Part shown: piece by piece, positions 1 through 64,000 of the stretch | Layout: each line of letters opens with the position of its first letter | How positions within the stretch are numbered: position 1 is the stretch's first letter | DNA from: Calothrix sp. PCC 7716 | Lineage (GTDB): Bacteria; Cyanobacteriota; Cyanobacteriia; Cyanobacteriales; Nostocaceae | DNA: 64,000 nt | Direction: 5' to 3' | NCBI RefSeq assembly: GCF_019977735.1 | Contig: NZ_AP025018.1 | Coordinates: 4,402,001 to 4,466,000, forward strand | Notes under the pieces: model-generated | The model's input: the letters and a program-made list of their open reading frames with translations, nothing else | Told to the model about the DNA's origin: nothing | Databases searched by the model: none | Made by a program: the position numbers and the translations under genes

Positions 1-228
1 GATTTCGAGTAATGTCTCGATAATTAATCAAAGCATCCGCATTTTATGGAACGCGCTATGTTTCGTTTAACCATAAAATGCGGGCCTACGGCACTGCCTT
101 GTAAACCAGATGGCTTGCCAATGAGCGGCAGCACATGTAAAAGTCTTTGATGTCGGAAGATTATACGCGCTCAGTTTGAGTCGTACTTCCGGCTTATAGT
201 TGACTCTCTATAAGCTTACGTATGCTAT
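1..228. other. Upstream region with 13-bp inverted repeat
   Basis: No gene is supported here. Positions 37-49 and 71-83 are perfect 13-bp inverted repeats (CCGCATTTTATGG and its complement) around a 21-nt loop. A second, weaker arm pair (CGGAAG/CTTCCG) lies near 154-192. They may form RNA structure in the leader of the gene at 229 or be a dispersed repeat. No poly-T tract follows, so a terminator is not supported. Confidence 0.35.
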
Positions 229-2712
229 ATGCTTCATCCTGTTCTGCCGCCTTCGCAACCTGCTATTCAAAATTTATCAGATAATACTAATTCTCAAAAT
301 ATCAGTACTAGCAAGGCGCCAGTTAAAATCGCGCTTAATGATAATAATAATCATAGTACAAAAAAACAAGCTAACTCATGGACGCTCTCTGAGAACGTTT
401 CTAAAAGTCTAGTTGCCCAAACCCCCGCTAAACCAAGTCAACCAGAAAAATTACCACCTGAACTGACACCATCATCTACATCGCAAGGTGCCGAAGTGCT
501 GGGGTCTGGGTTGACTGTTGGGTATTCGATGCAGCCAAATATTAATCAAGATATTAATCAAGATGTTAATCAAACTGTTGCTAAAAGTCGTAATTTATCA
601 CAGCCTCAAGCATCCGCATTAGTAAAACAATTAACAAAACCCTCACAATCAAATAATACACAAAGTACAAATGTTGCAGGTAATACATTTCCATCAAGTC
701 AACCACCTGTAAACTTTGAGTTTTACGCCCAAAATCAACAAAATTCGCCTTCAACAATTGAATTTAAGTCCCGTCAAAATAACCAATCTACACCAACAAA
801 TCCTCCACAGGCGCCACAACCATCTCCAACACCAAATCAAACACCCCAAACTACGCGAAGAGTTATAGAAGTAGTTGCCGACCGTCAGGAGTATGACGAA
901 CAACGTCGAGTTGTGACGGCAGAGGGTAATGTAGTTGTAAGGTTTGATGGGGCAGTAGTTGATGCTGACCGCTTGCAGGTAAATTTAGATAATTTAATTG
1001 CGGTTGGCGATGGTAATGTAGCACTAACGCGCGGAGACCAAGTACTGCGAGGACAGCGATTTACATATAATTTTGTTCAAGATGATGGCGAATTAGAACG
1101 TGGTAGTGGTGAAATTTTCATTCCAACTGCTGGAACTGACTTTGCATTCGCACCACCAGGTACAGCAACGAGTGCATCATTGGGAGTGCAAAGCAGACCT
1201 TTGAGTGACCGCATTCGTCAAAATCAACCCTTAACAGGTGTAGGAAGTCCTGGGGGCATTGATATTGGTGTTGGCACTTCCGCTAATGCTGCTAATATTC
1301 AGGCGCCAGGTACAGGTGGGCAAGTACGACGAGTTCGCTTTGAAGCAGCGCAAATTAGTTTTTATCCACGTGGTTTGCAAGCACGCGATGTCACATTGAC
1401 AAATGACCCATTTTCACCACCTGAACTAGAACTGCGTGCCGATAAACTGACTTTAACGCGAGAGGCGCCACAGCGAGACAGAATAAGAACGCAAGGACAA
1501 CGATTAGTCTTTGACCAACGCACAACTATACCAATTCCTAGGAATGAGCAGGTAATTGACCGTAGAGAACGTGATGTTCCACTAATTGCATCAATTGGAT
1601 ATGACGGTGAACAGCGTGGTGGTATATTTGTTGAGCGAAGCTTTGAAGCATTTAGTTCAGATACGTCTAGTTTCACAATTACACCACAGTTTTATGCTCA
1701 AAAGGCAATAACTGGAAGCGATAATTTTGCTTCGCTGTTTGGTCTAAAATCTCAGCTTAATGCTGTTTTGAGTCCTACAAGTCGCTTTGAAGGAAATGCC
1801 AGATTTGAGACTTTAGACTTCAGTAAAATTGAGGATACTTTTCGGGCTAATTTGCGATATCAACAAGCACTCGGCGCTCAAAACCCGCATATTCTTAACT
1901 TAGAATACAGCTACCGCGATAGATTCTATAACGGAACACTGGGTTTTCAACGAGTGCAAAGCAGTTTAGGAGGTGTACTTCTATCGCCTATTATACCTTT
2001 AGGCAAAAGTGGTATAAATTTGACCTATCAAGCCAGCGCTCAATTAATTGATGCAAATACAGACAGATTAGACCTTTTGGCAGCCAGACGCGATAATGAC
2101 CGCATTTCTTTAGGACGATTTCAAACTAATGCCAGACTCTTTGGTGGGTTGCCTTTATGGAGAGGAAAAGCATTACCTCCTACACCAACTGAAGGTTTGC
2201 GCTATACACCTAACCCACTTATACCTTACATAACCGCTTACGGTGAACTTAATGGTACGACTAGCTTTTATACCAGCGGTAATAATCAAAGCACTTTACT
2301 TGCTACCGCTGGTATACAAGGACAATTTGGCAATTTTTCCAAACCTTTCTTAGATTACACAGCCTTTAATGTTAGCTATACTCAAGGTTTAAATAACGGT
2401 TTGTCACCGTTTCTATTTGACCGTGCAGTTGACAACAAAGTACTAAACCTAGGTGTGGTTCAACAAATTTACGGACCATTCCGACTTGGGCTTCAAACCT
2501 CAATCAACCTTGATAATGGGCAAAGTCTTAGCACCGAATATTCGTTAGAGTACAGTCGTCGTACTTACGGTATTACGTTACGCTACAATCCTGTTCAAGA
2601 ATTAGGAGGCATTAGTTTCCGCATTAGTGACTTTAACTGGACTGGTGGTACTGACCCATTTTCTGATCCGACTGAGGTTAAACCAGTAGTTGGTGGTGTG
2701 GAGCAGCGATAA
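229..2712 (+). CDS. DUF3769 LptD-like outer-membrane protein
   Basis: Predicted outer-membrane beta-barrel of the cyanobacterial DUF3769 family, thought to act like LptD in exporting lipopolysaccharide to the cell surface. Residues 1-200 are low-complexity, rich in Gln, Asn, Pro and Ser. Residues about 210-290 form an OstA/LptA-like domain (VVADRQEYDEQRRVVTAEGN, then DADRLQVNLDN). The rest, to residue 827, is rich in alternating beta-strand segments ending in aromatic residues, as in a barrel. The ATG at 229 gives the family-like N-terminus MLHPVLPP. No clear signal peptide is visible; a TTG-started hydrophobic stretch at 200 is in another frame. The short tandem ATTAATCAAGAT at about 540-570 encodes NQDINQD repeats. 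The family assignment is by recognition; the LPS export role is inferred. Confidence 0.85.
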   Translation: MLHPVLPPSQPAIQNLSDNTNSQNISTSKAPVKIALNDNNNHSTKKQANSWTLSENVSKSLVAQTPAKPSQPEKLPPELTPSSTSQGAEVLGSGLTVGYSMQPNINQDINQDVNQTVAKSRNLSQPQASALVKQLTKPSQSNNTQSTNVAGNTFPSSQPPVNFEFYAQNQQNSPSTIEFKSRQNNQSTPTNPPQAPQPSPTPNQTPQTTRRVIEVVADRQEYDEQRRVVTAEGNVVVRFDGAVVDADRLQVNLDNLIAVGDGNVALTRGDQVLRGQRFTYNFVQDDGELERGSGEIFIPTAGTDFAFAPPGTATSASLGVQSRPLSDRIRQNQPLTGVGSPGGIDIGVGTSANAANIQAPGTGGQVRRVRFEAAQISFYPRGLQARDVTLTNDPFSPPELELRADKLTLTREAPQRDRIRTQGQRLVFDQRTTIPIPRNEQVIDRRERDVPLIASIGYDGEQRGGIFVERSFEAFSSDTSSFTITPQFYAQKAITGSDNFASLFGLKSQLNAVLSPTSRFEGNARFETLDFSKIEDTFRANLRYQQALGAQNPHILNLEYSYRDRFYNGTLGFQRVQSSLGGVLLSPIIPLGKSGINLTYQASAQLIDANTDRLDLLAARRDNDRISLGRFQTNARLFGGLPLWRGKALPPTPTEGLRYTPNPLIPYITAYGELNGTTSFYTSGNNQSTLLATAGIQGQFGNFSKPFLDYTAFNVSYTQGLNNGLSPFLFDRAVDNKVLNLGVVQQIYGPFRLGLQTSINLDNGQSLSTEYSLEYSRRTYGITLRYNPVQELGGISFRISDFNWTGGTDPFSDPTEVKPVVGGVEQR

Positions 2713-2725
2713 AGTGTTTTTTATA

Positions 2726-3373
2726 TCATTCGTTTAACTCTTTTTTAAGTAAATCTGCTCGACAACATCCCCATCGCCAAGGGTGTCTTTGTTCTTTGTT
2801 GGTATGGGAATAACTAGCCCAAACGCTACCATCGGCAGCTTCGTATATAAACTTAATTGCTACAATGTATTCGCCATAATTCGCAGTTGTAACTTTGACT
2901 TGTTCTCCAACAATAAATGTTTCTCCACTGCTTATAGTCACTTCCTCTAAATTCTTGTATGGAGGTGGTTGTGGCTTTTTAAGCTGCGGTTTTTGAAATG
3001 CTGGTTTTGGCGGTCTATCTTCTTGGTTTTCTATAACTTCTTTCTGCACCGAAGCCGACTCAGAAGGCGCCTGGGATAGGGGTGTAAGCTCTTTTTCTAG
3101 AGCCGACTCAGGGCGCTTTAAGTTCGTTTGTGTAGCTTCGCGAACAGAAGTAGACTCCGACTGAGTTTCAGGTGGCGGTGCAACTTCTTCAGTCTTTTTA
3201 GGTTTGATGCCTAGTAATTTTTGCGAGTCGGGTGGCGGACTTGTTTTTTCTGCGTCAGCCAACACATCCTGCTGAGGTCTTTTAGGTTTAATACTCAACA
3301 GTTGCTGCTCCGGTGCGGAAGGAGTTTCTGGTTGAGAGGAGTCTTTATTGGATTTTGATTTTGATTTAGGCAT
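2726..3373 (-). CDS. Proline/lysine-rich hypothetical protein
   Basis: Unrecognised 215-residue protein. Residues 1-140 are disordered, rich in Pro, Lys, Glu and Ser, with a repeated LLSIKPK/LLGIKPK motif. Residues about 145-215 look like a small folded domain (GETFIVGEQVKVTT, GEYIVAIKFIYE, then WRWGCCRADLL), possibly an SH3-like barrel. It is transcribed away from the neighbouring gene at 3428 with a 54-nt gap and may share its transcript. It converges with the DUF3769 gene, the two stops being 13 nt apart. No catalytic motif is visible and no function is proposed. Confidence 0.7.
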   Translation of the reverse strand: MPKSKSKSNKDSSQPETPSAPEQQLLSIKPKRPQQDVLADAEKTSPPPDSQKLLGIKPKKTEEVAPPPETQSESTSVREATQTNLKRPESALEKELTPLSQAPSESASVQKEVIENQEDRPPKPAFQKPQLKKPQPPPYKNLEEVTISSGETFIVGEQVKVTTANYGEYIVAIKFIYEAADGSVWASYSHTNKEQRHPWRWGCCRADLLKKELNE

Positions 3374-3427
3374 ACCGAAAGATAATGCTACTTAACAATT
3401 ACTGCTGCTAACCGTTCTTTTTTTATT

Positions 3428-4210
3428 CTAAGGCTGTGGTTTTTTTAGGACAGGTGGTTGTGTTGGACCACTTGGACCATTAGAACCTGGGCCTTTTTTG
3501 GGAAAAGGTTTCTTGGAGGCGCCATCTGGTGGACGACGATAACCTCCTCCTCTATTTTTATCAAAGGGTTTGCGCCCAAAACCTCCTGGTCTTCCTGGAG
3601 GCGCCAGTGATGCAATATTTTCGGCTGACTGAATCACTAAATCGGTACCCACACGTTTGACCTTGAACTCCCAAAAGTTTTTTGCAGCTTTGGGTGGCAA
3701 ATATCCCAGTAGTTTAAGCTTGAAGTATTTTGGCACATCATCAGGTTGAAGCGCAGCCCGTTGTATCTTAACTACTATTAAGCCTTTTTGGTTTTCTTGA
3801 AAAACGACTTCCCCTTGTATCGAAAATTCATCTGCTTTATATAGCAAGTCTGTTTTTTCCAATTCTGGATGAAGAGTTTCTGGTTCCCAAATACCCGCTA
3901 TCTGCACGTGTAGAGGTATAGGAGATTCTTCTTTAGGGGTTTTTGGGTAAACTACCCACAAATGCTCTTTCTCCAAATCGACGATTGACGATTTTACCAA
4001 ACCAAGGACTTTACCCTTAACAACCGCGTCGATAATTGTACCGTCAGGTGCAAGCAATATTCCCTTATTGATTTCTTCAGCACTAGGGGTGTATTTTCCC
4101 CACAATAAGCCAATAGCTCGATATTGCTGTGGCTGAGTTGGTTTTGGAATCGGTTGAGACAATGGGGGGTTGGAAGCTGGTGGCGAGGTCTCGGTAGTAG
4201 TATCACTCAT
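3428..4210 (-). CDS. Conserved cyanobacterial hypothetical protein
   Basis: 260 residues with no function I can assign. The N-terminus (about 30 residues) is Ser/Thr/Pro-rich. The central part, residues about 30-200, is a folded domain beginning with YRAIGLLWGKYTPS, and the tail (200-260) is Gly/Arg/Pro-rich with GGFGRKPF and GGGYRRPP elements. Basic Gly-rich tails of this kind can bind RNA, but that is a guess. It lies upstream of the 2726-3373 gene on the same strand, so the two probably form an operon. The ATG at 4210 is the first in frame. Confidence 0.75.
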   Translation of the reverse strand: MSDTTTETSPPASNPPLSQPIPKPTQPQQYRAIGLLWGKYTPSAEEINKGILLAPDGTIIDAVVKGKVLGLVKSSIVDLEKEHLWVVYPKTPKEESPIPLHVQIAGIWEPETLHPELEKTDLLYKADEFSIQGEVVFQENQKGLIVVKIQRAALQPDDVPKYFKLKLLGYLPPKAAKNFWEFKVKRVGTDLVIQSAENIASLAPPGRPGGFGRKPFDKNRGGGYRRPPDGASKKPFPKKGPGSNGPSGPTQPPVLKKPQP

Positions 4211-4508
4211 GTTACAATCTCATCAAAGTATACGAAATAAGCATTGTTATTGTTACATTGAACAATGCTTTTCTCTTCAAATTGTCAAAGTTATTTATAA
4301 TACTGCATTCACAATATATTACGCAAGTAGATTTAGAATTATTGTAGAAAAGCATTTGAAATACATTCTACCCCTTGCATAGATAAACGTTACTTGTTAA
4401 CTCATCGCTCTGTATCTCACTTGTGTTGGCATGTTTATTGGCATGTTTATAAAAACTAAAAACAATATTAGGTCATTTGTTGGCGACATATTTATTTAAC
4501 TTATAATT
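4211..4508. other. AT-rich intergenic region
   Basis: This is a 298-base AT-rich stretch without a convincing gene. The sequence TTGGCATGTTTAT occurs twice in direct repeat near 4425-4450. Promoter elements for the minus-strand gene starting at 4210 should lie here, but no clear -35/-10 pair was identified. Confidence 0.4.
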
Positions 4509-5915
4509 TTACGTGAAGATTTGCTGAATTAACTTAAGTATTCTTACGAATTTATCCTCTAACCACAGCATCAAATTATCCAGCCACTCCAAAATCGTTT
4601 CCAAGATATGTTTCTCGTACCTGACGCTCGTTGCTCTAATTTCCACAAATTCAGGTTTATCATCCGAAGTAGGTATTTGATCAGCTTGTTTTATGTTAAC
4701 GCTGTCTATAAGATTCAAAATTAGAGTATCTGATTCGACTTGCTGAGTTATAGCAGGTTTTTTGGGGTTATGAGTTAAATTACCCTTTATGTAACTGCTC
4801 TTAACCAATTGACTAACTTTTCGCGTCGCTGGTTGTTCATCATGACAAGATTGATTTAATAATTTTTGGCTTGCGCTAAAAGTTAGACCCTTATTAGTTG
4901 AGACTGCTTCATTTTCACTCCGTAGCTCTTCTCCGAACAAATCGTCAAATGTCAACCATAAGTCTTCAGTTTCGTCTGCTACCTGCTTTAACTTTGGTAA
5001 TGTTGCGTTATATGACGGATATAATTGATGATTTGTAACTTCGCCGTATTGACTATTAACTGTAGATTTGCCAAAAAAGTGATTAATGGCATTCATGACG
5101 AGCGTGCCAATGGATGCTACTAAGCTTTGATTTTGATTATGGCGCCTCACTGTCAACATACTTGATTCGAGGTGAGCAAAAAAAGTATCTAGACCAGATA
5201 TATATGATTGTGTAGATAATTGTGTAACGATTTCTTGATTTCGTTCCGAGTTGTGTTCAGTCGGAATTATATTGCCGCCTGTTAACTTATGTAGTAATTG
5301 GTCTATTTCAGGCAAGAAATTTTTGTTAGACTGTACTCGCGTGCCAGATAAATGCCATAATCGCCAATACTCCACTACCTCCGTTACTATTTTATCTTGT
5401 ATCATTTGCTGCTGCTTTAAAGTGAGTATATCAAGCACTTTATTATCTTCTGTTACCAATACTATATGTTTATTTCCTAAATGAGTTGCAATTCCTTGCA
5501 CTTTTGATAAATACGCTTTTACTGTATCATTTGTTTCTAATTGCTGATGATATTTTACGTAATCTAATTTTTCTGGTACAGAGTTTATACTTTTTTGAGG
5601 GCGTGATGGTATTGTTTTTACCATTTCCAGCATATGGACAATTGCTGTATCGCAATCAGGAGTATTTTTGTTCTTAATAGTATTATTGTGGGAATTTAAC
5701 TGCCTCTGTTGCGGCGCCTCTGCGTGTCTAAGTTGTTTATCAGCAGAATTTACAGTTTTCTGAATCAGTGCAAATACAGGATAAAGTAATGCTTCTAACG
5801 ACCAATTAGCACCAACTCGTATTGTGCGCCAAGTGCGGAGCGCCGAGTCACCGAAACGCTGCGACTGGCGGGAGAAAAAGTTAAAAAGCCTGCTTTGATA
5901 GCGACTGGAAGTCAT
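4509..5915 (-). CDS. Hypothetical protein, 468 aa
   Basis: No family is recognised. The first 50 residues are basic and amphipathic (SRLFNFFSRQSQRFGDSALR, then WSLEALLYPVFALIQK) and resemble a membrane-association segment. The middle contains alternating charged and Ser/Thr-rich linkers, and the last 25 residues (ETILEWLDNLMLWLEDKFVR onward) form an amphipathic helix rich in Trp and Leu. Segment 130-205 (VKYHQQLETNDTVKAYLSKV, HIVLVTEDNKVLDILTL) could be a small alpha/beta domain. It stands alone, divergent from the alpha-mannosidase at 6114. It is probably a real gene given its length and its use of GGCGCC sites like its neighbours. Confidence 0.65.
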   Translation of the reverse strand: MTSSRYQSRLFNFFSRQSQRFGDSALRTWRTIRVGANWSLEALLYPVFALIQKTVNSADKQLRHAEAPQQRQLNSHNNTIKNKNTPDCDTAIVHMLEMVKTIPSRPQKSINSVPEKLDYVKYHQQLETNDTVKAYLSKVQGIATHLGNKHIVLVTEDNKVLDILTLKQQQMIQDKIVTEVVEYWRLWHLSGTRVQSNKNFLPEIDQLLHKLTGGNIIPTEHNSERNQEIVTQLSTQSYISGLDTFFAHLESSMLTVRRHNQNQSLVASIGTLVMNAINHFFGKSTVNSQYGEVTNHQLYPSYNATLPKLKQVADETEDLWLTFDDLFGEELRSENEAVSTNKGLTFSASQKLLNQSCHDEQPATRKVSQLVKSSYIKGNLTHNPKKPAITQQVESDTLILNLIDSVNIKQADQIPTSDDKPEFVEIRATSVRYEKHILETILEWLDNLMLWLEDKFVRILKLIQQIFT

Positions 5916-6113
5916 GATAAAAATGAAAACTGTAAACGACTAGCAGAAAATAAGCGTGATTGGTCAAACTGAAACCATACTACCTGTATTAACTAGCTTT
6001 TATAACCAAAATTTAAAATACGTAAATACTTAATAGGTGTTAAAAAAGCATACATATTAGATCCAGGATGAAATCTTTATTCAAGTTAAAGACTGAAATA
6101 TATTAGCTCAAAT

Positions 6114-9100
6114 ATGACTCCTCAAAACCCTGCAATTGATACCAAATTAATTATCACCGCAATTGAGAACCTCCGCGCCCTATGCCAAACCGAGGTTCAA
6201 GCTGCTTGGCGATATTCACTTTTAGATTTGACGGCAAATCAGGTATTTCAAGAAGATATATCAAAATGGGATGGCGCCATTACTAACAATAAAGGACATG
6301 TTGCTTGGGAATCTGGACGCAGGATTTTATGGTTAGCGCAGAAAATTACTGTTCCCGAATGTTTGGTGCCAAGCTATTCACTACAAGGAAAGTCGTTACG
6401 TTTAGCTTTGGTATGGTGGGCAGAAGATGTGCAAGTTTATGTTAATGGTAAACTTGTTGCCGCCGGAGATTTGTTTGACTTTTCACCACGTGTACTGTTA
6501 TCGGAAGCAGTTACACCTGGCGATGATTTTATTGTAGCGCTGCGCTTAGTTAGTCCGTTGCATGACTCTGGCGCCTTGATGCGTTCTCATCTCGTTTTTG
6601 ACTCTGGTACTGCTGATGACCCCGGTTTCGTCGCTTCGGAGATTGCTGTTGTTAAACAATATTTAGAAACTTTTGCTCCTGATAGGTTATCTGTTTTGGC
6701 TGAAGTTGTTGAAGAGTTTTACCACAGAGACACAGAGTTCACAGAGAAAAAAGTTCTTAAAGCCCCCCTTATTAAGGGGGGTTGGGGGGATTTAAAATCT
6801 AAAACAATACACCTCTTAGGTCACGCGCACCTAGATATGGCGTGGTTATGGCAAGTTGAAGAAACCTGGCGCGCGGCACAAAATACTTTTGAGTCAGTAT
6901 TAAAATTACAGCAAGATTTTCCTGATTTGGTTTTTTGCCACTCAACTCCCGCTTTGTATGCTTGGGTAGAAGAAAATCGTCCTGATTTATTTGCTCAGAT
7001 TCAATTTCAAGTTAAAGCTGAGAAGTGGGAAGTTTTAGGTGGCTTTTGGGTCGAACCTGATTTAAATTTGATTTCTGGAGAGTCAATAGTTCGACAGCTT
7101 CTTTATGGGCAGCGTTACACCCAAGAAAAGTTTGGCAAAATTTCTTCTATTGTCTGGGTACCCGATACGTTTGGTTTTTGCTGGACATTACCACAGTTTA
7201 TGGTTTCTGCTGGGATTGAATATTTTGTGACTCAGAAATTACGGTGGAATGATACTACCAAATTTCAGAAAGGCGCCTTTTTATGGCGTTCTCCTGATGG
7301 TAGTGAGATATTTAGTTATATGTCGGGACTTATTGGGGAAGGTATTGATCCAGAAAAAATGGTTGCGTATAGCTGTGAGTGGGAAACTCAAACTGGTATA
7401 AAAGACGCACTTTGGCTTCCTGGTGTTGGCGACCACGGTGGTGGACCCACTCGTGATATGTTGGAAATTGCTCAACGCTGGCAAAAATCTGAAGTTTTCC
7501 CAAAATTAGAATTTACTACCGCCGAAAATTATTTACGTCACATCCAAAATAAATGTAGAGACGCGATTAATCGCGTCTCTACGTGGAATGATGAATTATA
7601 TTTGGAATTTCATCGTGGTTGTTACACTACACATGCCGACCAAAAACGCTTCAACCGAAAGTGTGAGATTTTATTATATGAGGCAGAAATTTTTGCTGCA
7701 TGGGCAAATATTCGCTGTGGAGTGAAATATCCAAAAACTGAACTAGAAGCTGCTTGGAAAAAGTTATTATTCAACCAGTTCCACGATATATTACCAGGTT
7801 CATCAATTACCGAAGTTTATACTGACGCACTACCCGAATGGCAAGAAGTCGAAAGAGTCGGAACTGAGATTCTACATAAATCTTTACACGAAATTGCACT
7901 TCAGGCGCCTTTACCTACACCACCACACAAAGACTTCTTACCGATTTTTGTTTTTAATTCCCTAAACTGGTCACGTAGTGAAGTTGTTTGTGTAGACTTA
8001 CCCGAATCTTTTTCTTTTGCTTGTGTTTATTCTTCAGAAGGAATAATACCTTCACAAAGCAACTCATCTAAACTATTATTCCTTGCTGAAAATATACCCT
8101 CTCTTGGTTACAGTATTTTTTGGCTTTGCCCAAGTGCGTCTAAAAATACCATTACATTAGAGTCTCAAACATTTTCTCTAGAAAATGAATATCTACGGGT
8201 AGTTGTCAATGAAAATACTGGGGATTTAGATAGTATATACGACCTAGTTAATCAAAAAGAAATTCTTGATGGCGCCGGAAATCAACTCCAAAGCTGGAAA
8301 GATAGTGGTCAATATTGGGATGGTTGGAATATAGACCCAAATTACGCACAGCATCCTTTACCAGCTACTCAGTTAAAATCTATAGAATGGTTGGATAGAG
8401 GTGTGATTCAATCTCGTTTACGTGTGGTTCGTACTATTGGTAACTCAGAGTTTTGCCAAGATTATATTTTAGATAAAGGTTCTAGGTATCTCAAAATAGC
8501 AACGCACGTTAACTGGCAAGAACGTCACGTTTTAGTTAAAGCTGCTTTTCCTCTTAACATTGAATCAGATTTTGCCACTTACGAAATACCTTGTGGCGCC
8601 ATTCAACGTACAACAAAACCCCAAACTCCTGAAGAAAAAGCTAAATGGGAAGTACCAGCATTAAAATGGGCTGATTTAACAACCTCGAATTCATACGGTG
8701 TTAGTTTATTGAACGATTGTAAATATGGCTACGATGCAACACCAAATCAACTTCGATTAACTTTACTGCGAGGTTCCGAATGGCCAGACTCCGAAGCTGA
8801 TAAAGGAATGCATGAATTTACGTATGCTGTGTATCCTCATTCAGGTAGTTGGGAAGAAGCGCAAACAGTACAAAAAGGGTATGAATTAAATACTCCGTTA
8901 CAAGTTGTTATGCGTGAGAATGTTAAATCTAACTCAAAGTCAACTCAAGATAGTGCAAGCTTTTTGAATTTAGGCAGTGAAAACCTAATTTTAATGGCAT
9001 TTAAACAAGCTGAAGACTCAGATGCGTGGATACTTCGATGCTACGAATGTAACGGAAAAGAAACACAAATTAAAGCGCAAAGTGATTTTGGTATAGTGTT

Positions 9101-9200
9101 GGAGGCGCCTGTCGATTTATTAGAACGTCCTTTACAGAGTACTGAGTCATCAATCAAACCCTGGAAAATCAAAACTTACAAAGTCAGATTTTCAAAGTAA
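6114..9200 (+). CDS. Alpha-mannosidase, GH38 family
   Basis: Glycoside hydrolase family 38 enzyme that should release mannose from alpha-mannosides. The zinc-binding motif AHLD is at residues 238-241 (H239, D241) and the probable nucleophile is D351 in WVPDTFGF. Other family blocks are HGG and QFHDILPGSS. The length of 1028 residues suits bacterial GH38 proteins. Two stretches do not belong to the family. Residues about 203-228, just before the catalytic domain, are encoded by a CACAGAGACACAGAG repeat plus a CCCCCTTATTAAGGGGGG palindrome. Residues 481-490 are encoded by a 28-bp perfect palindrome at 7555-7582. Both leave the frame open. The gene is monocistronic by context. Whether the enzyme tolerates the insertions is unknown. 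Confidence 0.93.
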   Translation: MTPQNPAIDTKLIITAIENLRALCQTEVQAAWRYSLLDLTANQVFQEDISKWDGAITNNKGHVAWESGRRILWLAQKITVPECLVPSYSLQGKSLRLALVWWAEDVQVYVNGKLVAAGDLFDFSPRVLLSEAVTPGDDFIVALRLVSPLHDSGALMRSHLVFDSGTADDPGFVASEIAVVKQYLETFAPDRLSVLAEVVEEFYHRDTEFTEKKVLKAPLIKGGWGDLKSKTIHLLGHAHLDMAWLWQVEETWRAAQNTFESVLKLQQDFPDLVFCHSTPALYAWVEENRPDLFAQIQFQVKAEKWEVLGGFWVEPDLNLISGESIVRQLLYGQRYTQEKFGKISSIVWVPDTFGFCWTLPQFMVSAGIEYFVTQKLRWNDTTKFQKGAFLWRSPDGSEIFSYMSGLIGEGIDPEKMVAYSCEWETQTGIKDALWLPGVGDHGGGPTRDMLEIAQRWQKSEVFPKLEFTTAENYLRHIQNKCRDAINRVSTWNDELYLEFHRGCYTTHADQKRFNRKCEILLYEAEIFAAWANIRCGVKYPKTELEAAWKKLLFNQFHDILPGSSITEVYTDALPEWQEVERVGTEILHKSLHEIALQAPLPTPPHKDFLPIFVFNSLNWSRSEVVCVDLPESFSFACVYSSEGIIPSQSNSSKLLFLAENIPSLGYSIFWLCPSASKNTITLESQTFSLENEYLRVVVNENTGDLDSIYDLVNQKEILDGAGNQLQSWKDSGQYWDGWNIDPNYAQHPLPATQLKSIEWLDRGVIQSRLRVVRTIGNSEFCQDYILDKGSRYLKIATHVNWQERHVLVKAAFPLNIESDFATYEIPCGAIQRTTKPQTPEEKAKWEVPALKWADLTTSNSYGVSLLNDCKYGYDATPNQLRLTLLRGSEWPDSEADKGMHEFTYAVYPHSGSWEEAQTVQKGYELNTPLQVVMRENVKSNSKSTQDSASFLNLGSENLILMAFKQAEDSDAWILRCYECNGKETQIKAQSDFGIVLEAPVDLLERPLQSTESSIKPWKIKTYKVRFSK
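6720..6797 (+). repeat. Intragenic insertion of two dispersed repeats
   Basis: Inside the mannosidase gene lie an ACCACAGAGACACAGAG element and a CCCCCTTATTAAGGGGGG hairpin. The same two elements occur between genes in this window, at about 27163 (and inverted near 34640) and at 34541-34559. They add roughly 26 codons without a stop. Their sequence shows that they are repeats; insertion after divergence of the gene is inferred. Confidence 0.75.
7555..7582. repeat. 28-bp GTAGAGAC palindrome within GH38 gene
   Basis: A perfect 14+14 bp palindrome with ends GTAGAGAC and GTCTCTAC and core GCGATTAATCGC. It is translated as CRDAINRVST. Related copies are at 12685, 20066, 23794 and 45914. Confidence 0.85.
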
Positions 9201-9210
9201 AATCTTTCTT

Positions 9211-9283
9211 GTGGAATGGATATTTTTGTGGAATGGATATTTTTGTGGAATGGATATTTTTGTGGAATGGGCATCCTTGCCCG
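9211..9283. repeat. 17-bp tandem repeat ending in GGGCATCCTTGCCC hairpin
   Basis: GTGGAATGGATATTTTT is repeated at 9211, 9228 and 9245. The fourth unit at 9262 changes into GTGGAATGGGCATCCTTGCC, the dispersed GTGGAACGGGCATCC element also seen at 11482, 18734 and 57468. The array fills the space between two convergent genes. The final hairpin could act as a terminator. Confidence 0.8.
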
Positions 9284-9284
9284 T

Positions 9285-9986
9285 TCAACCTATTGATGCG
9301 ACCCAACCACCTACCCAAATTCCTGTATAAAACCTTATTACATTTGTGAAACCAGCTTGCTGCAATAATTCATAAACACGCGCTTCTTCTACTGGATAAA
9401 TACCTTTTTCAAAAGTGGCAATCATTTCTTTTATATTTGCTTCAGTTCTTCCCATTTCTTGCCAGTAGGATTGTATGTAGGTAATTATCCGTTCAAATTC
9501 GGGGGCGCCTTTTTTACCAAATATATCAACTAAAATGAAAGGCGCCCCCTGTTTTAAGCGTTGAGCAATACTTTGTAAAAAGGCTAACTTACTATCATCG
9601 GGAATGAAATGCATTACCAAAATCGATGTTGCTGCGTCGTATAAAGGTGTTGATGGTAATTCGTGTGTGTAGGTTTGTTGTAATGTGATACGTTCTGATA
9701 AATTATGCTGCTCGATTTTCGTGCGTGCTATTTGTAGCATGTTGGCACTAGGGTCGATGCCTAGAAATGACCATTGTGGGTTACTTTGGCTGTAATGTAT
9801 CAATTCCATTCCGGTTCCGGCGCCTACTATTAGTAGGTTTGCGGTTTTGGGTAGGTGAGATTTTAAGATTGATAGTGCCATTGTATGCATTGCTTCGTAA
9901 CCTGGTAAAGCAATGCGCGCCATTTCATCGTATTCGCTGGTTGGCACTGTTGGGTTTGTATCAAAATCAATGGTGGGTTTTTGCAT
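9285..9986 (-). CDS. Class I SAM-dependent methyltransferase
   Basis: A 233-residue Rossmann-fold methyltransferase. The SAM-binding motif I is LLIVGAGTGMELIHY (residues about 51-65). It is followed by an acidic residue at the end of strand 2 (FLGIDPSANMLQIA) and by a motif IV-like segment, AATSILVMHFIPDD. The pattern matches the generic methyltransf_12/25 families, so the substrate cannot be predicted. The last codons abut the tandem repeat at 9211-9283. Upstream, toward hisG at 10082, lies a short spacer with a decayed repeat (GCATCCTTGCCCGCCCC near 10047). It is probably transcribed alone or with hisG. Confidence 0.85.
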   Translation of the reverse strand: MQKPTIDFDTNPTVPTSEYDEMARIALPGYEAMHTMALSILKSHLPKTANLLIVGAGTGMELIHYSQSNPQWSFLGIDPSANMLQIARTKIEQHNLSERITLQQTYTHELPSTPLYDAATSILVMHFIPDDSKLAFLQSIAQRLKQGAPFILVDIFGKKGAPEFERIITYIQSYWQEMGRTEANIKEMIATFEKGIYPVEEARVYELLQQAGFTNVIRFYTGIWVGGWVASIG

Positions 9987-10081
9987 GGGTTCTTGTGGGG
10001 TGGAGAGAACTTGCCAGGAGATTATTCTTCTGGCAAAGTTCGGAGCATCCTTGCCCGCCCCGTATATTTCATGTAATGGGT

Positions 10082-10720
10082 TTATACGGTAATCGCGTGG
10101 CGGGCTTTGCTGATTAATTCGTTCATGTTACCTACGTTTAAACGGTAACTTAATGGGTGGGCTATTAAACGGGCGGTACTTTCGTACAGTCTCTCGATTT
10201 CTATTAAACCGTTTTCGTGTAGGGTTCTTCCTGTGGATACTATATCTACTATGGCTTCGGAGATTCCTGTTATGGGTCCTAGTTCTACTGAACCTGATAA
10301 GGGGATGATTTCTACTGGTAAGTCAAGACTTTGGAAGTATTCACGCGCGCAGTTAACGTATTTTGATGCAACTCTACCGTTTGCTGGCAAGTCTAATGCT
10401 GAACGATACCCACTTGATTCTTTTACTGCTACCGATAATCGACAGTAACCAAATTTTAAATCAACTAGGTGAGCTACACTTGGTTTTTTCTCACGTAATA
10501 CATCGTATCCAACTATACCTAAATGTGCTTGCCCATATTCTACATATACTGGAACGTCTTGTGCCCTAACTAATAGCCCTTTAGCTTTTCCACTTGCATC
10601 GGGCAGTTGTAATTGACGAGTTCCTGAGTCTAAAAAAGCACTAAAATCTAGTCCAATATCTTGTAATAAGCGAATGCTATCTTTTAAAAGTCCACCTTTG
10701 GGCAATGCAACAGTAATCAT
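10082..10720 (-). CDS. hisG: ATP phosphoribosyltransferase, short form
   Basis: First enzyme of histidine synthesis, joining ATP and PRPP to give phosphoribosyl-ATP. Recognised by [10 protein letters not shown] at the N-terminus, the [11 protein letters not shown] block, and the PRPP-binding region [16 protein letters not shown]. At about 212 residues it is the short HisG form, which lacks the C-terminal regulatory domain and works with HisZ; no hisZ is in the window. I place the start at the ATG at 10720 because it begins the conserved strand. A GTG at 10741 would add seven residues. The gene diverges from the response regulator at 10756, so the promoters must overlap. Confidence 0.93.
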
Positions 10721-10755
10721 ACGAAGTAGGGGCAGGTTCACAGAAATATAATATT

Positions 10756-11439
10756 ATGAAAATCCTTTTGGTTGATGATGAAGTAGAGCTTACAGACCCT
10801 TTAAGTCGATTATTGACGCGCGAAGGGTATAACGTTGATGCTGCCTACGATGGATTACATGGTAGTGAGTTAGCGCTGAGTGGCGATTATAACTTGTTGA
10901 TTTTAGATTGGATGTTACCTGGAAAAAGTGGGTTAGAAATTTGTCAAGAACTCCGGCGCCAAGGTAAAACAACACCTGTACTATTTCTCACAGCAAAAGA
11001 TACGCTTGATGACCGAGTTAAAGGTTTAGATGCAGGCGCCGATGATTACTTAGTTAAACCTTTTGAACTGCGGGAGTTACTTGCACGAGTACGGGCACTA
11101 CTGCGACGTTCATCAACTACACAAGTTATTGAGGCGCCGACTCCGCGTTTAATTAAAGCTGATTTAGAATTAGATATCGAAAATCAAGTTGCTTACCGTA
11201 CTGGTAGAGTAATTGAACTATCAGAAAAAGAAAGTCAGTTATTACAATATTTTATGGAAAATTCAGGGCAGTTACTTACACACGCCCAAATTATGGAAAA
11301 TTTATGGAACGATACAGAGCAGCCAAGTAGTAATGTAATTGCAGCATTAATTCGCCTCTTGCGTCGTAAAATTGAGTCTACAGGAGAAACACAATTAATT
11401 CATACTGTTTATGGTAAAGGTTATCGTTTTGGTAATTAG
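10756..11439 (+). CDS. OmpR-family response regulator
   Basis: Two-component regulator with a receiver domain (residues 1-120) and a C-terminal winged-helix DNA-binding domain (about 130-225). The phosphoacceptor is D51 in LLILDWMLPG. The acidic pair is DDE at 7-9 and the conserved Lys is in DDYLVKPFELREL. The effector domain ends in HTVYGKGYRF, typical of OmpR/PhoB proteins. The N-terminal ELTDPLSR resembles the cyanobacterial manganese regulator ManR from memory, but this is not strong enough for a symbol. No histidine kinase is adjacent, so its partner is elsewhere. It is divergent from hisG with 35 nt between starts. Confidence 0.9.
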   Translation: MKILLVDDEVELTDPLSRLLTREGYNVDAAYDGLHGSELALSGDYNLLILDWMLPGKSGLEICQELRRQGKTTPVLFLTAKDTLDDRVKGLDAGADDYLVKPFELRELLARVRALLRRSSTTQVIEAPTPRLIKADLELDIENQVAYRTGRVIELSEKESQLLQYFMENSGQLLTHAQIMENLWNDTEQPSSNVIAALIRLLRRKIESTGETQLIHTVYGKGYRFGN

Positions 11440-11470
11440 TAGTAATTAGTAGGGTGGACTGAAGTCCACA

Positions 11471-12541
11471 TTACAAACACTCTTGTGGAACGGGCATCCC
11501 TGCCCGTTTGATATCCATAGATTTCTGCATTTTTTCCTTTAATGCTTGCGCTCTTTGATAAGCCTCTGTACGGTTATCATCAACTTCCACCCCAATCTCT
11601 TCAAGACTTTGAATGTAATAACGTAACCGCGCGCGCATAGCCCAAACACCCATCGAAGGAAAAATAGCTAGTAATAGTATTAATGGAGAAATTGGCAAAA
11701 ATGGTAGTTTGAATAGTCTTTGAATTTTTTTCATATTGATAGCAAAAGGATGTAAATTCTCGCTACCAACACAAACTACTGGAAGAACTGGAACCTGATA
11801 GCGCTGACTTAATTGCTCAAAACTAATATCAAAGTTTTGTAGCTGATAGCGTTTTTGCCAACCTTTTTGCGGTCCACGCAACCCTTCAGGAGCATAAAGA
11901 ATTACCTGACGTTCTTTAACAGCGCTTTCAAATGCTTTAAATTCGGCACGTATACCACCCAAAACGTTTGACCATCCTACAGGCAACCACCAAACTATCC
12001 AAGGATGTTCAAACAATGCTACTCCTGCAAGTGGTTTTATTGTCCAATTTCGTTTTTCGCTTAGTAAATATCCAAGAGTTATAAAATCCCAAGGAAAGCA
12101 CATTCCAGCATGATTCATAACTACTATTAGAGGTTCTGTTGCTGGTAAATTTTCAATTTGCTGTAACTCTGCGCGAAAATATTTTTTAATAATCGGTGTC
12201 AATATTTCCTGACGAAATGCCTGTTGATAATTATGATTAAACTCAGTTTGTTCGTTACGGGGTGAGCGACAACCTAAACGTAACCAACGTATTAATAAAG
12301 CTAAGTAAAATCCACCAGGAATAAGGAATAATCCATACTCATACCATTTCCAACCATCAGGGTCAGAATGGTAATGTTGCCAATGACGATTGAATAAAAC
12401 CAGCCATCCTGGAGGATACCATAAGCAAAACCAGTCAAACCAGCTATATTTATAGCCACTATTTCTATCACCCTCATTTGAAAACGCTTGTAACTGAGGG
12501 TTTATGACACTAATATAACTTTGCGATTTTTGATTTATCAC
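11471..12541 (-). CDS. Lysophospholipid acyltransferase family protein
   Basis: A 356-residue PlsC-like acyltransferase that probably transfers acyl chains onto a lipid or lysolipid at the membrane. The catalytic histidine is in VVMNHAGMCFPWDF and the glycerophosphate-binding block is LYAPEGLRGPQKG, matching the PEGxR motif. H to D spacing is longer than the usual HX4D, which points to a divergent subfamily. One hydrophobic segment lies near residues 68-85 and another near 280-305. The last residues (RAGMPVPQECL) are encoded by a dispersed GTGGAACGGGCATCC repeat at 11482-11506, so the C-terminal tail is repeat-derived. Confidence 0.8.
   Translation of the reverse strand: MINQKSQSYISVINPQLQAFSNEGDRNSGYKYSWFDWFCLWYPPGWLVLFNRHWQHYHSDPDGWKWYEYGLFLIPGGFYLALLIRWLRLGCRSPRNEQTEFNHNYQQAFRQEILTPIIKKYFRAELQQIENLPATEPLIVVMNHAGMCFPWDFITLGYLLSEKRNWTIKPLAGVALFEHPWIVWWLPVGWSNVLGGIRAEFKAFESAVKERQVILYAPEGLRGPQKGWQKRYQLQNFDISFEQLSQRYQVPVLPVVCVGSENLHPFAINMKKIQRLFKLPFLPISPLILLLAIFPSMGVWAMRARLRYYIQSLEEIGVEVDDNRTEAYQRAQALKEKMQKSMDIKRAGMPVPQECL
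11482..11506. repeat. GGGCATCCCTGCCC hairpin repeat at gene end
   Basis: This is CTTGTGGAACGGGCATCCC followed by TGCCCG, a hairpin of CGGGCA/TGCCCG. It overlaps the 3' end of the acyltransferase gene and may also end its transcript. Related copies lie at 9262, 18734 and 57468. Confidence 0.8.
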
Positions 12542-12684
12542 GATTTTATAACATATTCTACTAAATGCCGTTGATTTTAACTTTCTAGACTTGATTTAAG
12601 CCTCTTTCTATAGAGCTAATTTATATATTCTCTATTTTAAAGTAAATAAATATACTTCGCCACTGTTTAATTAATGTAAAAAAT

Positions 12685-12712
12685 GTAAAGACGTTACATG
12701 TAACGTCTCTAC
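12685..12712. repeat. 28-bp GTAGAGAC-type palindrome
   Basis: A palindrome with ends GTAAAGAC/GTCTCTAC and core GTTACATGTAAC. It has a single mismatch against perfect symmetry and lies between two divergent genes. The only other notable feature of the 12542-12820 spacer is its high AT content. Confidence 0.85.
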
Positions 12713-12820
12713 ATAATATTGATTCTTCGCATATTTATAATTGATTGTTAAAATCTTGTTTTTCGTTTCTCAATATGTTATTTATGTAGGCATTTAAAGA
12801 TACAGGTTGTAAACTGTAAC

Positions 12821-14446
12821 ATGCTGATAAGCAAAATCAAGAAGTTGTCACTGGATGAAACTTCTGGCTGGCGCCTTGTATGTGTACTCGCTGGCATTTT
12901 TTTTGTACTAGTATCATTTTTTGCACTACATCGGTTTTACAGCTTTTATGCTTCTTATGACCAAGCACTTTTTGACCAGTTGTTCTGGAACACTATCCAC
13001 GGACGTTTTTTCCAGGGTTCGTTATCGTCGGGTCAATCTAGTGCTGTTATTGCTGATGGTCAGATACATAAGGTTTTCTATAACCATTTAGGACAGCACT
13101 TTGTCATCGATTTTATATTATGGTTGCCAATATACGCTTTGTTCCCAACAGGCGCCACCTTAGTTATTTTACAAGTTGCTTTAATGACAGCAGGTGGTTT
13201 GGTACTTTATGCTACTTCGCGTCATTATTTGCCTACTAATATTGCTGTCTTAATTGTAGCTGCTTACTTTGGCGCCAATACAGTCATTGGACCAACATTG
13301 GCAAATTTTTATGAATATTGTCAAATTCCTTTGTTTGTATTTAGTATGCTTTGGGCATTTGCAAAACGTAAATGGTCATTGTTTTGGTTATTTGTAGCTT
13401 TAACGTTAGGAATTCGCGAAGATACCGGAATCACTCTATTTGGTTTTGGGCTTTACTTAATATATACTCGTCGTCACGCTAGGGTCGGAATTACTTTGTG
13501 TTTAGTTAGCTTTGCTTATGTGTCGCTAATAACTAATCAAGTCATGGAATTATTTTCTAATGATAATTCACGACTATATTTAAAAGGAATTTTTGGTAAA
13601 TTTGCTCCTGGTAATGATAGTCCCAGTACGCTACAAATTTTGTGGGGAATGATAACTCACCCAGTAGAGGTTTTTAAAAGTCTGTTCATTCCTTTTGATA
13701 GAAGGGTACGATACATGCTTAACCACTGGTTGCCTTTATTATTTGTACCAGTAATATCACCTACTGCTTGGATAACAATAAGTCCTCCTTTATTAGTCCT
13801 TTTAATTCAAGAGCGAAAACTTGCCCTCGGAGTGAATATTCGATATGCTTTAACTGTAATGCCAGGTATTTATTATGGCGCCATTATATGGTGGTCACAA
13901 AATCAAAATAAGTTTAATGCTTCTGTACAACGATGGTGGATTAGGTGTATAGTTTTATCATTAATTATTACTGTGATATCGAGTCCAAATCGTGCATTTT
14001 ACTTTTTAATACCTGAATCATTTAATCCTTGGGTATACACTCCATTAACTCGTCAGTGGGAACATGTAGGACACGTCCGCACGTTGATGAATAATATAAG
14101 TCCTTCTTCAAGCGTTTCAACAACAACTTATCTACTTCCGCATCTTGCCACCCGTCGTAAAATTGTGCGTTTACCTCATATCCAAATACAAAACGATTTG
14201 AAGCAAATTGAATATGTAGAATTTATATTAGCAGATGTATGGCGTGATTTACGCTACCAAAAAAGCTTTCAAAATGAACGAACTGATTTAGTTAATTTTG
14301 CTTCGTTAGTAGACAGATTGATTAATGAATATAAATATGGGATTGTAGATATTCAAGATGATGTGATACTGCTGCAAAAACAATTGATATCGCAACCAAA
14401 TGTTCTAAATAAATGGGCGAAATTACGTGCAGAATTACAAAAATAA
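12821..14446 (+). CDS. DUF2079 multi-spanning membrane protein
   Basis: A 541-residue integral membrane protein of the DUF2079 family, which resembles GT-C glycosyltransferases using lipid-linked sugars. Signature blocks are YASYDQALFDQLFW, FYNHLGQHFVIDFILWLPIY and EYCQIPLFVFSMLWAF. About ten hydrophobic segments run from residue 20 to 390, and the C-terminal 130 residues are soluble. The acidic residue in the first loop (YDQALFDQ) sits where the GT-C catalytic Asp is expected. That comparison is inferred, not measured. It is a single gene, ending at a bidirectional hairpin (14467-14487). Confidence 0.85.
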   Translation: MLISKIKKLSLDETSGWRLVCVLAGIFFVLVSFFALHRFYSFYASYDQALFDQLFWNTIHGRFFQGSLSSGQSSAVIADGQIHKVFYNHLGQHFVIDFILWLPIYALFPTGATLVILQVALMTAGGLVLYATSRHYLPTNIAVLIVAAYFGANTVIGPTLANFYEYCQIPLFVFSMLWAFAKRKWSLFWLFVALTLGIREDTGITLFGFGLYLIYTRRHARVGITLCLVSFAYVSLITNQVMELFSNDNSRLYLKGIFGKFAPGNDSPSTLQILWGMITHPVEVFKSLFIPFDRRVRYMLNHWLPLLFVPVISPTAWITISPPLLVLLIQERKLALGVNIRYALTVMPGIYYGAIIWWSQNQNKFNASVQRWWIRCIVLSLIITVISSPNRAFYFLIPESFNPWVYTPLTRQWEHVGHVRTLMNNISPSSSVSTTTYLLPHLATRRKIVRLPHIQIQNDLKQIEYVEFILADVWRDLRYQKSFQNERTDLVNFASLVDRLINEYKYGIVDIQDDVILLQKQLISQPNVLNKWAKLRAELQK

Positions 14447-14466
14447 ATTTGATATTTTTATTATTA

Positions 14467-14487
14467 GCCCCCCTGACCCACGGGGGC
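14467..14487. terminator. Hairpin between convergent genes
   Basis: GCCCCC (14467-14472) pairs with GGGGGC (14482-14487) around a 9-nt loop, between convergent stops at 14446 and 14495. No long T tract follows on either strand, so its strength as a terminator is uncertain. Confidence 0.5.
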
Positions 14488-14494
14488 ATTAAAA

Positions 14495-15892
14495 TCAATG
14501 ATGTTGAGTTTGTTGGTTTGAAGTAAATTTATAACAGTGGCTAACAGCAATTTTACGACTTTCAAATAACTCTTGCAGTGCGTAAATAATTTTCTCTGCT
14601 AAAGCATTTTCAAAGCTGGCAATAAATTCTTCACTAGAAATGTTGCCTAGAAAAAACTGTTTTGCCAAGTCACACTGATTTTGAATACCATCAAATCCAA
14701 TTAATTTGACAATAAATGTAGCGATAGGAGAGTGTTGTAAGTCGCTGTAGTTACTTTTAGCGCGTCCAAATTTCAGTAAATTCCACACTTCTTGTTCAAT
14801 ATTGTTTTTTATCTCACGGGGATTTACAACTTCTGGCAAGAAATGTTCAAGTCGCATAAAAGTAAAACCGCGCAAAGGCACTTCCCCCATCATAATGACT
14901 AAGGGAATGTCTAACCCTATGGTAAACGAAATCGCTTCAATCAAGGCAATGGTGACAAGTTTAGCTTTTAGGTATAGTTGAGCAATCTCAATATTTCGTT
15001 TGGCATAATATTCAAAAATATTATAAGTATGGCGCCGAGGTTCATCTTGAAAACAGCGAAAAATAACTTCAGGTTTGAGTGAAGCCATAAACCCTTCCAT
15101 TTTTTGAATAGCGAGTCTATAGTCAGCAACCGTATAAGCACCAGTAGCGCTAAGATTATGATTCGTTTCGGGAAGTAAGTTCCAGGTGTTTGCTAAAAAT
15201 CTTGCTGCACTTGGATGCGCGAAACTAGATACATCGCGGTTAGCGACACGCACACCTCTTTTTATGGTTTCACACAATTCAGCATCCGTAATAAGTAAGT
15301 AGAACTTCTCGTTTGTGAATTTTAAGCGTTCTAAAAGTCGTTCGCTTGCTGTTAAACCTTTTTCACACGCTGGACGAAATGGAATAGTCGCTTCGATACA
15401 CGCTACTATTTGCATTAACAACGACGCTCCTGCAAAAGGTTCTAAGACTTTTGCAGCAACCAAAGCGCTTAAAAACTCGTTTTGTCCTGCATAAGGGTTG
15501 AGAACTTGTCCAGAAACAAATCCAAAAACTGAAGTAACAATTTCAAAGATTGTGTCAACTGGTAAATCTGACTGACTGCGAATTGTTAGGCGCCCATTAA
15601 TTTCTTTGGTAAACGGAGAAATATAATAACCAACATTAAAATGAATGCTCCAGTCAACTTGTACATAAACAAGGTCATGGAATAATGCCGCCAAAACTTC
15701 AATTGGGTCTTTACTGCCACCGACTTCAAAAATATGTTGCGGAGTGTGAAAGAAGCGCCAAGGGCCCGTCATCGGCTGCACAATCAAGTCAGTAATATAC
15801 TCAAGCTGAGACTGCGGAATCTCCAATTTGAGGCTTTCGGTTGCCCAGGTCAGCCGCTTTAAGCATTTTTGATACGCTTTTGCGCTATCCAT
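14495..15892 (-). CDS. HD-like domain hypothetical protein
   Basis: A 465-residue protein without an assigned function. The N-terminal region carries FFHTPQHIFEVG followed by EVLAALFHDLVYVQVD. This is the spacing of His then His-Asp seen in the predicted HD-type metal hydrolases that begin 'RFYHTPEH'. The remaining 350 residues are mostly helical. An aspartate/histidine metal site is plausible, but the substrate is unknown. A phosphohydrolase activity on nucleotides is a family-level possibility only. It is convergent with the DUF2079 gene and separated from the aminotransferase gene by a repeat-filled spacer. Confidence 0.65.
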   Translation of the reverse strand: MDSAKAYQKCLKRLTWATESLKLEIPQSQLEYITDLIVQPMTGPWRFFHTPQHIFEVGGSKDPIEVLAALFHDLVYVQVDWSIHFNVGYYISPFTKEINGRLTIRSQSDLPVDTIFEIVTSVFGFVSGQVLNPYAGQNEFLSALVAAKVLEPFAGASLLMQIVACIEATIPFRPACEKGLTASERLLERLKFTNEKFYLLITDAELCETIKRGVRVANRDVSSFAHPSAARFLANTWNLLPETNHNLSATGAYTVADYRLAIQKMEGFMASLKPEVIFRCFQDEPRRHTYNIFEYYAKRNIEIAQLYLKAKLVTIALIEAISFTIGLDIPLVIMMGEVPLRGFTFMRLEHFLPEVVNPREIKNNIEQEVWNLLKFGRAKSNYSDLQHSPIATFIVKLIGFDGIQNQCDLAKQFFLGNISSEEFIASFENALAEKIIYALQELFESRKIAVSHCYKFTSNQQTQHH

Positions 15893-16046
15893 TTAACATC
15901 CTCGTATGAAACCAATTTAGAATAAAAAACTAGCCTGGGTAAGTGTTAACGTACACTTGCTTAGTTCTTCTCTATATATAAGCGAGGATTTATGTATCGG
16001 GTATCCGGTAAATTATGGAAAAATTACATCCGTATTTTCACGGAAG

Positions 16047-16180
16047 AGTGCTGAGTGCTGAGTGCTGAGTGCTAAGTGCTGAGTGCTGAGTGCTGAGTTT
16101 TATTCCTAACTCCTAACTCCTAACTCCTAACTCCTAACTCCTAACTTTACTCAGCACTCAGCACTTTCTACTCAGCACTA
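16047..16180. repeat. Heptameric short tandem repeats
   Basis: Runs of GAGTGCT (about seven units), then CTAACTC (about six units), then inverted CTCAGCA units. The GAGTGCT and CTCAGCA arms are complementary and can form a long hairpin. These are the short tandemly repeated repeats known from Nostocales. They fill most of the 288-base spacer between 15892 and 16181. Confidence 0.9.
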
Positions 16181-17380
16181 CTATGCAAAGGCTTCAGCTT
16201 TATAGCGAATACCAGCTTGTTTGAGGCGCCGCAAAACTTCACCTAAACGGTCACATTCCGAAATCAAGCTGACGCGCACGTACCCTTCACCACCACTACC
16301 AAAAGCATTACCTGGTGTTACCACCACACCTGTCTTTTGTAATACATCAAGTGCAAAATCAGTTGAACTCATTCCAGGCGGGCAAGGAATCCACAAATAC
16401 ATAGTAGCTTTGGTTTTCGGAACATCCCATCCTAATTGTGATAACCCTTCAATGAGGAAATCACGACGGGTTTGATAGCGTTTTTGCACCTCATCTAAGT
16501 AAGTATCTGGAAGTTGTAAGGCAGTTTCTGCCGCAGCTTGTAATGCCGCAAAAATACCGTAATCTAAATTTGTTTTGAGTGTTCGCAGTCCTTGAATAAC
16601 ATGACGGTTGCCAACTACAAAGCCAACGCGCCAACCTGCCATATTATATGTTTTGGACATCGTGTGAAACTCTACACCAATTTCTTTGGCGCCGGGAATT
16701 TCTAGTAAACTCGTAGGTTGATAGCCATCAAAAGCTAACTCGGCGTAACATAAATCATGCACCAGCAAAATTTCATACTTACGAGCAAAAGCAACTATTT
16801 CTTCAAAAAATTCACGCGGAGCAGTTGCCGCCGTTGGATTACTAGGATAATTGAAATAAAGAATTTTAGCTTTATGTGCGACCTCATCAGGAATTGCCGC
16901 TAAATCAATTAACCAATTATTTTCTGGCTTCAAAACTAAGCTATAAACGTCTCCCCCTGCAATTAAGGGCCCGCGAAAATGTACTGGGTACGATGGTGAA
17001 GGCACTAAAACAACATCACCTGGATTAATATAAGCTAGCGCTAAATGTGCCAAACCTTCTTTGGAACCAAGTAAAGGTAAAGCTTCACTATCCGAGTCTA
17101 ACTTTACACCATAGCGACGATAGTACCAATTTGTTATACAACCTCGAAAACTAGCAGTTCCTTCAAATGGTGGATAACCGTGATTTGCAGGGTTCTGTAA
17201 CGCTTTCACCGCAGCATCAATGACTGGTTGAGGTGTACTACCATCAGGATTGCCCATTCCCAAGTCAATCAAATCTAAACCTTGTTGCCGCGCGTTTGCC
17301 TTGAGTTCATCTAACCGGGCAAATGGATAAGCAGGTAAATTTTGTATACGTTCTGCGGACTTAATCCAACTTAAACTCAT
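16181..17380 (-). CDS. PLP-dependent class I/II aminotransferase
   Basis: Aminotransferase of fold type I, 399 residues, in the group annotated as aspartate/LL-diaminopimelate/alanine aminotransferase in cyanobacteria. The PLP lysine is in MSKTYNMAGWRVGF, the substrate-domain Asn in YFNYPSNPTAATAP, and the C-terminal arginine in GYVRVSLIS. The start overlaps the stop of the 17377-18561 gene by four bases, so the two are translationally coupled. Exact substrate choice cannot be read from sequence. Likely roles are alanine or LL-diaminopimelate metabolism. The 3' end runs directly into the heptamer repeats. Confidence 0.9.
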   Translation of the reverse strand: MSLSWIKSAERIQNLPAYPFARLDELKANARQQGLDLIDLGMGNPDGSTPQPVIDAAVKALQNPANHGYPPFEGTASFRGCITNWYYRRYGVKLDSDSEALPLLGSKEGLAHLALAYINPGDVVLVPSPSYPVHFRGPLIAGGDVYSLVLKPENNWLIDLAAIPDEVAHKAKILYFNYPSNPTAATAPREFFEEIVAFARKYEILLVHDLCYAELAFDGYQPTSLLEIPGAKEIGVEFHTMSKTYNMAGWRVGFVVGNRHVIQGLRTLKTNLDYGIFAALQAAAETALQLPDTYLDEVQKRYQTRRDFLIEGLSQLGWDVPKTKATMYLWIPCPPGMSSTDFALDVLQKTGVVVTPGNAFGSGGEGYVRVSLISECDRLGEVLRRLKQAGIRYKAEAFA

Positions 17381-18561
17381 TGCTCAACCTCATCACTCAC
17401 TCCCAACACCGAAACGCGACTCATCGTATTATTATCTATTGGCGCCGTCGTAGATACCATTGCTGCCATCAACTGTTCGGAGGAAACTTTAAACGGTAAT
17501 CTATGAATATCTGATTTGGGGTCGAGGGCAATTTCTACGGCACAAAGTAATTGTCGCAGAGTCACATCTCCCAAACCTAAATCATTTAAATTACGCGGCA
17601 AACCAATTTCTGTGTAAAACTTTAACAACTGTTGTCTTGCAGAGGAAGCGAGTTGGTTACCTTGAACCATCTCTTCTAAACGCAACTGCACCAAAATTCC
17701 AAAAGCTACTTTCTCACCGTGGATACTATGGCGCCCGCAAATATGAGTTAATCCATTGTGAACTGCATGTGCTGCAACCGTTCGACATTGGGCACCACCC
17801 AAACCACCAATAACTCCTGCCATAAGAACAGAAGCATCAACCACTTCGCGCCAAGCATCACCACCAGGTTCTTTGAGTGCTTGTAAGGATTTTTGGAAGA
17901 GAATATCGCGTAATACACGTGCTTGCTGAACGGCAGCAATAATCATAGTTTGCTCAGAATGCCCACTACTAACCGAAGCTTCATACCACTTGGCTAAAGC
18001 ATCGCCAATACCTGCTACTAAAGTCCGAGTTGGCGCCGTTTGCACCAAATCGTAATCTAAAATAAGCAAATCAGGACAGCGCGCTAACCCAACATCGTAA
18101 AGAAATGCTCCCTCATCCGAATAAACGTTAGATAGAGCAGTCCACCCAGCACAAGTTGCCGCCGAAGTTGGAACTGTTACTACAGGCACATCTAACTGAT
18201 AAGCAATAAGCTTCGCTGTATCTAGTGCTTTACCACCACCTACGCCAATAATTACATCACAAGAATGCTTTTTGGCTTCAGCACGTAAAGAAAGTAAACT
18301 AGCTTCACTACAATCAGGAGTGTAACAAGCACATGAGCATTGCAACGAAGAAGCATTCAAGACAGGCTTCAAAAAACCTTCAATTGCAGTCAGCGTTTTA
18401 CCACCAATAATCAAAGGACGCTTACCCAAACGGGCAATATCATCAACAGCAGCTGCCAACACTTGGGTACCGCGAATTACCTTCGCAGGGGCAACTGCAA
18501 GGAAAGATAACGAACTAGAAGTTTGAGTAGACAACTTTTCGGCTAAAAATTTATTAAGCAT
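17377..18561 (-). CDS. Iron-containing alcohol / glycerol dehydrogenase family protein
   Basis: A 394-residue member of the GldA-like metal-dependent dehydrogenases. The NAD-binding signature is VIIGVGGGKALDTAK. It is followed by VVTVPTSAATCAGWTALSNV, GIGDALAKWYEA (metal ligand Asp) and AAHAVHNGLTHI and HSIHGEKVAFG (metal ligand His residues). Known relatives oxidise glycerol or act as glycerol-1-phosphate dehydrogenases. The substrate here is uncertain. It is the upstream gene of a two-gene operon with the aminotransferase, overlapping by four bases, which hints at a shared oxo-acid or aldehyde pathway. The tandem Cys cluster near residues 75-83 (CSCACYTPDC) is unusual. Confidence 0.85.
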   Translation of the reverse strand: MLNKFLAEKLSTQTSSSLSFLAVAPAKVIRGTQVLAAAVDDIARLGKRPLIIGGKTLTAIEGFLKPVLNASSLQCSCACYTPDCSEASLLSLRAEAKKHSCDVIIGVGGGKALDTAKLIAYQLDVPVVTVPTSAATCAGWTALSNVYSDEGAFLYDVGLARCPDLLILDYDLVQTAPTRTLVAGIGDALAKWYEASVSSGHSEQTMIIAAVQQARVLRDILFQKSLQALKEPGGDAWREVVDASVLMAGVIGGLGGAQCRTVAAHAVHNGLTHICGRHSIHGEKVAFGILVQLRLEEMVQGNQLASSARQQLLKFYTEIGLPRNLNDLGLGDVTLRQLLCAVEIALDPKSDIHRLPFKVSSEQLMAAMVSTTAPIDNNTMSRVSVLGVSDEVEQ

Positions 18562-18733
18562 ATAACTAATTAACTAACAGTAACATTTCTGCATACTTTT
18601 TGATAAAGTTCTTAACTAGTAAGTATCAGCTTTCCATTTCTTTAATACATATGCATTAAGTTATACAGCAACTACCTTCAAGTAATATTTTATTTCAAAA
18701 TAATAAAAATTGTATCAGTAAACACAAAATTCT

Positions 18734-18758
18734 CTTGTGGAACGGGCATCCTTGCCCG
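18734..18758. repeat. GGGCATCCTTGCCC hairpin repeat
   Basis: Copy of the CTTGTGGAACGGGCATCC element, ending 18 nt before the stop of the Ycf51 gene. It is placed like a 3' hairpin for that minus-strand gene. Confidence 0.8.
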
Positions 18759-18776
18759 TCTCACATTCTGGTTTGC

Positions 18777-19298
18777 CTATGCTGTTGGTTTTGCTAATAA
18801 AGCAAATTTATCCTCAAAAATTTCAATTGCCATGCTTGAGTCATCGCGACTAGCTAAAGAGCGTTTGGCTTGTCCAATGTACAAAGGTATTGAAACACCT
18901 GGTTCTGGGTGAATTACGGTACGTGCGCGGATTAACATGAGATTATTAGTACCAGCACCGAGGCGCCCAGCGGAGTACAAATCACTTGCAGCTTGACGAA
19001 GAGTGGCATCAAGTTGGGTTTGGGTGATATCGTTCTTAAGTGAAATTACGGTTTGTGTCGCTCCATTATCGTAGACTAAGTTGTAGCGAACGGCGCCGGG
19101 AATTACTGTTCGTGTTAGTGGCGCCAGTGATAAGGCAAACAAACCTCCTGTAACGACTAACATAAACCCAGTTGTACCCACAAGTCGAAAGCGAATACCC
19201 CATTTAAAAACAAAAGCTAAAATTGCTATAGCGGCTAAAGCTAAAGTCGCAATTCCCGACCACTGAGTATATTGGAGAAATTCTGGTTGGATATTCAT
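18777..19298 (-). CDS. Ycf51 family protein
   Basis: Conserved protein of cyanobacteria and some plastids with unknown function. Two N-terminal transmembrane helices (GIATLALAAIAILAFVFKWG, then LVGTTGFMLVVTGGLFALSL) anchor a soluble C-terminal domain of about 110 residues facing one side of the membrane. The start is placed at the ATG at 19298 (MNIQPEFLQYTQWSG), which matches the family. The frame is open 13 codons further upstream. It is probably monocistronic and diverges from the DUF2945 gene. Confidence 0.88.
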   Translation of the reverse strand: MNIQPEFLQYTQWSGIATLALAAIAILAFVFKWGIRFRLVGTTGFMLVVTGGLFALSLAPLTRTVIPGAVRYNLVYDNGATQTVISLKNDITQTQLDATLRQAASDLYSAGRLGAGTNNLMLIRARTVIHPEPGVSIPLYIGQAKRSLASRDDSSMAIEIFEDKFALLAKPTA

Positions 19299-19491
19299 AT
19301 AAGAAGTCGCACGTTGCCTTTTAAGTTTTATTAACAAATCTATATTTTACTGCGTAGGTGCAAATTTATTTTTATAAATATCCCCAAGCAGATAGATAAA
19401 ATAATTTATACCAAAGGCTGATTCATCAGGTTTGGGCAGCAAAGATAATAAGCGGGTATATGAGCAAGTAGAAAGCAAAAGGACAAAACCC

Positions 19492-19704
19492 GTGTCTGAA
19501 GAATTAAAAGCAGGTGACAAAGTTAAATGGAAGACTTCACGTGGAGAAACCGTAGGAGAAGTCGAAGAAAAACTTACCTCACCCACAGATATAAAAGGAC
19601 ATCACGTAGCAGCTTCTGAAGATAATCCTCAGTATTTAGTTAAAAGCGACAAAACTGGTAAAGAAGCAGCACACAAACCAGATTCACTCGAAAAAGTAGA
19701 TTAA
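19492..19704 (+). CDS. DUF2945 (HVA1-like) small protein
   Basis: 70-residue protein with the Tudor/SH3-like DUF2945 fold (GDKVKWKTSRGETVGEV, then KGHHVAAS, DNPQYLVKSD, and KPDSLEKV). The GTG at 19492 is chosen as the start. It gives MSEELKAGD and is preceded by AAGGA eight bases upstream. A TTG at 19432 would add an unlikely 20 residues. Relatives are found in stress and plant-associated bacteria; the biochemical role is unknown. It lies 16 nt upstream of the DUF3140 gene, a pairing seen in many bacteria. Confidence 0.8.
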   Translation: MSEELKAGDKVKWKTSRGETVGEVEEKLTSPTDIKGHHVAASEDNPQYLVKSDKTGKEAAHKPDSLEKVD

Positions 19705-19720
19705 TTACCAATAACAAACT

Positions 19721-20053
19721 ATGAGTAAAGAAGTAAAATCTGTAATTGAAGAATTTCGCACGTCAGTAAACATGAAACCAAAAGATTTGGAATCATGGTT
19801 AGATACGGAAGAATCAAAATCCGTAGGAATGACGAAAGACGGGGAAGACGAATCAGTTGGTCATAAATCTGGAAAGTATATTATCGAGTTACTGCAAAAA
19901 GACAAAGATGAATATACAGAGGACGATTTTGCCCACATGAAAAAAGTTGTTAGTTATATTCATCGTCACTCAGCACAAAAACCAGAGGGTGATATTGAAA
20001 ACACCCGCTGGTATTATTCCCTCAAAAACTGGGGATATGACGCAAGTAAATAG
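19721..20053 (+). CDS. DUF3140 family protein
   Basis: A 110-residue small acidic protein of the DUF3140 family. Conserved parts are EEFRTSVNMKPKDLESWL, SVGHKSGKYIIELL and YIHRHSAQKP, ending with TRWYYSLKNWGYD. DUF3140 proteins are suspected DNA-binding proteins and are usually paired with DUF2945, as here. The biochemical role is unknown. The stop is followed after 12 bases by a 28-bp palindrome, which may serve as the end of the transcript. Confidence 0.85.
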   Translation: MSKEVKSVIEEFRTSVNMKPKDLESWLDTEESKSVGMTKDGEDESVGHKSGKYIIELLQKDKDEYTEDDFAHMKKVVSYIHRHSAQKPEGDIENTRWYYSLKNWGYDASK

Positions 20054-20065
20054 ATTGATAACCTC

Positions 20066-20093
20066 GTAGAGACGTTACATGTAACGTCTCTAC
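20066..20093. repeat. 28-bp GTAGAGAC palindrome between convergent genes
   Basis: A perfect palindrome with ends GTAGAGAC/GTCTCTAC and core GTTACATGTAAC. It fills the 42-base gap between the DUF3140 stop and the ComFB-like stop and can act as a hairpin in both directions. Confidence 0.85.
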
Positions 20094-20095
20094 AT

Positions 20096-20443
20096 TTATC
20101 CGAACCAGTGTGAAGGTTCACAATTTGGTTGAACTGTATCATTAAACAATCTGCTAATCCATTCAGATTTTTGTTCCATAATCGAACAAATTCCTTGGTG
20201 AATTATACTTTGCACGTGCAACTTTGCTTGCAAGGGGTTACGTGGTAACTTATAATTGATTCCACAAGCTGTATCAAAATCGCTATCTAAGCAAGGAATC
20301 TGCGCCGCTACATAATCAATTAAGTCTTGACGAATGTCAGGAATTGCAAATACTTGTTGATAAGGAGTGTAAGGATATGTATCTAATACCTTTTGTATTT
20401 CTCCAACAACTGATTGCAATGTTAATTTAACAGCAGTTTCCAT
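20096..20443 (-). CDS. ComFB-like protein
   Basis: 115-residue helical protein of the late-competence ComFB family, recently linked in cyanobacteria to binding of cyclic dinucleotides. Recognised from ETAVKLTLQSVVGEIQKVL, DIRQDLIDYVAAQIP, and NPLQAKLHVQSIIHQGI. The ATG at 20443 is preceded by AGGGAG about ten bases upstream. The ATG 20 codons earlier (20503) lacks such a site. It lies alone, facing a long AT-rich upstream region. A diadenylate cyclase is also encoded in this window at 44900, so cyclic-di-AMP signalling exists in the cell. A direct link is not shown. Confidence 0.8.
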   Translation of the reverse strand: METAVKLTLQSVVGEIQKVLDTYPYTPYQQVFAIPDIRQDLIDYVAAQIPCLDSDFDTACGINYKLPRNPLQAKLHVQSIIHQGICSIMEQKSEWISRLFNDTVQPNCEPSHWFG

Positions 20444-21023
20444 ATTTATACTCCCTTGATTATTTGAAACATGAGTAAGTTTACAGTTGTTGTAAGCAAA
20501 CAAATTTTGCTCAAGTGAGTTTTTTAATTTATCAAACTACTTGAGTTATATTTTGCTTCTTAAACAAAAGTTCATCTTTAGTAAACAAATTTTTACTAAT
20601 CAACATAAGTCTGCTGACATCCGAATTTCGTAAGCAGCCTTATCTTAATTATTTAGATTTTCTGACTTTTCGCGCAAAAAATACACAAAACTCATTGTGA
20701 ACATTTTGGGCGCCATACCTTAATAATAAATATATTATTAAGAATTAGCTTCTTTACTTACCAATTACAGTTACTAACTCTTATTGCCGTATCTTTACCA
20801 CTATGTATTAATCAATACAAATTATCTTGCAAAAAGATCGTTATATAGTAAATATACAAACAAGTGTAATTAAGTATTTGGTATCAAAACTTACGACTCA
20901 TCTATTCTATGAAACTATTTTCTGGATAGGTAGTGTAATTATTTTTTTTAATTATTTCTTAAGATTTTGATTAATTTACGTATATATACTTAATTAACAC
21001 GTAGGTGTAACCCAATATTAATA
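20444..21023. other. Long AT-rich intergenic region
   Basis: About 580 bases with no supported gene on either strand. Very AT-rich, with runs such as TTATTTTTTTTAATTATTTC near 20940. One GGCGCC site lies at about 20709. The promoter of the ComFB-like gene should be at its left end. No structured RNA or clear terminator was identified. Confidence 0.5.
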
Positions 21024-21048
21024 GTAAGGTGGGCATTGCCCACCCTAC
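21024..21048. repeat. GTGGGCATTGCCCAC palindrome
   Basis: GTAAGGTGGGCATTGCCCAC followed by CCTAC, a hairpin placed two bases from the stop of the oxidoreductase gene. Related copies are at 44127, 45871 and 62664, all directly beside gene ends. It is probably a dispersed repeat used as a 3' hairpin. Confidence 0.8.
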
Positions 21049-21050
21049 AC

Positions 21051-22085
21051 CTACAATTTCCAATCTTCGAGGGTGGTATTGGGTCGAAGTTGAGAGTTTA
21101 CAGCACGTGCTGCGCTGAGTCCAGAATCAACGGCGCCTGAAATTAAATTACCTCCACACCAATCACCGCAGCACACTAAGGGTTGTAAAGTTTCGGCAGT
21201 TAAAAAAGTTTCCTGTAAGGGGTGCTTGGGAAAAGCATAACGCCAACGATGAACTTGTAACCAATCAGGCTCGGCAAGCCAGTCAAACCCAACCGAGTTT
21301 GCGACAGCACGTAACATCTGTTGTCCTACAGGTTGTAAATCTTGAGTCTCTAAATTTTGTGCGGCAAAATCAGCGCTACTTTGAACTACAAAAACAGGTT
21401 GTGAGGGGTTAAGACGTTTAGTGCTATCGAAACCAATCCATCCTAGGATATTATCGTTCTCAAATGTTATGGCTTTCCATTGAGGAAGTGGTGTTGACGT
21501 AGCTGGATAGCCAGCCATGACGGTGATACTTGGGAAAAATTCAACCGAACGTAGTTTGTTAATAAATGTGGAATTAAGAATACTACCTTCGAGTGGTTCA
21601 AGTAGGGTTAAAGCTTGGGGAGCAGGAATTGCCGTAATAAGTACTTTAGTACTTATATGTTGATGTGATTCAAGAGTCAGGCGCCATTGATTATCATCAA
21701 AATTAACTTCAACAACACGCTGTTCAAGCATTACATCTAAACCTTGTGCCAGAAACTTAGCTATAGAACTCATTCCATTCGGACTTACATACCTCGGTTG
21801 CATCGAAGACACAATATTCTGTGTCTTTTCCATAAAAGTACCGTTCCAAACTTGAAGAATGTTACGTTGTATTAATAACTCAACTAACTGAGTCATTAAT
21901 TTACCTTTGGGCTTGAGGTAACATGCACCGTGGTCAGCACAAGTACCATGTAAGCGACGAGTTGCGACTCTGCCACCAAAACCACGCGATTTTTCAACTA
22001 CTAACACCGAATAACCAGCTTGGGTTAACTGCTGCGCGCAAACTAAACCAGCCATTCCGGCGCCTATTATTACAACATCTGTCAT
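21051..22085 (-). CDS. NAD(P)/FAD-dependent oxidoreductase, renalase-like
   Basis: 344-residue flavoprotein of the amine-oxidase/renalase-like group. The FAD-binding Rossmann motif is at the N-terminus (VVIIGAGMAGLVCAQQL), with the following acidic end VVEKSRGFGGRVATRR. The C-terminal flavin motif is LVCCGDWCGGNLISGAVDSG. Relatives oxidise small reduced metabolites, but the substrate is unknown. It stands alone, divergent from the YaaW-like gene. Confidence 0.87.
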   Translation of the reverse strand: MTDVVIIGAGMAGLVCAQQLTQAGYSVLVVEKSRGFGGRVATRRLHGTCADHGACYLKPKGKLMTQLVELLIQRNILQVWNGTFMEKTQNIVSSMQPRYVSPNGMSSIAKFLAQGLDVMLEQRVVEVNFDDNQWRLTLESHQHISTKVLITAIPAPQALTLLEPLEGSILNSTFINKLRSVEFFPSITVMAGYPATSTPLPQWKAITFENDNILGWIGFDSTKRLNPSQPVFVVQSSADFAAQNLETQDLQPVGQQMLRAVANSVGFDWLAEPDWLQVHRWRYAFPKHPLQETFLTAETLQPLVCCGDWCGGNLISGAVDSGLSAARAVNSQLRPNTTLEDWKL

Positions 22086-22222
22086 TGGTTAGTGGTAAAT
22101 GGTTAACGTATAAGTGGTCAATAATGAATTAGCTGTTAGCTACTACTATTACCATTGACCACAAAAAGCTGATAGTAGAATAGGGAACAGAGAACAAGCT
22201 GCGCGATTTGGAGGAAGGGAAA

Positions 22223-23071
22223 TTGGATGAACTGAGGGAAGCCTTGGAACTGGCAACAGAGGATGAATTAAAGGATTTAACAGCAATCTTGTTTAGTCGT
22301 AAATTCAACCCCCTCGATTACGTACAGACACCCGAACCAATCGAAGTGCAAAGCCAAAGCCGTGAAGCTTGGCTATCGGCGCTAGAAGAACGCTTTCGGT
22401 ATTTAGCCGCCGATGGTATTACGGTTTTACGGGGACGCACCAATCAAGTTACCTACCGACAAGCCCTAATTCAGGTTTGTAAGTATTTAAAAGTAACTTA
22501 TTCAGATGATTTGGCGACAGTTGATTTAGAAGCTGAACTTTTTCTACATTTATTAGGGCGCGTTTGGCGAAAATTACCCCCTGCGGAAAAACAAAAGTTA
22601 ACCGAGCGAGTACAAGCGCAGCTAGCAAAATCGATATCCACAAACGAACCACTACCTTTATTATTGCAACCCGACCCACTCGGACTGCTATTTAAAGGAG
22701 GTAGTGCGCTGGCTTTAACTTCGGTAGTGCAACCGCTGTTACTCAGACAAATCGCGCGTCAATTTGCTACGCATTTCGCAGCGTATCAAATGGCACGTCA
22801 AGCTGCAATTCAAGGAGGAAAAATAGCAGCCGACCAATTCCAAAATTACGTGGGTTTACAGATGGCACGTCAAGGAATGGCAGTAAATGCAGCACGATAC
22901 GGCGCCGCGCGTACAGTGTTTGCCTTTATTGGTCCAATGATGTGGACATGGTTTCTTGCTGATTTAGGGTGGCGTGCGATAGCAACAAATTACGGTCGGA
23001 TAATCCCCACGATTTTTACAATCGCACAAATTCGTCTAACTCGTGGCGAAGAATGTTGGGAACCCGCTTGA
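22223..23071 (+). CDS. YaaW/UPF0174-like protein
   Basis: About 282 residues, with two regions. Residues 1-150 are helical and charged (LREALELATEDELKDL at the start), and the C-terminal part is hydrophobic with a predicted membrane segment (TVFAFIGPMMWTWFLADLGW). This pattern matches the YaaW family, of unknown function. The start is the TTG at 22223 because GGAGG lies at 22210-22214, eight bases upstream. A TTG at 22208 would overlap this site. It is followed by a spacer with TTAGTCA heptamers and then the O-antigen-ligase-like gene. Confidence 0.72.
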   Translation: MDELREALELATEDELKDLTAILFSRKFNPLDYVQTPEPIEVQSQSREAWLSALEERFRYLAADGITVLRGRTNQVTYRQALIQVCKYLKVTYSDDLATVDLEAELFLHLLGRVWRKLPPAEKQKLTERVQAQLAKSISTNEPLPLLLQPDPLGLLFKGGSALALTSVVQPLLLRQIARQFATHFAAYQMARQAAIQGGKIAADQFQNYVGLQMARQGMAVNAARYGAARTVFAFIGPMMWTWFLADLGWRAIATNYGRIIPTIFTIAQIRLTRGEECWEPA

Positions 23072-23205
23072 CTTTAATGTCATTAGTCATTAGTCATAAG
23101 TTTAAAGTTTAAAAGTTATTAGTCATTTGTCGTGAGTCCTTCGTCATTAGACCCAGGACGAGCGGGCAAAAGACCAAAAACAATTAGCAATAGTACTTTT
23201 GACAA

Positions 23206-24516
23206 ATGACTAAACACGGTTCACAGCATCCAGATTCAAAATTACAACTACCTTGGAATTTCGCCCAAGTTGGAGTCTTGATTTTTCCTCTAATGCCAGT
23301 ATTGGGGGTGATTAACTTAAGCTTGGCACTACTTATTACTTGGTGGTTTAAGTACAAAACTATTATCCGGCGCCCTATCAATCAGGGATTTGGCATTTTT
23401 AGCTTAGTGCTTATTATTACAACATTTTTTGCACAGGAAAAAATACCCGCACTGCTGGGATTACCAAATTTTGTACCTTTCATTTTATTATTTTGTGCCT
23501 TTGATACTTTAATTCAAACAACAGCCCAACTACGGCGCCTTGCTTGGATAATGGTAATCACTTCTATACCAGTGGCATTACTTGGTTTAGGACAAATGTT
23601 CTTAGGCTTAAAAACTCCGGAATTAATCTTTAATATATTTGGTTGGACAATTACACCTGGTGGAAACCCTCTAGGTCGCATGTCTTCTGTATTTATGTAC
23701 GCGAATATCCTAGCTGGGTATTTGGTAATAGTTTTTATTCTCGCATCTGGATTGTGGTTAGAAAAGATAGCGGAAAAGAAACGTCTTTCATTCGTAGAGA
23801 CCGAATTAATTCGGTCTCTACTCTTTCTGACAGTTGCTGTGCTTCTCAATTTTGCCGCACTGATATTAACTAATTCTCGTAACGCTTGGTTAATAGCAAT
23901 TTTAGCTTGTGTTGCCTATGCAGTTTTCAAAGGATGGCGCCTTATAGTTGGTTTTTTTGGCGCCGTTACAGCTAGTGTACTTTTAGCAGCATTCGCACCG
24001 GCATCTATCGCTGGAATATTTCGTACTTTCGTTCCAAAATTCTTTTGGGCACGTTTAAACGACCAAATGTTTCCTGACCGACCATTAGAACTAATGCGAA
24101 CAACACAATGGCAGTTTGCGTGGTCAATGGCACAACAGCGTCCTTTAACAGGTTGGGGACTAAGAAATTTCACCCCACTATACCAAGAAAAAATGCATAT
24201 TTGGTTAGGACATCCCCACAACTTCTTTTTGATGCTATCCGCAGAAATAGGAATACCAAACACACTATTATTTATTGCTTTAATTATCTCGATTCTATTT
24301 TCCAGTATGCAAGTACTACAAAAATCAATATGTTCAGAACAAGACAAACTAATCTTCTTCAGCTATTTTCTGATTGTCATTGCTTGGGTAATTTTTAACA
24401 CAGTAGACGTAAGTTTATTTGACATACGACTCAATGCACTTTCATGGCTGTTACTAGGCGCCGTCTCAGGAGTATCTTACCGCTATAATCACGTTAAACA
24501 AGAATTAGACACGTAA
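23206..24516 (+). CDS. O-antigen ligase-like membrane protein (Wzy_C)
   Basis: 436-residue polytopic membrane protein with about ten hydrophobic segments and the Wzy_C signature RPLTGWGLRNFTPLY then HPHNFFLMLSAEIGIP. Such proteins ligate or polymerise surface polysaccharide. IctB of cyanobacteria belongs to the same fold, but this sequence does not show IctB-specific blocks. Residues 196-205 (FVETELIRSL) between two membrane segments are encoded by a 28-bp palindrome at 23794-23821, an inserted repeat that keeps the frame. The start ATG at 23206 is the first in frame. Confidence 0.85.
   Translation: MTKHGSQHPDSKLQLPWNFAQVGVLIFPLMPVLGVINLSLALLITWWFKYKTIIRRPINQGFGIFSLVLIITTFFAQEKIPALLGLPNFVPFILLFCAFDTLIQTTAQLRRLAWIMVITSIPVALLGLGQMFLGLKTPELIFNIFGWTITPGGNPLGRMSSVFMYANILAGYLVIVFILASGLWLEKIAEKKRLSFVETELIRSLLFLTVAVLLNFAALILTNSRNAWLIAILACVAYAVFKGWRLIVGFFGAVTASVLLAAFAPASIAGIFRTFVPKFFWARLNDQMFPDRPLELMRTTQWQFAWSMAQQRPLTGWGLRNFTPLYQEKMHIWLGHPHNFFLMLSAEIGIPNTLLFIALIISILFSSMQVLQKSICSEQDKLIFFSYFLIVIAWVIFNTVDVSLFDIRLNALSWLLLGAVSGVSYRYNHVKQELDT
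23794..23821. repeat. 28-bp GTAGAGAC palindrome within O-antigen ligase gene
   Basis: Perfect 14+14 palindrome with ends GTAGAGAC/GTCTCTAC and core CGAATTAATTCG. It is read in a different phase from the copy inside the mannosidase gene, so no conserved peptide is produced. Confidence 0.85.
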
Positions 24517-24848
24517 TACTAACTTTTCCCTTTCCTCAACAAAAATCAGTGTATATACCACTGTCATATAAGTTTACACGTTAATAAAATTACTAGTATT
24601 CACATCTATGACTGTGATGTGGCTAACGTGGAATTAGTCACTGTTGCTGATTGTTGGGAAGGTGTAGGTAATCCCTGTTATGGGTTTCCCTGCATAACAG
24701 GGCATCTTAATAAGGTGCCCTTTATTTTAATAAACACAGAAACCTGGTTTCTCAAACACTGAACACAACAATCTTCAACCTTAACCAAAAGAAACCAGGT
24801 TTCTCGGAATCACGCAAAATTTTAAATCCATCAATAAAACAACTTTTT
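24517..24848. other. Intergenic region with hairpins and palindromes
   Basis: 332 bases without a supported gene. It holds the overlapping hairpins at 24673-24728 (listed separately). It also holds two copies of the 15-bp palindrome AGAAACCWGGTTTCT at 24738-24752 and 24790-24804, 37 bases apart, which could pair with each other. The promoter of the secreted-protein gene at 24849 must lie here. Confidence 0.6.
24673..24728 (+). terminator. Overlapping hairpins resembling an attenuator or sRNA terminator
   Basis: CCCTGTTATG (24673-24682) can pair with CATAACAGGG (24693-24702). GGGCATCT (24700-24707) can pair with AGGTGCCC (24713-24720), directly followed by TTTATTTT. The two stems share the GGG at 24700-24702 and exclude one another in part, as in an attenuator. 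The downstream gene starts 120 bases later at 24849. It could equally be the end of a small RNA encoded in 24560-24728. No known riboswitch consensus was recognised upstream. Confidence 0.55.
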
Positions 24849-25220
24849 ATGAACACATATTCAAAACTAGTAATATACCTACTTAGTATAATTACCTGGA
24901 ATCTCCTATCCCTACCAGCAAAAGCCTCAGTAGTATGTAAAAGCGGCACAATTACTAATCACCCAAACGGACAACTAAACAACTGTATTCTTGCAAAAGA
25001 CCTAACCGTGCAAATCGTAGTAAACAACGTTTCCGCAACAGTTCCTTGCAAAGCAAACGATTACGTAACCTTCACCGACAAAAGCATGTTTCAAAACTGT
25101 AGACTATCACAAAAAATGCAAATTATACAAGGTAACTCAGCCGGAACATGTGACAAAGATATGATGGTTCACATATCAACACAAGCAGACGAAAAACAAT
25201 ATCTTAGTTGCCGCTTTTAA
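24849..25220 (+). CDS. Small secreted cysteine-rich protein
   Basis: 123 residues with a typical signal peptide (hydrophobic core KLVIYLLSIITWNLLSLP, cleavage after AKA near residue 26). The mature part of about 97 residues carries six cysteines (in VVCKSG, NNCIL, VPCKAN, QNCRL, GTCDK, LSCRF), enough for three disulfides in the periplasm or outside. No family is recognised. It is preceded by the hairpin region at 24673-24728, which could regulate it. Monocistronic. Confidence 0.7.
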   Translation: MNTYSKLVIYLLSIITWNLLSLPAKASVVCKSGTITNHPNGQLNNCILAKDLTVQIVVNNVSATVPCKANDYVTFTDKSMFQNCRLSQKMQIIQGNSAGTCDKDMMVHISTQADEKQYLSCRF

Positions 25221-25282
25221 TTTTATTTTTCCCTAACCCATCTCCGGCGCCAAGAGGGCTTATTTTCTAAATTAAAAAACAC

Positions 25283-25651
25283 TTAACCTAGAGTCAATAA
25301 CTTTATTTCATAATTTACAGCTAACGGTAATATAGTTAGCCATTGTAGTCCTAGTATCGATTCTGTTATTTCATCTCCAGCCAAAACAGGAATTATATAC
25401 TCTTGTTCATCAAGCATAACTTTCCCTTCATAAATATCAAATAAATTTTCGCCCCAAGACAAGCGCATGACGCTATTTCGTTGAATTATATTCCACCCTA
25501 AAGCGTCTACATCTTGAGTATCAAGGGCTAGCCAACCAGTTGTAAACCCTGTATCAAGTAAAACTTCTATAGGGAATTGCTCTCCATCAACAGTTATCAA
25601 ATCAATATCAAAGAACAATTCCCCTGTATCACCAAAGCGACCAACAATCAT
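25283..25651 (-). CDS. Retropepsin-like clan AA aspartic protease domain protein
   Basis: 122-residue single-domain protein with the aspartic protease signature VLLDTGFTTGW (Asp33-Thr-Gly) and the hydrophobic C-terminal block ILGLQWLTILPLAV, like retroviral-type proteases that act as dimers. Such small proteins are common in cyanobacteria, usually behind a small partner gene. Here the start ATG overlaps the stop of the partner at 25648-25977 in an ATGA arrangement. A paralogous pair is at 31710-32344. Target and function are unknown; catalytic competence is inferred from DTG only. Confidence 0.8.
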   Translation of the reverse strand: MIVGRFGDTGELFFDIDLITVDGEQFPIEVLLDTGFTTGWLALDTQDVDALGWNIIQRNSVMRLSWGENLFDIYEGKVMLDEQEYIIPVLAGDEITESILGLQWLTILPLAVNYEIKLLTLG

Positions 25652-25977
25652 ATCCTACCGCAAGTCCCTGTCTCATTAAGACGAAAAGTTACAAGCCAAC
25701 CGCTAGGATATTTCTGGCGCGCTTTTGTTTCAGCTGCTTGCTCCAAGGGGTCAATAAAATAGTCTCCGCTCGAAGGTTCAATAATAATGAACCAATTGTA
25801 ATGGCTATCAATTAATTGCGGGCAAACTTGGTCAAAAAAGATTTTAGCTTTATTGTATCGTGCGTCACGTTCAGCTTTTCGTCTAGCTAACTCTTCTGGT
25901 GGAGTTGTAAACTCAGGAAATATTCTGCCTTGACGATGAGGGCGCCTCGGATGACGGATTGGCTTTACTTCTGTCAT
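25648..25977 (-). CDS. Small partner protein of retropepsin-like gene
   Basis: 109 residues. The N-terminal 40 are basic and proline-rich (PIRHPRRPHRQGRIFPEF), and the C-terminal 50 form a small domain (WFIIIEPSSGDYFID, then ARQKYPSGWLVTFRLN). The C-terminal domain aligns by eye with the 31710-31982 protein: MIIIDVATGNYEV, then NEKNPNARLFGIRIG. Both are the first gene of an ATGA-coupled pair with a retropepsin-like gene. Function unknown. The organisation resembles toxin-antitoxin or substrate-protease pairs, which is inference. Confidence 0.7.
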   Translation of the reverse strand: MTEVKPIRHPRRPHRQGRIFPEFTTPPEELARRKAERDARYNKAKIFFDQVCPQLIDSHYNWFIIIEPSSGDYFIDPLEQAAETKARQKYPSGWLVTFRLNETGTCGRI

Positions 25978-26060
25978 GGTTTAATTACGCTACGGCTTTA
26001 TAACTACAATTATACAGATGTATTGGGAGCAACTTCTTCGGTAGAGCGTTAAATTTAACA

Positions 26061-27029
26061 GTGAAATCAGGTACATTGTTAAAAAGCGTGCAAAATGCAT
26101 TTAACGCGCGTACCACTAAATATTATTTCATTAATATGCCTGCTGATAGAGGATACTGGCTAAAAAGCGCACTACAAATTAAAGGTTCTGTTATCAGAGC
26201 AATACATAGACGAGTTATAGGTTGTGGGATTTTTGCCGTTTTCATTTCGGTACTTCATTATTACAAGTTGCCTGTATCACAACCTATATTAGGCAGTCTC
26301 ATACCGAGTATCGTTTTAGGTTTATTGCTTGTATTTCGTACCAATACTGCATACGAACGCTTTTGGGAAGGTCGAAAGTGTTGGGGGTCTATGGTTAATA
26401 ATGTCCGAAACCTAGCGCGGCAAATATGGGTTTCGGTAAATGAAGTTGAATACGAAGATAGAAAAAGCAAAATTGCAACATTATATTTATTAGTAGCATT
26501 TGCGGTAGCGACAAAAATTCATTTGCGAGGAGAACAAGTCAATGCGGAGTTAGAAGAACTCATGCCTGAAACACGGTACGCAAAATTAACAATGATAAAT
26601 AATCCTCCTCTCGAAGTTGCCTTTTGGATAGGAGATTATTTACAGCATCAATACGACCGTAACTGTATTAACAGCTATCAACTTTCAGCAATGCAAGAAC
26701 TAGTTAACCAATTAGTTGATAACCTTGGCGCCTGTGAAAGAATATTAAGAACACCAATGCCATTAGCTTACGCAATACATCTTAAACAACTATTATTACT
26801 TTACTGCCTATCACTACCATTTCAAATGGTCGCCAGTTTAGGATGGTGGACGGGCTTTGTCTCAGCATTAATTAGCTTTACACTATTTGGTATAGAAGCA
26901 ATAGGTTTAGAAATAGAAAATCCCTTTGGCTACGACGCAAACGACTTACCCCTCGATACTATTTGCAACACCATAAAGCGCAATATCGACGACTTAATCA
27001 AATTAAAACCTAAAGTTCACGCTAATTAA
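26061..27029 (+). CDS. Bestrophin-family (YneE-like) ion channel
   Basis: 322-residue bestrophin/UPF0187 membrane protein, expected to form a pentameric ion channel. Characteristic parts are SIVLGLLLVFRTNTAYERFWEGRKCWGSMVN after the second membrane segment and the C-terminal IGLEIENPFGYDANDLPLD. The frame opens with GTG at 26061. An ATG at residue 26 (MPADRGYWL) could be the true start. Cyanobacterial homologues have been linked to anion or bicarbonate transport, but nothing here decides the ion. Confidence 0.88.
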   Translation: MKSGTLLKSVQNAFNARTTKYYFINMPADRGYWLKSALQIKGSVIRAIHRRVIGCGIFAVFISVLHYYKLPVSQPILGSLIPSIVLGLLLVFRTNTAYERFWEGRKCWGSMVNNVRNLARQIWVSVNEVEYEDRKSKIATLYLLVAFAVATKIHLRGEQVNAELEELMPETRYAKLTMINNPPLEVAFWIGDYLQHQYDRNCINSYQLSAMQELVNQLVDNLGACERILRTPMPLAYAIHLKQLLLLYCLSLPFQMVASLGWWTGFVSALISFTLFGIEAIGLEIENPFGYDANDLPLDTICNTIKRNIDDLIKLKPKVHAN

Positions 27030-27365
27030 CCATTGTAATGCTGAGAAACAAAGCATCTCCAACTGTCATGCTGAGGAACGTTAACGCAGTTTTCCCGAAG
27101 GGTAGCATCTCTAATATTGTCATATTTAAAATATGCAACCAATCATAATCGTATATCTATTTACCACAGAGACACAGAGTACACGGAGAGAAGATAAAAT
27201 TAACCACAAAGGCACAAAGGGCACAAAGAAAGAGGTAAAAAGAGAGGACACACCACAAATATTGACACAGACCACTAATTCATTCGTAAACTTATGTTAA
27301 ATTTCAAGCCAGATTGAATAATTCATGAGTACTATATAAGACTAATTATTCTAAACTAGATAATT
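27030..27365. other. Intergenic region of decayed dispersed repeats
   Basis: No gene is seen. The region carries two partial copies of a TGTCATGCTGAG...AGCATCTC repeat (about 27037-27120) and the ACCACAGAGACACAGAG element near 27163. An ACCACAAAGGCACAAAGGGC variant near 27203 follows. The CACAGAG element is the same one found inside the mannosidase gene. Confidence 0.65.
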
Positions 27366-30301
27366 ATGCAGTCACCTCAAGCACTTACCCTTTCAGAACT
27401 GCAACAATTTATAGAACATCCAGAACAGCTAGCTAACCAACCTGTTGAGTATCAGCTTGCCGTAGCTAATTATAGTAAGGCGCCGCGTCAACTATTAGAA
27501 GTGCTAGCTAACAGTACAAATTTTCAAGTCGCTGAAGCTGCGAGTATGCACGTTAATTTAGCAGGAGAAGCAGGTGAAGATTGGCAGGAAATAGCAGAAG
27601 CCGCAATGAAAACGGCGCCGTTAGGGCAAAACGACCGACTGGTAGCGGAGTTATTAAAATTTGCGCCTGTACCTGAAGCTTTAGTTAGCGAGTGGATGCC
27701 GGGACATCGACTAATTGAAGGAATTGAAAACCCATACATGGCGCCGAGGCATCGGGTAAAGTTACTACAAAGACTCGCATTGTCGCCAATAATCGAAGAA
27801 CGACTCAAAGCCGCAGCGCATCAAGATACACCTAATGCGACATTAGAACAATTAGCAGGAGATTTAGAGTTACCAATTCGCATAGCAGTTAAATATCACC
27901 ATAACAGCCCGACAAAAGTAATAGAGCAAATAGAAGCTCAACATGAAATAGCTCAAAACTGGGAAACTCACCCAGAGGAATTAGCTGTACTTGCTAACAG
28001 TACTTGGTCTTGGATTCGTTTAGCAGTCGCGCGCAACCCATATACACCACACGAAACATTAGCAAAGCTAGCACAAGACTCAGAAGAGAAAATTCCATTG
28101 GCGATAGTACGAAACTTAGCAACCCCTACAGAAGTCCTTGACTTACTGTTAAATCATCATAATGAAGCAGTGTCCGAAGCCATAGCTAAACATCCTAACG
28201 CTTCTGAAGAAGCTTTAATCAAATTATTTCCTCGTCATCAATATCATATTCTCCAAAGAAGTAGCCTACCTATTAGCATTACTATACAAATAGCTCAGTC
28301 AGGTCATAGTAACGATAAGCTTGAATTAATTCGTGACCCAAATACCCCAGGTTCAGTTATTGCTGAGTTAACTGACTATCCACCAGAATGGAAGCGTTAT
28401 GTGGCTCAACATCCCAACGTGCTAGTTAGTACTTTAGAGCAACTTACCCAAGATTATGACCCTTCGGTTCGTCTTGCAGTTTTTCAGAATTTACAAACGC
28501 CTGAATACTTAAAAAATCAACTTTTAGAAGATTTATTTGAATTAAATGACTACGATTTAATAGAAAATGAGGAACTTAATGATATTGGTTACGATGATAT
28601 AGACATAATTGTCAAATTGAATTAACAAAAGACCCTAATGTAAACGTAAGAATAACTCTAGCTTCCATCCATTTTAGCGAAAAAAATAAAAATGCTCCTA
28701 TTGAAGTTTTAAAAATACTTGCAAAAGATGAAGAGGAAACAGTTAGAGAGAAAGTAGCAAGTAACCATAATACTCCTATAGACATTTTAATTGAGCTAGC
28801 CAACGATTCTAGCCAGATAGTTAAAAATAAATTGGCAAGTAATCCTATCACTCCTCCTGAAATTTTAGAACGCTTATGGCAGAATGATAAAGTATTTGAT
28901 TTTAGAAATCATAATACGCCTGGGAGTGTTGTAGCAGAGGTAATTACTCATACATATAATAGTGAAAGTCTTAGTAAAATTCTCCAACGTTCACTAAACA
29001 CCTATCCACAAATTCCAGCTACAACTCTTGAAAAATTATCCACACATGCCAGTAGTGTAGTACGTAGCCATGTTGCTATACACCCTAATACTCCTGTCAG
29101 CGTTTTAGAAAAATTAATTGATGATAGTGCGGTTCGTTGGGCTATCGCTACAAACTCTAAGACTCCGTCATATTTATTAGAACAATTATTTAAAAAATGG
29201 AAAGTTTTAAACGGGAAATATGATGAAGAATTATGTCGGCGTTTAGCAGAAAATCCAAATTTACCTTCTGATATACTTGAAAATCTAGCAGATAGCCAAA
29301 ATACCCAAATTCTTAAAGCTATTGCACGTAATCCTAGTGCTTCTGTATCAGCTTTAGCGAAGATAGCGCGCGAAGATTCTGACAAAAATTATGTTTTAAG
29401 TGCTTTGAGCCATAATCCTAATGTGAATCAAGAAGTTATTGAAAATTTTGCAATCAACCCTCATCCAAACGCGCGCTTGTATGCTGTCAAAAGTGCTTTA
29501 GTTACATATGAGTTATGGTTGAAATTAGCTTGTGATGAATCTGTGATAGTGCGTAAGGAAATTGCCGCAAAATCTAATTCTAATGTAATTAGTGGTTTAA
29601 GAACAATGTATGGAGAAGACTTATACGTTGAAGTTATTGAATACCCTCATATTCCTTTGAACTTATGGAGTCAATTAGCAAGAGATTCAGCCAGTGAAGT
29701 ACGTCAAGCAGTTGCTAGTAACGTAAATGCTCCAGCGACTATTTTAGAATTACTGGTAACTGATGAAGTTCAACAAGTGCGTGAGAAATTAGGTAGTAAT
29801 TCTAGTACACCTGTGGAAGTCCTTGAAACATTAGCACTAGACATTTATCCTTGTGTGCGTCAAGCAGTAGCTAGTAACAATAGCACACCTATTAACTTAC
29901 TTGAACAATTAGCACAAGATGAAAGCAAGGAAACCCTTCAAGCACTTATCAAAAACTCAAATACACCACTGAAATTACGTCAAAAATTACAGTGTGAATT
30001 ACGTAAAAATACTAGTCCAACTTTACAAGCTTTAAGCCGTTTATATAATCCAGTAACTGATGATTTACAAAATGTACTATCAGAATATGTTGAATCATCT
30101 ACGCAGTTTGTCAGATTAGTATCTTTGATGCATCCTTTAACTTCGATAGAATTACTTTATGAGGCTTCTTTCTCTTTAATTTGGTTAGAACGTTATGCTA
30201 TTGCTATTAACCCAGCGACTCGGCTAGAAATTAGGGAAAGATTAGCTGAAGATAGTAATCGTATTGTAAAAGCTGCCGCAAAAGCAAATTTATCAACATG
30301 A
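27366..30301 (+). pseudogene. LRV/HEAT-like repeat protein split by a frameshift
   Basis: Two reading frames (27366-28625, 419 codons, and one open from 28598 to 30301) encode one repeat protein. Units of about 24 residues follow the pattern AVAxNPxTPxxxLExLAxD with VR or similar between units, as in leucine-rich-repeat-variant and HEAT-like solenoids. The first frame stops at 28623. Translation in the next frame from 28619 (ELTKDPNVNVRITLAS) continues the repeat with no stop. One missing base near 28617-28620 would join them into about 978 residues. A TTG-start second gene at 28832 would begin in mid-repeat and is unlikely. The stop overlaps the ATG at 30298. Either a recent mutation, a sequencing error or programmed slippage is possible. 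Confidence 0.75.
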
Positions 30302-31221
30302 AAATTGAAACAGAACAGCTTCTAGGAAGCTTAGAAGTTATTACAGAACCCTTAATAGGTCTTCATGACACTTCATATGGTGGGTATGAAACTTTTTGTT
30401 GGGAGGTTTCACAAAAAGGTGATTTTAATATTTTTAACTTAATCTTATCAGAAAACTTTGTCCAAGCAGTAACTCCAGAAATAGTTATTCAAAATTGGCT
30501 TAAGGAAGAACAAACTCACTCAATTGCACCGCATGATAGATATTCAATAGAAAAACCAGACCGAGAAAAACTTTTAGATAATTCCACAAAAGCATACAGA
30601 AAAGAGAAATATCAACATTTATTACAAACTCTCAATAATAATCTAGATTCTTTAGAAGGGTTTACTATTAGACTATCTAAAAGCAAAGATGAAGATTACG
30701 GGTGCGGGTGTTTCTATATTTTAATTGGTAAAACTACTGATAACACCTGGGTTGTAATATCATCAACCGCACCTCAAAAGTATAAAAAAATTCCTAGTTG
30801 GATTCTTTGTTCTCCATTTCAGAAAAATGATTATCAACAATTAAACATTTCATTAAAAATCGTGTCCGATATTGTAGAAATATTGAATGAACTTAAACCC
30901 CTGAAGCTTGCTGTTTGTTACCCTGCTGGTTATGGATACACATACGACTACCAACTTTCTTATGCATTCTCAGTAACCAAGTCGGCAGCTTTTACCCAAG
31001 CACTTATAAATTCAAGAATATTAAGCATTCATAATTTCCAAGGCTTTTTATCAGGTTATCGTCGGCAAGTACTTACTAAATTTTTAACAACTAATTTTTC
31101 CAACGTTATAGTTTATCACTTAGCATTATATGATATAGATTATACGTATATACTCGGTCAGGTCGCAGGCGCCGATTGGCTTGGAGTACGTATATCTAGG
31201 ATGTATGAATATAATCCTTAA
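30298..31221 (+). CDS. NuiA-like domain protein, 307 aa
   Basis: Residues about 8-155 resemble the Anabaena nuclease A inhibitor NuiA. A helix is followed by YGGYETFCWEVS (compare YPFEVFLWE), and a Lys-rich helix KYQHLLQTLNNNLDSL (compare KFQKLLEVIKSNLKNP) comes later. A strand FYILIGKTTDNTWVVISS (compare VYVIGETPAGNLAGIST) follows that. The alignment is from memory. Residues 156-307 form a second domain that I do not recognise (CSPFQKNDYQQLNIS, AGADWLGVRISRMYEYNP). The start overlaps the stop of the LRV protein by four bases (ATGA), so both are translated from one message. The role is unknown. Inhibition of a nuclease or binding to the solenoid protein is inferred. Confidence 0.6.
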   Translation: MKIETEQLLGSLEVITEPLIGLHDTSYGGYETFCWEVSQKGDFNIFNLILSENFVQAVTPEIVIQNWLKEEQTHSIAPHDRYSIEKPDREKLLDNSTKAYRKEKYQHLLQTLNNNLDSLEGFTIRLSKSKDEDYGCGCFYILIGKTTDNTWVVISSTAPQKYKKIPSWILCSPFQKNDYQQLNISLKIVSDIVEILNELKPLKLAVCYPAGYGYTYDYQLSYAFSVTKSAAFTQALINSRILSIHNFQGFLSGYRRQVLTKFLTTNFSNVIVYHLALYDIDYTYILGQVAGADWLGVRISRMYEYNP

Positions 31222-31709
31222 TTTGATGTAAGATAAATACAAACTATAAGTATTTTACTTCGATGCTATCGTCACAAATCTTTACCTAAATGTTTAACTA
31301 GAATACAACTCCTGAAATTTCAGGTAAGTTCATTTGAGTAACGCGACATCTGGCACAACTCAAAAATAATATTTTAATGTGTATAGAAAATTACTTTGCT
31401 TCTTGAGCGTGGAAAGTGCTTAATTTACTCAGGTTGCTTTATTTAAGGAATAAAGCATGGAACATTACTTTGTGAGAATGATTATTGAGATAGTTTTTGT
31501 AAATTGTATTAAAGTATTTAGAATTTGAATCAAAAATGGATGCTATTGATTATACAAATGAATCAAGTTAAGCGACAATTCAGTTATTTAGCCGATTATC
31601 AGTAAAATAAAAAATAACATGGCGGATATTAGTACCAATATAGGTCGGATATGTATTTTTTTATTACAATTAAAATAAAGTTAAGTAGCTATTAGAGGTT
31701 ATGTAGATT
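31222..31709. other. Intergenic region without a supported gene
   Basis: About 490 AT-rich bases. A 23-codon frame starts at an ATG at 31457 after AAGGA, but its product has no recognisable features and I do not call it a gene. A TTTCAGG-type short inverted repeat (CCTGAAATTTCAGG) lies near 31312-31325. The leader of the 31710 gene should lie at the right end. Confidence 0.5.
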
Positions 31710-31982
31710 ATGGAAACAATTCTTTTAAGCCATGAACAAGTCGCACAGATAGCAGAACATCTATACAACACCAAAATTCGTCAACAAGTAGAATTGGAAG
31801 ACAATATTGGCAAGATGATTATTATTGATGTAGCAACAGGGAATTACGAAGTTAATAAAAATGGTTTAGTTGCTGCACGTATTTTAAATGAAAAAAATCC
31901 AAATGCTCGACTTTTTGGTATACGCATTGGATATAACGTTGCGGCTTCATTAGGCGGAGTTATGGAGCGCATTACTAAATGA
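31710..31982 (+). CDS. Small partner protein of retropepsin-like gene
   Basis: 90 residues in the same family as the C-terminal half of the 25648-25977 protein: an N-terminal helical part (VAQIAEHLYNTKIRQQVELE), then IIIDVATGNYEVNKNG, then IGYNVAASLGGVME at the end. It is followed by a retropepsin-like gene whose ATG overlaps this stop (ATGA). Two such coupled pairs in one window, on different strands, indicate a repeated module. Function unknown. Confidence 0.72.
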   Translation: METILLSHEQVAQIAEHLYNTKIRQQVELEDNIGKMIIIDVATGNYEVNKNGLVAARILNEKNPNARLFGIRIGYNVAASLGGVMERITK

Positions 31983-32344
31983 TTTCTGGTATTGTTACTG
32001 ATAGACGTGCAACCGTTGTCTTAACATTTCCCCTTCCAAACCGTCCTAGCATAGATATTGGATTTGTTATTGATACAGGCTTTACTGATGAAATTTGCTT
32101 ACCTCCCGAAGCAGTTAGTTTGCTAGGTTTTCGGTTTAAATACGCTCAACAGGTAAATTTGGCTAATAACACTACAGTTTTGTTGCCAATTCACGAGGCT
32201 ACAATTCTTTGGAATGGTGAAGAACGGGACGTTAGTGTACTTGCGACAGGTCGGCGCCCTTTAATAGGAACTGCTCTGTTAGAAGAAAATGAACTTGTAA
32301 TCCAGTTTACGGAAGGTGGTTTGGTAACAATTAACGAGTTATAA
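31979..32344 (+). CDS. Retropepsin-like clan AA aspartic protease domain protein
   Basis: 121-residue paralogue of the 25283-25651 protein. The active-site-like motif is FVIDTGFTDEICLP (Asp32-Thr-Gly), and the C-terminal block RRPLIGTALLEENELVIQF replaces the usual Ile-Leu-Gly flap-distal motif. It forms a coupled two-gene unit with 31710-31982. Bases 32345-32390 follow without a clear terminator. Activity and target are unknown. Confidence 0.8.
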   Translation: MISGIVTDRRATVVLTFPLPNRPSIDIGFVIDTGFTDEICLPPEAVSLLGFRFKYAQQVNLANNTTVLLPIHEATILWNGEERDVSVLATGRRPLIGTALLEENELVIQFTEGGLVTINEL

Positions 32345-32390
32345 AATGATAGAGTAACAAGCAAGTAGAGTAACTTTCACTTGCTGTTGT

Positions 32391-33887
32391 CTATCTTTTT
32401 ACATTACACAACATACTTCTTGAAAAATATTTTTTCCAAACGTAAACGCATTTACGCAGTTCGGAACGACCGTGATTACCCATTTGTTGACTGCTGTTAC
32501 CTTTGCCGCGTCCTAATGTCCAGATATGTTTTGTAGTCAGCCCAAATGATTCTGCTATGTCCGATAATATAATGTCTACAGGAACTTCTTCTCCTGCGTA
32601 TTGAACGTTATCGTTGACCATTGCTATTATTCCACCTGGTTTGAGTACGCGCGCTAGTTCGTAAATTACAAAGCACATCTCATAAAAGTAGTTACGAATC
32701 ATTCTAATAATGTTTACGTTGTTTAGTTTTCCTTCTTGCTTATAGCTTTCTAAAATTGCTAGTACTTCTTGTAAGGCGCCTTGGCTACTAAAAGTCGAAT
32801 TTATCTTGATAAAATCATCATGACGGTTTATTGCTAGATACTGTTTTTCTAACATGTCTCGCTTATCGCGGTTCTCTACGGTGCATGAAAGCATTGTTTG
32901 CCGTAAGCGCTTTACTTCGTCTTCACTACATCCTAAAAATGCAAGTTATAATGCGTATGTACGTGTGTAGTCATATCTATTAACGTAGGGAGGGGAGGTA
33001 ATGACAAAATCAATACTGTTATTAGCTATAGTTGGAAGAATTTCTAGGCAAGTGCCTTGATGAAGTTGAAGATTGACTTCTTTTAAAGTAGTTTTTTTGG
33101 AGTTGATGTTAAATAAGTCAAGTTGAACGGCATCTTCGTTCGATAAGTCCGATAATATTTTTGATAATTTTTTGTATATTGCCTCTTTGAAAAGTAATAT
33201 TTCTCCTTTACAAAATTCTTTTTTACCTCTGGAACGACTAGAACGAGAGTCCCAGCGTAAATATTGCCCGTCTTTTCGAGTATAACTTATGTCTTCTAAA
33301 ATACAAAATGCTGCAAATAGTAATATATTACGTATGGAAATATTTTGAATATGGTTATTACAGTAAGATATATAACCGACTAATTCTACTTCTTGAGACT
33401 CAGAAAAGGCGCCTTTAGTAATGGCTAGATGATTAAATGCGTACTGTGGGTCATAGTAATCAGAAAAATTTATAGTTTTTATTTGGTTTATAATTAAGCT
33501 TAATGCTTCTACATCTACTGTTCGCACGTTGATTTTTGCTTCTATGGCAAAAACACCAACGGGTAATAGTTCAATGCCAATAGTTTGCCAGTTTAAATCA
33601 CTTGCTGTAAATAATGATGTCCCAACTCCTGAAAATGGGTCAAGTAAGGCGCCTGGTTTTAATTTTAAAGTTTCGATTAAATATTTAACAAGCTTTTCTG
33701 AAAATCCCTCTCGGTATTTAAACCAAGAAAACTGAGTCTCTTTGTTAGCTTGAAAACTGACTAAAGTTCTATCTAAACAAGGATTATGAATAATTTTTGA
33801 CTTGAATTTGTTATAAAGGGCGCCTCTCTGGTTATAATAATTTATTAGTTGCAAGTTACTTTTTTCTATAGTGCTATTCTGTTTCAT
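32391..33887 (-). pseudogene. DNA methyltransferase interrupted by one in-frame stop
   Basis: The frame from 33887 encodes SAM-binding motif I (GALLDPFSGVGTSLFTAS) and the catalytic motif TSPPYVNRYDYTRTYAL, then meets TAA at 32948-32946. The same frame continues without shift (LAFLGCSEDEVKRLRQ, then LARVLKPGGIIAMVNDN) to 32391. Related proteins read TYALELAF, so GAA to TAA is the likely change. Repaired, the protein would have about 498 residues. The TSPPY motif suggests N4-cytosine (or N6-adenine) methylation. A C-terminal product could restart at 32894 but would lack SAM binding. No restriction enzyme is adjacent, except possibly the Uma2 protein 58 bases away on the other strand. Confidence 0.85.
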
Positions 33888-33945
33888 TATTTGAGAACCT
33901 GACTCATTATAAATAGTTACTTGTAGAAGTTAGGGGTAATAACCA

Positions 33946-34521
33946 ATGATTACACAAGTTGAGGAAAAACGTTACACGTGTGAAGAATATTTAAAGTTTG
34001 AGTTTAACTCACCTGAACGTCATGAGTATATTGATGGTAAAATTATACTTAGAAATGGTAATACGCCAAATCATAATCTAGTTGCTGGTAATTTTTATGC
34101 TGCACTTAACTTCGCGCTCAGGCGCCAACCCTATCGAGTTTTTGTTACTGACCAAAGGTTATGGATTCCGAAAAAACGTATTTATACTTATCCAGATGTA
34201 ATGGTAGTTCAAGGTGACTTGCAAATGCAAGAAGGGCGCCGGGATACAATAACTAATCCCTTGATAATTGCTGAAGTTTTATCAGAATCGACTAAAAGTT
34301 ACGATAAAGATGATAAGTTTGCCGCATATCGCACTATTCCGACTTTTCAAGAGTATATTTTAATCGACCAATACGAAGTACATATTGAGCAGTATTTTAA
34401 AACTGATACAAAACGCTGGACGTTCGCAGAATACGATGATTTGAATGAAACGCTTTGTTTAAATTCTATAAATTTTCAAATTGCTCTAGCTGATATTTAT
34501 GATAATGTTCAGTTTGAATAG
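33946..34521 (+). CDS. Uma2 family protein (PD-(D/E)XK nuclease fold)
   Basis: 191-residue member of the Uma2/DUF820 family, greatly expanded in cyanobacteria. Conserved parts are TCEEYLKFEFNSPERHEYI, the metal-site strand YTYPDVMVVQGD, and LIIAEVLSESTKSYD (Glu and Lys of the PD-(D/E)XK-like site), then EYILIDQ. The fold is that of restriction-type nucleases, but activity has not been established for most members. It diverges from the interrupted methyltransferase, 58 bases away. The 3' end is followed by a strong C/G hairpin. Confidence 0.88.
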   Translation: MITQVEEKRYTCEEYLKFEFNSPERHEYIDGKIILRNGNTPNHNLVAGNFYAALNFALRRQPYRVFVTDQRLWIPKKRIYTYPDVMVVQGDLQMQEGRRDTITNPLIIAEVLSESTKSYDKDDKFAAYRTIPTFQEYILIDQYEVHIEQYFKTDTKRWTFAEYDDLNETLCLNSINFQIALADIYDNVQFE

Positions 34522-34540
34522 AAATATTTGATCCCCCCAA

Positions 34541-34559
34541 CCCCCCTTAATAAGGGGGG
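34541..34559. terminator. CCCCCCTTA hairpin after Uma2 gene
   Basis: CCCCCCTTA pairs perfectly with TAAGGGGGG around a single base. It belongs to the dispersed element also found inside the mannosidase gene at about 6771. It lies 20 bases after the Uma2 stop and could end its transcript, though no T tract follows directly. Confidence 0.55.
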
Positions 34560-34680
34560 CTAAGAGTAATAAGTTTGTTTTTAATAAATAATTCATCCGT
34601 TACATCCGTTATATCCGTTGCTAACCTTTCCTCTGTGTCCTCTGCGTCTCTGTGGTAAAAAATAATTAATTGTATTGACT

Positions 34681-34701
34681 GCACAGGCAGGATGCCTGTG
34701 C
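34681..34701. repeat. GCACAGGCA hairpin repeat
   Basis: GCACAGGCA and TGCCTGTGC form a perfect 9-bp stem with a GGA loop, just beyond the stop of the M28 peptidase gene. The terminator after clpC (51013-51049) is a relative. In both places a repeat of ATCCGTTACATCCGTT type lies nearby. Confidence 0.7.
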
Positions 34702-34713
34702 TACAAGAGGGGA

Positions 34714-35562
34714 TTACAATTTTCTGATACCTTTTTCTATCCCTTCACATACTCCTGTCAAAAAATCTAAATCTAAAGTTTTAATAGTATCACTCGACTT
34801 ATGGTAATGAGGATTTCGCATGTGGGCGGTATCGGTAATCATTATCGCGGGATAACCAGCATCCCAAAATGGGGCGTGGTCACTACGCCTAGTATCTCGC
34901 ACAATTAAACCACGATTAGGTACAGGCAACCATTGACTTGATACACCAACTTTACGTATGCTGCGACTAATACTTATTAAGTCGCGTAATGTTCGCCAGT
35001 TACCAATTAACGCTATAAAGTCACCTTTATTAGGATAAATTTTCTCTAACGGCGCCGGATACACTTGTGAATTAGGTGTTTTTACGCAATACCCTAACAT
35101 TTCCAGTGAAATCATTAACCTCAAAGGTTGTTGTTCTTCTTTAAGTTTCGCTGCATAATCGGTACTTCCCAATAAGCCATACTCTTCCATATCAAATGCA
35201 ACGAGTCGCAAAGGATATTTAGCTGGCTCAGTAGCGAACATGCGCGCGAGTTCAAGTAATACTGCTACACCTGTTGCGTTATCATCGGCGCCAGGGGAAC
35301 CTGGTACAGCATCATAATGGGCGCCGATTAAAATTGGTGGCAAGCTAGCCTTTTCAGACTCCGCCTGACAAGGTAAATTCAATATGAGATTGCTACAGTT
35401 TTTACCACCAACTTTAAAGGTGTGGATTTCCACACTTCCCCATTGGGCAAATGAAGTTTGAATGTACTGCTGGACAAAGAAATGTCCACCCGATGCTATG
35501 TATGGGTCGCGGTCGCGAACAATTTGATTCAGGTGAGTAATAAGTTGCGTTTTCAGGTTCAC
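34714..35562 (-). CDS. M28 family zinc peptidase
   Basis: 282-residue metallopeptidase/aminopeptidase of family M28. Zinc ligands are visible in LIGAHYDAVPGSPGADDNAT (His and bridging Asp), VAFDMEEYGLLGS (catalytic and ligand Glu), and RRSDHAPFWDAGYP plus HYHKSSDT near the C-terminus. No signal peptide is visible, so a cytoplasmic location is likely unless the start is further upstream. The start used is GTG at 35562; no better ATG is in frame. It is divergent from dnaK. Confidence 0.88.
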   Translation of the reverse strand: MNLKTQLITHLNQIVRDRDPYIASGGHFFVQQYIQTSFAQWGSVEIHTFKVGGKNCSNLILNLPCQAESEKASLPPILIGAHYDAVPGSPGADDNATGVAVLLELARMFATEPAKYPLRLVAFDMEEYGLLGSTDYAAKLKEEQQPLRLMISLEMLGYCVKTPNSQVYPAPLEKIYPNKGDFIALIGNWRTLRDLISISRSIRKVGVSSQWLPVPNRGLIVRDTRRSDHAPFWDAGYPAIMITDTAHMRNPHYHKSSDTIKTLDLDFLTGVCEGIEKGIRKL

Positions 35563-35719
35563 AGAGTCTTAGGAGGAAAAAAGGAAAAGGGATATATATT
35601 GAATCTATGTGTAGCAGCCTTCTGCCTTCATTTTTTCGAGTGCAAGATACAATAAGTCAAGAATTAGTTTCTAACGAAACAAATAGTTTTATAAAGATAG
35701 ATTAGGAGAACAGTAACGC

Positions 35720-37939
35720 ATGGGCAAGGTAGTCGGCATTGACCTGGGTACAACCAACTCAGTTGTTGCTGTCATGGAGGGTGGCAAGCCGGTGGTGATT
35801 GCCAATGCTGAAGGAACACGTACAACCCCCTCCGTTGTTGGCTTTAGCAAAGACGGTGAACGAGTTGTTGGACAAATGGCACGGCGCCAAACCGTTCTAA
35901 ACCCACAAAATACATATTTCGCAGTTAAGCGGTTTATTGGACGTAAGTATTCTGAGCTTAGTCCCGAATCGAAGCGCGTTCCTTACACAATTCGTAAAGA
36001 CGAAGTTAGTAATATCAAAATTGTATGTCCCAGGTTGAGTAAAGATTTCTCTCCCGAAGAAATTTCATCAATGATTTTGAAGAAATTGGCAGACGATGCT
36101 AGTCGCTATTTGGGAGAAAAAGTAACTGGTGCAGTTATTACAGTTCCTGCTTATTTTAACGATTCGCAGCGCCAAGCTACGCGCGATGCTGGCAGAATCG
36201 CAGGTTTGGACGTTTTAAGAATTCTCAACGAGCCAACCGCCGCATCTTTAGCTTACGGTTTAGATAAAGGTCGTAGCGAGACTATCTTGGTGTTTGACTT
36301 GGGTGGTGGTACTTTTGATGTTTCGGTGCTGGAAGTTGGGGATGGTGTTTTTGAGGTAAAGTCCACCAGTGGAGATACTCAGCTAGGTGGTAATGATTTT
36401 GATAAGAAAATAGTTGATTGGCTGGCTGCAAAATTTGAAGAAGAACACGGTGTAGATTTACGACGCAGTGACCGCCAAGCTTTACAGCGTTTACTCGAAG
36501 GCGCCGAGAAAGCCAAAATCGAACTTTCTGCCGTTAGTGTTACTGATATTAATTTACCCTTTATTACCGCTACCGAAGATGGTCCTCAGCACATTGAAAC
36601 ACGGTTAACTCGTTCTGAATTTGAAGGGTTATGTGAAGATTTATTAATGCGAGTACGAACACCTGTTAAACGTGCGCTCAAAGATGCTGGTTTGCGTCCT
36701 GATGATATCGATGAAGTGGTATTAGTGGGTGGAAGTACGCGGATGCCAATGGTAAAAAGGTTAGTCGAAGATTTAATTGGTATTGAAGCCAATGAAAATG
36801 TTAACCCTGATGAAGTTGTGGCAATAGGCGCCGCTATTCAAGCTGGTATTATTGGCGGTGAACTTAAAGATGTCTTACTACTTGATGTCACACCATTATC
36901 CATAGGGTTAGAAACAATAGGTGGTGTTGCCAAGAAATTAATTCCCCGCAATACTACAATTCCCGTTCGTCGTTCGGATATTTTCTCCACATCCGAAAAT
37001 AATCAAAACACTGTGGAAATTCACGTAGTTCAAGGTGAGCGAGAAATGGCAGGAGATAATAAATCCCTTGGTCGTTTCAAGCTTTATGGTATTCCTCCAG
37101 CACCGCGCGGTATTCCCCAAGTACAAGTATCTTTTGATATCGATGCTAACGGTATATTACAGGTAACAGCCCTCGACCGCACGACTGGACGCGAACAAAG
37201 TATAACTATTCAAGGCGCCTCGACATTGAGCGAGTCAGAAATTACCCAAGCTATTCGCGAGGCCGAGAAATTCGCCGAAACCGACCGTCAACGTAAAGAA
37301 AAAGTCGAAAAGCGTACTCGTGCTGAAGCATTGATTTTACAAGCAGAACGTCAACTGCGAGAAGTCGCTTTAGATTTTGGAATGCAGTTTGCCCGCAGTC
37401 GGCGCCAGCGTATTGATAATATATGTCGTGAACTGCGTGAAGCATTGCAAGCAAACGACGACCGAGGTATCGACCAGTCCTACGCTGACCTTCAAGATGC
37501 ATTGTCCGAATTGAACCGCGAAGTGCGCGCGTACTATGCGGATGACGAAGATGATGATTTGTTCGGCACCATTCGCGACATCTTTACAGGTGGCGATAAA
37601 GACGACCGAGATAACCGTGATTATGGTAGGGACTATGGTCGAGACTCTAACCGTGATTATGGTAGGGACTATGGTCGAGACTCTAACCGTGATTACGGTA
37701 GAGACTATGGTCGTGATTCTAACCGTGATTATGGTCGTGATTCAAATCGTGATTATGGACGTGATTATGGTCGAGACCCTGACCGTGATTATGGTTCTTC
37801 TGGAAGAAATTCTGATAGAGATTCAAGAAATGATTACGGTAGAGGAGGACGTTCGGACTTTGGTAAACCTCCTGACTCGCGTCGTGACCGTCCAAGCTAT
37901 CGAGATAACTGGGATGATGACGATGATGATTGGCTGTAA
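35720..37939 (+). CDS. dnaK: Hsp70 chaperone DnaK (DnaK3-type) with Arg/Asp/Tyr-rich tail
   Basis: 739-residue Hsp70. The ATPase domain begins [20 protein letters not shown] and contains [15 protein letters not shown] and [20 protein letters not shown]. The substrate domain contains [18 protein letters not shown]. Residues about 634-700 are a repeat of [12 protein letters not shown] units encoded by near-identical DNA repeats, ending in [11 protein letters not shown] instead of EEVD/EEK. An extended C-terminus and a downstream dnaJ gene fit the cyanobacterial DnaK3 type, which is membrane/thylakoid-associated in Synechocystis. AGGAGA precedes the ATG. No CIRCE element was seen. A GGCGGG/CCCGCC terminator follows. 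Confidence 0.93.
37618..37800 (+). repeat. Coding tandem repeats in dnaK tail
   Basis: Blocks such as GATTATGGTAGGGACTATGG and TCGAGACTCTAACCGTGATT recur at least three times with few differences. They encode RDYGRD and SNRDYG. Near-identity at the DNA level suggests recent expansion by slippage. Confidence 0.85.
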
Positions 37940-37951
37940 TTATAGAGTGAT

Positions 37952-37970
37952 GGCGGGTTTTCCCGCCTTT
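37952..37970 (+). terminator. Rho-independent terminator after dnaK
   Basis: GGCGGG (37952-37957), loop TTTT, CCCGCC (37962-37967), then TTT. It is 12 bases past the dnaK stop and would reduce read-through into dnaJ at 38131. Confidence 0.7.
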
Positions 37971-38130
37971 ACGTTATATTAACTATCTGCTACTCGTTAA
38001 TTATGTAGTAATTCGATGCTACGTAATGAATTTTTAATCCTGAACGAGTAAAACTTTATAGTCTTTATTTATTGGTCTGATTATTAGTCTGAATAGAAAA
38101 ATCGCTCATAAATTAGCTAAACACCTAATT

Positions 38131-39126
38131 ATGTCACTCAATTTGCAGAATTTTCGAGATTATTACGAAATTTTAGGAGTATCCAAAGATGCCTCATATG
38201 AAGATATTAGGAAAGCTTATCGCAAATTAGCGCTTCAATTTCATCCTGACCGCAATCAAGGAAATGAGCAAGCCGCAGAAAAATTTAAAGATATTAATGA
38301 AGCTAAAGAAGTTCTTTTAGACGAAGTTCGACGCGCACAGTACGACGAATATTGTCGTCATTGGAAGCAAAAGGGTTTTACAAGCAAAACTCCAAAAAGT
38401 GCCAGTTGGTCCGGTAGTAATAAAAATAATCGTAGTAGTAATACTGTAGACCCTGGTCAATACAGTAGTTTTGATGATTTTATCAACCAAGTTATTGGTG
38501 TTGGCGCCACTAGTAAAGAAACAAGAACACCTTCTAACGGCTACACAAATGGTAGCAGCGACCCGTTTCGCAATACAACTCGCAAAGTATCTTACAACGC
38601 AAAGGAACGACCACAGCGTCGTGATATCGAAGCGCGTTTAACTATTCCACTCAGTAAAGCTTATCAAGGTGGTTTAGAACGAATTCGTCTTGAAGATGGA
38701 CGCTCGTTGGAAGTAAATATGCCTGCTGGGATGGTGACAGGTCAAACGATTCGACTACGTGACCAAGGTATAAACGGCGGTGATTTGTACTTAAAAATAA
38801 CAGTTGAGCCAAGTTCACAATTTAAACTTGAAGGTTTAAATATATTGTGCCAAGTCCCGGTTACTCCTAGTGAAGCTGTTTTAGGTGGGCAAATAGAGGC
38901 GCCAACGCTAGATGGTCCTGTTAAAATGTCAATACCAAGTGGAGTACGTTCGGGTCAAAGATTTCGTTTAGCTAATAAGGGCTATCCTAACGAAGCTGGT
39001 AAACGTGGAGACCAACTCGTTGAAATTCAGATTGTCACTCCTAGAACTATCAGCGACCAAGAACGCGAACTGTATGAAAAGTTACGCCAAATTGAGACTT
39101 TTAAACCACGTGCTGACTTACTTTAA
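38131..39126 (+). CDS. dnaJ: DnaJ family co-chaperone (CbpA-like, no zinc finger)
   Basis: 331 residues. The J domain (residues 8-73) is intact, with HPD in [18 protein letters not shown]. The linker is Asn/Ser-rich, and the C-terminal peptide-binding domain carries [19 protein letters not shown] and [12 protein letters not shown]. There is no Cys-rich zinc-finger domain, so it is a class B (CbpA-like) DnaJ. It activates the ATPase of Hsp70 and delivers substrates. It follows dnaK in the same direction, the usual partner arrangement for dnaK3. The symbol is family-level. Confidence 0.9.
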
Positions 39127-39131
39127 TGCCA

Positions 39132-40691
39132 TCAAAAAGTGAAAGTGGTTCTTACGGCGCCAATTACAACATCATCATTGTTAGAGTTATGGTCAGGCGC
39201 CGTCAACCAAATTAATCCAGGTGTAATAGTAATATTATCAGTGAGTCGGTATTGGTAAAAAGCCTCTAAATGATATGAAGTGTCTTTGTCTGGAGATAGT
39301 TCGTTAATACTGGAACTTGTTACTTTTGGTTCCATACCTAAAATAATCCCTACTAAACTTCCTTCTTTACCCAAATCAGGGAATGTTAAAGTTAGTGCAT
39401 AGTTCCAAATGTCAGCACTTCCACGGTCAATTGTACCTGCTGCTGTTGAAAGGTTGCGAGTGTTAGTATAGCCAACCCAGCCACCTAAAACAAATTTATC
39501 GCTAATCCCCAAAGATGCTTGTACACCATATGAATTACTAATAATTGGCACTCCTAGTTTTGATAATGGATTTGCTTGATTGCTACCTGTTCCTGTTTCT
39601 TGGTTGTAGGAATTAATATAAGTTAAGCCAACACTTGAACGTTTACTTGGCTTAAAAGTTAACTGTGTTAAAAAGCCATAACCTCCGTTAAACAAACCAT
39701 TTTTAGCTGTGGAATCATTTGCATCGTCTGCTAAATAACCCAAACTTAGTTCCAAAACCTCACCAAATTCGTGGGTAATTCCTAATCCTGCACCATCTAA
39801 ATGGTAATAAATTGGGTTTCGCGTACCAAACCTCGATAAGGCGCCAAACGCAGCTTCTCCATCTAATATATTAACTGTATCGGTTATTTCTTCGGCATCA
39901 CCTTCATTTGCAATCGCGATAACAGAAGTTTTTTCACCTAGCGGGAACTCATACGCAAGTAAGTTAATAACAGCATCAGTTGTACCATCATCTCTGGTAA
40001 AGGAAAAGCGACCTTCGGGTGTACCAATGTTTGGATTAAGTAAATTATTGGCTTGAATTCTAGTTGTGAGTAAATCTTTTCCAGTAAAACTGGTTTCAAA
40101 ATTAAGACGCGCGCGCAATCCTAAAGTTGTATTATTTTTAACGTCTTCACCATTAACTGTATTAGCTGCCAGCACATCAGTCAATGCCATGATGACTTCA
40201 CCATCAAGTTTAGTCGTTGTAGAAAATTGTGAAGCTTCCAACTGAGTCGTTTTGGTTTCTAATACATCTACGCGACCTCGCAATGTCGATAATTCAGTTG
40301 CAAACTCTTCTTGTAACCGTTGCAACGTCACTAAATCTTCTTTACGTACTAAATCGGTAGTCGCAGTAGTAATTAGCTCATTTACTCTATCTAAACAAGC
40401 ATTTACACCAGCAGCAAACTCGTAGCGTGTCATTGCTCGATTACCTCGGTAGGTGCTATTAGGATAACCAGCAATACAACCATAACGTTCCACCAATGAC
40501 TGTAGAGACTGAAATGCCCAATCAGTAGCTTGTACGTCTGATAGTTGGGATACTGAAGTTACTTGCTCGGCACTTACTGATTGAATATTAGTGCCATGAT
40601 TAGCATTTGCAGAAGTACTGTAAGCAAGCATCCAAAAGGCGCCAAAAAATGCTGGAGCAAATTTTGCTGCGCTACAAATTATTTTCACCAT
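39132..40691 (-). CDS. SLH-domain outer-membrane porin (iron uptake porin/OprB-like)
   Basis: 519-residue porin of the cyanobacterial SLH-OprB family (SomA-like). Signal peptide MVKIICSAAKFAPAFFGAFW, cleaved near SANA. The SLH domain (residues about 50-115) contains VSQLSDVQATDWAFQSLQSL and CIAGYPNSTYRGNRAMTRYE. A coiled coil (about 120-160) follows, then a barrel ending in the terminal Phe typical of outer-membrane proteins (VRTTFTF). It is a diffusion channel bound to peptidoglycan-linked polysaccharide. It converges with dnaJ with only 5 bases between stops. Confidence 0.9.
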   Translation of the reverse strand: MVKIICSAAKFAPAFFGAFWMLAYSTSANANHGTNIQSVSAEQVTSVSQLSDVQATDWAFQSLQSLVERYGCIAGYPNSTYRGNRAMTRYEFAAGVNACLDRVNELITTATTDLVRKEDLVTLQRLQEEFATELSTLRGRVDVLETKTTQLEASQFSTTTKLDGEVIMALTDVLAANTVNGEDVKNNTTLGLRARLNFETSFTGKDLLTTRIQANNLLNPNIGTPEGRFSFTRDDGTTDAVINLLAYEFPLGEKTSVIAIANEGDAEEITDTVNILDGEAAFGALSRFGTRNPIYYHLDGAGLGITHEFGEVLELSLGYLADDANDSTAKNGLFNGGYGFLTQLTFKPSKRSSVGLTYINSYNQETGTGSNQANPLSKLGVPIISNSYGVQASLGISDKFVLGGWVGYTNTRNLSTAAGTIDRGSADIWNYALTLTFPDLGKEGSLVGIILGMEPKVTSSSINELSPDKDTSYHLEAFYQYRLTDNITITPGLIWLTAPDHNSNNDDVVIGAVRTTFTF

Positions 40692-41343
40692 TTTAGCTTT
40701 ATGTCTGTTAAATACACTTATACGAAAATAGCTGCTTGTTTATTGCCTTGTCAAATTTATAGCAGTCTAAATTATTTACGATAAATCATCATTTTAAGCA
40801 AAATAGATGTTATTAGGATTTTTCTACGTGATTTTAATTGTATATATTTTTTTGAACACTTTTCATACGTAATTATACTTAATATGCGATTACTGCATAA
40901 AATTTTATCTAGTTATCGTATTCAATGAATAGTTTTATGATATAAACAGGACTTACGTAAAAATTCTATAAACCTGGAATATGTGTCGATAATTTGTGAT
41001 AGAAACCAGGTTTCTGTGCGTAAGTCCTAATAGAGAAGAAATAAAGTTTTGATTTTTGTAAAATTTAAAATTATGATATTGCTAGAGATAGATATTTAAA
41101 ACTTATAAAGTAAGTGTAAAAATAGTAATCATTAAAACACTAAAGAATTTCACCTAAATTCTATTGTTGTTACAAAACTTAATAGATAGAGAATAATAGT
41201 TACAAAGTGCTTCTCTATTTAGTGAGCTACGCCAATTATATTACAGTATCAGTATCGTGCCCTTGCCATATTGAAGCTGTCTTAACGGCATATTTTACCT
41301 CACACAATTGACAACCACTACACAAGATTAAATAAAAATAAGA
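40692..41343. other. Intergenic region with an 81-bp inverted-repeat element
   Basis: About 650 bases without a gene, AT-rich. It contains the 81-bp element described at 40948-41028 and a copy of AGAAACCWGGTTTCT inside it. Promoters of the porin gene (left side) and histidine kinase gene (right side) must be here but are not obvious. Confidence 0.6.
40948..41028. mobile_element. 81-bp MITE-like element with AGGACTTACG inverted ends
   Basis: Perfect 10-bp terminal inverted repeats AGGACTTACG (40948-40957) and CGTAAGTCCT (41019-41028) bound an 81-bp segment. That segment carries the 15-bp palindrome AGAAACCAGGTTTCT at 41001-41015. It is short and carries no gene, so if mobile it would depend on a transposase in trans. 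No target duplication was confirmed. Confidence 0.5.
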
Positions 41344-43182
41344 ATGATTATCAATAATTTTAATAAATGGTTTACAAAACTGAAAGTTGGGCAAAAAATC
41401 AGCTTTGGCTATGCGATTAGTTTGGGGTTAGTGATTGTTGGTACAGTGTCAGGATTAGGGATGACACACTATTATCAATATCAAGCCCAAGCTATTGAAG
41501 AAGATGCGTTAGAAGAATATCAACTTTTAACCCGCTTGCAAATTGACTTACTGCAAATACGCGCACGGGAAAATGAATTTCTTCTCTTGCTGCAAAAACC
41601 TGAAGAATTAAAGAAACAGTATATAATCTTTTTACAGTACCACTCAGATTTTAAACAGGCATGGGAAGATTTTGAAGAATCAGAGGGAGCAACAAAGGGT
41701 GAAGAAAACGAATTACCAGGTGAAGCCGAGGGAAGAAGAAGATTTATTCATAAATATGGAGATTTAACGGAAACTTATTTGAAAAATCTTGATGAGCTTT
41801 TGCAAAAAATTAATCTTGCCGAGTTCAAACTAGAAAATACTAAAAAAGTTCGTACACAACTTCAGAAATTTGATGAAAATCCTGCAAGTTTGCAGATGAA
41901 TGGATTCTCAGAGGATTTAATTGAATTAATAAAATTTGCAGATACTGAATATGACATGGCACAGACTACTATGGAATATGCCAGGAAGTTACAGTTACAA
42001 ATTATTGTAATCATTTTGCTGCTTTCGGGAGTCATTGCGCTAGTTTTAAAAGTTGCCACAACACGTGCTATTGCTTACCCAATTCAAACCCTTACCAAAA
42101 TATCTCAGCAAACTATCCGGGAGTCAAATTTCGATTTGCAAGTTCCGATTAAAAGCGATGATGAAGTCGGTGTACTATCTTCTTCATTTAATCAACTAAT
42201 AACTCGTGTAAAAGAACTCTTGGAACAACAACAAGAAGCAAACGATAAATTGGAGTTAATTAACCACACTTTAGAACAAACAGTTGCAGATAGAACTAAA
42301 GAGTTAACGAAAAAAAATGAGATTCTTTTGAAAGTCGTCAAAGAATTGCACGACACTCAAGCCCATATGGTGCAGAGTGAAAAAATGTCAGCATTGGGTC
42401 AGATGATAGCAGGAGTTGCACATGAAATCAACAATCCAGTCAATTTTGTTCATGCCAATCTTGATTATATTGACGAATATACTCAAAGCTTATTGCAGTT
42501 AATACATGCATATCAGCAAAATTATCCAAATCCATCACAAGTTGTTCAAGATGTAGCCAATACGATTGAACTAGACTTTCTCATGGAAGATTTAGATAAA
42601 ATTATTAACTCGATGAAAGTTGGTACAAATCGTATTCGTGATATAGTTGTGAGCTTACGTAGCTTTTCCCGCTTAGATGAAGCTGAACTAAAAGCTGTAG
42701 ATTTACACGAAGGTATAGACAATACCTTAATGATTTTAAACCACCGCCTCAAAGCACAAGCTCATCGTCCCATTATTGAAGTTGTCAAAGAATATGGTGA
42801 ACTACCTTTCGTTGAGTGTTATGCAGGACAGATAAATCAGGTGTTTATGAATCTACTTTCTAATGCCATCGACGCACTGGAAGAGTCAGCCGTTAACAAC
42901 AAAAAATTAACAATTTGGATTAATACCCAACTTAGTAAAGAAAAAGAAAATTATATATTAATTACAATCGCTGATAATGGCTCAGGTATTCCAGAAGATA
43001 TTCGTGCAAAATTGTTTGACCCATTTTTTACTACCAAACCAGTTGGTAAAGGAACGGGCTTAGGTTTATCTATTAGCTATCAAATTATCACAGAAAAGCA
43101 TCGCGGAAGAATTTGGTGTGAATCGGCGCCAAGTCAAGGAACAAAGTTTATGGTTGAGATTCCTGTATCATCCCTCTGTTAA
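41344..43182 (+). CDS. Membrane sensor histidine kinase
   Basis: 612 residues. TM1 is about residues 21-41 and TM2 about 219-236, bounding an extracytoplasmic helical sensor of about 175 residues. A HAMP domain follows ([19 protein letters not shown]), then a coiled coil ([20 protein letters not shown]). The phosphoacceptor is His360 in [13 protein letters not shown]. The ATPase domain has N box [21 protein letters not shown] and [13 protein letters not shown]. It phosphorylates an unknown response regulator; none is adjacent. The ATG at 41344 has no clear ribosome-binding site. Confidence 0.92.
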
Positions 43183-43250
43183 GCTTTGATGGCTTTAAAA
43201 TAGTAAAAAGTATTGCTATTCATCCACACACGATTCGTACCTGTCGGGAA

Positions 43251-43772
43251 ATGCAACAACATAGCGAACCAACTTATTACGCATTGCTAGGACTGCATCC
43301 AAGTGCGTCAGTAATTGACATTCGACGCGCATATCGTGAACTTAGTAAGCTATACCACCCAGATACTACTGAGTTGCCAGAGAAAGTTGCTACAGCTAAA
43401 TTCCGGGAAATCAATGAAGCTTACGCCACTCTTAGCAGTCCAGAACGACGGTTAAACTACGATTTTAAAATTGGCTATTCGCGTTTTGGGGTTATTCAGG
43501 CGCCTGCCGATTTAAATCGTCCATATAATTCTTACGATTGGAGTAAGTCAGCTTATCTTGACGCTACCGACCGTCCGCTTTCAGGTGGTGAACTTTTTGC
43601 ACTCTTTATTCTGGGACTGACGTTTGTAGGTTGCTTGTTACTTGTTGTTGTAGTCGGTTTAACGCGCGGAGATAGTGCATTTGTTTCTATTAATCAACAA
43701 CCTGTTTCTGTTGAACAAGTTACCAAATTACCTGCATCAACGAAACCACATACATTAAATAGCCGTTTATAA
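43251..43772 (+). CDS. J-domain protein with one membrane segment
   Basis: 173 residues. The J domain (residues 6-70) has an intact HPD in LSKLYHPDTTELPEKV, and is followed by a linker and a transmembrane helix (LFALFILGLTFVGCLLLVVV, residues about 120-140). The J domain faces the cytoplasm if the C-terminus crosses the membrane, so it could recruit Hsp70 to a membrane site. It is followed by DUF3143 at 43844 with 71 bases between; the two are often neighbours in cyanobacteria. Confidence 0.88.
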   Translation: MQQHSEPTYYALLGLHPSASVIDIRRAYRELSKLYHPDTTELPEKVATAKFREINEAYATLSSPERRLNYDFKIGYSRFGVIQAPADLNRPYNSYDWSKSAYLDATDRPLSGGELFALFILGLTFVGCLLLVVVVGLTRGDSAFVSINQQPVSVEQVTKLPASTKPHTLNSRL

Positions 43773-43843
43773 GCTAAAAAAGATAATAATTGTAATATTA
43801 GTGTAGTCACAATACTGGTGTTTTTATCCTCAGTACATAACTT

Positions 43844-44116
43844 ATGTCTCAACTTTCTCCTGACACGCCTTTATACAGTCATCCCTTGCCAGAAATTGAA
43901 CAATGGTTACGCGACCAAGGTTGTGAGCAAGACAAGCGCGAACTACATTGCTGGCGCCTAGAACAAACCAACTGGAATGCGGAATTATGGCTTGATGTCG
44001 AACAAATCACAGTTCGATATATCCAAGCTGGAGAAAATGGGCAAGATATTCAGCGGTCGTTTAAATATTCGCTCTCTCGTCAAGATGTTGAACAAGCAGT
44101 GTTTGCTGGGCCTTAA
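43844..44116 (+). CDS. DUF3143 family protein
   Basis: 90-residue cyanobacterial protein. Recognised from the pattern LYSHPLPEIEQWLRDQGCEQ, then HCWRLEQTNWNAELWLDVEQ and the tail FKYSLSRQDVEQAVFAGP. It has no known function and no membrane segment. It lies downstream of the membrane J-domain gene and may be cotranscribed with it. Its 3' end faces uppS across a bidirectional hairpin. Confidence 0.88.
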   Translation: MSQLSPDTPLYSHPLPEIEQWLRDQGCEQDKRELHCWRLEQTNWNAELWLDVEQITVRYIQAGENGQDIQRSFKYSLSRQDVEQAVFAGP

Positions 44117-44126
44117 TGAGTACCTC

Positions 44127-44151
44127 GTAAGGTGGGCACTGCCCACCCTAC
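44127..44151. repeat. GTGGGCACTGCCCAC palindrome between convergent genes
   Basis: GTAAGGTGGGCACTGCCCAC followed by CCTAC. The hairpin lies in the 37-base gap between the DUF3143 and uppS stops, so it may terminate both. Confidence 0.8.
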
Positions 44152-44153
44152 AA

Positions 44154-44903
44154 TTATGCTTTTCCAAACCGTCGTTCGCGCTTTTGAAAACTTAATAAGG
44201 CACGGTGAAATTCGTCGCGGTCGAAATCGGGCCAAAGTGCGTCTGTAATATATATTTCAGTGTAAGCAATTTGCCATAGCAAAAAGTTGCTAATCCGCAT
44301 TTCCCCGCTTGTGCGAATTAATAAGTCTGGGTCGCCAATGCCAGCTGTATAAAGATGGCTCTCGAAAGTTGCTTCGTCTATTTCGTCCGGTTTAAGCAAA
44401 CCCTGCTCGACTTTTTCAGCAATTGCACGACAAGCTGATAATATTTCTTGTCTACCGCCATAATTGGTGGCGATGGTAAATTTTATACCGCGATTGTTCC
44501 GCGTTTCTTCCATTGCGTCACTGATTTGCTCCTGCAAAGCAGTTGGAAGTGCATTTAAGTTACCAGCAAACTTTATACGTACACTCTCTTTCATCATTTC
44601 GCGCAACTCACTACGCAAAACTACCTGAAATAAAGTCAGTAAAAAATCAACTTCTTCCTGGGGTCGTTTCCAGTTTTCAGTTGAAAAAGCATACGCGGTT
44701 AACGCTTCTATTCCCCAATCATTACAGGTACGTAGTAATTGCTTGAGAGACTCAACCCCGCGTTTGTGACCCATTATACGGGGTAGTCCTCTATGCCTAG
44801 CCCACCGACCATTGCCGTCACAAATCACCGCAACGTGCTTTGGTAATAATTCGCGTTTCAAGTCAGAGGGTAAAACTCGCAGTTCTGTCTGTTGTGCTGT
44901 CAT
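44154..44903 (-). CDS. uppS: Isoprenyl transferase (undecaprenyl diphosphate synthase type)
   Basis: Cis-prenyltransferase of 249 residues that makes the long polyprenyl carrier for cell-wall synthesis. The catalytic Asp29 is in [20 protein letters not shown]. Conserved [23 protein letters not shown] and the C-terminal [20 protein letters not shown] all fit the family. Its start overlaps the stop of cdaA by four bases (ATGA), so it is the second gene of a cdaA-uppS operon. Product chain length is assumed, not read from the sequence. Confidence 0.94.
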
Positions 44904-45820
44904 TTTTTATCCCGAGGAGCGGTCGATGGTAATCCGAGTAATCGTGAAACTACAAAGAGGCTTTTGCTCCGAATTTTTCGCCCCAAACTTAGTAAACCAG
45001 GCGCCACTGCTTCCCGGTCAATAGTAGGTGACAGTTTATCTTCGAGCAACTCTTTTAACTTCGCAATAGTTAATGGTCTATTTAGGTTTCCCCTTTCTGC
45101 CAAAGAAATTGAACCCGTTTCTTCTGATACAACTACACAAATACAATTTTCGACCCGCTCAGTAATACCCATCGCCGCCCGGTGGCGTGTACCCAACTGG
45201 CGCGAGGCTGTGCGTCCCGATAGCGGTAAAATTATACCCGATGCGAGAATCCGAGAGCCACGTACTAATGTAGCACCGTCGTGTAAAAGTGTCTTGGGCT
45301 GAAAAATTGTTTGGATTAGTTCTTTAGAAACTTCAGCATTTAATTTTACTCCGGGCACAGAAAAATCTCTTTCGTCTATTGGACCTGTTGTTTCTATAAT
45401 CAATAGCGCTCCAATCCGACTTTTCGACAATTCTCTAACAGCTTCAACAATTTCATCAATTGTGCTATCTGACTTAGGAAGCGCCAGAGTTGAAGGCTGA
45501 AATAGCTTCTTAAACTCTCCCCGTCCTAATAACTCTAAAAATCGCCGAAACTCAGATTGAAGTGCAACCGCCATTGCCACCGCACAGCCAATCACTAACT
45601 TTTCCAATACAAAATTTAGCAGTTCCAGCCCCCACTGATGCGACAAAGCTGAAGCTAGCATTAAGATTACAAATCCCAGTACCATCCGCAGCGTTCGCCG
45701 TTCGTTAATTAGAACCAGCATCATATAAGTCAGTGCCAGTACTAACAAAATATCCAGAGTCTTTAGTAGCAAGGACTGCGACCATCCCGCTATCAGCCAT
45801 TGCTTCCACCAATCTCTCAT
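44900..45820 (-). CDS. cdaA: Diadenylate cyclase CdaA
   Basis: 306 residues. Three hydrophobic N-terminal helices (residues about 20-40, 43-60 and 75-88) anchor a cytoplasmic DAC domain. Its motifs DGA (181-183 in [11 protein letters not shown]) and RHR (212-214 in [11 protein letters not shown]) are intact. It makes cyclic di-AMP from two ATP, a second messenger for potassium and osmotic control. It is translationally coupled to uppS. The common partner gene cdaR does not follow. A ComFB-like protein at 20096 could be a reader, which is only a suggestion. Confidence 0.95.
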
Positions 45821-45870
45821 GACATCTGGAAATGTACTACTCTGCCTTTAATTAGTTAAAAGTTGTAGTA

Positions 45871-45941
45871 GTAGGGTGGGCACTGCCCACCTTACTAGAA
45901 ACTCCTAACTCTTGTAGAGACGTGACATGTCACGTCTCTAC
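45871..45941. repeat. Two adjacent dispersed palindromes (GTGGGCA and GTAGAGAC types)
   Basis: GTAGGGTGGGCACTGCCCAC then CTTAC (45871-45895), and a perfect 28-bp GTAGAGAC/GTCTCTAC palindrome with core GTGACATGTCAC (45914-45941). They sit between cdaA and lysA, the second ending 5 bases before the lysA stop. Either could end lysA transcription. Confidence 0.85.
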
Positions 45942-45946
45942 ATTTT

Positions 45947-47356
45947 CTACTCAGCACTTTTTTGGAGTCTTTCTGGTAAACAGTCTTGTCGAATTAAATC
46001 TTGATATGTTTCGCGTTGCAAAATAATATTTGCTTCGCCGTTCGAGACTAAAACCGCTGCCGGACGAGGCAGACGATTATAGTTCGATGCCATACTGTAA
46101 TTGTACGCACCCGTTGCCATTACAACCAAAATATCTCCTGGTTGAGTTAAAGGTAATTCAGCATTCTTTATTAGAATATCTCCTGATTCACAGTGCTTTC
46201 CGGCAACTGTTACGGTTTCGCTACACTTATCTGACATTTTGTTCGCGACGACCGCGCGGTAAACTGATTGATAAGTAATTGGACGAGGATTATCTGACAT
46301 ACCACCGTCAACTGCTATGTAGTTACGGATTTCAGGAATTTGTTTTGATGAACCAATAGTATACGCTGTGACGCAAGATGTGGCAATTAAAGAGCGTCCT
46401 GGTTCAGATAGCAGTTTGGGTAAAGGTAAAGAAAGTTTCTCACATGCTGATTGAATAACCTCGCAAATTGGTTTTACCCATTCTTCAATGCTTGGTGGGT
46501 CATCGGACTCAATATATTTAGTTCCTAAACCACCACCTACATTTAACTCGGTTATAGCTAACCCATAGCTTGCTGCTTGCTCTAACCACTGCACCATCAC
46601 TGCTGCTAGGTCACGATGTGGTTGACGTTCAAAGATTTGAGAACCAATGTGAGCATGAACTCCAACACAGTTGAGCTTGCTTTGCTTACTGACATACTCG
46701 AATACTTCCCCAAGTTGGTTAGGGTCAAACCCAAATTTACTGTCTAAATGTCCAGTACGAATATACTCGTGAGTATGACACTCGATACCCGGTGTTAACC
46801 GCAACATTATTCGCACTGGTTCCGAGGTGCTAGAAGCTAACTCAACTAATGTTTCTAGCTCATACCAGTTATCAACAACAATAGTAATGTTTGACTCTAT
46901 AGCGAAAACAAGCTCTTGCCGTGATTTATTATTTCCGTGAAGATAAATTTGACTAGGGTTAACACCCGCATTTAATGCTGTGTATAATTCACCCCCTGAA
47001 ACTACGTCTATACCTAAACCTTCAGAATGAACGATAGCGCAGATTGCCGTTAAGCTCCATGCTTTAGAAGCGTATAATACCTGTGAGCAGCCTTTATAAT
47101 AACGTTGAAAACTATCGCGGTACTGACGGCAAGTTGTACGTAATGTTTCTTCGTCTACTATGTATAAGGGTGAGCCAAATTGCTGAACTAAATTATTAAC
47201 GTCACAACCTCCAATTTCAAGATGGTCGTGACTATTTACCTTCGCTGTAATCGGTAACAGAGATTGATTTGGAGAAATATCAATGTTATTTTTTGTAACA
47301 ATCGGTAAATATTTACTACCAGAATCTTGAACCTTAGCCGGATGTGTCGATACCAT
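45947..47356 (-). CDS. lysA: Diaminopimelate decarboxylase
   Basis: Last step of lysine synthesis, decarboxylating meso-diaminopimelate. 469 residues, fold type III PLP enzyme. The PLP lysine is in QVLYASKAWSLTAIC, followed by GIDVVSGGELYTAL, the glycine loop NVGGGLGTKY, and CESGDILI (the cysteine contributed to the neighbouring active site). It is followed on the same strand by cdaA and uppS. The 50 N-terminal residues are poorly conserved and may include an early start. Confidence 0.95.
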   Translation of the reverse strand: MVSTHPAKVQDSGSKYLPIVTKNNIDISPNQSLLPITAKVNSHDHLEIGGCDVNNLVQQFGSPLYIVDEETLRTTCRQYRDSFQRYYKGCSQVLYASKAWSLTAICAIVHSEGLGIDVVSGGELYTALNAGVNPSQIYLHGNNKSRQELVFAIESNITIVVDNWYELETLVELASSTSEPVRIMLRLTPGIECHTHEYIRTGHLDSKFGFDPNQLGEVFEYVSKQSKLNCVGVHAHIGSQIFERQPHRDLAAVMVQWLEQAASYGLAITELNVGGGLGTKYIESDDPPSIEEWVKPICEVIQSACEKLSLPLPKLLSEPGRSLIATSCVTAYTIGSSKQIPEIRNYIAVDGGMSDNPRPITYQSVYRAVVANKMSDKCSETVTVAGKHCESGDILIKNAELPLTQPGDILVVMATGAYNYSMASNYNRLPRPAAVLVSNGEANIILQRETYQDLIRQDCLPERLQKSAE

Positions 47357-47499
47357 AACGTTAAAATTTGTCGTTGTTTGCTAGACGGGCATGTACATGT
47401 AATCGTTAGTTTGCTGATAGAGCGCAAACCAATCTTTATCTAAATTATTAAATTTTTGTTACAGAGTAAATATTCCCACCTTTAGTTTACAGATGGGAT

Positions 47500-48072
47500 G
47501 TGCCATTACCAATAAGCGTGAACACATTAAATTTAGAAATCCAATCATTGACACATAAGCACTTGGGTGCCTTAGTTGAACTTGACCAAGCTTGTTTTGG
47601 TGGGTTGTGGACAGGCAATGCGTATCAGCGAGAGTTAGAAAGTCCAAACTCTGTTTTGCTTGGTTCTACCTCTTCCCTTGCTTCTAACGAATTATCAGGA
47701 ATGGGTTGTTTTTGGTCGATTTTAGATGAAGCGCATATCACGATTTTGGCGGTTCATCCTCGATATCAAAACCAAGGTTTGGGACAAGCTGTACTATTTT
47801 CGCTTCTTAAGGCTGCTCACGAACATGGTTTAGAGCGGGCCACTCTCGAAGTCCGTCCCTCAAATGTAGGCGCCATTAATTTATATCAAAAATTTGGTTT
47901 CAAAACAGCAGGGCGACGGCGCCGATACTATAAAGACAATGACGAAGATGCTTTAATTCTTTGGCTGGGTGATATCCAGGCGCCACAATTCACTTCTTAT
48001 CTTAATACTTGGCTTGACACCATTAAAAGGCGCCTAAATAAATCTGGCTGGAACTTGACATTTTTAAATTAA
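47500..48072 (+). CDS. rimI: Ribosomal protein S18-alanine N-acetyltransferase
   Basis: GNAT acetyltransferase, 190 residues. The acetyl-CoA loop is in RYQNQGLGQAVLFSLL, followed by GLERATLEVRPSNVGAINLYQKFGF and GRRRRYYKDNDEDALILW, which is the RimI-type signature. It acetylates the N-terminal Ala of S18; homologues may also have other targets. The GTG at 47500 opens the frame, and a GTG at 47518 is an equally possible start. The 3' end is followed by a hairpin of AGAAACC type at 48081-48111. Confidence 0.88.
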   Translation: MPLPISVNTLNLEIQSLTHKHLGALVELDQACFGGLWTGNAYQRELESPNSVLLGSTSSLASNELSGMGCFWSILDEAHITILAVHPRYQNQGLGQAVLFSLLKAAHEHGLERATLEVRPSNVGAINLYQKFGFKTAGRRRRYYKDNDEDALILWLGDIQAPQFTSYLNTWLDTIKRRLNKSGWNLTFLN

Positions 48073-48080
48073 TGTGCCAT

Positions 48081-48111
48081 AAACCTGGTTTCTAAAAGAA
48101 ACCAGGTTTCT
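48081..48111 (+). terminator. AAACCTGGTTTC hairpin after rimI
   Basis: AAACCTGGTTTC (48081-48092) pairs perfectly with GAAACCAGGTTT (48098-48109) around TAAAA. It lies 8 bases after the rimI stop and includes a copy of the 15-bp palindrome AGAAACCWGGTTTCT. No long T tract follows. Confidence 0.6.
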
Positions 48112-48508
48112 TAGAGTTTTAAATAAGCTTAACGCTAACTTAATAAATCTTTATTTTTAGTGAGTGAAAATAAATTTTAAGAAAATGTGATAATAATTTC
48201 ATGGAAATTGTAGCTTAAAGTTCAAATTCGACTTGACGAGCAATAAAGAAAATGTTAAATATTTTCACTTGGGGGCGTATTGACATATCTCAACACTCAT
48301 GGTCACAAGTTTGCCCAAAATAAGCCCTACAGAAGCATCTCAACGCCAATCAGTGTACTTATAAACAGTAAAACAAGTTAAAAAAGTTCATATTAGAACT
48401 TGTAACTCGCCACGTCGATTTCGGTTGTCTACACCTTTATACAGGCACCCGACTTATTTGGCTGTGCTAAAATCAGCGTACCGGCACGACGCAGGTGATG
48501 GGAAAAAT
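48112..48508. other. clpC leader region
   Basis: Nearly 400 bases without another gene. The frame of clpC is open upstream from 48425, but those 28 codons do not resemble the family. The stretch from 48180 to 48420 probably holds the promoter and a long leader. No regulatory site (such as CtsR-like direct repeats) was recognised. Confidence 0.45.
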
Positions 48509-50989
48509 ATGTTTGAACGCTTCACAGAAAAAGCCATTAAGGTGATTATGCTTGCCCAAGAAGAGGCTCGCCGTCTTGGGCATAATTTCGTCGGTACTGA
48601 GCAGATCCTCCTGGGTCTAATTGGCGAAGGTACCGGAGTCGCAGCTAAAGTACTGAAATCGATGGGCGTCAATCTCAAAGACGCTCGGATTGAAGTAGAA
48701 AAAATCATAGGTCGAGGTTCGGGCTTTGTCGCTGTGGAAATTCCGTTTACGCCACGCGCCAAACGAGTTTTAGAACTCTCCTTAGAAGAGGCTCGCCAGT
48801 TGGGGCACAACTATATTGGCACCGAGCATCTGCTGTTGGGCTTAATCCGCGAAGGTGAAGGTGTAGCAGCTAGAGTTCTAGAAAACCTCGGTGTAGATTT
48901 ATCGAAAGTCCGCACTCAAGTGATTCGGATGTTGGGCGAAACCGCTGAGGTAACACAAGGTGGACCCTCCAGCCGCACCAAAACCCCGACGTTGGATGAA
49001 TTTGGTTCAAATTTGACCCAAATGGCAATCGACGGTAAGCTTGACCCTGTTGTGGGACGCGCTAAGGAAATTGAGCGGGTAATCCAGATTCTTGGTCGTC
49101 GGACTAAGAACAACCCCGTATTAATTGGTGAACCTGGCGTAGGTAAAACCGCTATTGCTGAAGGTTTGGCAACACGTATTGCCACTAAAGATGTACCTGA
49201 CATTTTAGAAGATAAACGTGTAGTCACTCTTGATATTGGTTTGCTTGTAGCAGGAACCAAATATCGAGGTGAATTTGAAGAACGCTTGAAGAAAATCATG
49301 GATGAGATTCGACAAGCGGGAAATGTAATATTAGTAATCGACGAGGTTCACACCTTAATTGGTGCTGGTGCAGCAGAAGGCGCCATTGACGCAGCAAATA
49401 TCCTCAAGCCAGCTTTGGCACGGGGAGAATTGCAGTGCATCGGTGCTACAACCCTTGATGAATATCGTAAACACATCGAGCGCGATGCAGCCTTAGAACG
49501 TCGCTTCCAGCCAGTAATGGTGGGTGAACCGTCGGTAGATGAAACCATTGAAATTTTATATGGTTTACGTGACCGCTACGAGCAACACCACAAGCTGAAA
49601 ATTTCTGATGAAGCTTTGGTAGCAGCAGCGAAATTATCTGACCGTTATATATCTGACCGTTATTTGCCCGACAAAGCTATCGACTTAGTTGACGAAGCTG
49701 GTTCACGGGTACGTTTAATTAATTCTCAACTTCCCCCCGCAGCTAAAGAACTTGATAAAGAACTGCGTCAAATTCTCAAAGAGAAAGACGATGCAGTACG
49801 CGGCCAAGACTTCGACCGTGCAGGTGAGTTGCGCGACCGGGAAATGGAAATCAAAGCCGAAATTCGCGCCATTGCTCAAAGCAAAGCAAGTGGCACAAAG
49901 ACTGAAGGTGGCGATGAACCCGTTGTTACCGAAGAAGACATTGCTCACATTGTGGCATCTTGGACAGGTGTACCAGTCAACAAGCTTACTGAGTCAGAAT
50001 CTGAGAAGCTGTTGCACATGGAAGACACCTTGCACCAGCGTCTTATTGGTCAAGAAGATGCAGTTAAAGCTGTGTCGAGAGCAATTCGACGTGCGCGTGT
50101 TGGTTTGAAGAACCCCAACCGACCAATTGCTAGCTTTGTATTTTCTGGTCCTACTGGTGTTGGTAAAACCGAGTTAGCGAAATCATTGGCTTCATACTTC
50201 TTTGGTTCAGAAGAAGCAATGATTCGTCTTGACATGTCTGAGTACATGGAACGTCACACCGTTTCTAAGCTCATTGGTTCGCCTCCAGGTTATGTAGGAT
50301 ACAACGAAGGTGGACAGTTAACCGAAGCAGTACGCCGTAGACCTTACACCGTGGTACTTTTCGACGAAATCGAAAAAGCACACCCCGATGTATTTAATAT
50401 GCTGCTGCAAATTCTTGAAGACGGGCGCCTTACCGATGCGAAAGGACGTACTGTAGACTTCAAGAACACCTTATTAATCTTGACCTCGAACATTGGTTCT
50501 AAGGTTATTGAAAAAGGTGGTGGTGGTATTGGTTTCGAGTTTGCCGAAGATGCTAGCGAATCTCAGTACAACCGTATTAAGTTCTTAGTTAATGAAGAAC
50601 TGAAGAACTACTTCCGTCCAGAGTTCTTAAACCGACTCGACGAAATTATCGTCTTCCGTCAGTTGAACAAGCAGGAAGTTTCCGAAATTGCCGAAATCAT
50701 GCTCAAGGAAGTCTTCGGGCGCCTGGGCGAAAAAGGCATTACGATGGAAATCACCGACCGCTTCAAAGACCGTCTTATCCAAGAAGGTTACAACCCCAGC
50801 TACGGTGCAAGACCTTTACGTCGCGCGATTATGCGCTTGTTAGAGGATAGCCTTGCTGAGGAAATTCTCTCCGGTCGCATTAAAGATGGTGATGTTGCCG
50901 TTATTGATGTCGATGAAAACAACAACGTTGTTGTTCGTCCTGGTGAACGTCGCGAACTGTTAACTCCCGGAGCAGGTGTAGAAGCATAA
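48509..50989 (+). CDS. clpC: ClpC, AAA+ unfoldase of Clp protease
   Basis: 826-residue Hsp100 protein that unfolds substrates and feeds them to ClpP. Two N-terminal Clp-N repeats ([20 protein letters not shown] onward and [20 protein letters not shown]) lead to AAA-1 with Walker [13 protein letters not shown]/coiled middle domain ([16 protein letters not shown]) is followed by AAA-2 with Walker [15 protein letters not shown] and the ClpP-binding loop region near GGGGIGFEF. The start at 48509 is chosen because MFERFTEKA is the family N-terminus and AGGTGATGGG lies upstream. It is probably essential. Confidence 0.97.
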
Positions 50990-51012
50990 GCACTCATCAA
51001 AAATAGATACAC

Positions 51013-51049
51013 GTAGCATAGGCCAGACAGCCTGTGCTACTTTTTTTTT
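51013..51049 (+). terminator. Strong rho-independent terminator after clpC
   Basis: GTAGCATAGGC (51013-51023) and GCCTGTGCTAC (51030-51040) pair with one G-U across a 6-nt loop, followed by nine T residues. It is related to the GCACAGGCA repeat at 34681. Confidence 0.9.
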
Positions 51050-51224
51050 GCAACGGATGTAACGGATAGTTTATTGGTTAACAAAAAAACTTGTAACGAT
51101 ACGGTAATTTCCGAAATTAGGCGCCCTCAATTTGTATAAATTATCTAAACCAATGCATAAAACTGTTAACAATCCACTGCAATAGTAAATAATATAAGCT
51201 GTATAACTACTCTAGGAGGGAAAG

Positions 51225-53420
51225 ATGGGTAATGTAGTCGGGATTGATTTAGGCACAACCAACTCTGTCGCTGCTTTTAAGTTTGCCCAAGTCGAAGTCG
51301 CTACCGCTACAGATAACTCACCTCCCGACCGAAAGTTAACTCGCTCGGTTGTAGCGTTGGCTCAAAATCGGTTAGTTGTCGGTCAACAAGCTTATAATCA
51401 ATTACGCGCAGACCCAGAAAATGTGATTATTTCAATTAAGCGTTTGATGGGTAGGGGTTTCGCTGACTCAACTGTACAGGAGCAGTTACACCGCTTCGGT
51501 TATAAAGTTACTCAAGCTACATCTGGAACTGAAAATAGTTTGGCGGTTTGGCTGGGTGGAAAAGAATATCAACCAGAAGATATTTCCGCCGAAATTTTAA
51601 AGAAAGTAGTAGAAAATGCCCAAACTTACCAGAATCAGCAAGGGCAAACTAGCATTATTAATGAAGCAGTTATTACAGTCCCAGCATATTTTAACGATAA
51701 GCAAAGACACGCTACACGTACAGCTGCGATTCGCGCGGGCTTAAATCCTCGCGAGTTGCTACCTGAACCTACTGCTGCTGCAATTTCTTATGGGTTTACA
51801 CCCGATGAATCAAATGATGTAAAAACGATTCTTGTTTACGATTTTGGTGGTGGTACATTTGATGTTTCGTTGTTAACAACTAGCGGTAATCAATTTATAG
51901 AACTTGGTAAAGCTGGAAATCTCTGGTTGGGTGGGGATGACATCGACCAACTAATTATTGATTTTGTTAAGAAGCAAGTTGCTGTACAAGAAGGTATTGA
52001 TGATATTGAAGCATTAATTGCGAATATGGCTGATTACCAGCAAGCGCGGTTTCGTAGCGATATGAAAATTGCTGTTGAATGGGCAAAAGTCGCTTTAAGT
52101 AATACTCAACAAGTACGAATTATTCCCCCAACTCCTTTATTTAACGAGTTGGGAATGCCGATAATGATAGACGTGGAACTCACGCTTCAGCAGTTCGAGG
52201 AACTTATTTCCCCGTTAATAGAACAAACTATCCCCATTTGTTATGATGCGATTGCGTATGCTGAGTACACCCCCGATTTAGTAGATATGGTTTTACTAGT
52301 GGGTGGTTCATCGCAAATTCCACTAGTTGCGCGCAAAATACAAGAAGCATTCGGCGCCGATAGAGTTGTCGTTCACCCTCGTCCAATGTATGCTGTGGCA
52401 GAAGGTGCAGCAATTGTAGCTGCTGGGTTAACTCAAAAAGTTGCCACTGTTTCACGCGACTATTATATACAGCTAGTTGATGGCGCCCACAAAGTCATAA
52501 ACCGTGGGGAAGTTCTCCCATTTAGAACTGCTCAAACTTTTAAAACTGTTGCAGATGGACAACGTTTAATTCGGTTGGAATTTTTCAACCGCGATGATGA
52601 ACGTAAAATTATGGAGCCAATTGGTAAAATTTGGCTGCCTTTATACCAGCGTTATTCCAAGGATACCGAAGTACTAGTTGCTTTAGAATTAGACGAACAA
52701 AATGGTAGCTTGCAAATTACCGCTGTTTTAAAAAATGACCCTTCGGTAAAAGTCAGTAGTTTGTTCTCACGTGGTGGAACAGATGAAAAAATCAACGAAG
52801 AAGTTGATGAAATTATTCAAGATATAAATAATCGTGGGTACTCTGCCGAAAGTGTAGAGGAAGTTAGTCAGCAAGTCATGCGAATAATTCAAGTTACGAA
52901 CCAAATTACTGACCCCGCTACAGGTATAGAGCGGGAGGATATTCGCGAACAAGCTTACAAAAAATATGAACAGCTAAAAGAATATATTTCTGTTGAACGT
53001 AAAACAGCTTCTTACTGGGCTTATGAATGTAATTTTGTAGTACATACCTATGGTTTTCTAATTCATCCCAGTCAACAAGAACGTTTGCAAATGATTGCTT
53101 TACAGCTACGAAACGCACTCAATCAAAATGATATCTCAGCTATGCAAACAGGCGCCGAGAGGGCAAGTCAAGAAATGATGCTGCTCAGTAACGAAGTTAA
53201 ATTTATTCTAAATTGCCGTGATGCTACTTATTATGCCAATCAAGTTTCTCCAGCACGTGGTGCAGTAATTAACGATAAAAAAGAACGGATAGTAGCAGCA
53301 CTGCGACGCGGTGATAACGAAGAGGCCAATTATATTTCTCAGGAATTGTGGGGTGAAGTTAACTACTGGCTGTCGCAAAATATACAAACAGGGAAAATAG
53401 ATACAGGGTTAAGTAGATGA
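51225..53420 (+). CDS. Divergent Hsp70 (DnaK-like) with an alternative C-terminus
   Basis: 731 residues. The ATPase domain is intact: [40 protein letters not shown] and DMVLLVGGSSQIPLVARKIQ. The substrate-binding beta part is shortened (TVADGQRLIRLEFFNRDDER then ALELDEQNGSLQITAVLKND), and the C-terminal 220 residues are helical and unlike DnaK (EREDIREQAYKKYEQLKEYI, then NEVKFILNCRDATYYANQVS). AGGAGGGAAAG lies before the ATG. It is the first gene of a five-gene operon with GrpE-like and J-like partners, so it is likely to be a dedicated chaperone machine. Its substrates are unknown. Confidence 0.9.
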   Translation: MGNVVGIDLGTTNSVAAFKFAQVEVATATDNSPPDRKLTRSVVALAQNRLVVGQQAYNQLRADPENVIISIKRLMGRGFADSTVQEQLHRFGYKVTQATSGTENSLAVWLGGKEYQPEDISAEILKKVVENAQTYQNQQGQTSIINEAVITVPAYFNDKQRHATRTAAIRAGLNPRELLPEPTAAAISYGFTPDESNDVKTILVYDFGGGTFDVSLLTTSGNQFIELGKAGNLWLGGDDIDQLIIDFVKKQVAVQEGIDDIEALIANMADYQQARFRSDMKIAVEWAKVALSNTQQVRIIPPTPLFNELGMPIMIDVELTLQQFEELISPLIEQTIPICYDAIAYAEYTPDLVDMVLLVGGSSQIPLVARKIQEAFGADRVVVHPRPMYAVAEGAAIVAAGLTQKVATVSRDYYIQLVDGAHKVINRGEVLPFRTAQTFKTVADGQRLIRLEFFNRDDERKIMEPIGKIWLPLYQRYSKDTEVLVALELDEQNGSLQITAVLKNDPSVKVSSLFSRGGTDEKINEEVDEIIQDINNRGYSAESVEEVSQQVMRIIQVTNQITDPATGIEREDIREQAYKKYEQLKEYISVERKTASYWAYECNFVVHTYGFLIHPSQQERLQMIALQLRNALNQNDISAMQTGAERASQEMMLLSNEVKFILNCRDATYYANQVSPARGAVINDKKERIVAALRRGDNEEANYISQELWGEVNYWLSQNIQTGKIDTGLSR

Positions 53421-53617
53421 GTATGAAGCTAATGTGTCCAGTTTGTCAGCGACCAGATATTGAAAATAATATTTGTCCAAATTGCGAAACCGACCTTTCT
53501 TTAATACGAATGCTTACAGAATTACCGCAGCAACGTAAAAATACTTCTATATGGTTGTTAGTTATAGTCGCAATTTTTTGTTTAATTTTAGGTTTTATTC
53601 TAGCGGCATTAATATAA
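53417..53617 (+). CDS. Zinc-ribbon single-pass membrane peptide
   Basis: 66 residues. Cys7, Cys10, Cys20 and Cys23 (LMCPVCQRP and NNICPNCETD) form a zinc-ribbon-like knuckle, and residues about 43-64 (IWLLVIVAIFCLILGFILAA) are a transmembrane helix at the C-terminus. Its start overlaps the Hsp70 stop by four bases (ATGA), and a second ATG follows at 53423. It would tether the chaperone system to a membrane; this is inference from topology. No family is recognised. Confidence 0.75.
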   Translation: MSMKLMCPVCQRPDIENNICPNCETDLSLIRMLTELPQQRKNTSIWLLVIVAIFCLILGFILAALI

Positions 53618-53692
53618 TTTTATACAAGTAAACTAATGTTTATTACACGCTGGTTTAATTCTCTAAGTCGCTTACTGTTAGGAGTCGGAATT

Positions 53693-55405
53693 ATGGACTT
53701 TTTTGAAAAAATAAATAACAGCAAGCAAGCATTTGAGCGGGCAATAGCACAAGCGCAAAAGCACAAGTATTTAGAAGCGCTAAATATTGCCGAGGAAATA
53801 CTTGATATTTGGTATTCTCAAGAAAACGCGAATGAGAAAAAGCTAAGAAATTGGTTTGCGGATGACTTAATCAAAAAAATCAAACAGCAACTAGCAGAAT
53901 GGGAGCCAAAAGCAAACAATGAGTATAAAGCAGCGAAAGAAAGAGCATACTGGTTAACGAGCGAAGGACGGTTTGAGGAAGCTATTGCTTTATTTGAACC
54001 AGTACATCAAAGATATTACGAACCAGCAGCTAGGAAGTTTATTAACGAGTTATATCAGGTTATAACTGGTAAAAGTTCTTTTAATTTAGGTTTACTAGCA
54101 GAACAAGCTGGAGATTTTGCAACCGCTATTTCTCATTACCAAAATGCGGTGATAGCTTCACCTTGTTGGGATGTAGAATGTCGAATAAGACTAGCGATTA
54201 TTGCAATTAAAACTCAAGACTGGCAACAAGCGCGCGTTCATATTAAAGATATTAATACTAAACAAGCGACTTATATTAGAGGATTTATTAGCGCGCAACA
54301 AGGAGACTGGCACTCCTGCAAACTTGAATGGCAAAAAATATTACCTCATGAAGTACAGCTAGAAAAATCTTCAGCCCGTGAATTAATAAAAGCAAAACGC
54401 CATATACAACAACTAGTAGACGCACATAATCTTCAGCAAGCAAAAATAGAAAGTCAAAACTTTTTACTTAAATATGGCGATGATGAAATAGTACGAAATA
54501 ACCTTGAAAAAAATATACAACCTCGTTTAGAACTTGACTTATGGTGCCGACAACCCTGGCAACATATAGATATAGCTGAACAGCAATGGTTAGAACGATT
54601 AGATATTAAAGCTTTACATAACTGGGCACTCGTAGCATATCATTATATTCAAGCCAATCCCCATTTATACGATGAACTATATGATGAACTAATCGTTGCC
54701 TGGTCAACAGCCATAGCTAACTTACATTTAAACCCATTGCTACAAAATATTACATGGATGGGCGCCACACCCGTTGATTTAACTGAAGTATTCGAGCAAC
54801 TACTACACAAACTCGAAGATTTAATTAATTCAGTAGAAGATAAATCCCAAAAGTATAAGCAATCATATGAACTATACCGTCTTGAAACCGAAGCTTTACG
54901 TTTGATGGGTATTCCAGCAAAGCTTGGTGTAAGAGTTAAAGGTTTATTTTTAACACCAGGTTGCTATCACCGTTACCGTCATCAAATAAAATTTCCACCA
55001 TTACCAGGTAAACTGTGGGCAACTTTATACACAGACTGGTACTCAGCAGTATTGGCTTGTCTCAACGGCGATAACTTTAAGGCAAAAGAAGTAAAACCCA
55101 AAACGGCGCCAGTTTCAGAGGCAGAAAAATTCGCGCAAAGATTTGTGTCTTATCACGAAGGTTGTTACTATTTAGAAATCGAACCCGGAGGTTATCCGCG
55201 TTGGCGTTCTGCTGTAACTCCTCTACGGTTAGCCAAACCAGAAATTCAAGCATCACCAGAATGGCACGCGCGAGTCGAGGAACTTTGTCAATTACATTAT
55301 AAAGCTGTAGCTTGGGACAAAAACGAACGTCGCGAATTTGCTCAGTTTTGGTACGAAATTTTAGAAAGTTCCACTGCTAAATATTATATAGATGATGATA
55401 AATGA
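53693..55405 (+). CDS. Large helical (TPR-like) protein of the Hsp70 operon
   Basis: About 570 residues. The first half contains TPR-like helical pairs (FERAIAQAQKHKYLEALNIA, ERAYWLTSEGRFEEAIALFE, LGLLAEQAGDFATAISHYQN, DWQQARVHIKDI). The second half is a helical domain I do not recognise (GIPAKLGVRVKGLFLTPGCY, then LPGKLWATLYTDWYSAVLAC). The ATG at 53693 has AGGAG eight bases upstream, better than ATG 53636, which would add 19 mostly hydrophobic residues. It may present substrates or other proteins to the Hsp70. The 3' end overlaps the J-like gene by 14 bases. Confidence 0.75.
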   Translation: MDFFEKINNSKQAFERAIAQAQKHKYLEALNIAEEILDIWYSQENANEKKLRNWFADDLIKKIKQQLAEWEPKANNEYKAAKERAYWLTSEGRFEEAIALFEPVHQRYYEPAARKFINELYQVITGKSSFNLGLLAEQAGDFATAISHYQNAVIASPCWDVECRIRLAIIAIKTQDWQQARVHIKDINTKQATYIRGFISAQQGDWHSCKLEWQKILPHEVQLEKSSARELIKAKRHIQQLVDAHNLQQAKIESQNFLLKYGDDEIVRNNLEKNIQPRLELDLWCRQPWQHIDIAEQQWLERLDIKALHNWALVAYHYIQANPHLYDELYDELIVAWSTAIANLHLNPLLQNITWMGATPVDLTEVFEQLLHKLEDLINSVEDKSQKYKQSYELYRLETEALRLMGIPAKLGVRVKGLFLTPGCYHRYRHQIKFPPLPGKLWATLYTDWYSAVLACLNGDNFKAKEVKPKTAPVSEAEKFAQRFVSYHEGCYYLEIEPGGYPRWRSAVTPLRLAKPEIQASPEWHARVEELCQLHYKAVAWDKNERREFAQFWYEILESSTAKYYIDDDK

Positions 55406-55763
55406 CACTAACCCCTATGAAATTCTCGATGTTTTGCCAAACGCATCAAACGCTGAAATAAATCAAGCATTTGCAACAGCAATGAAACAGCGAAAATATC
55501 CTGTAGATGCCATTGCCAAAGCGCGCAAATGCTTGATGAACCCCAAAGAACGTATAATGGCAGACTATCTTCGTCCCATGCTACCAGAAAATATTAGTGA
55601 TTTCCAACGCGAAGATTTTACAGAACTCGAAGAATCTACAGAGCTAGAATTTTTACCAGAATTTGATGGTTTAACAGAAGCTGTTGCTAATATTGGGCAA
55701 ATATCTGAAATTGACCGTAGAGTTGGAACGAATTTGATATCACATCTAGAAAAAGAGAAATAA
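55392..55763 (+). CDS. J-domain-like protein lacking the HPD motif
   Basis: 123 residues. The N-terminal 55 look like a J domain (NPYEILDVLPNASNAEINQA, then KARKCLMNPKERIMADYL), but the loop that should carry His-Pro-Asp reads RKYPVDAIAKA, with no HPD. The C-terminal half is acidic (TELEESTELEFLPEFDGL). HPD is required by classical J proteins to stimulate Hsp70 ATPase, so this one probably binds its Hsp70 differently or only scaffolds. It overlaps the previous gene by 14 bases, and the GrpE-like ATG directly follows its stop. Confidence 0.8.
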   Translation: MMINDTNPYEILDVLPNASNAEINQAFATAMKQRKYPVDAIAKARKCLMNPKERIMADYLRPMLPENISDFQREDFTELEESTELEFLPEFDGLTEAVANIGQISEIDRRVGTNLISHLEKEK

Positions 55764-56237
55764 ATGAAAACAGAATCTCAAAAACTAACAATAACTTCCC
55801 AACAGCGCGTGGAGATAATAGAAGCAGTCAGCGCTTTGATGAAAGACAAATTTTCATTACAACAAGCTTTAAATCAACAGCAACAAATAAACAATGCCAA
55901 CAATGAAGAATTATTTTTAGAACTGTTAGAAGTAATAGATTCTCTAGAAATATTACAGAACTATATGAACTTACAGCTTGATGTTCCCCCTAACTGGGCA
56001 AGTTTACCCAAAGGTATAGGTAGCATCAAAAAAAGAATGTTAGGTATATTGGAAAAACGACAAGTGGCGCCAATAGAATTTGAGCAAACAAAACCTGACT
56101 TTAGTTTGTGTAAAGTTGTAGGAACAGAAGCGCGCGACGATTTAGAAAATCAAACAATTACAAAAATTGTCAAACGTGGTTTTAGTTTAAATAAAGAAAT
56201 ATTGCGACCAGTTGAAGTTATTGTATCTAAAAGCTAG
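55764..56237 (+). CDS. GrpE-like nucleotide exchange factor
   Basis: 157 residues. The helical N-terminus (FSLQQALNQQQQINNANNEE, then LFLELLEVIDSLEILQNYM) and the C-terminal KVVGTEARDDLENQTITKIV, then KRGFSLNKEILRPVEVIVSK, match GrpE, where the C-terminus contains the beta-wing and the LRPAxVxV end. It lacks the long paired coiled coil of standard GrpE (about 190-200 residues). It should release ADP from the operon's own Hsp70. It is the last gene of the operon and directly follows the J-like gene. Confidence 0.82.
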   Translation: MKTESQKLTITSQQRVEIIEAVSALMKDKFSLQQALNQQQQINNANNEELFLELLEVIDSLEILQNYMNLQLDVPPNWASLPKGIGSIKKRMLGILEKRQVAPIEFEQTKPDFSLCKVVGTEARDDLENQTITKIVKRGFSLNKEILRPVEVIVSKS

Positions 56238-56827
56238 CTCTAGCATCTTAATATTTTGAATCTAATCTTTAATTGTCATCTTTTTCAAGATGTTCGAGGA
56301 TACGACGGTTTTCTGTCTGTAATCCAAGTATAGAAGATTGCATTCCACGCATGTCCTCTCTTATTTCTTTAATTTCCGTAGCATGGTTTGTTACCACGTT
56401 AGTTAGTGTTGTAACAGGCTGATTAGTGCTGTTAGTTCCTCTTTCCTACCAATAAAATTTCGCAAATTCTGCAACTTGGCGCCTGCTACAAAAGGATTGG
56501 AAGGAGGCATTTTTTATTGGAGTAACTATTCATAATTAATATTATCAATAAACTCAGATTTTATATGTCATTAAAAACACATTACAACAGATTATATAAT
56601 TTACAAAAAGCTAAATCAAATGCCACAATATTTTTTATTTTTTTAAAGATTAGAAATTGATAACACAAAGCTTTATTTGCGAATAATAAATTATCAATTA
56701 AAAAAAAATGAAATTTTTTAAATTATAAAGTATACGCGAGTCGGGTATATTTATATATAATCAGCGTTAAAGCTCCAAAGCGCCAAAGTTCAAGTCTGAA
56801 AATGTATAACTGGGTTTAATTATCGAT
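56238..56827. other. Intergenic region with an ATPase remnant and AT-rich leader
   Basis: 590 bases. The left part carries a broken minus-strand ORF (56269-56510). The right part (56520-56827) is very AT-rich and holds the lepB promoter, including GTTAAAGCTCC near 56765. No intact gene was found. Confidence 0.6.
56269..56510 (-). pseudogene. Remnant of an AAA/STAND-type ATPase gene
   Basis: An ATG at 56510 opens NPFVAGAKLQNLRNFIGRKE, then EL. This is the N-terminal signature that precedes the Walker A region in AAA/nSTAND ATPases (FVGRxxEL). About 30 residues in, the frame breaks. The other frame reads a coiled-coil tail (TNHATEIKEIREDMRGMQSS, then LQTENRRILEHLEKDD) to TAA at 56271. The ATPase core is gone, so this is a decayed gene with a deletion and a frameshift. 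Identification is from the short motif only. Confidence 0.5.
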
Positions 56828-57427
56828 ATGACCTCTCAAGAAAGCGCTCAAGAAAGCGATGTCAAGCAAAATTCAGCGTCATCTCAAGTGTGGCGAAATG
56901 TCCGTGAGAACATCTTTTTAGTTGTTATTGCGCTGATTTTAGCCTTTTTAATTCGCACGTATATTGCTGAACCCCGCTATATACCCTCAGATTCAATGGT
57001 GCCGACATTACATAAGGGTGATAGATTAGTAGTTGAAAAAGTATCTTATCATTTTCATCCACCCCATTTCGGCGATATTGTTGTTTTTACCCCACCACCA
57101 GAGTTACAGCGAAGGGGATATCCGAAAGACCAAGCTTTTATTAAACGCATCATTGGCCAACCAGGTGACTCGATACAAGTGACTAAAAATATGGTTTATG
57201 TCAACGGTACACCCCTTCAAGAAGATTACCTCAAAGATAATTACATCCAGCAAGACCCTAGACAGCTATTTAACCAAACCCAAGTTCCACCCAACCAGCT
57301 TTTTGTCATGGGAGATAACCGCAACGACAGTAACGACTCACGCTATTGGGGATTTTTACCTAGCGAAAACGTCATCGGTCGCGCAGTATTTAGGTTCTTC
57401 CCTTTCAATCGCACAGGCCTAATTTAA
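56828..57427 (+). CDS. lepB: Signal peptidase I
   Basis: 199-residue membrane serine protease that cleaves Sec and Tat signal peptides. One membrane segment (residues about 28-46) precedes the catalytic Ser56 (YIPSDSMVPTL). The general base is Lys106 (AFIKRIIGQPGD). Conserved box GDNRNDSNDSRYWGFLP follows. The ATG at 56828 fits the family. Monocistronic. Confidence 0.95.
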   Translation: MTSQESAQESDVKQNSASSQVWRNVRENIFLVVIALILAFLIRTYIAEPRYIPSDSMVPTLHKGDRLVVEKVSYHFHPPHFGDIVVFTPPPELQRRGYPKDQAFIKRIIGQPGDSIQVTKNMVYVNGTPLQEDYLKDNYIQQDPRQLFNQTQVPPNQLFVMGDNRNDSNDSRYWGFLPSENVIGRAVFRFFPFNRTGLI

Positions 57428-57467
57428 CCTAGTTGTTATAAATTCTGAATAAATTCTGAATTGTGGA

Positions 57468-57491
57468 TTGTGGAGCGGGCATCCCTGCCCG
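57468..57491. repeat. GGGCATCCCTGCCC hairpin repeat
   Basis: TTGTGGAGCGGGCATCCC followed by TGCCCG. It lies between the convergent stops of lepB and the HhH gene and may act as a bidirectional terminator. Confidence 0.8.
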
Positions 57492-57504
57492 CCCCTATAT
57501 CTAC

Positions 57505-58032
57505 CTAAAACTTCAAATAATACATCAACTGCGCCAACACATCACCTGGTAAATTCAGGCGCCTTTGAAAATCAACAATATCCCGATACAGTCCACCCTC
57601 TAACCTATTCTTCACTACAGCCTCAGCCAAAGCCAACTCAATAAATGGAACTTTCAGCAGCGCTTCTGTTGTTGCTGTATTTGGATTAATTTGCTTAGTA
57701 GAAATTTCTAATTCGTCTTCGTCGTAATAACTAAAATCAAGTATTAGTTTTAATGCTTCCAAGCGCGCGGGAGATATACTCAAAGCCGCTGCAACATCTT
57801 CTATACAGTAATACTTGACACCAGAACGTGATAATTCTGCCAGTGTACGCGCTTGATGAATAGAAAATCCTGGTAGTCTTAACCAATCGTCTACCGTAGC
57901 TTGATTTGCATCAATCCGAATACCAAGTTGTGCAGCTACAGCTAATTCTTCTACTGTCTGCAAACGGTAATAAGGATTACCAAGTATTTGATTTTGCAGT
58001 TTTTGCAGTCTGGAATTAAAAGAAAATGGCAT
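57505..58032 (-). CDS. Helix-hairpin-helix (ComEA-like) protein
   Basis: 175 residues with two or three HhH-like motifs: IDANQATVDDWLRLPGFSIH (residues about 36-55) and INPNTATTEALLKVPFIELA (about 114-133), as in ComEA-type DNA-binding proteins and PsbU. There is no signal peptide, so it is likely cytoplasmic. The function is unknown; DNA binding is inferred. The upstream side is filled with TAGGAGT-type heptamers. Confidence 0.78.
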   Translation of the reverse strand: MPFSFNSRLQKLQNQILGNPYYRLQTVEELAVAAQLGIRIDANQATVDDWLRLPGFSIHQARTLAELSRSGVKYYCIEDVAAALSISPARLEALKLILDFSYYDEDELEISTKQINPNTATTEALLKVPFIELALAEAVVKNRLEGGLYRDIVDFQRRLNLPGDVLAQLMYYLKF

Positions 58033-58033
58033 A

Positions 58034-58157
58034 ACAGTTAGGAGTTATGAGTTAGGAATTAGGAGTTATAAGTTATAAGTTGTAAGTTATAAGTTATGGG
58101 TAATTCATTCACTTTATTATCTTTATTCCTAACTCCTCACTCCTCACTCCTAATTTT
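58034..58157. repeat. Heptameric tandem repeats (TTAGGAGT/TTATAAG type)
   Basis: Runs of GTTAGGAGT, AGTTATAAG and the inverted CCTAACTCC, CACTCCT units. The two arms are complementary and may form a hairpin between the HhH and TM2/SHOCT genes. Confidence 0.8.
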
Positions 58158-58159
58158 GA

Positions 58160-58531
58160 TTAAATATGTTCAAGTAATTGGCGCCGCTTTTGTTCAAATT
58201 CGTACTCAGTAATTAAGCCATCTTGACGTAAAGCTTCTAACTCACGCAGTGCTTCGGCAATAGAAGAAACTTGTTTACCGGCAGCTTGGGAAATTCTGAC
58301 AGATTTACCTAGGTTAAAATTACGGTCAAAAGTATCTTCATCCTGAGCTAAAAACCAAACTCCCTCAATGGCACTGGCAACTTTAGGTATTGGTGTCCAC
58401 GAGAGGAGGACATATATTACACCCCACAAAGGTTGTCCAAGATAAAATTTGTGTAATCCTGAAACAGTCAGCGTTCCAGAAAAAGCTAGTACAGCAGCGA
58501 CACTACGGTTTTTATGCTGATTTTTAAACAT
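58160..58531 (-). CDS. TM2 and SHOCT domain membrane protein
   Basis: 123 residues. The N-terminal TM2 (NINE) domain has two membrane segments (AAVLAFSGTLTVSGLHKFYL, then GVIYVLLSWTPIPKVASAIE). The C-terminal SHOCT domain is a short helical hairpin (LRELEALRQDGLITEYEFEQ). SHOCT domains mediate oligomerisation, and TM2 proteins are of unknown function. The AGAAACC palindrome at 58546 lies just upstream. Confidence 0.85.
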   Translation of the reverse strand: MFKNQHKNRSVAAVLAFSGTLTVSGLHKFYLGQPLWGVIYVLLSWTPIPKVASAIEGVWFLAQDEDTFDRNFNLGKSVRISQAAGKQVSSIAEALRELEALRQDGLITEYEFEQKRRQLLEHI

Positions 58532-58823
58532 ACATTTACAGAAACAGAAACCTGGTTTCTTGATTAAAAACCCGATTTTAACAAAAATGTATACTATATA
58601 TTGTAAGATTTTTTCAGAAATGTTATTACATTTAGCTAATTCTTGTCATCAAAATACCTACAAAGGCAGGTTTTAGCGTCAAGTGTTGGAATCGCGGTAA
58701 AAAACCGTACAAAAACCATAGCTTACCAGATTATCAGCCTAGACTAGAATGAAATTATAGAGGTAAAAGTTATAAAAATATAAGAACTTGCTGGGAGTTG
58801 TGACTCAGCGAACCGGGAGCAAC

Positions 58824-59147
58824 ATGGGATTCTTTGACTCTGACATAATTCAACAAGAAGCAAAGCTGCTGTTTGATGATTACCAAGCTTTGATTAAACT
58901 TGGTAATGGTTACGGTAAATTTGACCGTGAAGGCAAAAAGTTGTTCATCGAACAAATGGAAGCAATGATGGAGCGCTATCGAATTTTTATGAAGCGCTTT
59001 GAGCTATCCGAAGACTTTATGGCACAAATGACAATGGAACAGCTCAAAACCCAGCTTGGTCAGTTTGGTGTTACCCCACAACAGATGTTTGACCAAATGG
59101 AGATGACCTTGCAACGCATGAAAGCAGAACTTGAAAAACAAAAATAA
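58824..59147 (+). CDS. DUF1825 family protein
   Basis: 107 residues, conserved in cyanobacteria. Starts MGFFDSDIIQQEAKLLFDDY and continues with KLFIEQMEAMMERYRIFMKR, rich in Met and helical. The start at 58824 follows GGGAG, and the frame is open 12 codons further upstream (58788). Function unknown. The stop is followed by the heptamer repeats at 59158. Confidence 0.9.
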   Translation: MGFFDSDIIQQEAKLLFDDYQALIKLGNGYGKFDREGKKLFIEQMEAMMERYRIFMKRFELSEDFMAQMTMEQLKTQLGQFGVTPQQMFDQMEMTLQRMKAELEKQK

Positions 59148-59157
59148 CAAAAAGAGT

Positions 59158-59338
59158 AGAAAGTGCTGAGTGCTGAGTGCTGAGTTTGAGTTGAAAGTGC
59201 TGAGTGCTGAGTTCTGAGTTGTAAGAGTAAGGTTAATCGTCAAATAGTAACTCTTAACTCCTAACTCTAATTCCTAACTTTTTACTCAGCACTCAGCACT
59301 CATTACTCAGCACTACTCAGCACTCAGCACTCAGCACT
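59158..59338. repeat. Heptameric repeats forming a large inverted repeat
   Basis: GTGCTGA units (59163-59220) face CTCAGCA units (59284-59337) with CTAACTC units between, giving a stem of several dozen bases. Located between the convergent DUF1825 and PBP stops. May act as a terminator or as a target for further repeat growth. Confidence 0.88.
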
Positions 59339-61261
59339 CTAGTCAGATTTTGGACGTGGGAATTGTGATGGTGACTTGAAGTTTTGTACTGGTACTCCTT
59401 TGAGCGCGCGTTGCATGAAGTCAGCCCAGATAGGAGTCACCATTGTACCACCCGTGGCGCCACTTGCGAGTTGTCGGTTGTCGTCTCGACCGACCCAAAC
59501 AGCTGTTGTTAATTGCGGTACGGTTCCTACGAACCAAATATCTTTTTCTGAAGATGTTGTACCCGTTTTACCAGCTGCTGGGCGCCCAATTGCTGCGTTT
59601 TTACCTGTACCCTCAGTAATTACCGCACGCATAATATCAATAGTTGATGCACTTGCCCAAGGGTCAAGAACCAATTGGGGTTTCGGCGTATTATCAAGCA
59701 TAACATTACCGCTACTATCGGTGACGCGCATAATCACGGTTGACGGAGATTGCCAACCGTAGTTTGCGAAAGTAGCGTAAGCACTAGCCATTTCTAATGG
59801 TGTAACACCTATGGCACCCAATGGTAGCGAAGTTACAGGTTCCATTGGACTCATTATTCCCAAGGTACGACTAGTTTCAACGACTTTGTTCATGCCTATC
59901 GCTTTACCTAGTTTAATAACTGGAATGTTACGCGACTGTGCTAGGGCAGTACGAATTGACATGGCGCCTGCGAAACCACCATCGTAGTTTCTTGGAAAAT
60001 ACCAGCCATCACCATCACGGTAGCTAACTGGAGAATCTATGACTGTTGAGCCTGGTGCGTATTTACCAGTTGCAAAAGCTGCGTAGTAAACGAATGGCTT
60101 AAATGATGAACCTGGTTGGCGTAAAGCTTGTGTCGCACGGTTAAACTCACTCGTTTTCGGATCGACACCACCTACAAGCGCTTTAATAAAGTGCGTTCTA
60201 GGATCAACAGCAACTAAAGCTATTTGGTTCTTGTATAAACCTTGACTTAAAAGCCTTCCGTGCCACTTGCGAACGGTTTCTTCTGCCATGCGTTGAAACT
60301 CAGAATCAACGGTTGTTTGGACGCGCATCCCGCCTTTGAGCAGTGATTCACGTCCAAATTTTTTGGCTAATTCTGATGATACTGCGTTCGTTACATAAGG
60401 TAATGCGCTACCTTGGAACGAACGGATTTTACCTAGTTTAATTTTTTCACTTACTGCTTGGTCGTGTTCGGCTTGAGTTATCCAACCCAATGTGAGCATT
60501 CGTCCTAGCACAATTTCTTGTTGTTCCTTCGCTTTTTTCATCGAAGCAAAAGGACTATATTCTTCCGGCGCCTGAATTAAAGCAGCCATCATCGCGGATT
60601 CTGCTAAAGTTAAATTCTCAGCAGCTTTGTTGAAATAACTGCGCGCTGCAGTTTGTACACCATAATTATTATGACCCCAATATACTTGATTGAGGTACAT
60701 TTCTAATATTTGGTCTTTGGAGAGAATTTGCTCTAAACGAATAGCGAGTACTGCTTCTGCGATTTTACGTGTAAATTCACGACGACGCGATAAAAATAAA
60801 TTTTTCACCAACTGCATCGTAATCGTCGAACCACCCTCGCGGACACCTCCACCTCTGAGGTTGCTAGCTAGGGCACGTCCAACACCTTTAGGGTTAATAC
60901 CGTGGTGAAAATAAAAGTCACTGTCTTCGCTCGCGAGTACCGCGCGTTTAATATTTGGTGAAATGCGGTCAAGAGGTACTACTTCGCGGTTTGCTTCCCC
61001 GTGGATACTCGCTAGGAGTTTACCCTTAACATCATAGAAGTAAGTGGTTTCAGAGGGGAAAAAATTGCGTAGCTGTCTGACATCGGGGAGATTGCGGAAG
61101 CTAATCGCTAATCCTACCAGCCCTCCAGCAACAATCGAACTTGTCAGCATGGTAATGGCGAGTAAGGTGCCGCCAGTTACCTGACCAACTCCCTTTATAA
61201 ACTCAAAACCAGATGCAGTCTGACCTCGGGGGTTTTTATCTTCAAAAGTCCTAGACGACAC
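59339..61261 (-). CDS. Class A penicillin-binding protein (PBP1A type)
   Basis: 640 residues. One N-terminal membrane segment (TGGTLLAITMLTSSIVAGGL) is followed by the GT51 transglycosylase domain (ASEDSDFYFHHGINPKGVGR, then GGSTITMQLVKNLF). The transpeptidase domain has SxxK in RQPGSSFKPFVYY, SRN in ALAQSRNIPVIKL, and KTG in AGKTGTTSSEKDIWFVG. It polymerises and cross-links peptidoglycan. The start is GTG at 61261. It is divergent from tyrS. Confidence 0.93.
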   Translation of the reverse strand: MSSRTFEDKNPRGQTASGFEFIKGVGQVTGGTLLAITMLTSSIVAGGLVGLAISFRNLPDVRQLRNFFPSETTYFYDVKGKLLASIHGEANREVVPLDRISPNIKRAVLASEDSDFYFHHGINPKGVGRALASNLRGGGVREGGSTITMQLVKNLFLSRRREFTRKIAEAVLAIRLEQILSKDQILEMYLNQVYWGHNNYGVQTAARSYFNKAAENLTLAESAMMAALIQAPEEYSPFASMKKAKEQQEIVLGRMLTLGWITQAEHDQAVSEKIKLGKIRSFQGSALPYVTNAVSSELAKKFGRESLLKGGMRVQTTVDSEFQRMAEETVRKWHGRLLSQGLYKNQIALVAVDPRTHFIKALVGGVDPKTSEFNRATQALRQPGSSFKPFVYYAAFATGKYAPGSTVIDSPVSYRDGDGWYFPRNYDGGFAGAMSIRTALAQSRNIPVIKLGKAIGMNKVVETSRTLGIMSPMEPVTSLPLGAIGVTPLEMASAYATFANYGWQSPSTVIMRVTDSSGNVMLDNTPKPQLVLDPWASASTIDIMRAVITEGTGKNAAIGRPAAGKTGTTSSEKDIWFVGTVPQLTTAVWVGRDDNRQLASGATGGTMVTPIWADFMQRALKGVPVQNFKSPSQFPRPKSD

Positions 61262-61414
61262 GGGATTTTACTTCCTCACTTGTATATGTAAGTATATTTT
61301 CAAAAGGGCTTTGCTCGCGGTCAATTTTTTGTAATTATATTAGTTTGGCTCCAAACCCTGCGCGTTAAATTTATATTGACTTTATATTGACTGTAATCAA
61401 CCTGACATAAAGTT

Positions 61415-62662
61415 GTGCAAAGTATAACTAATCAGTCTTCCTTAAAGACTCTACAACAGACTCCTGCTTTGACGCGCGCCCAAACGTGGTTGCATCGTGG
61501 TACTGTAGAAATTTTCCCACATGCTACCGATAAGGCAAGCGAAACTGAAAATCTTGAAGATTTGTTAACAAAAATTAACCGTCCTTTGCGAGTAAAGTTG
61601 GGTATTGATGCTACTGGCACAGATATACATTTAGGTCATAGCATACCTGTGCGAAAATTACGAGCTTTTCAGGATGCAGGACATACGGCAGTTTTGATTA
61701 TTGGTGATTTTACCGCTCGTATTGGCGATCCAACAGGTAAATCTGATGTTAGGCGCCAATTAACTACAGAAGAAGTCCGTGAAAATGCCAAAACTTATCT
61801 TGACCAAGTACGTCCCATATTAGATTTTGATACACCCAACCGTCTTGAAATCCGTTATAACTCGGAATGGCTAGCCAAACTGGATTTAGCCAAAATTTTA
61901 GATTTACTTTCTACAATGACTGTAGGACAAATGCTTGAGAAAGAAGGATTTGACATCCGGTATAAAGCACAGAATCCTATTTTCCTTCATGAGTTCCTGT
62001 ATCCGTTAATGCAGGGTTATGATTCTGTTGCCGTCGAGTCAGATGTTGAATTAGGTGGTACTGACCAAAAATTTAACATTGCTGTAGGGCGTGACTTACA
62101 GCGCCATTTTGGACAGAAGCCTCAGTTTGGTTTATTAACACCGATTTTAATAGGCACTGATGGCGTACAAAAAATGTCGAAGTCTCTGAATAATTACATA
62201 GGTTTATCAGAGCATCCGAATAATAAATACCAAAAGCTTCAAGCAACACCTGATAATTTGTTGGAATCTTATTTTGAACTGCTAACAAATTTACCTTTAG
62301 ATCGTTTGCCTACAGAAGCGCGCGATAAGCAAAAACTCCTAGCTTGGGAAGTAGTTAAACACTATCACGGTGAAGTTGCTGCTGCCGAAGCCAAAAAAGC
62401 AGCAGAATCTGCTGGTCAGCAAGGAGAAATTCCAGAGTTTTCTTTATCTGGCGTTGAATTTCCGGCGCGGTTAGCTTCGATTTTAAATTTAAGTGGGTTG
62501 TGTAAAAGCGGGGGCGAGGGCAGGCGTAAGATTCAAGAAGGGGGGGTAAAGTTGGATTCTGAGAAGGTCTCTGATGCCGAAACAACTTTTCAAAACCCTG
62601 AAGAGTTACACGGTAAAGTTTTACAGCTAGGAAAGAAAAATTTTATTCGTCTAACACCGTAA
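61415..62662 (+). CDS. tyrS: Tyrosyl-tRNA synthetase
   Basis: 415 residues. The class I motif HLGH is at 72-75 ([18 protein letters not shown]) and KMSKS at 253-257, with a C-terminal S4 RNA-binding domain ([20 protein letters not shown]). It charges tRNA-Tyr. The frame opens at GTG 61415, giving a 20-residue N-terminal extension; the family core starts near [12 protein letters not shown]. It precedes pyrF, separated by a GTGGGCA palindrome, and the two are probably independent. Confidence 0.95.
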
Positions 62663-62663
62663 T

Positions 62664-62688
62664 GTAGGGTGGGCAGTGCCCACCATAC
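62664..62688. repeat. GTGGGCAGTGCCCAC palindrome
   Basis: GTAGGGTGGGCAGTGCCCAC followed by CATAC, one base after the tyrS stop. It can end tyrS transcripts and is the fourth copy of this element in the window. Confidence 0.8.
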
Positions 62689-62712
62689 TTCAATCCAAAA
62701 TCCTTTCATCCA

Positions 62713-63417
62713 ATGTCCAACAAAATAATCGTTCCTCTAGATGTCGCCACAATTGATGATGCTGTGGCACTTATTGATAAATTACCCGATGTTACTTTTT
62801 GGAAAGTTGGGTTAGAGCTTTTTACAAGCACTGGGCCGCAAATTCTCGAAATTTTAAAATCTCGCCAAAAACGAATTTTCCTTGATTTGAAATTTCATGA
62901 TATACCCAACACAGTCGCAGGCGCCTGTCGTGCTGCTGGGCGTTATGGCGTAGATTTACTTACCGTTCATGCTACAAATGGACGTGACGCTTTAATGAAA
63001 GCAACCGAAGCAGTCAAAGAAGGCGCCGCAATTGCAGGCGTTAAACCTCCTAAGTTAATCGCTATTACCTTGCTTACCAGCATTTCCTCGCGTCAACTAG
63101 CTTTTGACCTACGAATACCTCTCGAACTGCCCGAATATGCCCTACAAATGGCATTAATGGCAAAAGAAGCTGGCTTGGATGGGGCAGTGTGTTCACCTCA
63201 AGAAGTGGCACAACTACGTAATACATGTGGTGATGATTGGATGCTAGTATGTCCTGGTGTTCGTCCGGATTGGGCAGAAAAAGGCGACCAACAGCGCACT
63301 TTTACTCCCAAAAAAGCATTCCAAGCAGGCGCCAGTTTCCTTGTCATCGGTCGTCCCATCACCGCCGCCGAGGAACCTGCCCTAGCCTGGAAAAAAATAT
63401 GTGATGAAGTGGCATAA
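62713..63417 (+). CDS. pyrF: Orotidine 5'-phosphate decarboxylase
   Basis: 234 residues, last step of UMP synthesis. The catalytic array is in [13 protein letters not shown] (D58, K60, D63), with the phosphate loop [12 protein letters not shown] near the C-terminus. The ATG at 62713 gives [16 protein letters not shown], as in the family. A secreted-protein gene follows after two bases. Confidence 0.95.
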
Positions 63418-63419
63418 TT

Positions 63420-64000
63420 ATGACGTTTACAGTCGGGAAAAATTATGGCTCGTGCTTCGTATGTGGGTTATGGCTATTTGTCTCGAATGTATCCTCGTTG
63501 CCTGTTTGGGGTGTTAACAAAAGCGAAAGCTTATGTTCTCAACAAAATCTAGAATTAATTACTACTAACCTAATGCGGGATTTGCCTAGCTACGCAAATC
63601 GTGCTGCTCAACGTGCTAGGCGCCTGACTCGCATAGGCGACACTTTTGGCTACATGCTTACTGCTGGTAGACCAGAATTTAAACCTTTGCCACTAAATCC
63701 AAATGTTACAAGTGAAAATACGGCAAAAACTCTTTCTGAAGGTGTCGAACAAATATTTTTTACAACGTTAGAGCGACGCTACATAGCAAAGCAAGCTGTA
63801 GAGTTACAAGAATTTCACTGGCTACTGGTAACGAAAACCAGTACAGGTTGGCGTAAAGTCATGATGTTTACTCAAACTGGCTCATTCCCGGTAAGTAAAC
63901 AAGTTCCTAGCCCACCACGCGATAGTAGTGATGGTGTAGTTGGTCAAGCTGTTGACGCATGGTTACGTGACTGTCAAGCAGGAGCCATTCGTGAGCAAAA
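63420..64000 (+). CDS. Putative secreted protein, cut by window end
   Basis: ATG at 63420, two bases after the pyrF stop, opens a frame that stays open to the window edge (193 codons). The N-terminus MTFTVGKNYGSCFVCGLWLF, then VSNVSSLPVWG, resembles a signal peptide. Downstream come NLMRDLPSYANRAAQRARR, LEFKPLPL-like and VELQEFHWLLVTKTSTGWRK segments. It looks like a conserved cyanobacterial protein, but I cannot name it. It may be cotranscribed with pyrF. Confidence 0.75.
   Translation, partial: MTFTVGKNYGSCFVCGLWLFVSNVSSLPVWGVNKSESLCSQQNLELITTNLMRDLPSYANRAAQRARRLTRIGDTFGYMLTAGRPEFKPLPLNPNVTSENTAKTLSEGVEQIFFTTLERRYIAKQAVELQEFHWLLVTKTSTGWRKVMMFTQTGSFPVSKQVPSPPRDSSDGVVGQAVDAWLRDCQAGAIREQ

Follow-up and report, generated by a model that had tools for sequence, protein, structure and literature searches.

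How does an Hsp70 machine run when its J-protein lacks HPD, the motif regarded as indispensable if J-proteins are to stimulate Hsp70s (in excerpted text of PMC11349236) and the switch thought to drive Hsp70 chaperones? A locus of the cyanobacterium Calothrix sp. PCC 7716 raises this question and may help to answer it. The window, which is the whole stretch of 64,000 nucleotides that we analysed, sits in a genome of 12.37 Mb in 10 contigs. A first-pass annotation, made from the letters alone, had proposed that five packed genes in it encode an alternative Hsp70 machine with a membrane part and with a J-like protein devoid of HPD.

A five-gene operon encoding an Hsp70 and putative partners

The features of the locus are as follows.

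51013..51040, plus strand: hairpin plus T-run resembling a terminator, directly behind clpC and 5' of the operon
51214..51219, plus strand: AGGAGG, ribosome-binding-like, 5 bases before the Hsp70 ATG, read from the sequence
51225..53420, plus strand: gene 1, 731-aa Hsp70 from a lineage of its own (Pfam, tree), with all ATPase motifs
51753..51755, plus strand: codon of Hsp70 Glu177, aligned with the HPD-contacting Arg167 of DnaK
53400..53417, plus strand: DTGLSR, C-terminal tail of the Hsp70 (alignment of members)
53417..53617, plus strand: gene 2, 66-aa zinc-ribbon protein (C7, C10, C20, C23) with one transmembrane segment; short, LysM-less form
53636..55405, plus strand: gene 3, TPR-type scaffold protein, 589 aa (570 from 53693); Pfam TPR_19; short form
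55392..55763, plus strand: gene 4, 123-aa J-like protein; the predicted fold is a J-domain whose helix II-III loop is shortened, followed by a less certain helical tail
55497..55508, plus strand: Y-P-V-D loop at the canonical HPD site (sequence and alignment)
55764..56237, plus strand: gene 5, GrpE-like exchange factor, 157 aa (Pfam GrpE)

The operon exists as first annotated, with five open reading frames on the plus strand, overlaps of 4 and 14 bases and direct abutment of genes 4 and 5. Only the gap before gene 3 needed correction, being 18 bases and not 19 with the start at 53636 (75 bases with the start at 53693). We favour the start at 53636 because relatives share the hydrophobic N-terminus encoded from there. 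For none of the five proteins does an NCBIfam model attain its cut-off. Terminator-like sites in the region (4 versus 4.3 in shuffles) are not above chance, nor do the 21 promoter-like sites exceed the shuffles (19.1).

The operon is a conserved unit with a patchy distribution

A search of 292 cyanobacterial genomes with gene 3 matched 21, the window's genome included. Sixteen of the 20 loci examined have the five genes in identical order; in one of the other four the J gene gives way to an Hsp70-J fusion, two are cut by contigs and one is without matches. Named genomes, a set that overlaps with that of gene 3, were scanned with a specific stretch of the Hsp70. This yielded 79 loci from the best 80 of 140 relatives, and 60 of these 79 keep the gene order of the window's operon (Hsp70, zinc ribbon, TPR, J-like, GrpE-like). 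The remainder consists of two fusions followed by grpE, 14 incomplete loci and three other Hsp70s (L135-L137, kept in the 79; L163-L166 are outside it). Ten of the incomplete loci have 200 bases or less to the contig end, and one of these ten (L126) also has a split Hsp70. Six of the 60 contain an additional or divided piece (L063, L069, L106, L118, L120, L121); in the 54 operons made up of just five pieces, neighbouring genes are spaced by medians of -4, -4, 13 and 1 bases. Among these loci, which were found through the Hsp70, the genes are not often apart, so the result that would have refuted the first-pass proposal did not appear. The five-gene operon is a real, conserved unit.

Within the window's class the unit is found in 22 of 291 genomes and 16 of 131 genera. 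Outside the cyanobacteria it is rare: two of the 60 five-gene loci lie there, L133 in Desulfobacter latus and L131 in a Spirochaetales MAG, and the genome of a third, L132, also has a J-like match on another contig. Within the Desulfobacter phylum the J-like protein turned up in 2 of 297 genomes, and within the Spirochaetales phylum in 1 of 247, seed genomes counted. A TPR profile run phylum-wide at E 1e-5 hits 185 of 386 genomes, mostly through generic TPR; ranked by best match, 29 of the 386 exceed 100 bits and the next genome is at 44 bits. Two of these 29 look broken (G385 with four stops; G368 split, with one TAA) and G237 is a 111-aa fragment, while the single stops listed for G328 and for the window's copy, which is intact, may each be the codon that normally ends the gene.

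We also considered conserved neighbours as a clue to function and rejected them, since the flanks differ beyond close kin; the largest flank cluster (signal peptidase I) occurs at 10 of the 77 loci with flanking ORFs.

Turnover of long and short subtypes at one site

The window carries a short subtype of the operon, with no LysM and a shorter TPR protein. Its Hsp70 falls in a well supported subclade with L059, L060, L090 (Acaryochloris) and L099, in which gene-2 products measure 61-81 aa and complete TPR proteins 553-603 aa. Short gene-2 products also appear singly outside the subclade (L107, 69 aa; L124, 98 aa).

The clpC, lysA and lepB flanks, where present, show 97-99.8% protein identity to Dulcicalothrix desertica PCC 7102 and two Calothrix strains, which suggests close kinship of the host with them. 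At the site of the window's operon Dulcicalothrix (L070) and Calothrix (L064, L069) have the long subtype; the aligned flank DNA is 90-97% identical and the Hsp70 is only 56% identical to the window's. L069 contains a remnant of 407 bases that matches the final stretch of the window's Hsp70 gene at 90% identity, together with an 89-base piece of the downstream flank, and L070 retains 39 bases of the upstream flank positioned after its long operon. The simplest reading is an ancestor with long and short operons in tandem, of which lineages lost either one. Such reciprocal loss suggests partial redundancy.

Tandem copies lost reciprocally at one site, together with the patchy distribution (22/291) and the sporadic presence in other phyla, could also point to a conflict or anti-phage system exchanged as a cassette. 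We regard this as highly improbable given that the same five genes recur and include no toxin, nuclease or variable effector, that gene 3 has no match among PLSDB plasmids, and that PADLOC gave nothing notable, its one match being of Csa3 to the TPR protein at 17 bits.

The Hsp70 belongs to a lineage apart from DnaK, HscA and HscC

The window's Hsp70 matches Pfam HSP70 at 6e-95 (319 bits against a cut-off of 20.6) over residues 4-592, and about 214 residues follow the beta domain. The ATPase residues D8, T11, K70 and T199 are invariant where present, E171 is found in 70 of 71 sequences, and E267 and K270 in 15 of 15 representatives. Scores fall short of the DnaK equivalogs (302.7 bits against 648 for NF001413; 296.3 against 822.55 for TIGR02350) and of the NCBIfam HscA models (258.1 against 620; 252.3 against 708.55). 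A search of PHROGs returned two Hsp70-like families and one GrpE-like family, none of them named, as well as a partition protein at 27 bits.

Excerpted text of PMC8215388 names three prokaryotic Hsp70 types, DnaK, HscA and HscC, and the duplication of DnaK is the topic of PMC11019930 as excerpted. In a tree with the three E. coli proteins, the members from cyanobacteria, Desulfobacter, deltaproteobacteria and spirochaetes fall into a single clade (99/97) that lies apart from all three, and an SH-aLRT value of 100 separates the family from DnaK1-3 of its own genome. A faster-evolving Hsp70-like group is sister to the clade (97/95), a placement that is unsure because of long branches. E. coli HscC, itself a long branch, groups with another Hsp70 of the window's genome (L005; 99/99).

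In DnaK, R167 pairs both with the HPD aspartate and with D393 of the linker (excerpted text of PMC7289447). At the position of R167, cyanobacterial Hsp70s with a residue there have Glu in 68 of 70 cases and Ile in two, while the three non-cyanobacterial members all have Arg. The VLLLDVTP linker with D393 aligns to gaps in all 73 cyanobacterial sequences and in all 3 others, a set that includes some fragments, and two non-cyanobacterial Hsp70s in the tree alignment have unlike residues at the linker positions. The corresponding place reads SRDY, ARDY or AHDY across 76 aligned sequences (SRDY in the window). Positions E217 and V218, which we take to lie within the R167 contact region, differ from DnaK in 14 of 14 representatives with a residue there.

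The C-terminus is conserved as well, with G-[LI]-x-[RK] in 57 of the 64 Hsp70 members longer than 700 aa. The EEVD tail is the model for an Hsp70 tail that engages TPR proteins, and by analogy the conserved tail of this family may bind the TPR protein of the operon.

The J-like protein lacks HPD on one side of a probably changed contact

AlphaFold2 predicts a J-domain fold for the J-like protein; the fold search speaks only to the families in its listing. Pfam DnaJ scores the window's copy at 5e-4 and 20.6 bits, below the gathering score of 27.8, and the best relative scanned reaches 27.1. The reading RKYPVDAIAKA in place of HPD, as first annotated, is correct, and it includes an aspartate, in Y-P-V-D, that had gone unremarked. 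The literal HPD tripeptide occurs in none of 61 J-like proteins; the commonest loop is K-x-Y-P-V-D, Asp is present in 44 of 61, and six rows read H-P-V-D. A separate pattern-based reading of J-like sequences left out 2 of 66, their start being missed by the pattern. SPOR scores on two J-like proteins (L091, 18.5; L096, 17.3) are below the cut-off of 21 and no such domain is claimed.

The canonical pair of J-domain Asp and Hsp70 Arg is absent from all 61 operons. Cyanobacterial operons combine a loop Asp with an Hsp70 Glu (44/61), and those of the other phyla a basic residue in the loop with Arg in the Hsp70 (2/61). The proposal of an alternative Hsp70 machine stands in its conserved gene set, missing HPD and membrane part, and is refined in that the cyanobacterial Hsp70 has lost the matching arginine too. 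Both sides of the canonical trigger are changed while the J partner, the exchange factor and the Hsp70 active site are kept operon-wide.

Three cyanobacterial genomes encode an Hsp70 of this type fused to a J-like domain. In G109 (L050) a second Hsp70 of 716 aa ends with the J-like domain in the place of the lid, the fusion of Geminocystis sp. GBBB08 (L125) is cut at its start, and in the 565-aa protein of Aliterella atlantica (L127) the J-like domain follows closely on the ATPase domain and little of the substrate domain is left. The predicted model of the latter (pTM 0.63) has no readable docking. Such natural fusions argue for contact between the Hsp70 and the J-like protein.

A different arrangement would have the J-like protein passive or inhibitory, as Pam16 is, with a normal HPD J-protein of the cell stimulating the ATPase of this Hsp70. 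The window's genome offers candidates, with 15 Pfam DnaJ matches over cut-off of which 13 have HPD, and Pam16 and TbPam18 provide precedents (excerpted text of PMC11349236). However, the usual HPD docking site is gone, because of the Glu at R167 (68 of the 70 cyanobacterial copies with a residue) and the missing canonical linker; the direct fusions and the lack of an HPD J-protein in the operon also speak against this arrangement, which we consider unlikely.

A second row of genes in the window's genome (C1, minus strand, 4621496 to beyond 4624431) consists of a TPR-like long frame (identified by eye), a 98-aa J-like protein with FPAH near the HPD position, a 262-aa GrpE and an Hsp70 that groups with HscC. 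J-like proteins of the C1 type occur in 21 of 194 class genomes; among 16 of the 21 that were re-read, two (L209, L212) have the HPD letters, a few residues further on. At R167 the C1-type Hsp70 has Gln in 11 of 12 readable cases, and Arg in the distant L219. Because this row also pairs an altered HPD with a changed R167, HPD may have been lost or displaced on two occasions, each time next to an altered R167.

Probable membrane anchor, TPR protein and probable exchange factor

Gene 2 of the window has two CxxC pairs and a single hydrophobic segment after which the sequence ends, in keeping with the membrane part first annotated; Zn_ribbon_3 scores 19.1, below its cut-off of 27. Four invariant cysteines and a hydrophobic segment characterize the family. 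Of 71 copies run against Pfam, 56 have a LysM domain; the 71 include the window's LysM-less copy. TPR_19 matches gene 3 at 2.2e-6. In L095, L101 and L108 an extra N-terminal segment of the TPR protein matches the gene-2 profile, and that of L101 has a LysM match below cut-off. Gene 5 matches Pfam GrpE at 5.5e-19 (68.9 bits against a gathering score of 25.8), and a profile search also finds the solved GrpE structures 4ani and 1dkg. The N-terminal part of the gene 5 product is short, since the match covers profile positions 48-165 of 165.

LysM and a zinc ribbon at opposite ends of one membrane protein are also what might be expected of a signalling switch, rather than of a folding machine. In such a switch an Hsp70-family ATPase would change state on envelope stress, sensed by way of LysM or the membrane itself, and the signal would be relayed by the TPR protein. 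The gene-2-like segments on some TPR proteins (one with the sub-cut-off LysM), the SPOR-like stretches below cut-off on two J-like proteins and the L127 fusion without most of its substrate domain fit such a switch. But the window's Hsp70 matches Pfam HSP70 past the ATPase domain (4-592), its short subtype has no LysM at all, and the unit includes no regulator or kinase. We judge a signalling role to be quite improbable.

Proposed mechanism

We hypothesize, with somewhat better than even confidence, that the products of all five genes form a single dedicated Hsp70 machine tethered to the membrane. Its Hsp70 is of a lineage distinct from those of DnaK, HscA and HscC, and its J-like subunit would dock non-canonically. 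The Hsp70 would bind and hydrolyse ATP, as its conserved residues suggest, and the GrpE-like protein, from its homology and place in the operon, would reset it. The J-like protein, keeping the J fold, would dock on its own Hsp70 without the HPD Asp-Arg pair, a contact to which the fusions and the changed residues point. The TPR protein may act as an adaptor that gathers the Hsp70, perhaps via the C-terminal TGLSR tail. The zinc-ribbon protein would pin the assembly to the membrane; because of the charge before the transmembrane segment and the domain order, the ribbon is probably cytoplasmic and, in most relatives, LysM outside. The chaperone cycle would then run on the inner side of the envelope, with membrane proteins or exported proteins as its clients.

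It is conceivable, though we put it forward only tentatively, that these proteins represent a fourth prokaryotic Hsp70 class, with an ATPase governed without the HPD-R167 ion pair, a changed chemistry of the loop contact (Asp-Glu in cyanobacteria, basic-Arg in other phyla) and a cycle coupled to the membrane, often to the cell wall, via the zinc-ribbon-LysM anchor. Searches of open-licence PMC texts listed no paper on this operon, and a conserved membrane-linked Hsp70 machine with an altered J-Hsp70 contact is apparently undescribed so far. The operon points to an undescribed envelope-linked chaperone of cyanobacteria, and makes the old question of what a J-domain does besides HPD directly testable.

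Comparison with known systems

Like DnaK-DnaJ-GrpE of E. coli and the cyanobacterial DnaK1-3 systems, the operon combines Hsp70 ATPase motifs, a J fold and a member of the GrpE family. It differs from them in that its Hsp70 forms a separate clade without VLLLDVTP and with Glu for R167, in the missing HPD, and in its extra TPR and membrane subunits. A specialised, envelope-linked cyanobacterial Hsp70 has a parallel in the DnaK1-DnaJ3-GrpE of Nostoc punctiforme type IV pili, where dnaK1 lies between grpE and dnaJ11 (excerpted text of PMC9239167). We considered whether the operon is this known system and rejected the identity on gene content, as far as the excerpted source gives it; the words tetratricopeptide, TPR and LysM are absent from the main text of PMC9239167.

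HscC is likewise an Hsp70 other than DnaK; it has been proposed to operate at the plasma membrane together with DjlB and DjlC, which are tail-anchored J-proteins, and reportedly lacks the GrpE signature (excerpted text of PMC8215388). In contrast, the operon's family has its own GrpE and belongs to another clade, and E. coli HscC, unlike the operon's Hsp70, keeps R167 and D393. HscA-HscB resembles the operon as a dedicated Hsp70 with its own J-protein, whereas E. coli hscA-hscB lie in the isc operon and the operon's Hsp70 scores 258 against an HscA cut-off of 620. Pam16/Tim16 and TbPam18, whose HPD is changed, are eukaryotic and mitochondrial, and the operon has no HPD partner of the Pam18 type; yet in them too a J fold without HPD stands beside a membrane Hsp70 (excerpted text of PMC11349236).

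Scars of a short operon in close relatives

Two close relatives that carry the long subtype of the operon at the site where the window has the short one, Calothrix (L069) and Dulcicalothrix desertica (L070), retain scars of a short operon 3' of the long operon. The window counterparts of these scars lie at 51093-51128 and 52999-53405.

L069:17671-18311, short-operon scar
L070:14618-14656, short-operon scar
L069:14394-17534, minus strand, 1047-residue open frame between long operon and short remnant

The scars point to tandem short and long copies that were lost reciprocally. The start of the 1047-residue frame appears to resemble a filamentous haemagglutinin-type protein.

Variation in the Hsp70 and J-like proteins

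The Hsp70 C-terminus (window 53400-53417) has a G-[LI]-x-[RK] tail, found in 57 of the 64 members longer than 700 aa. As read from sequence, the non-cyanobacterial Hsp70s of a Spirochaetales MAG (L131), Desulfobacter latus (L133) and a third genome (L132) have a zinc-ribbon-like insert where the ATPase and substrate domains join, scoring below the Pfam cut-off in L131. Two J-like proteins have a TM-like stretch and a C-terminal part whose weak SPOR likeness is below the Pfam cut-off.

L091:9131-10354, J-like protein with TM-like stretch
L096:13527-14996, J-like protein with TM-like stretch

Other chaperone genes of the genome

The five-gene operon lies 7-16 kb downstream of three other chaperone genes.

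35720-37939, DnaK3-type Hsp70 that scores above the NF009946 threshold in NCBIfam and has a long tail rich in Asp-Arg-Tyr-Gly
38131-39126, DnaJ, adjoining the DnaK3-type gene
43251-43772, small J-protein with a hydrophobic stretch at its C-terminus

Outside the window, the same genome holds a second operon; the loci for it are L182 and L199-L219.

G000:C1:4621496 to beyond 4624431, minus strand, TPR-like frame, J-like, GrpE and HscC-clade Hsp70

Its J-like protein, present in 21 of 194 class genomes, lacks HPD at the usual place, and its Hsp70 has Gln at R167, the DnaK Arg that contacts HPD.
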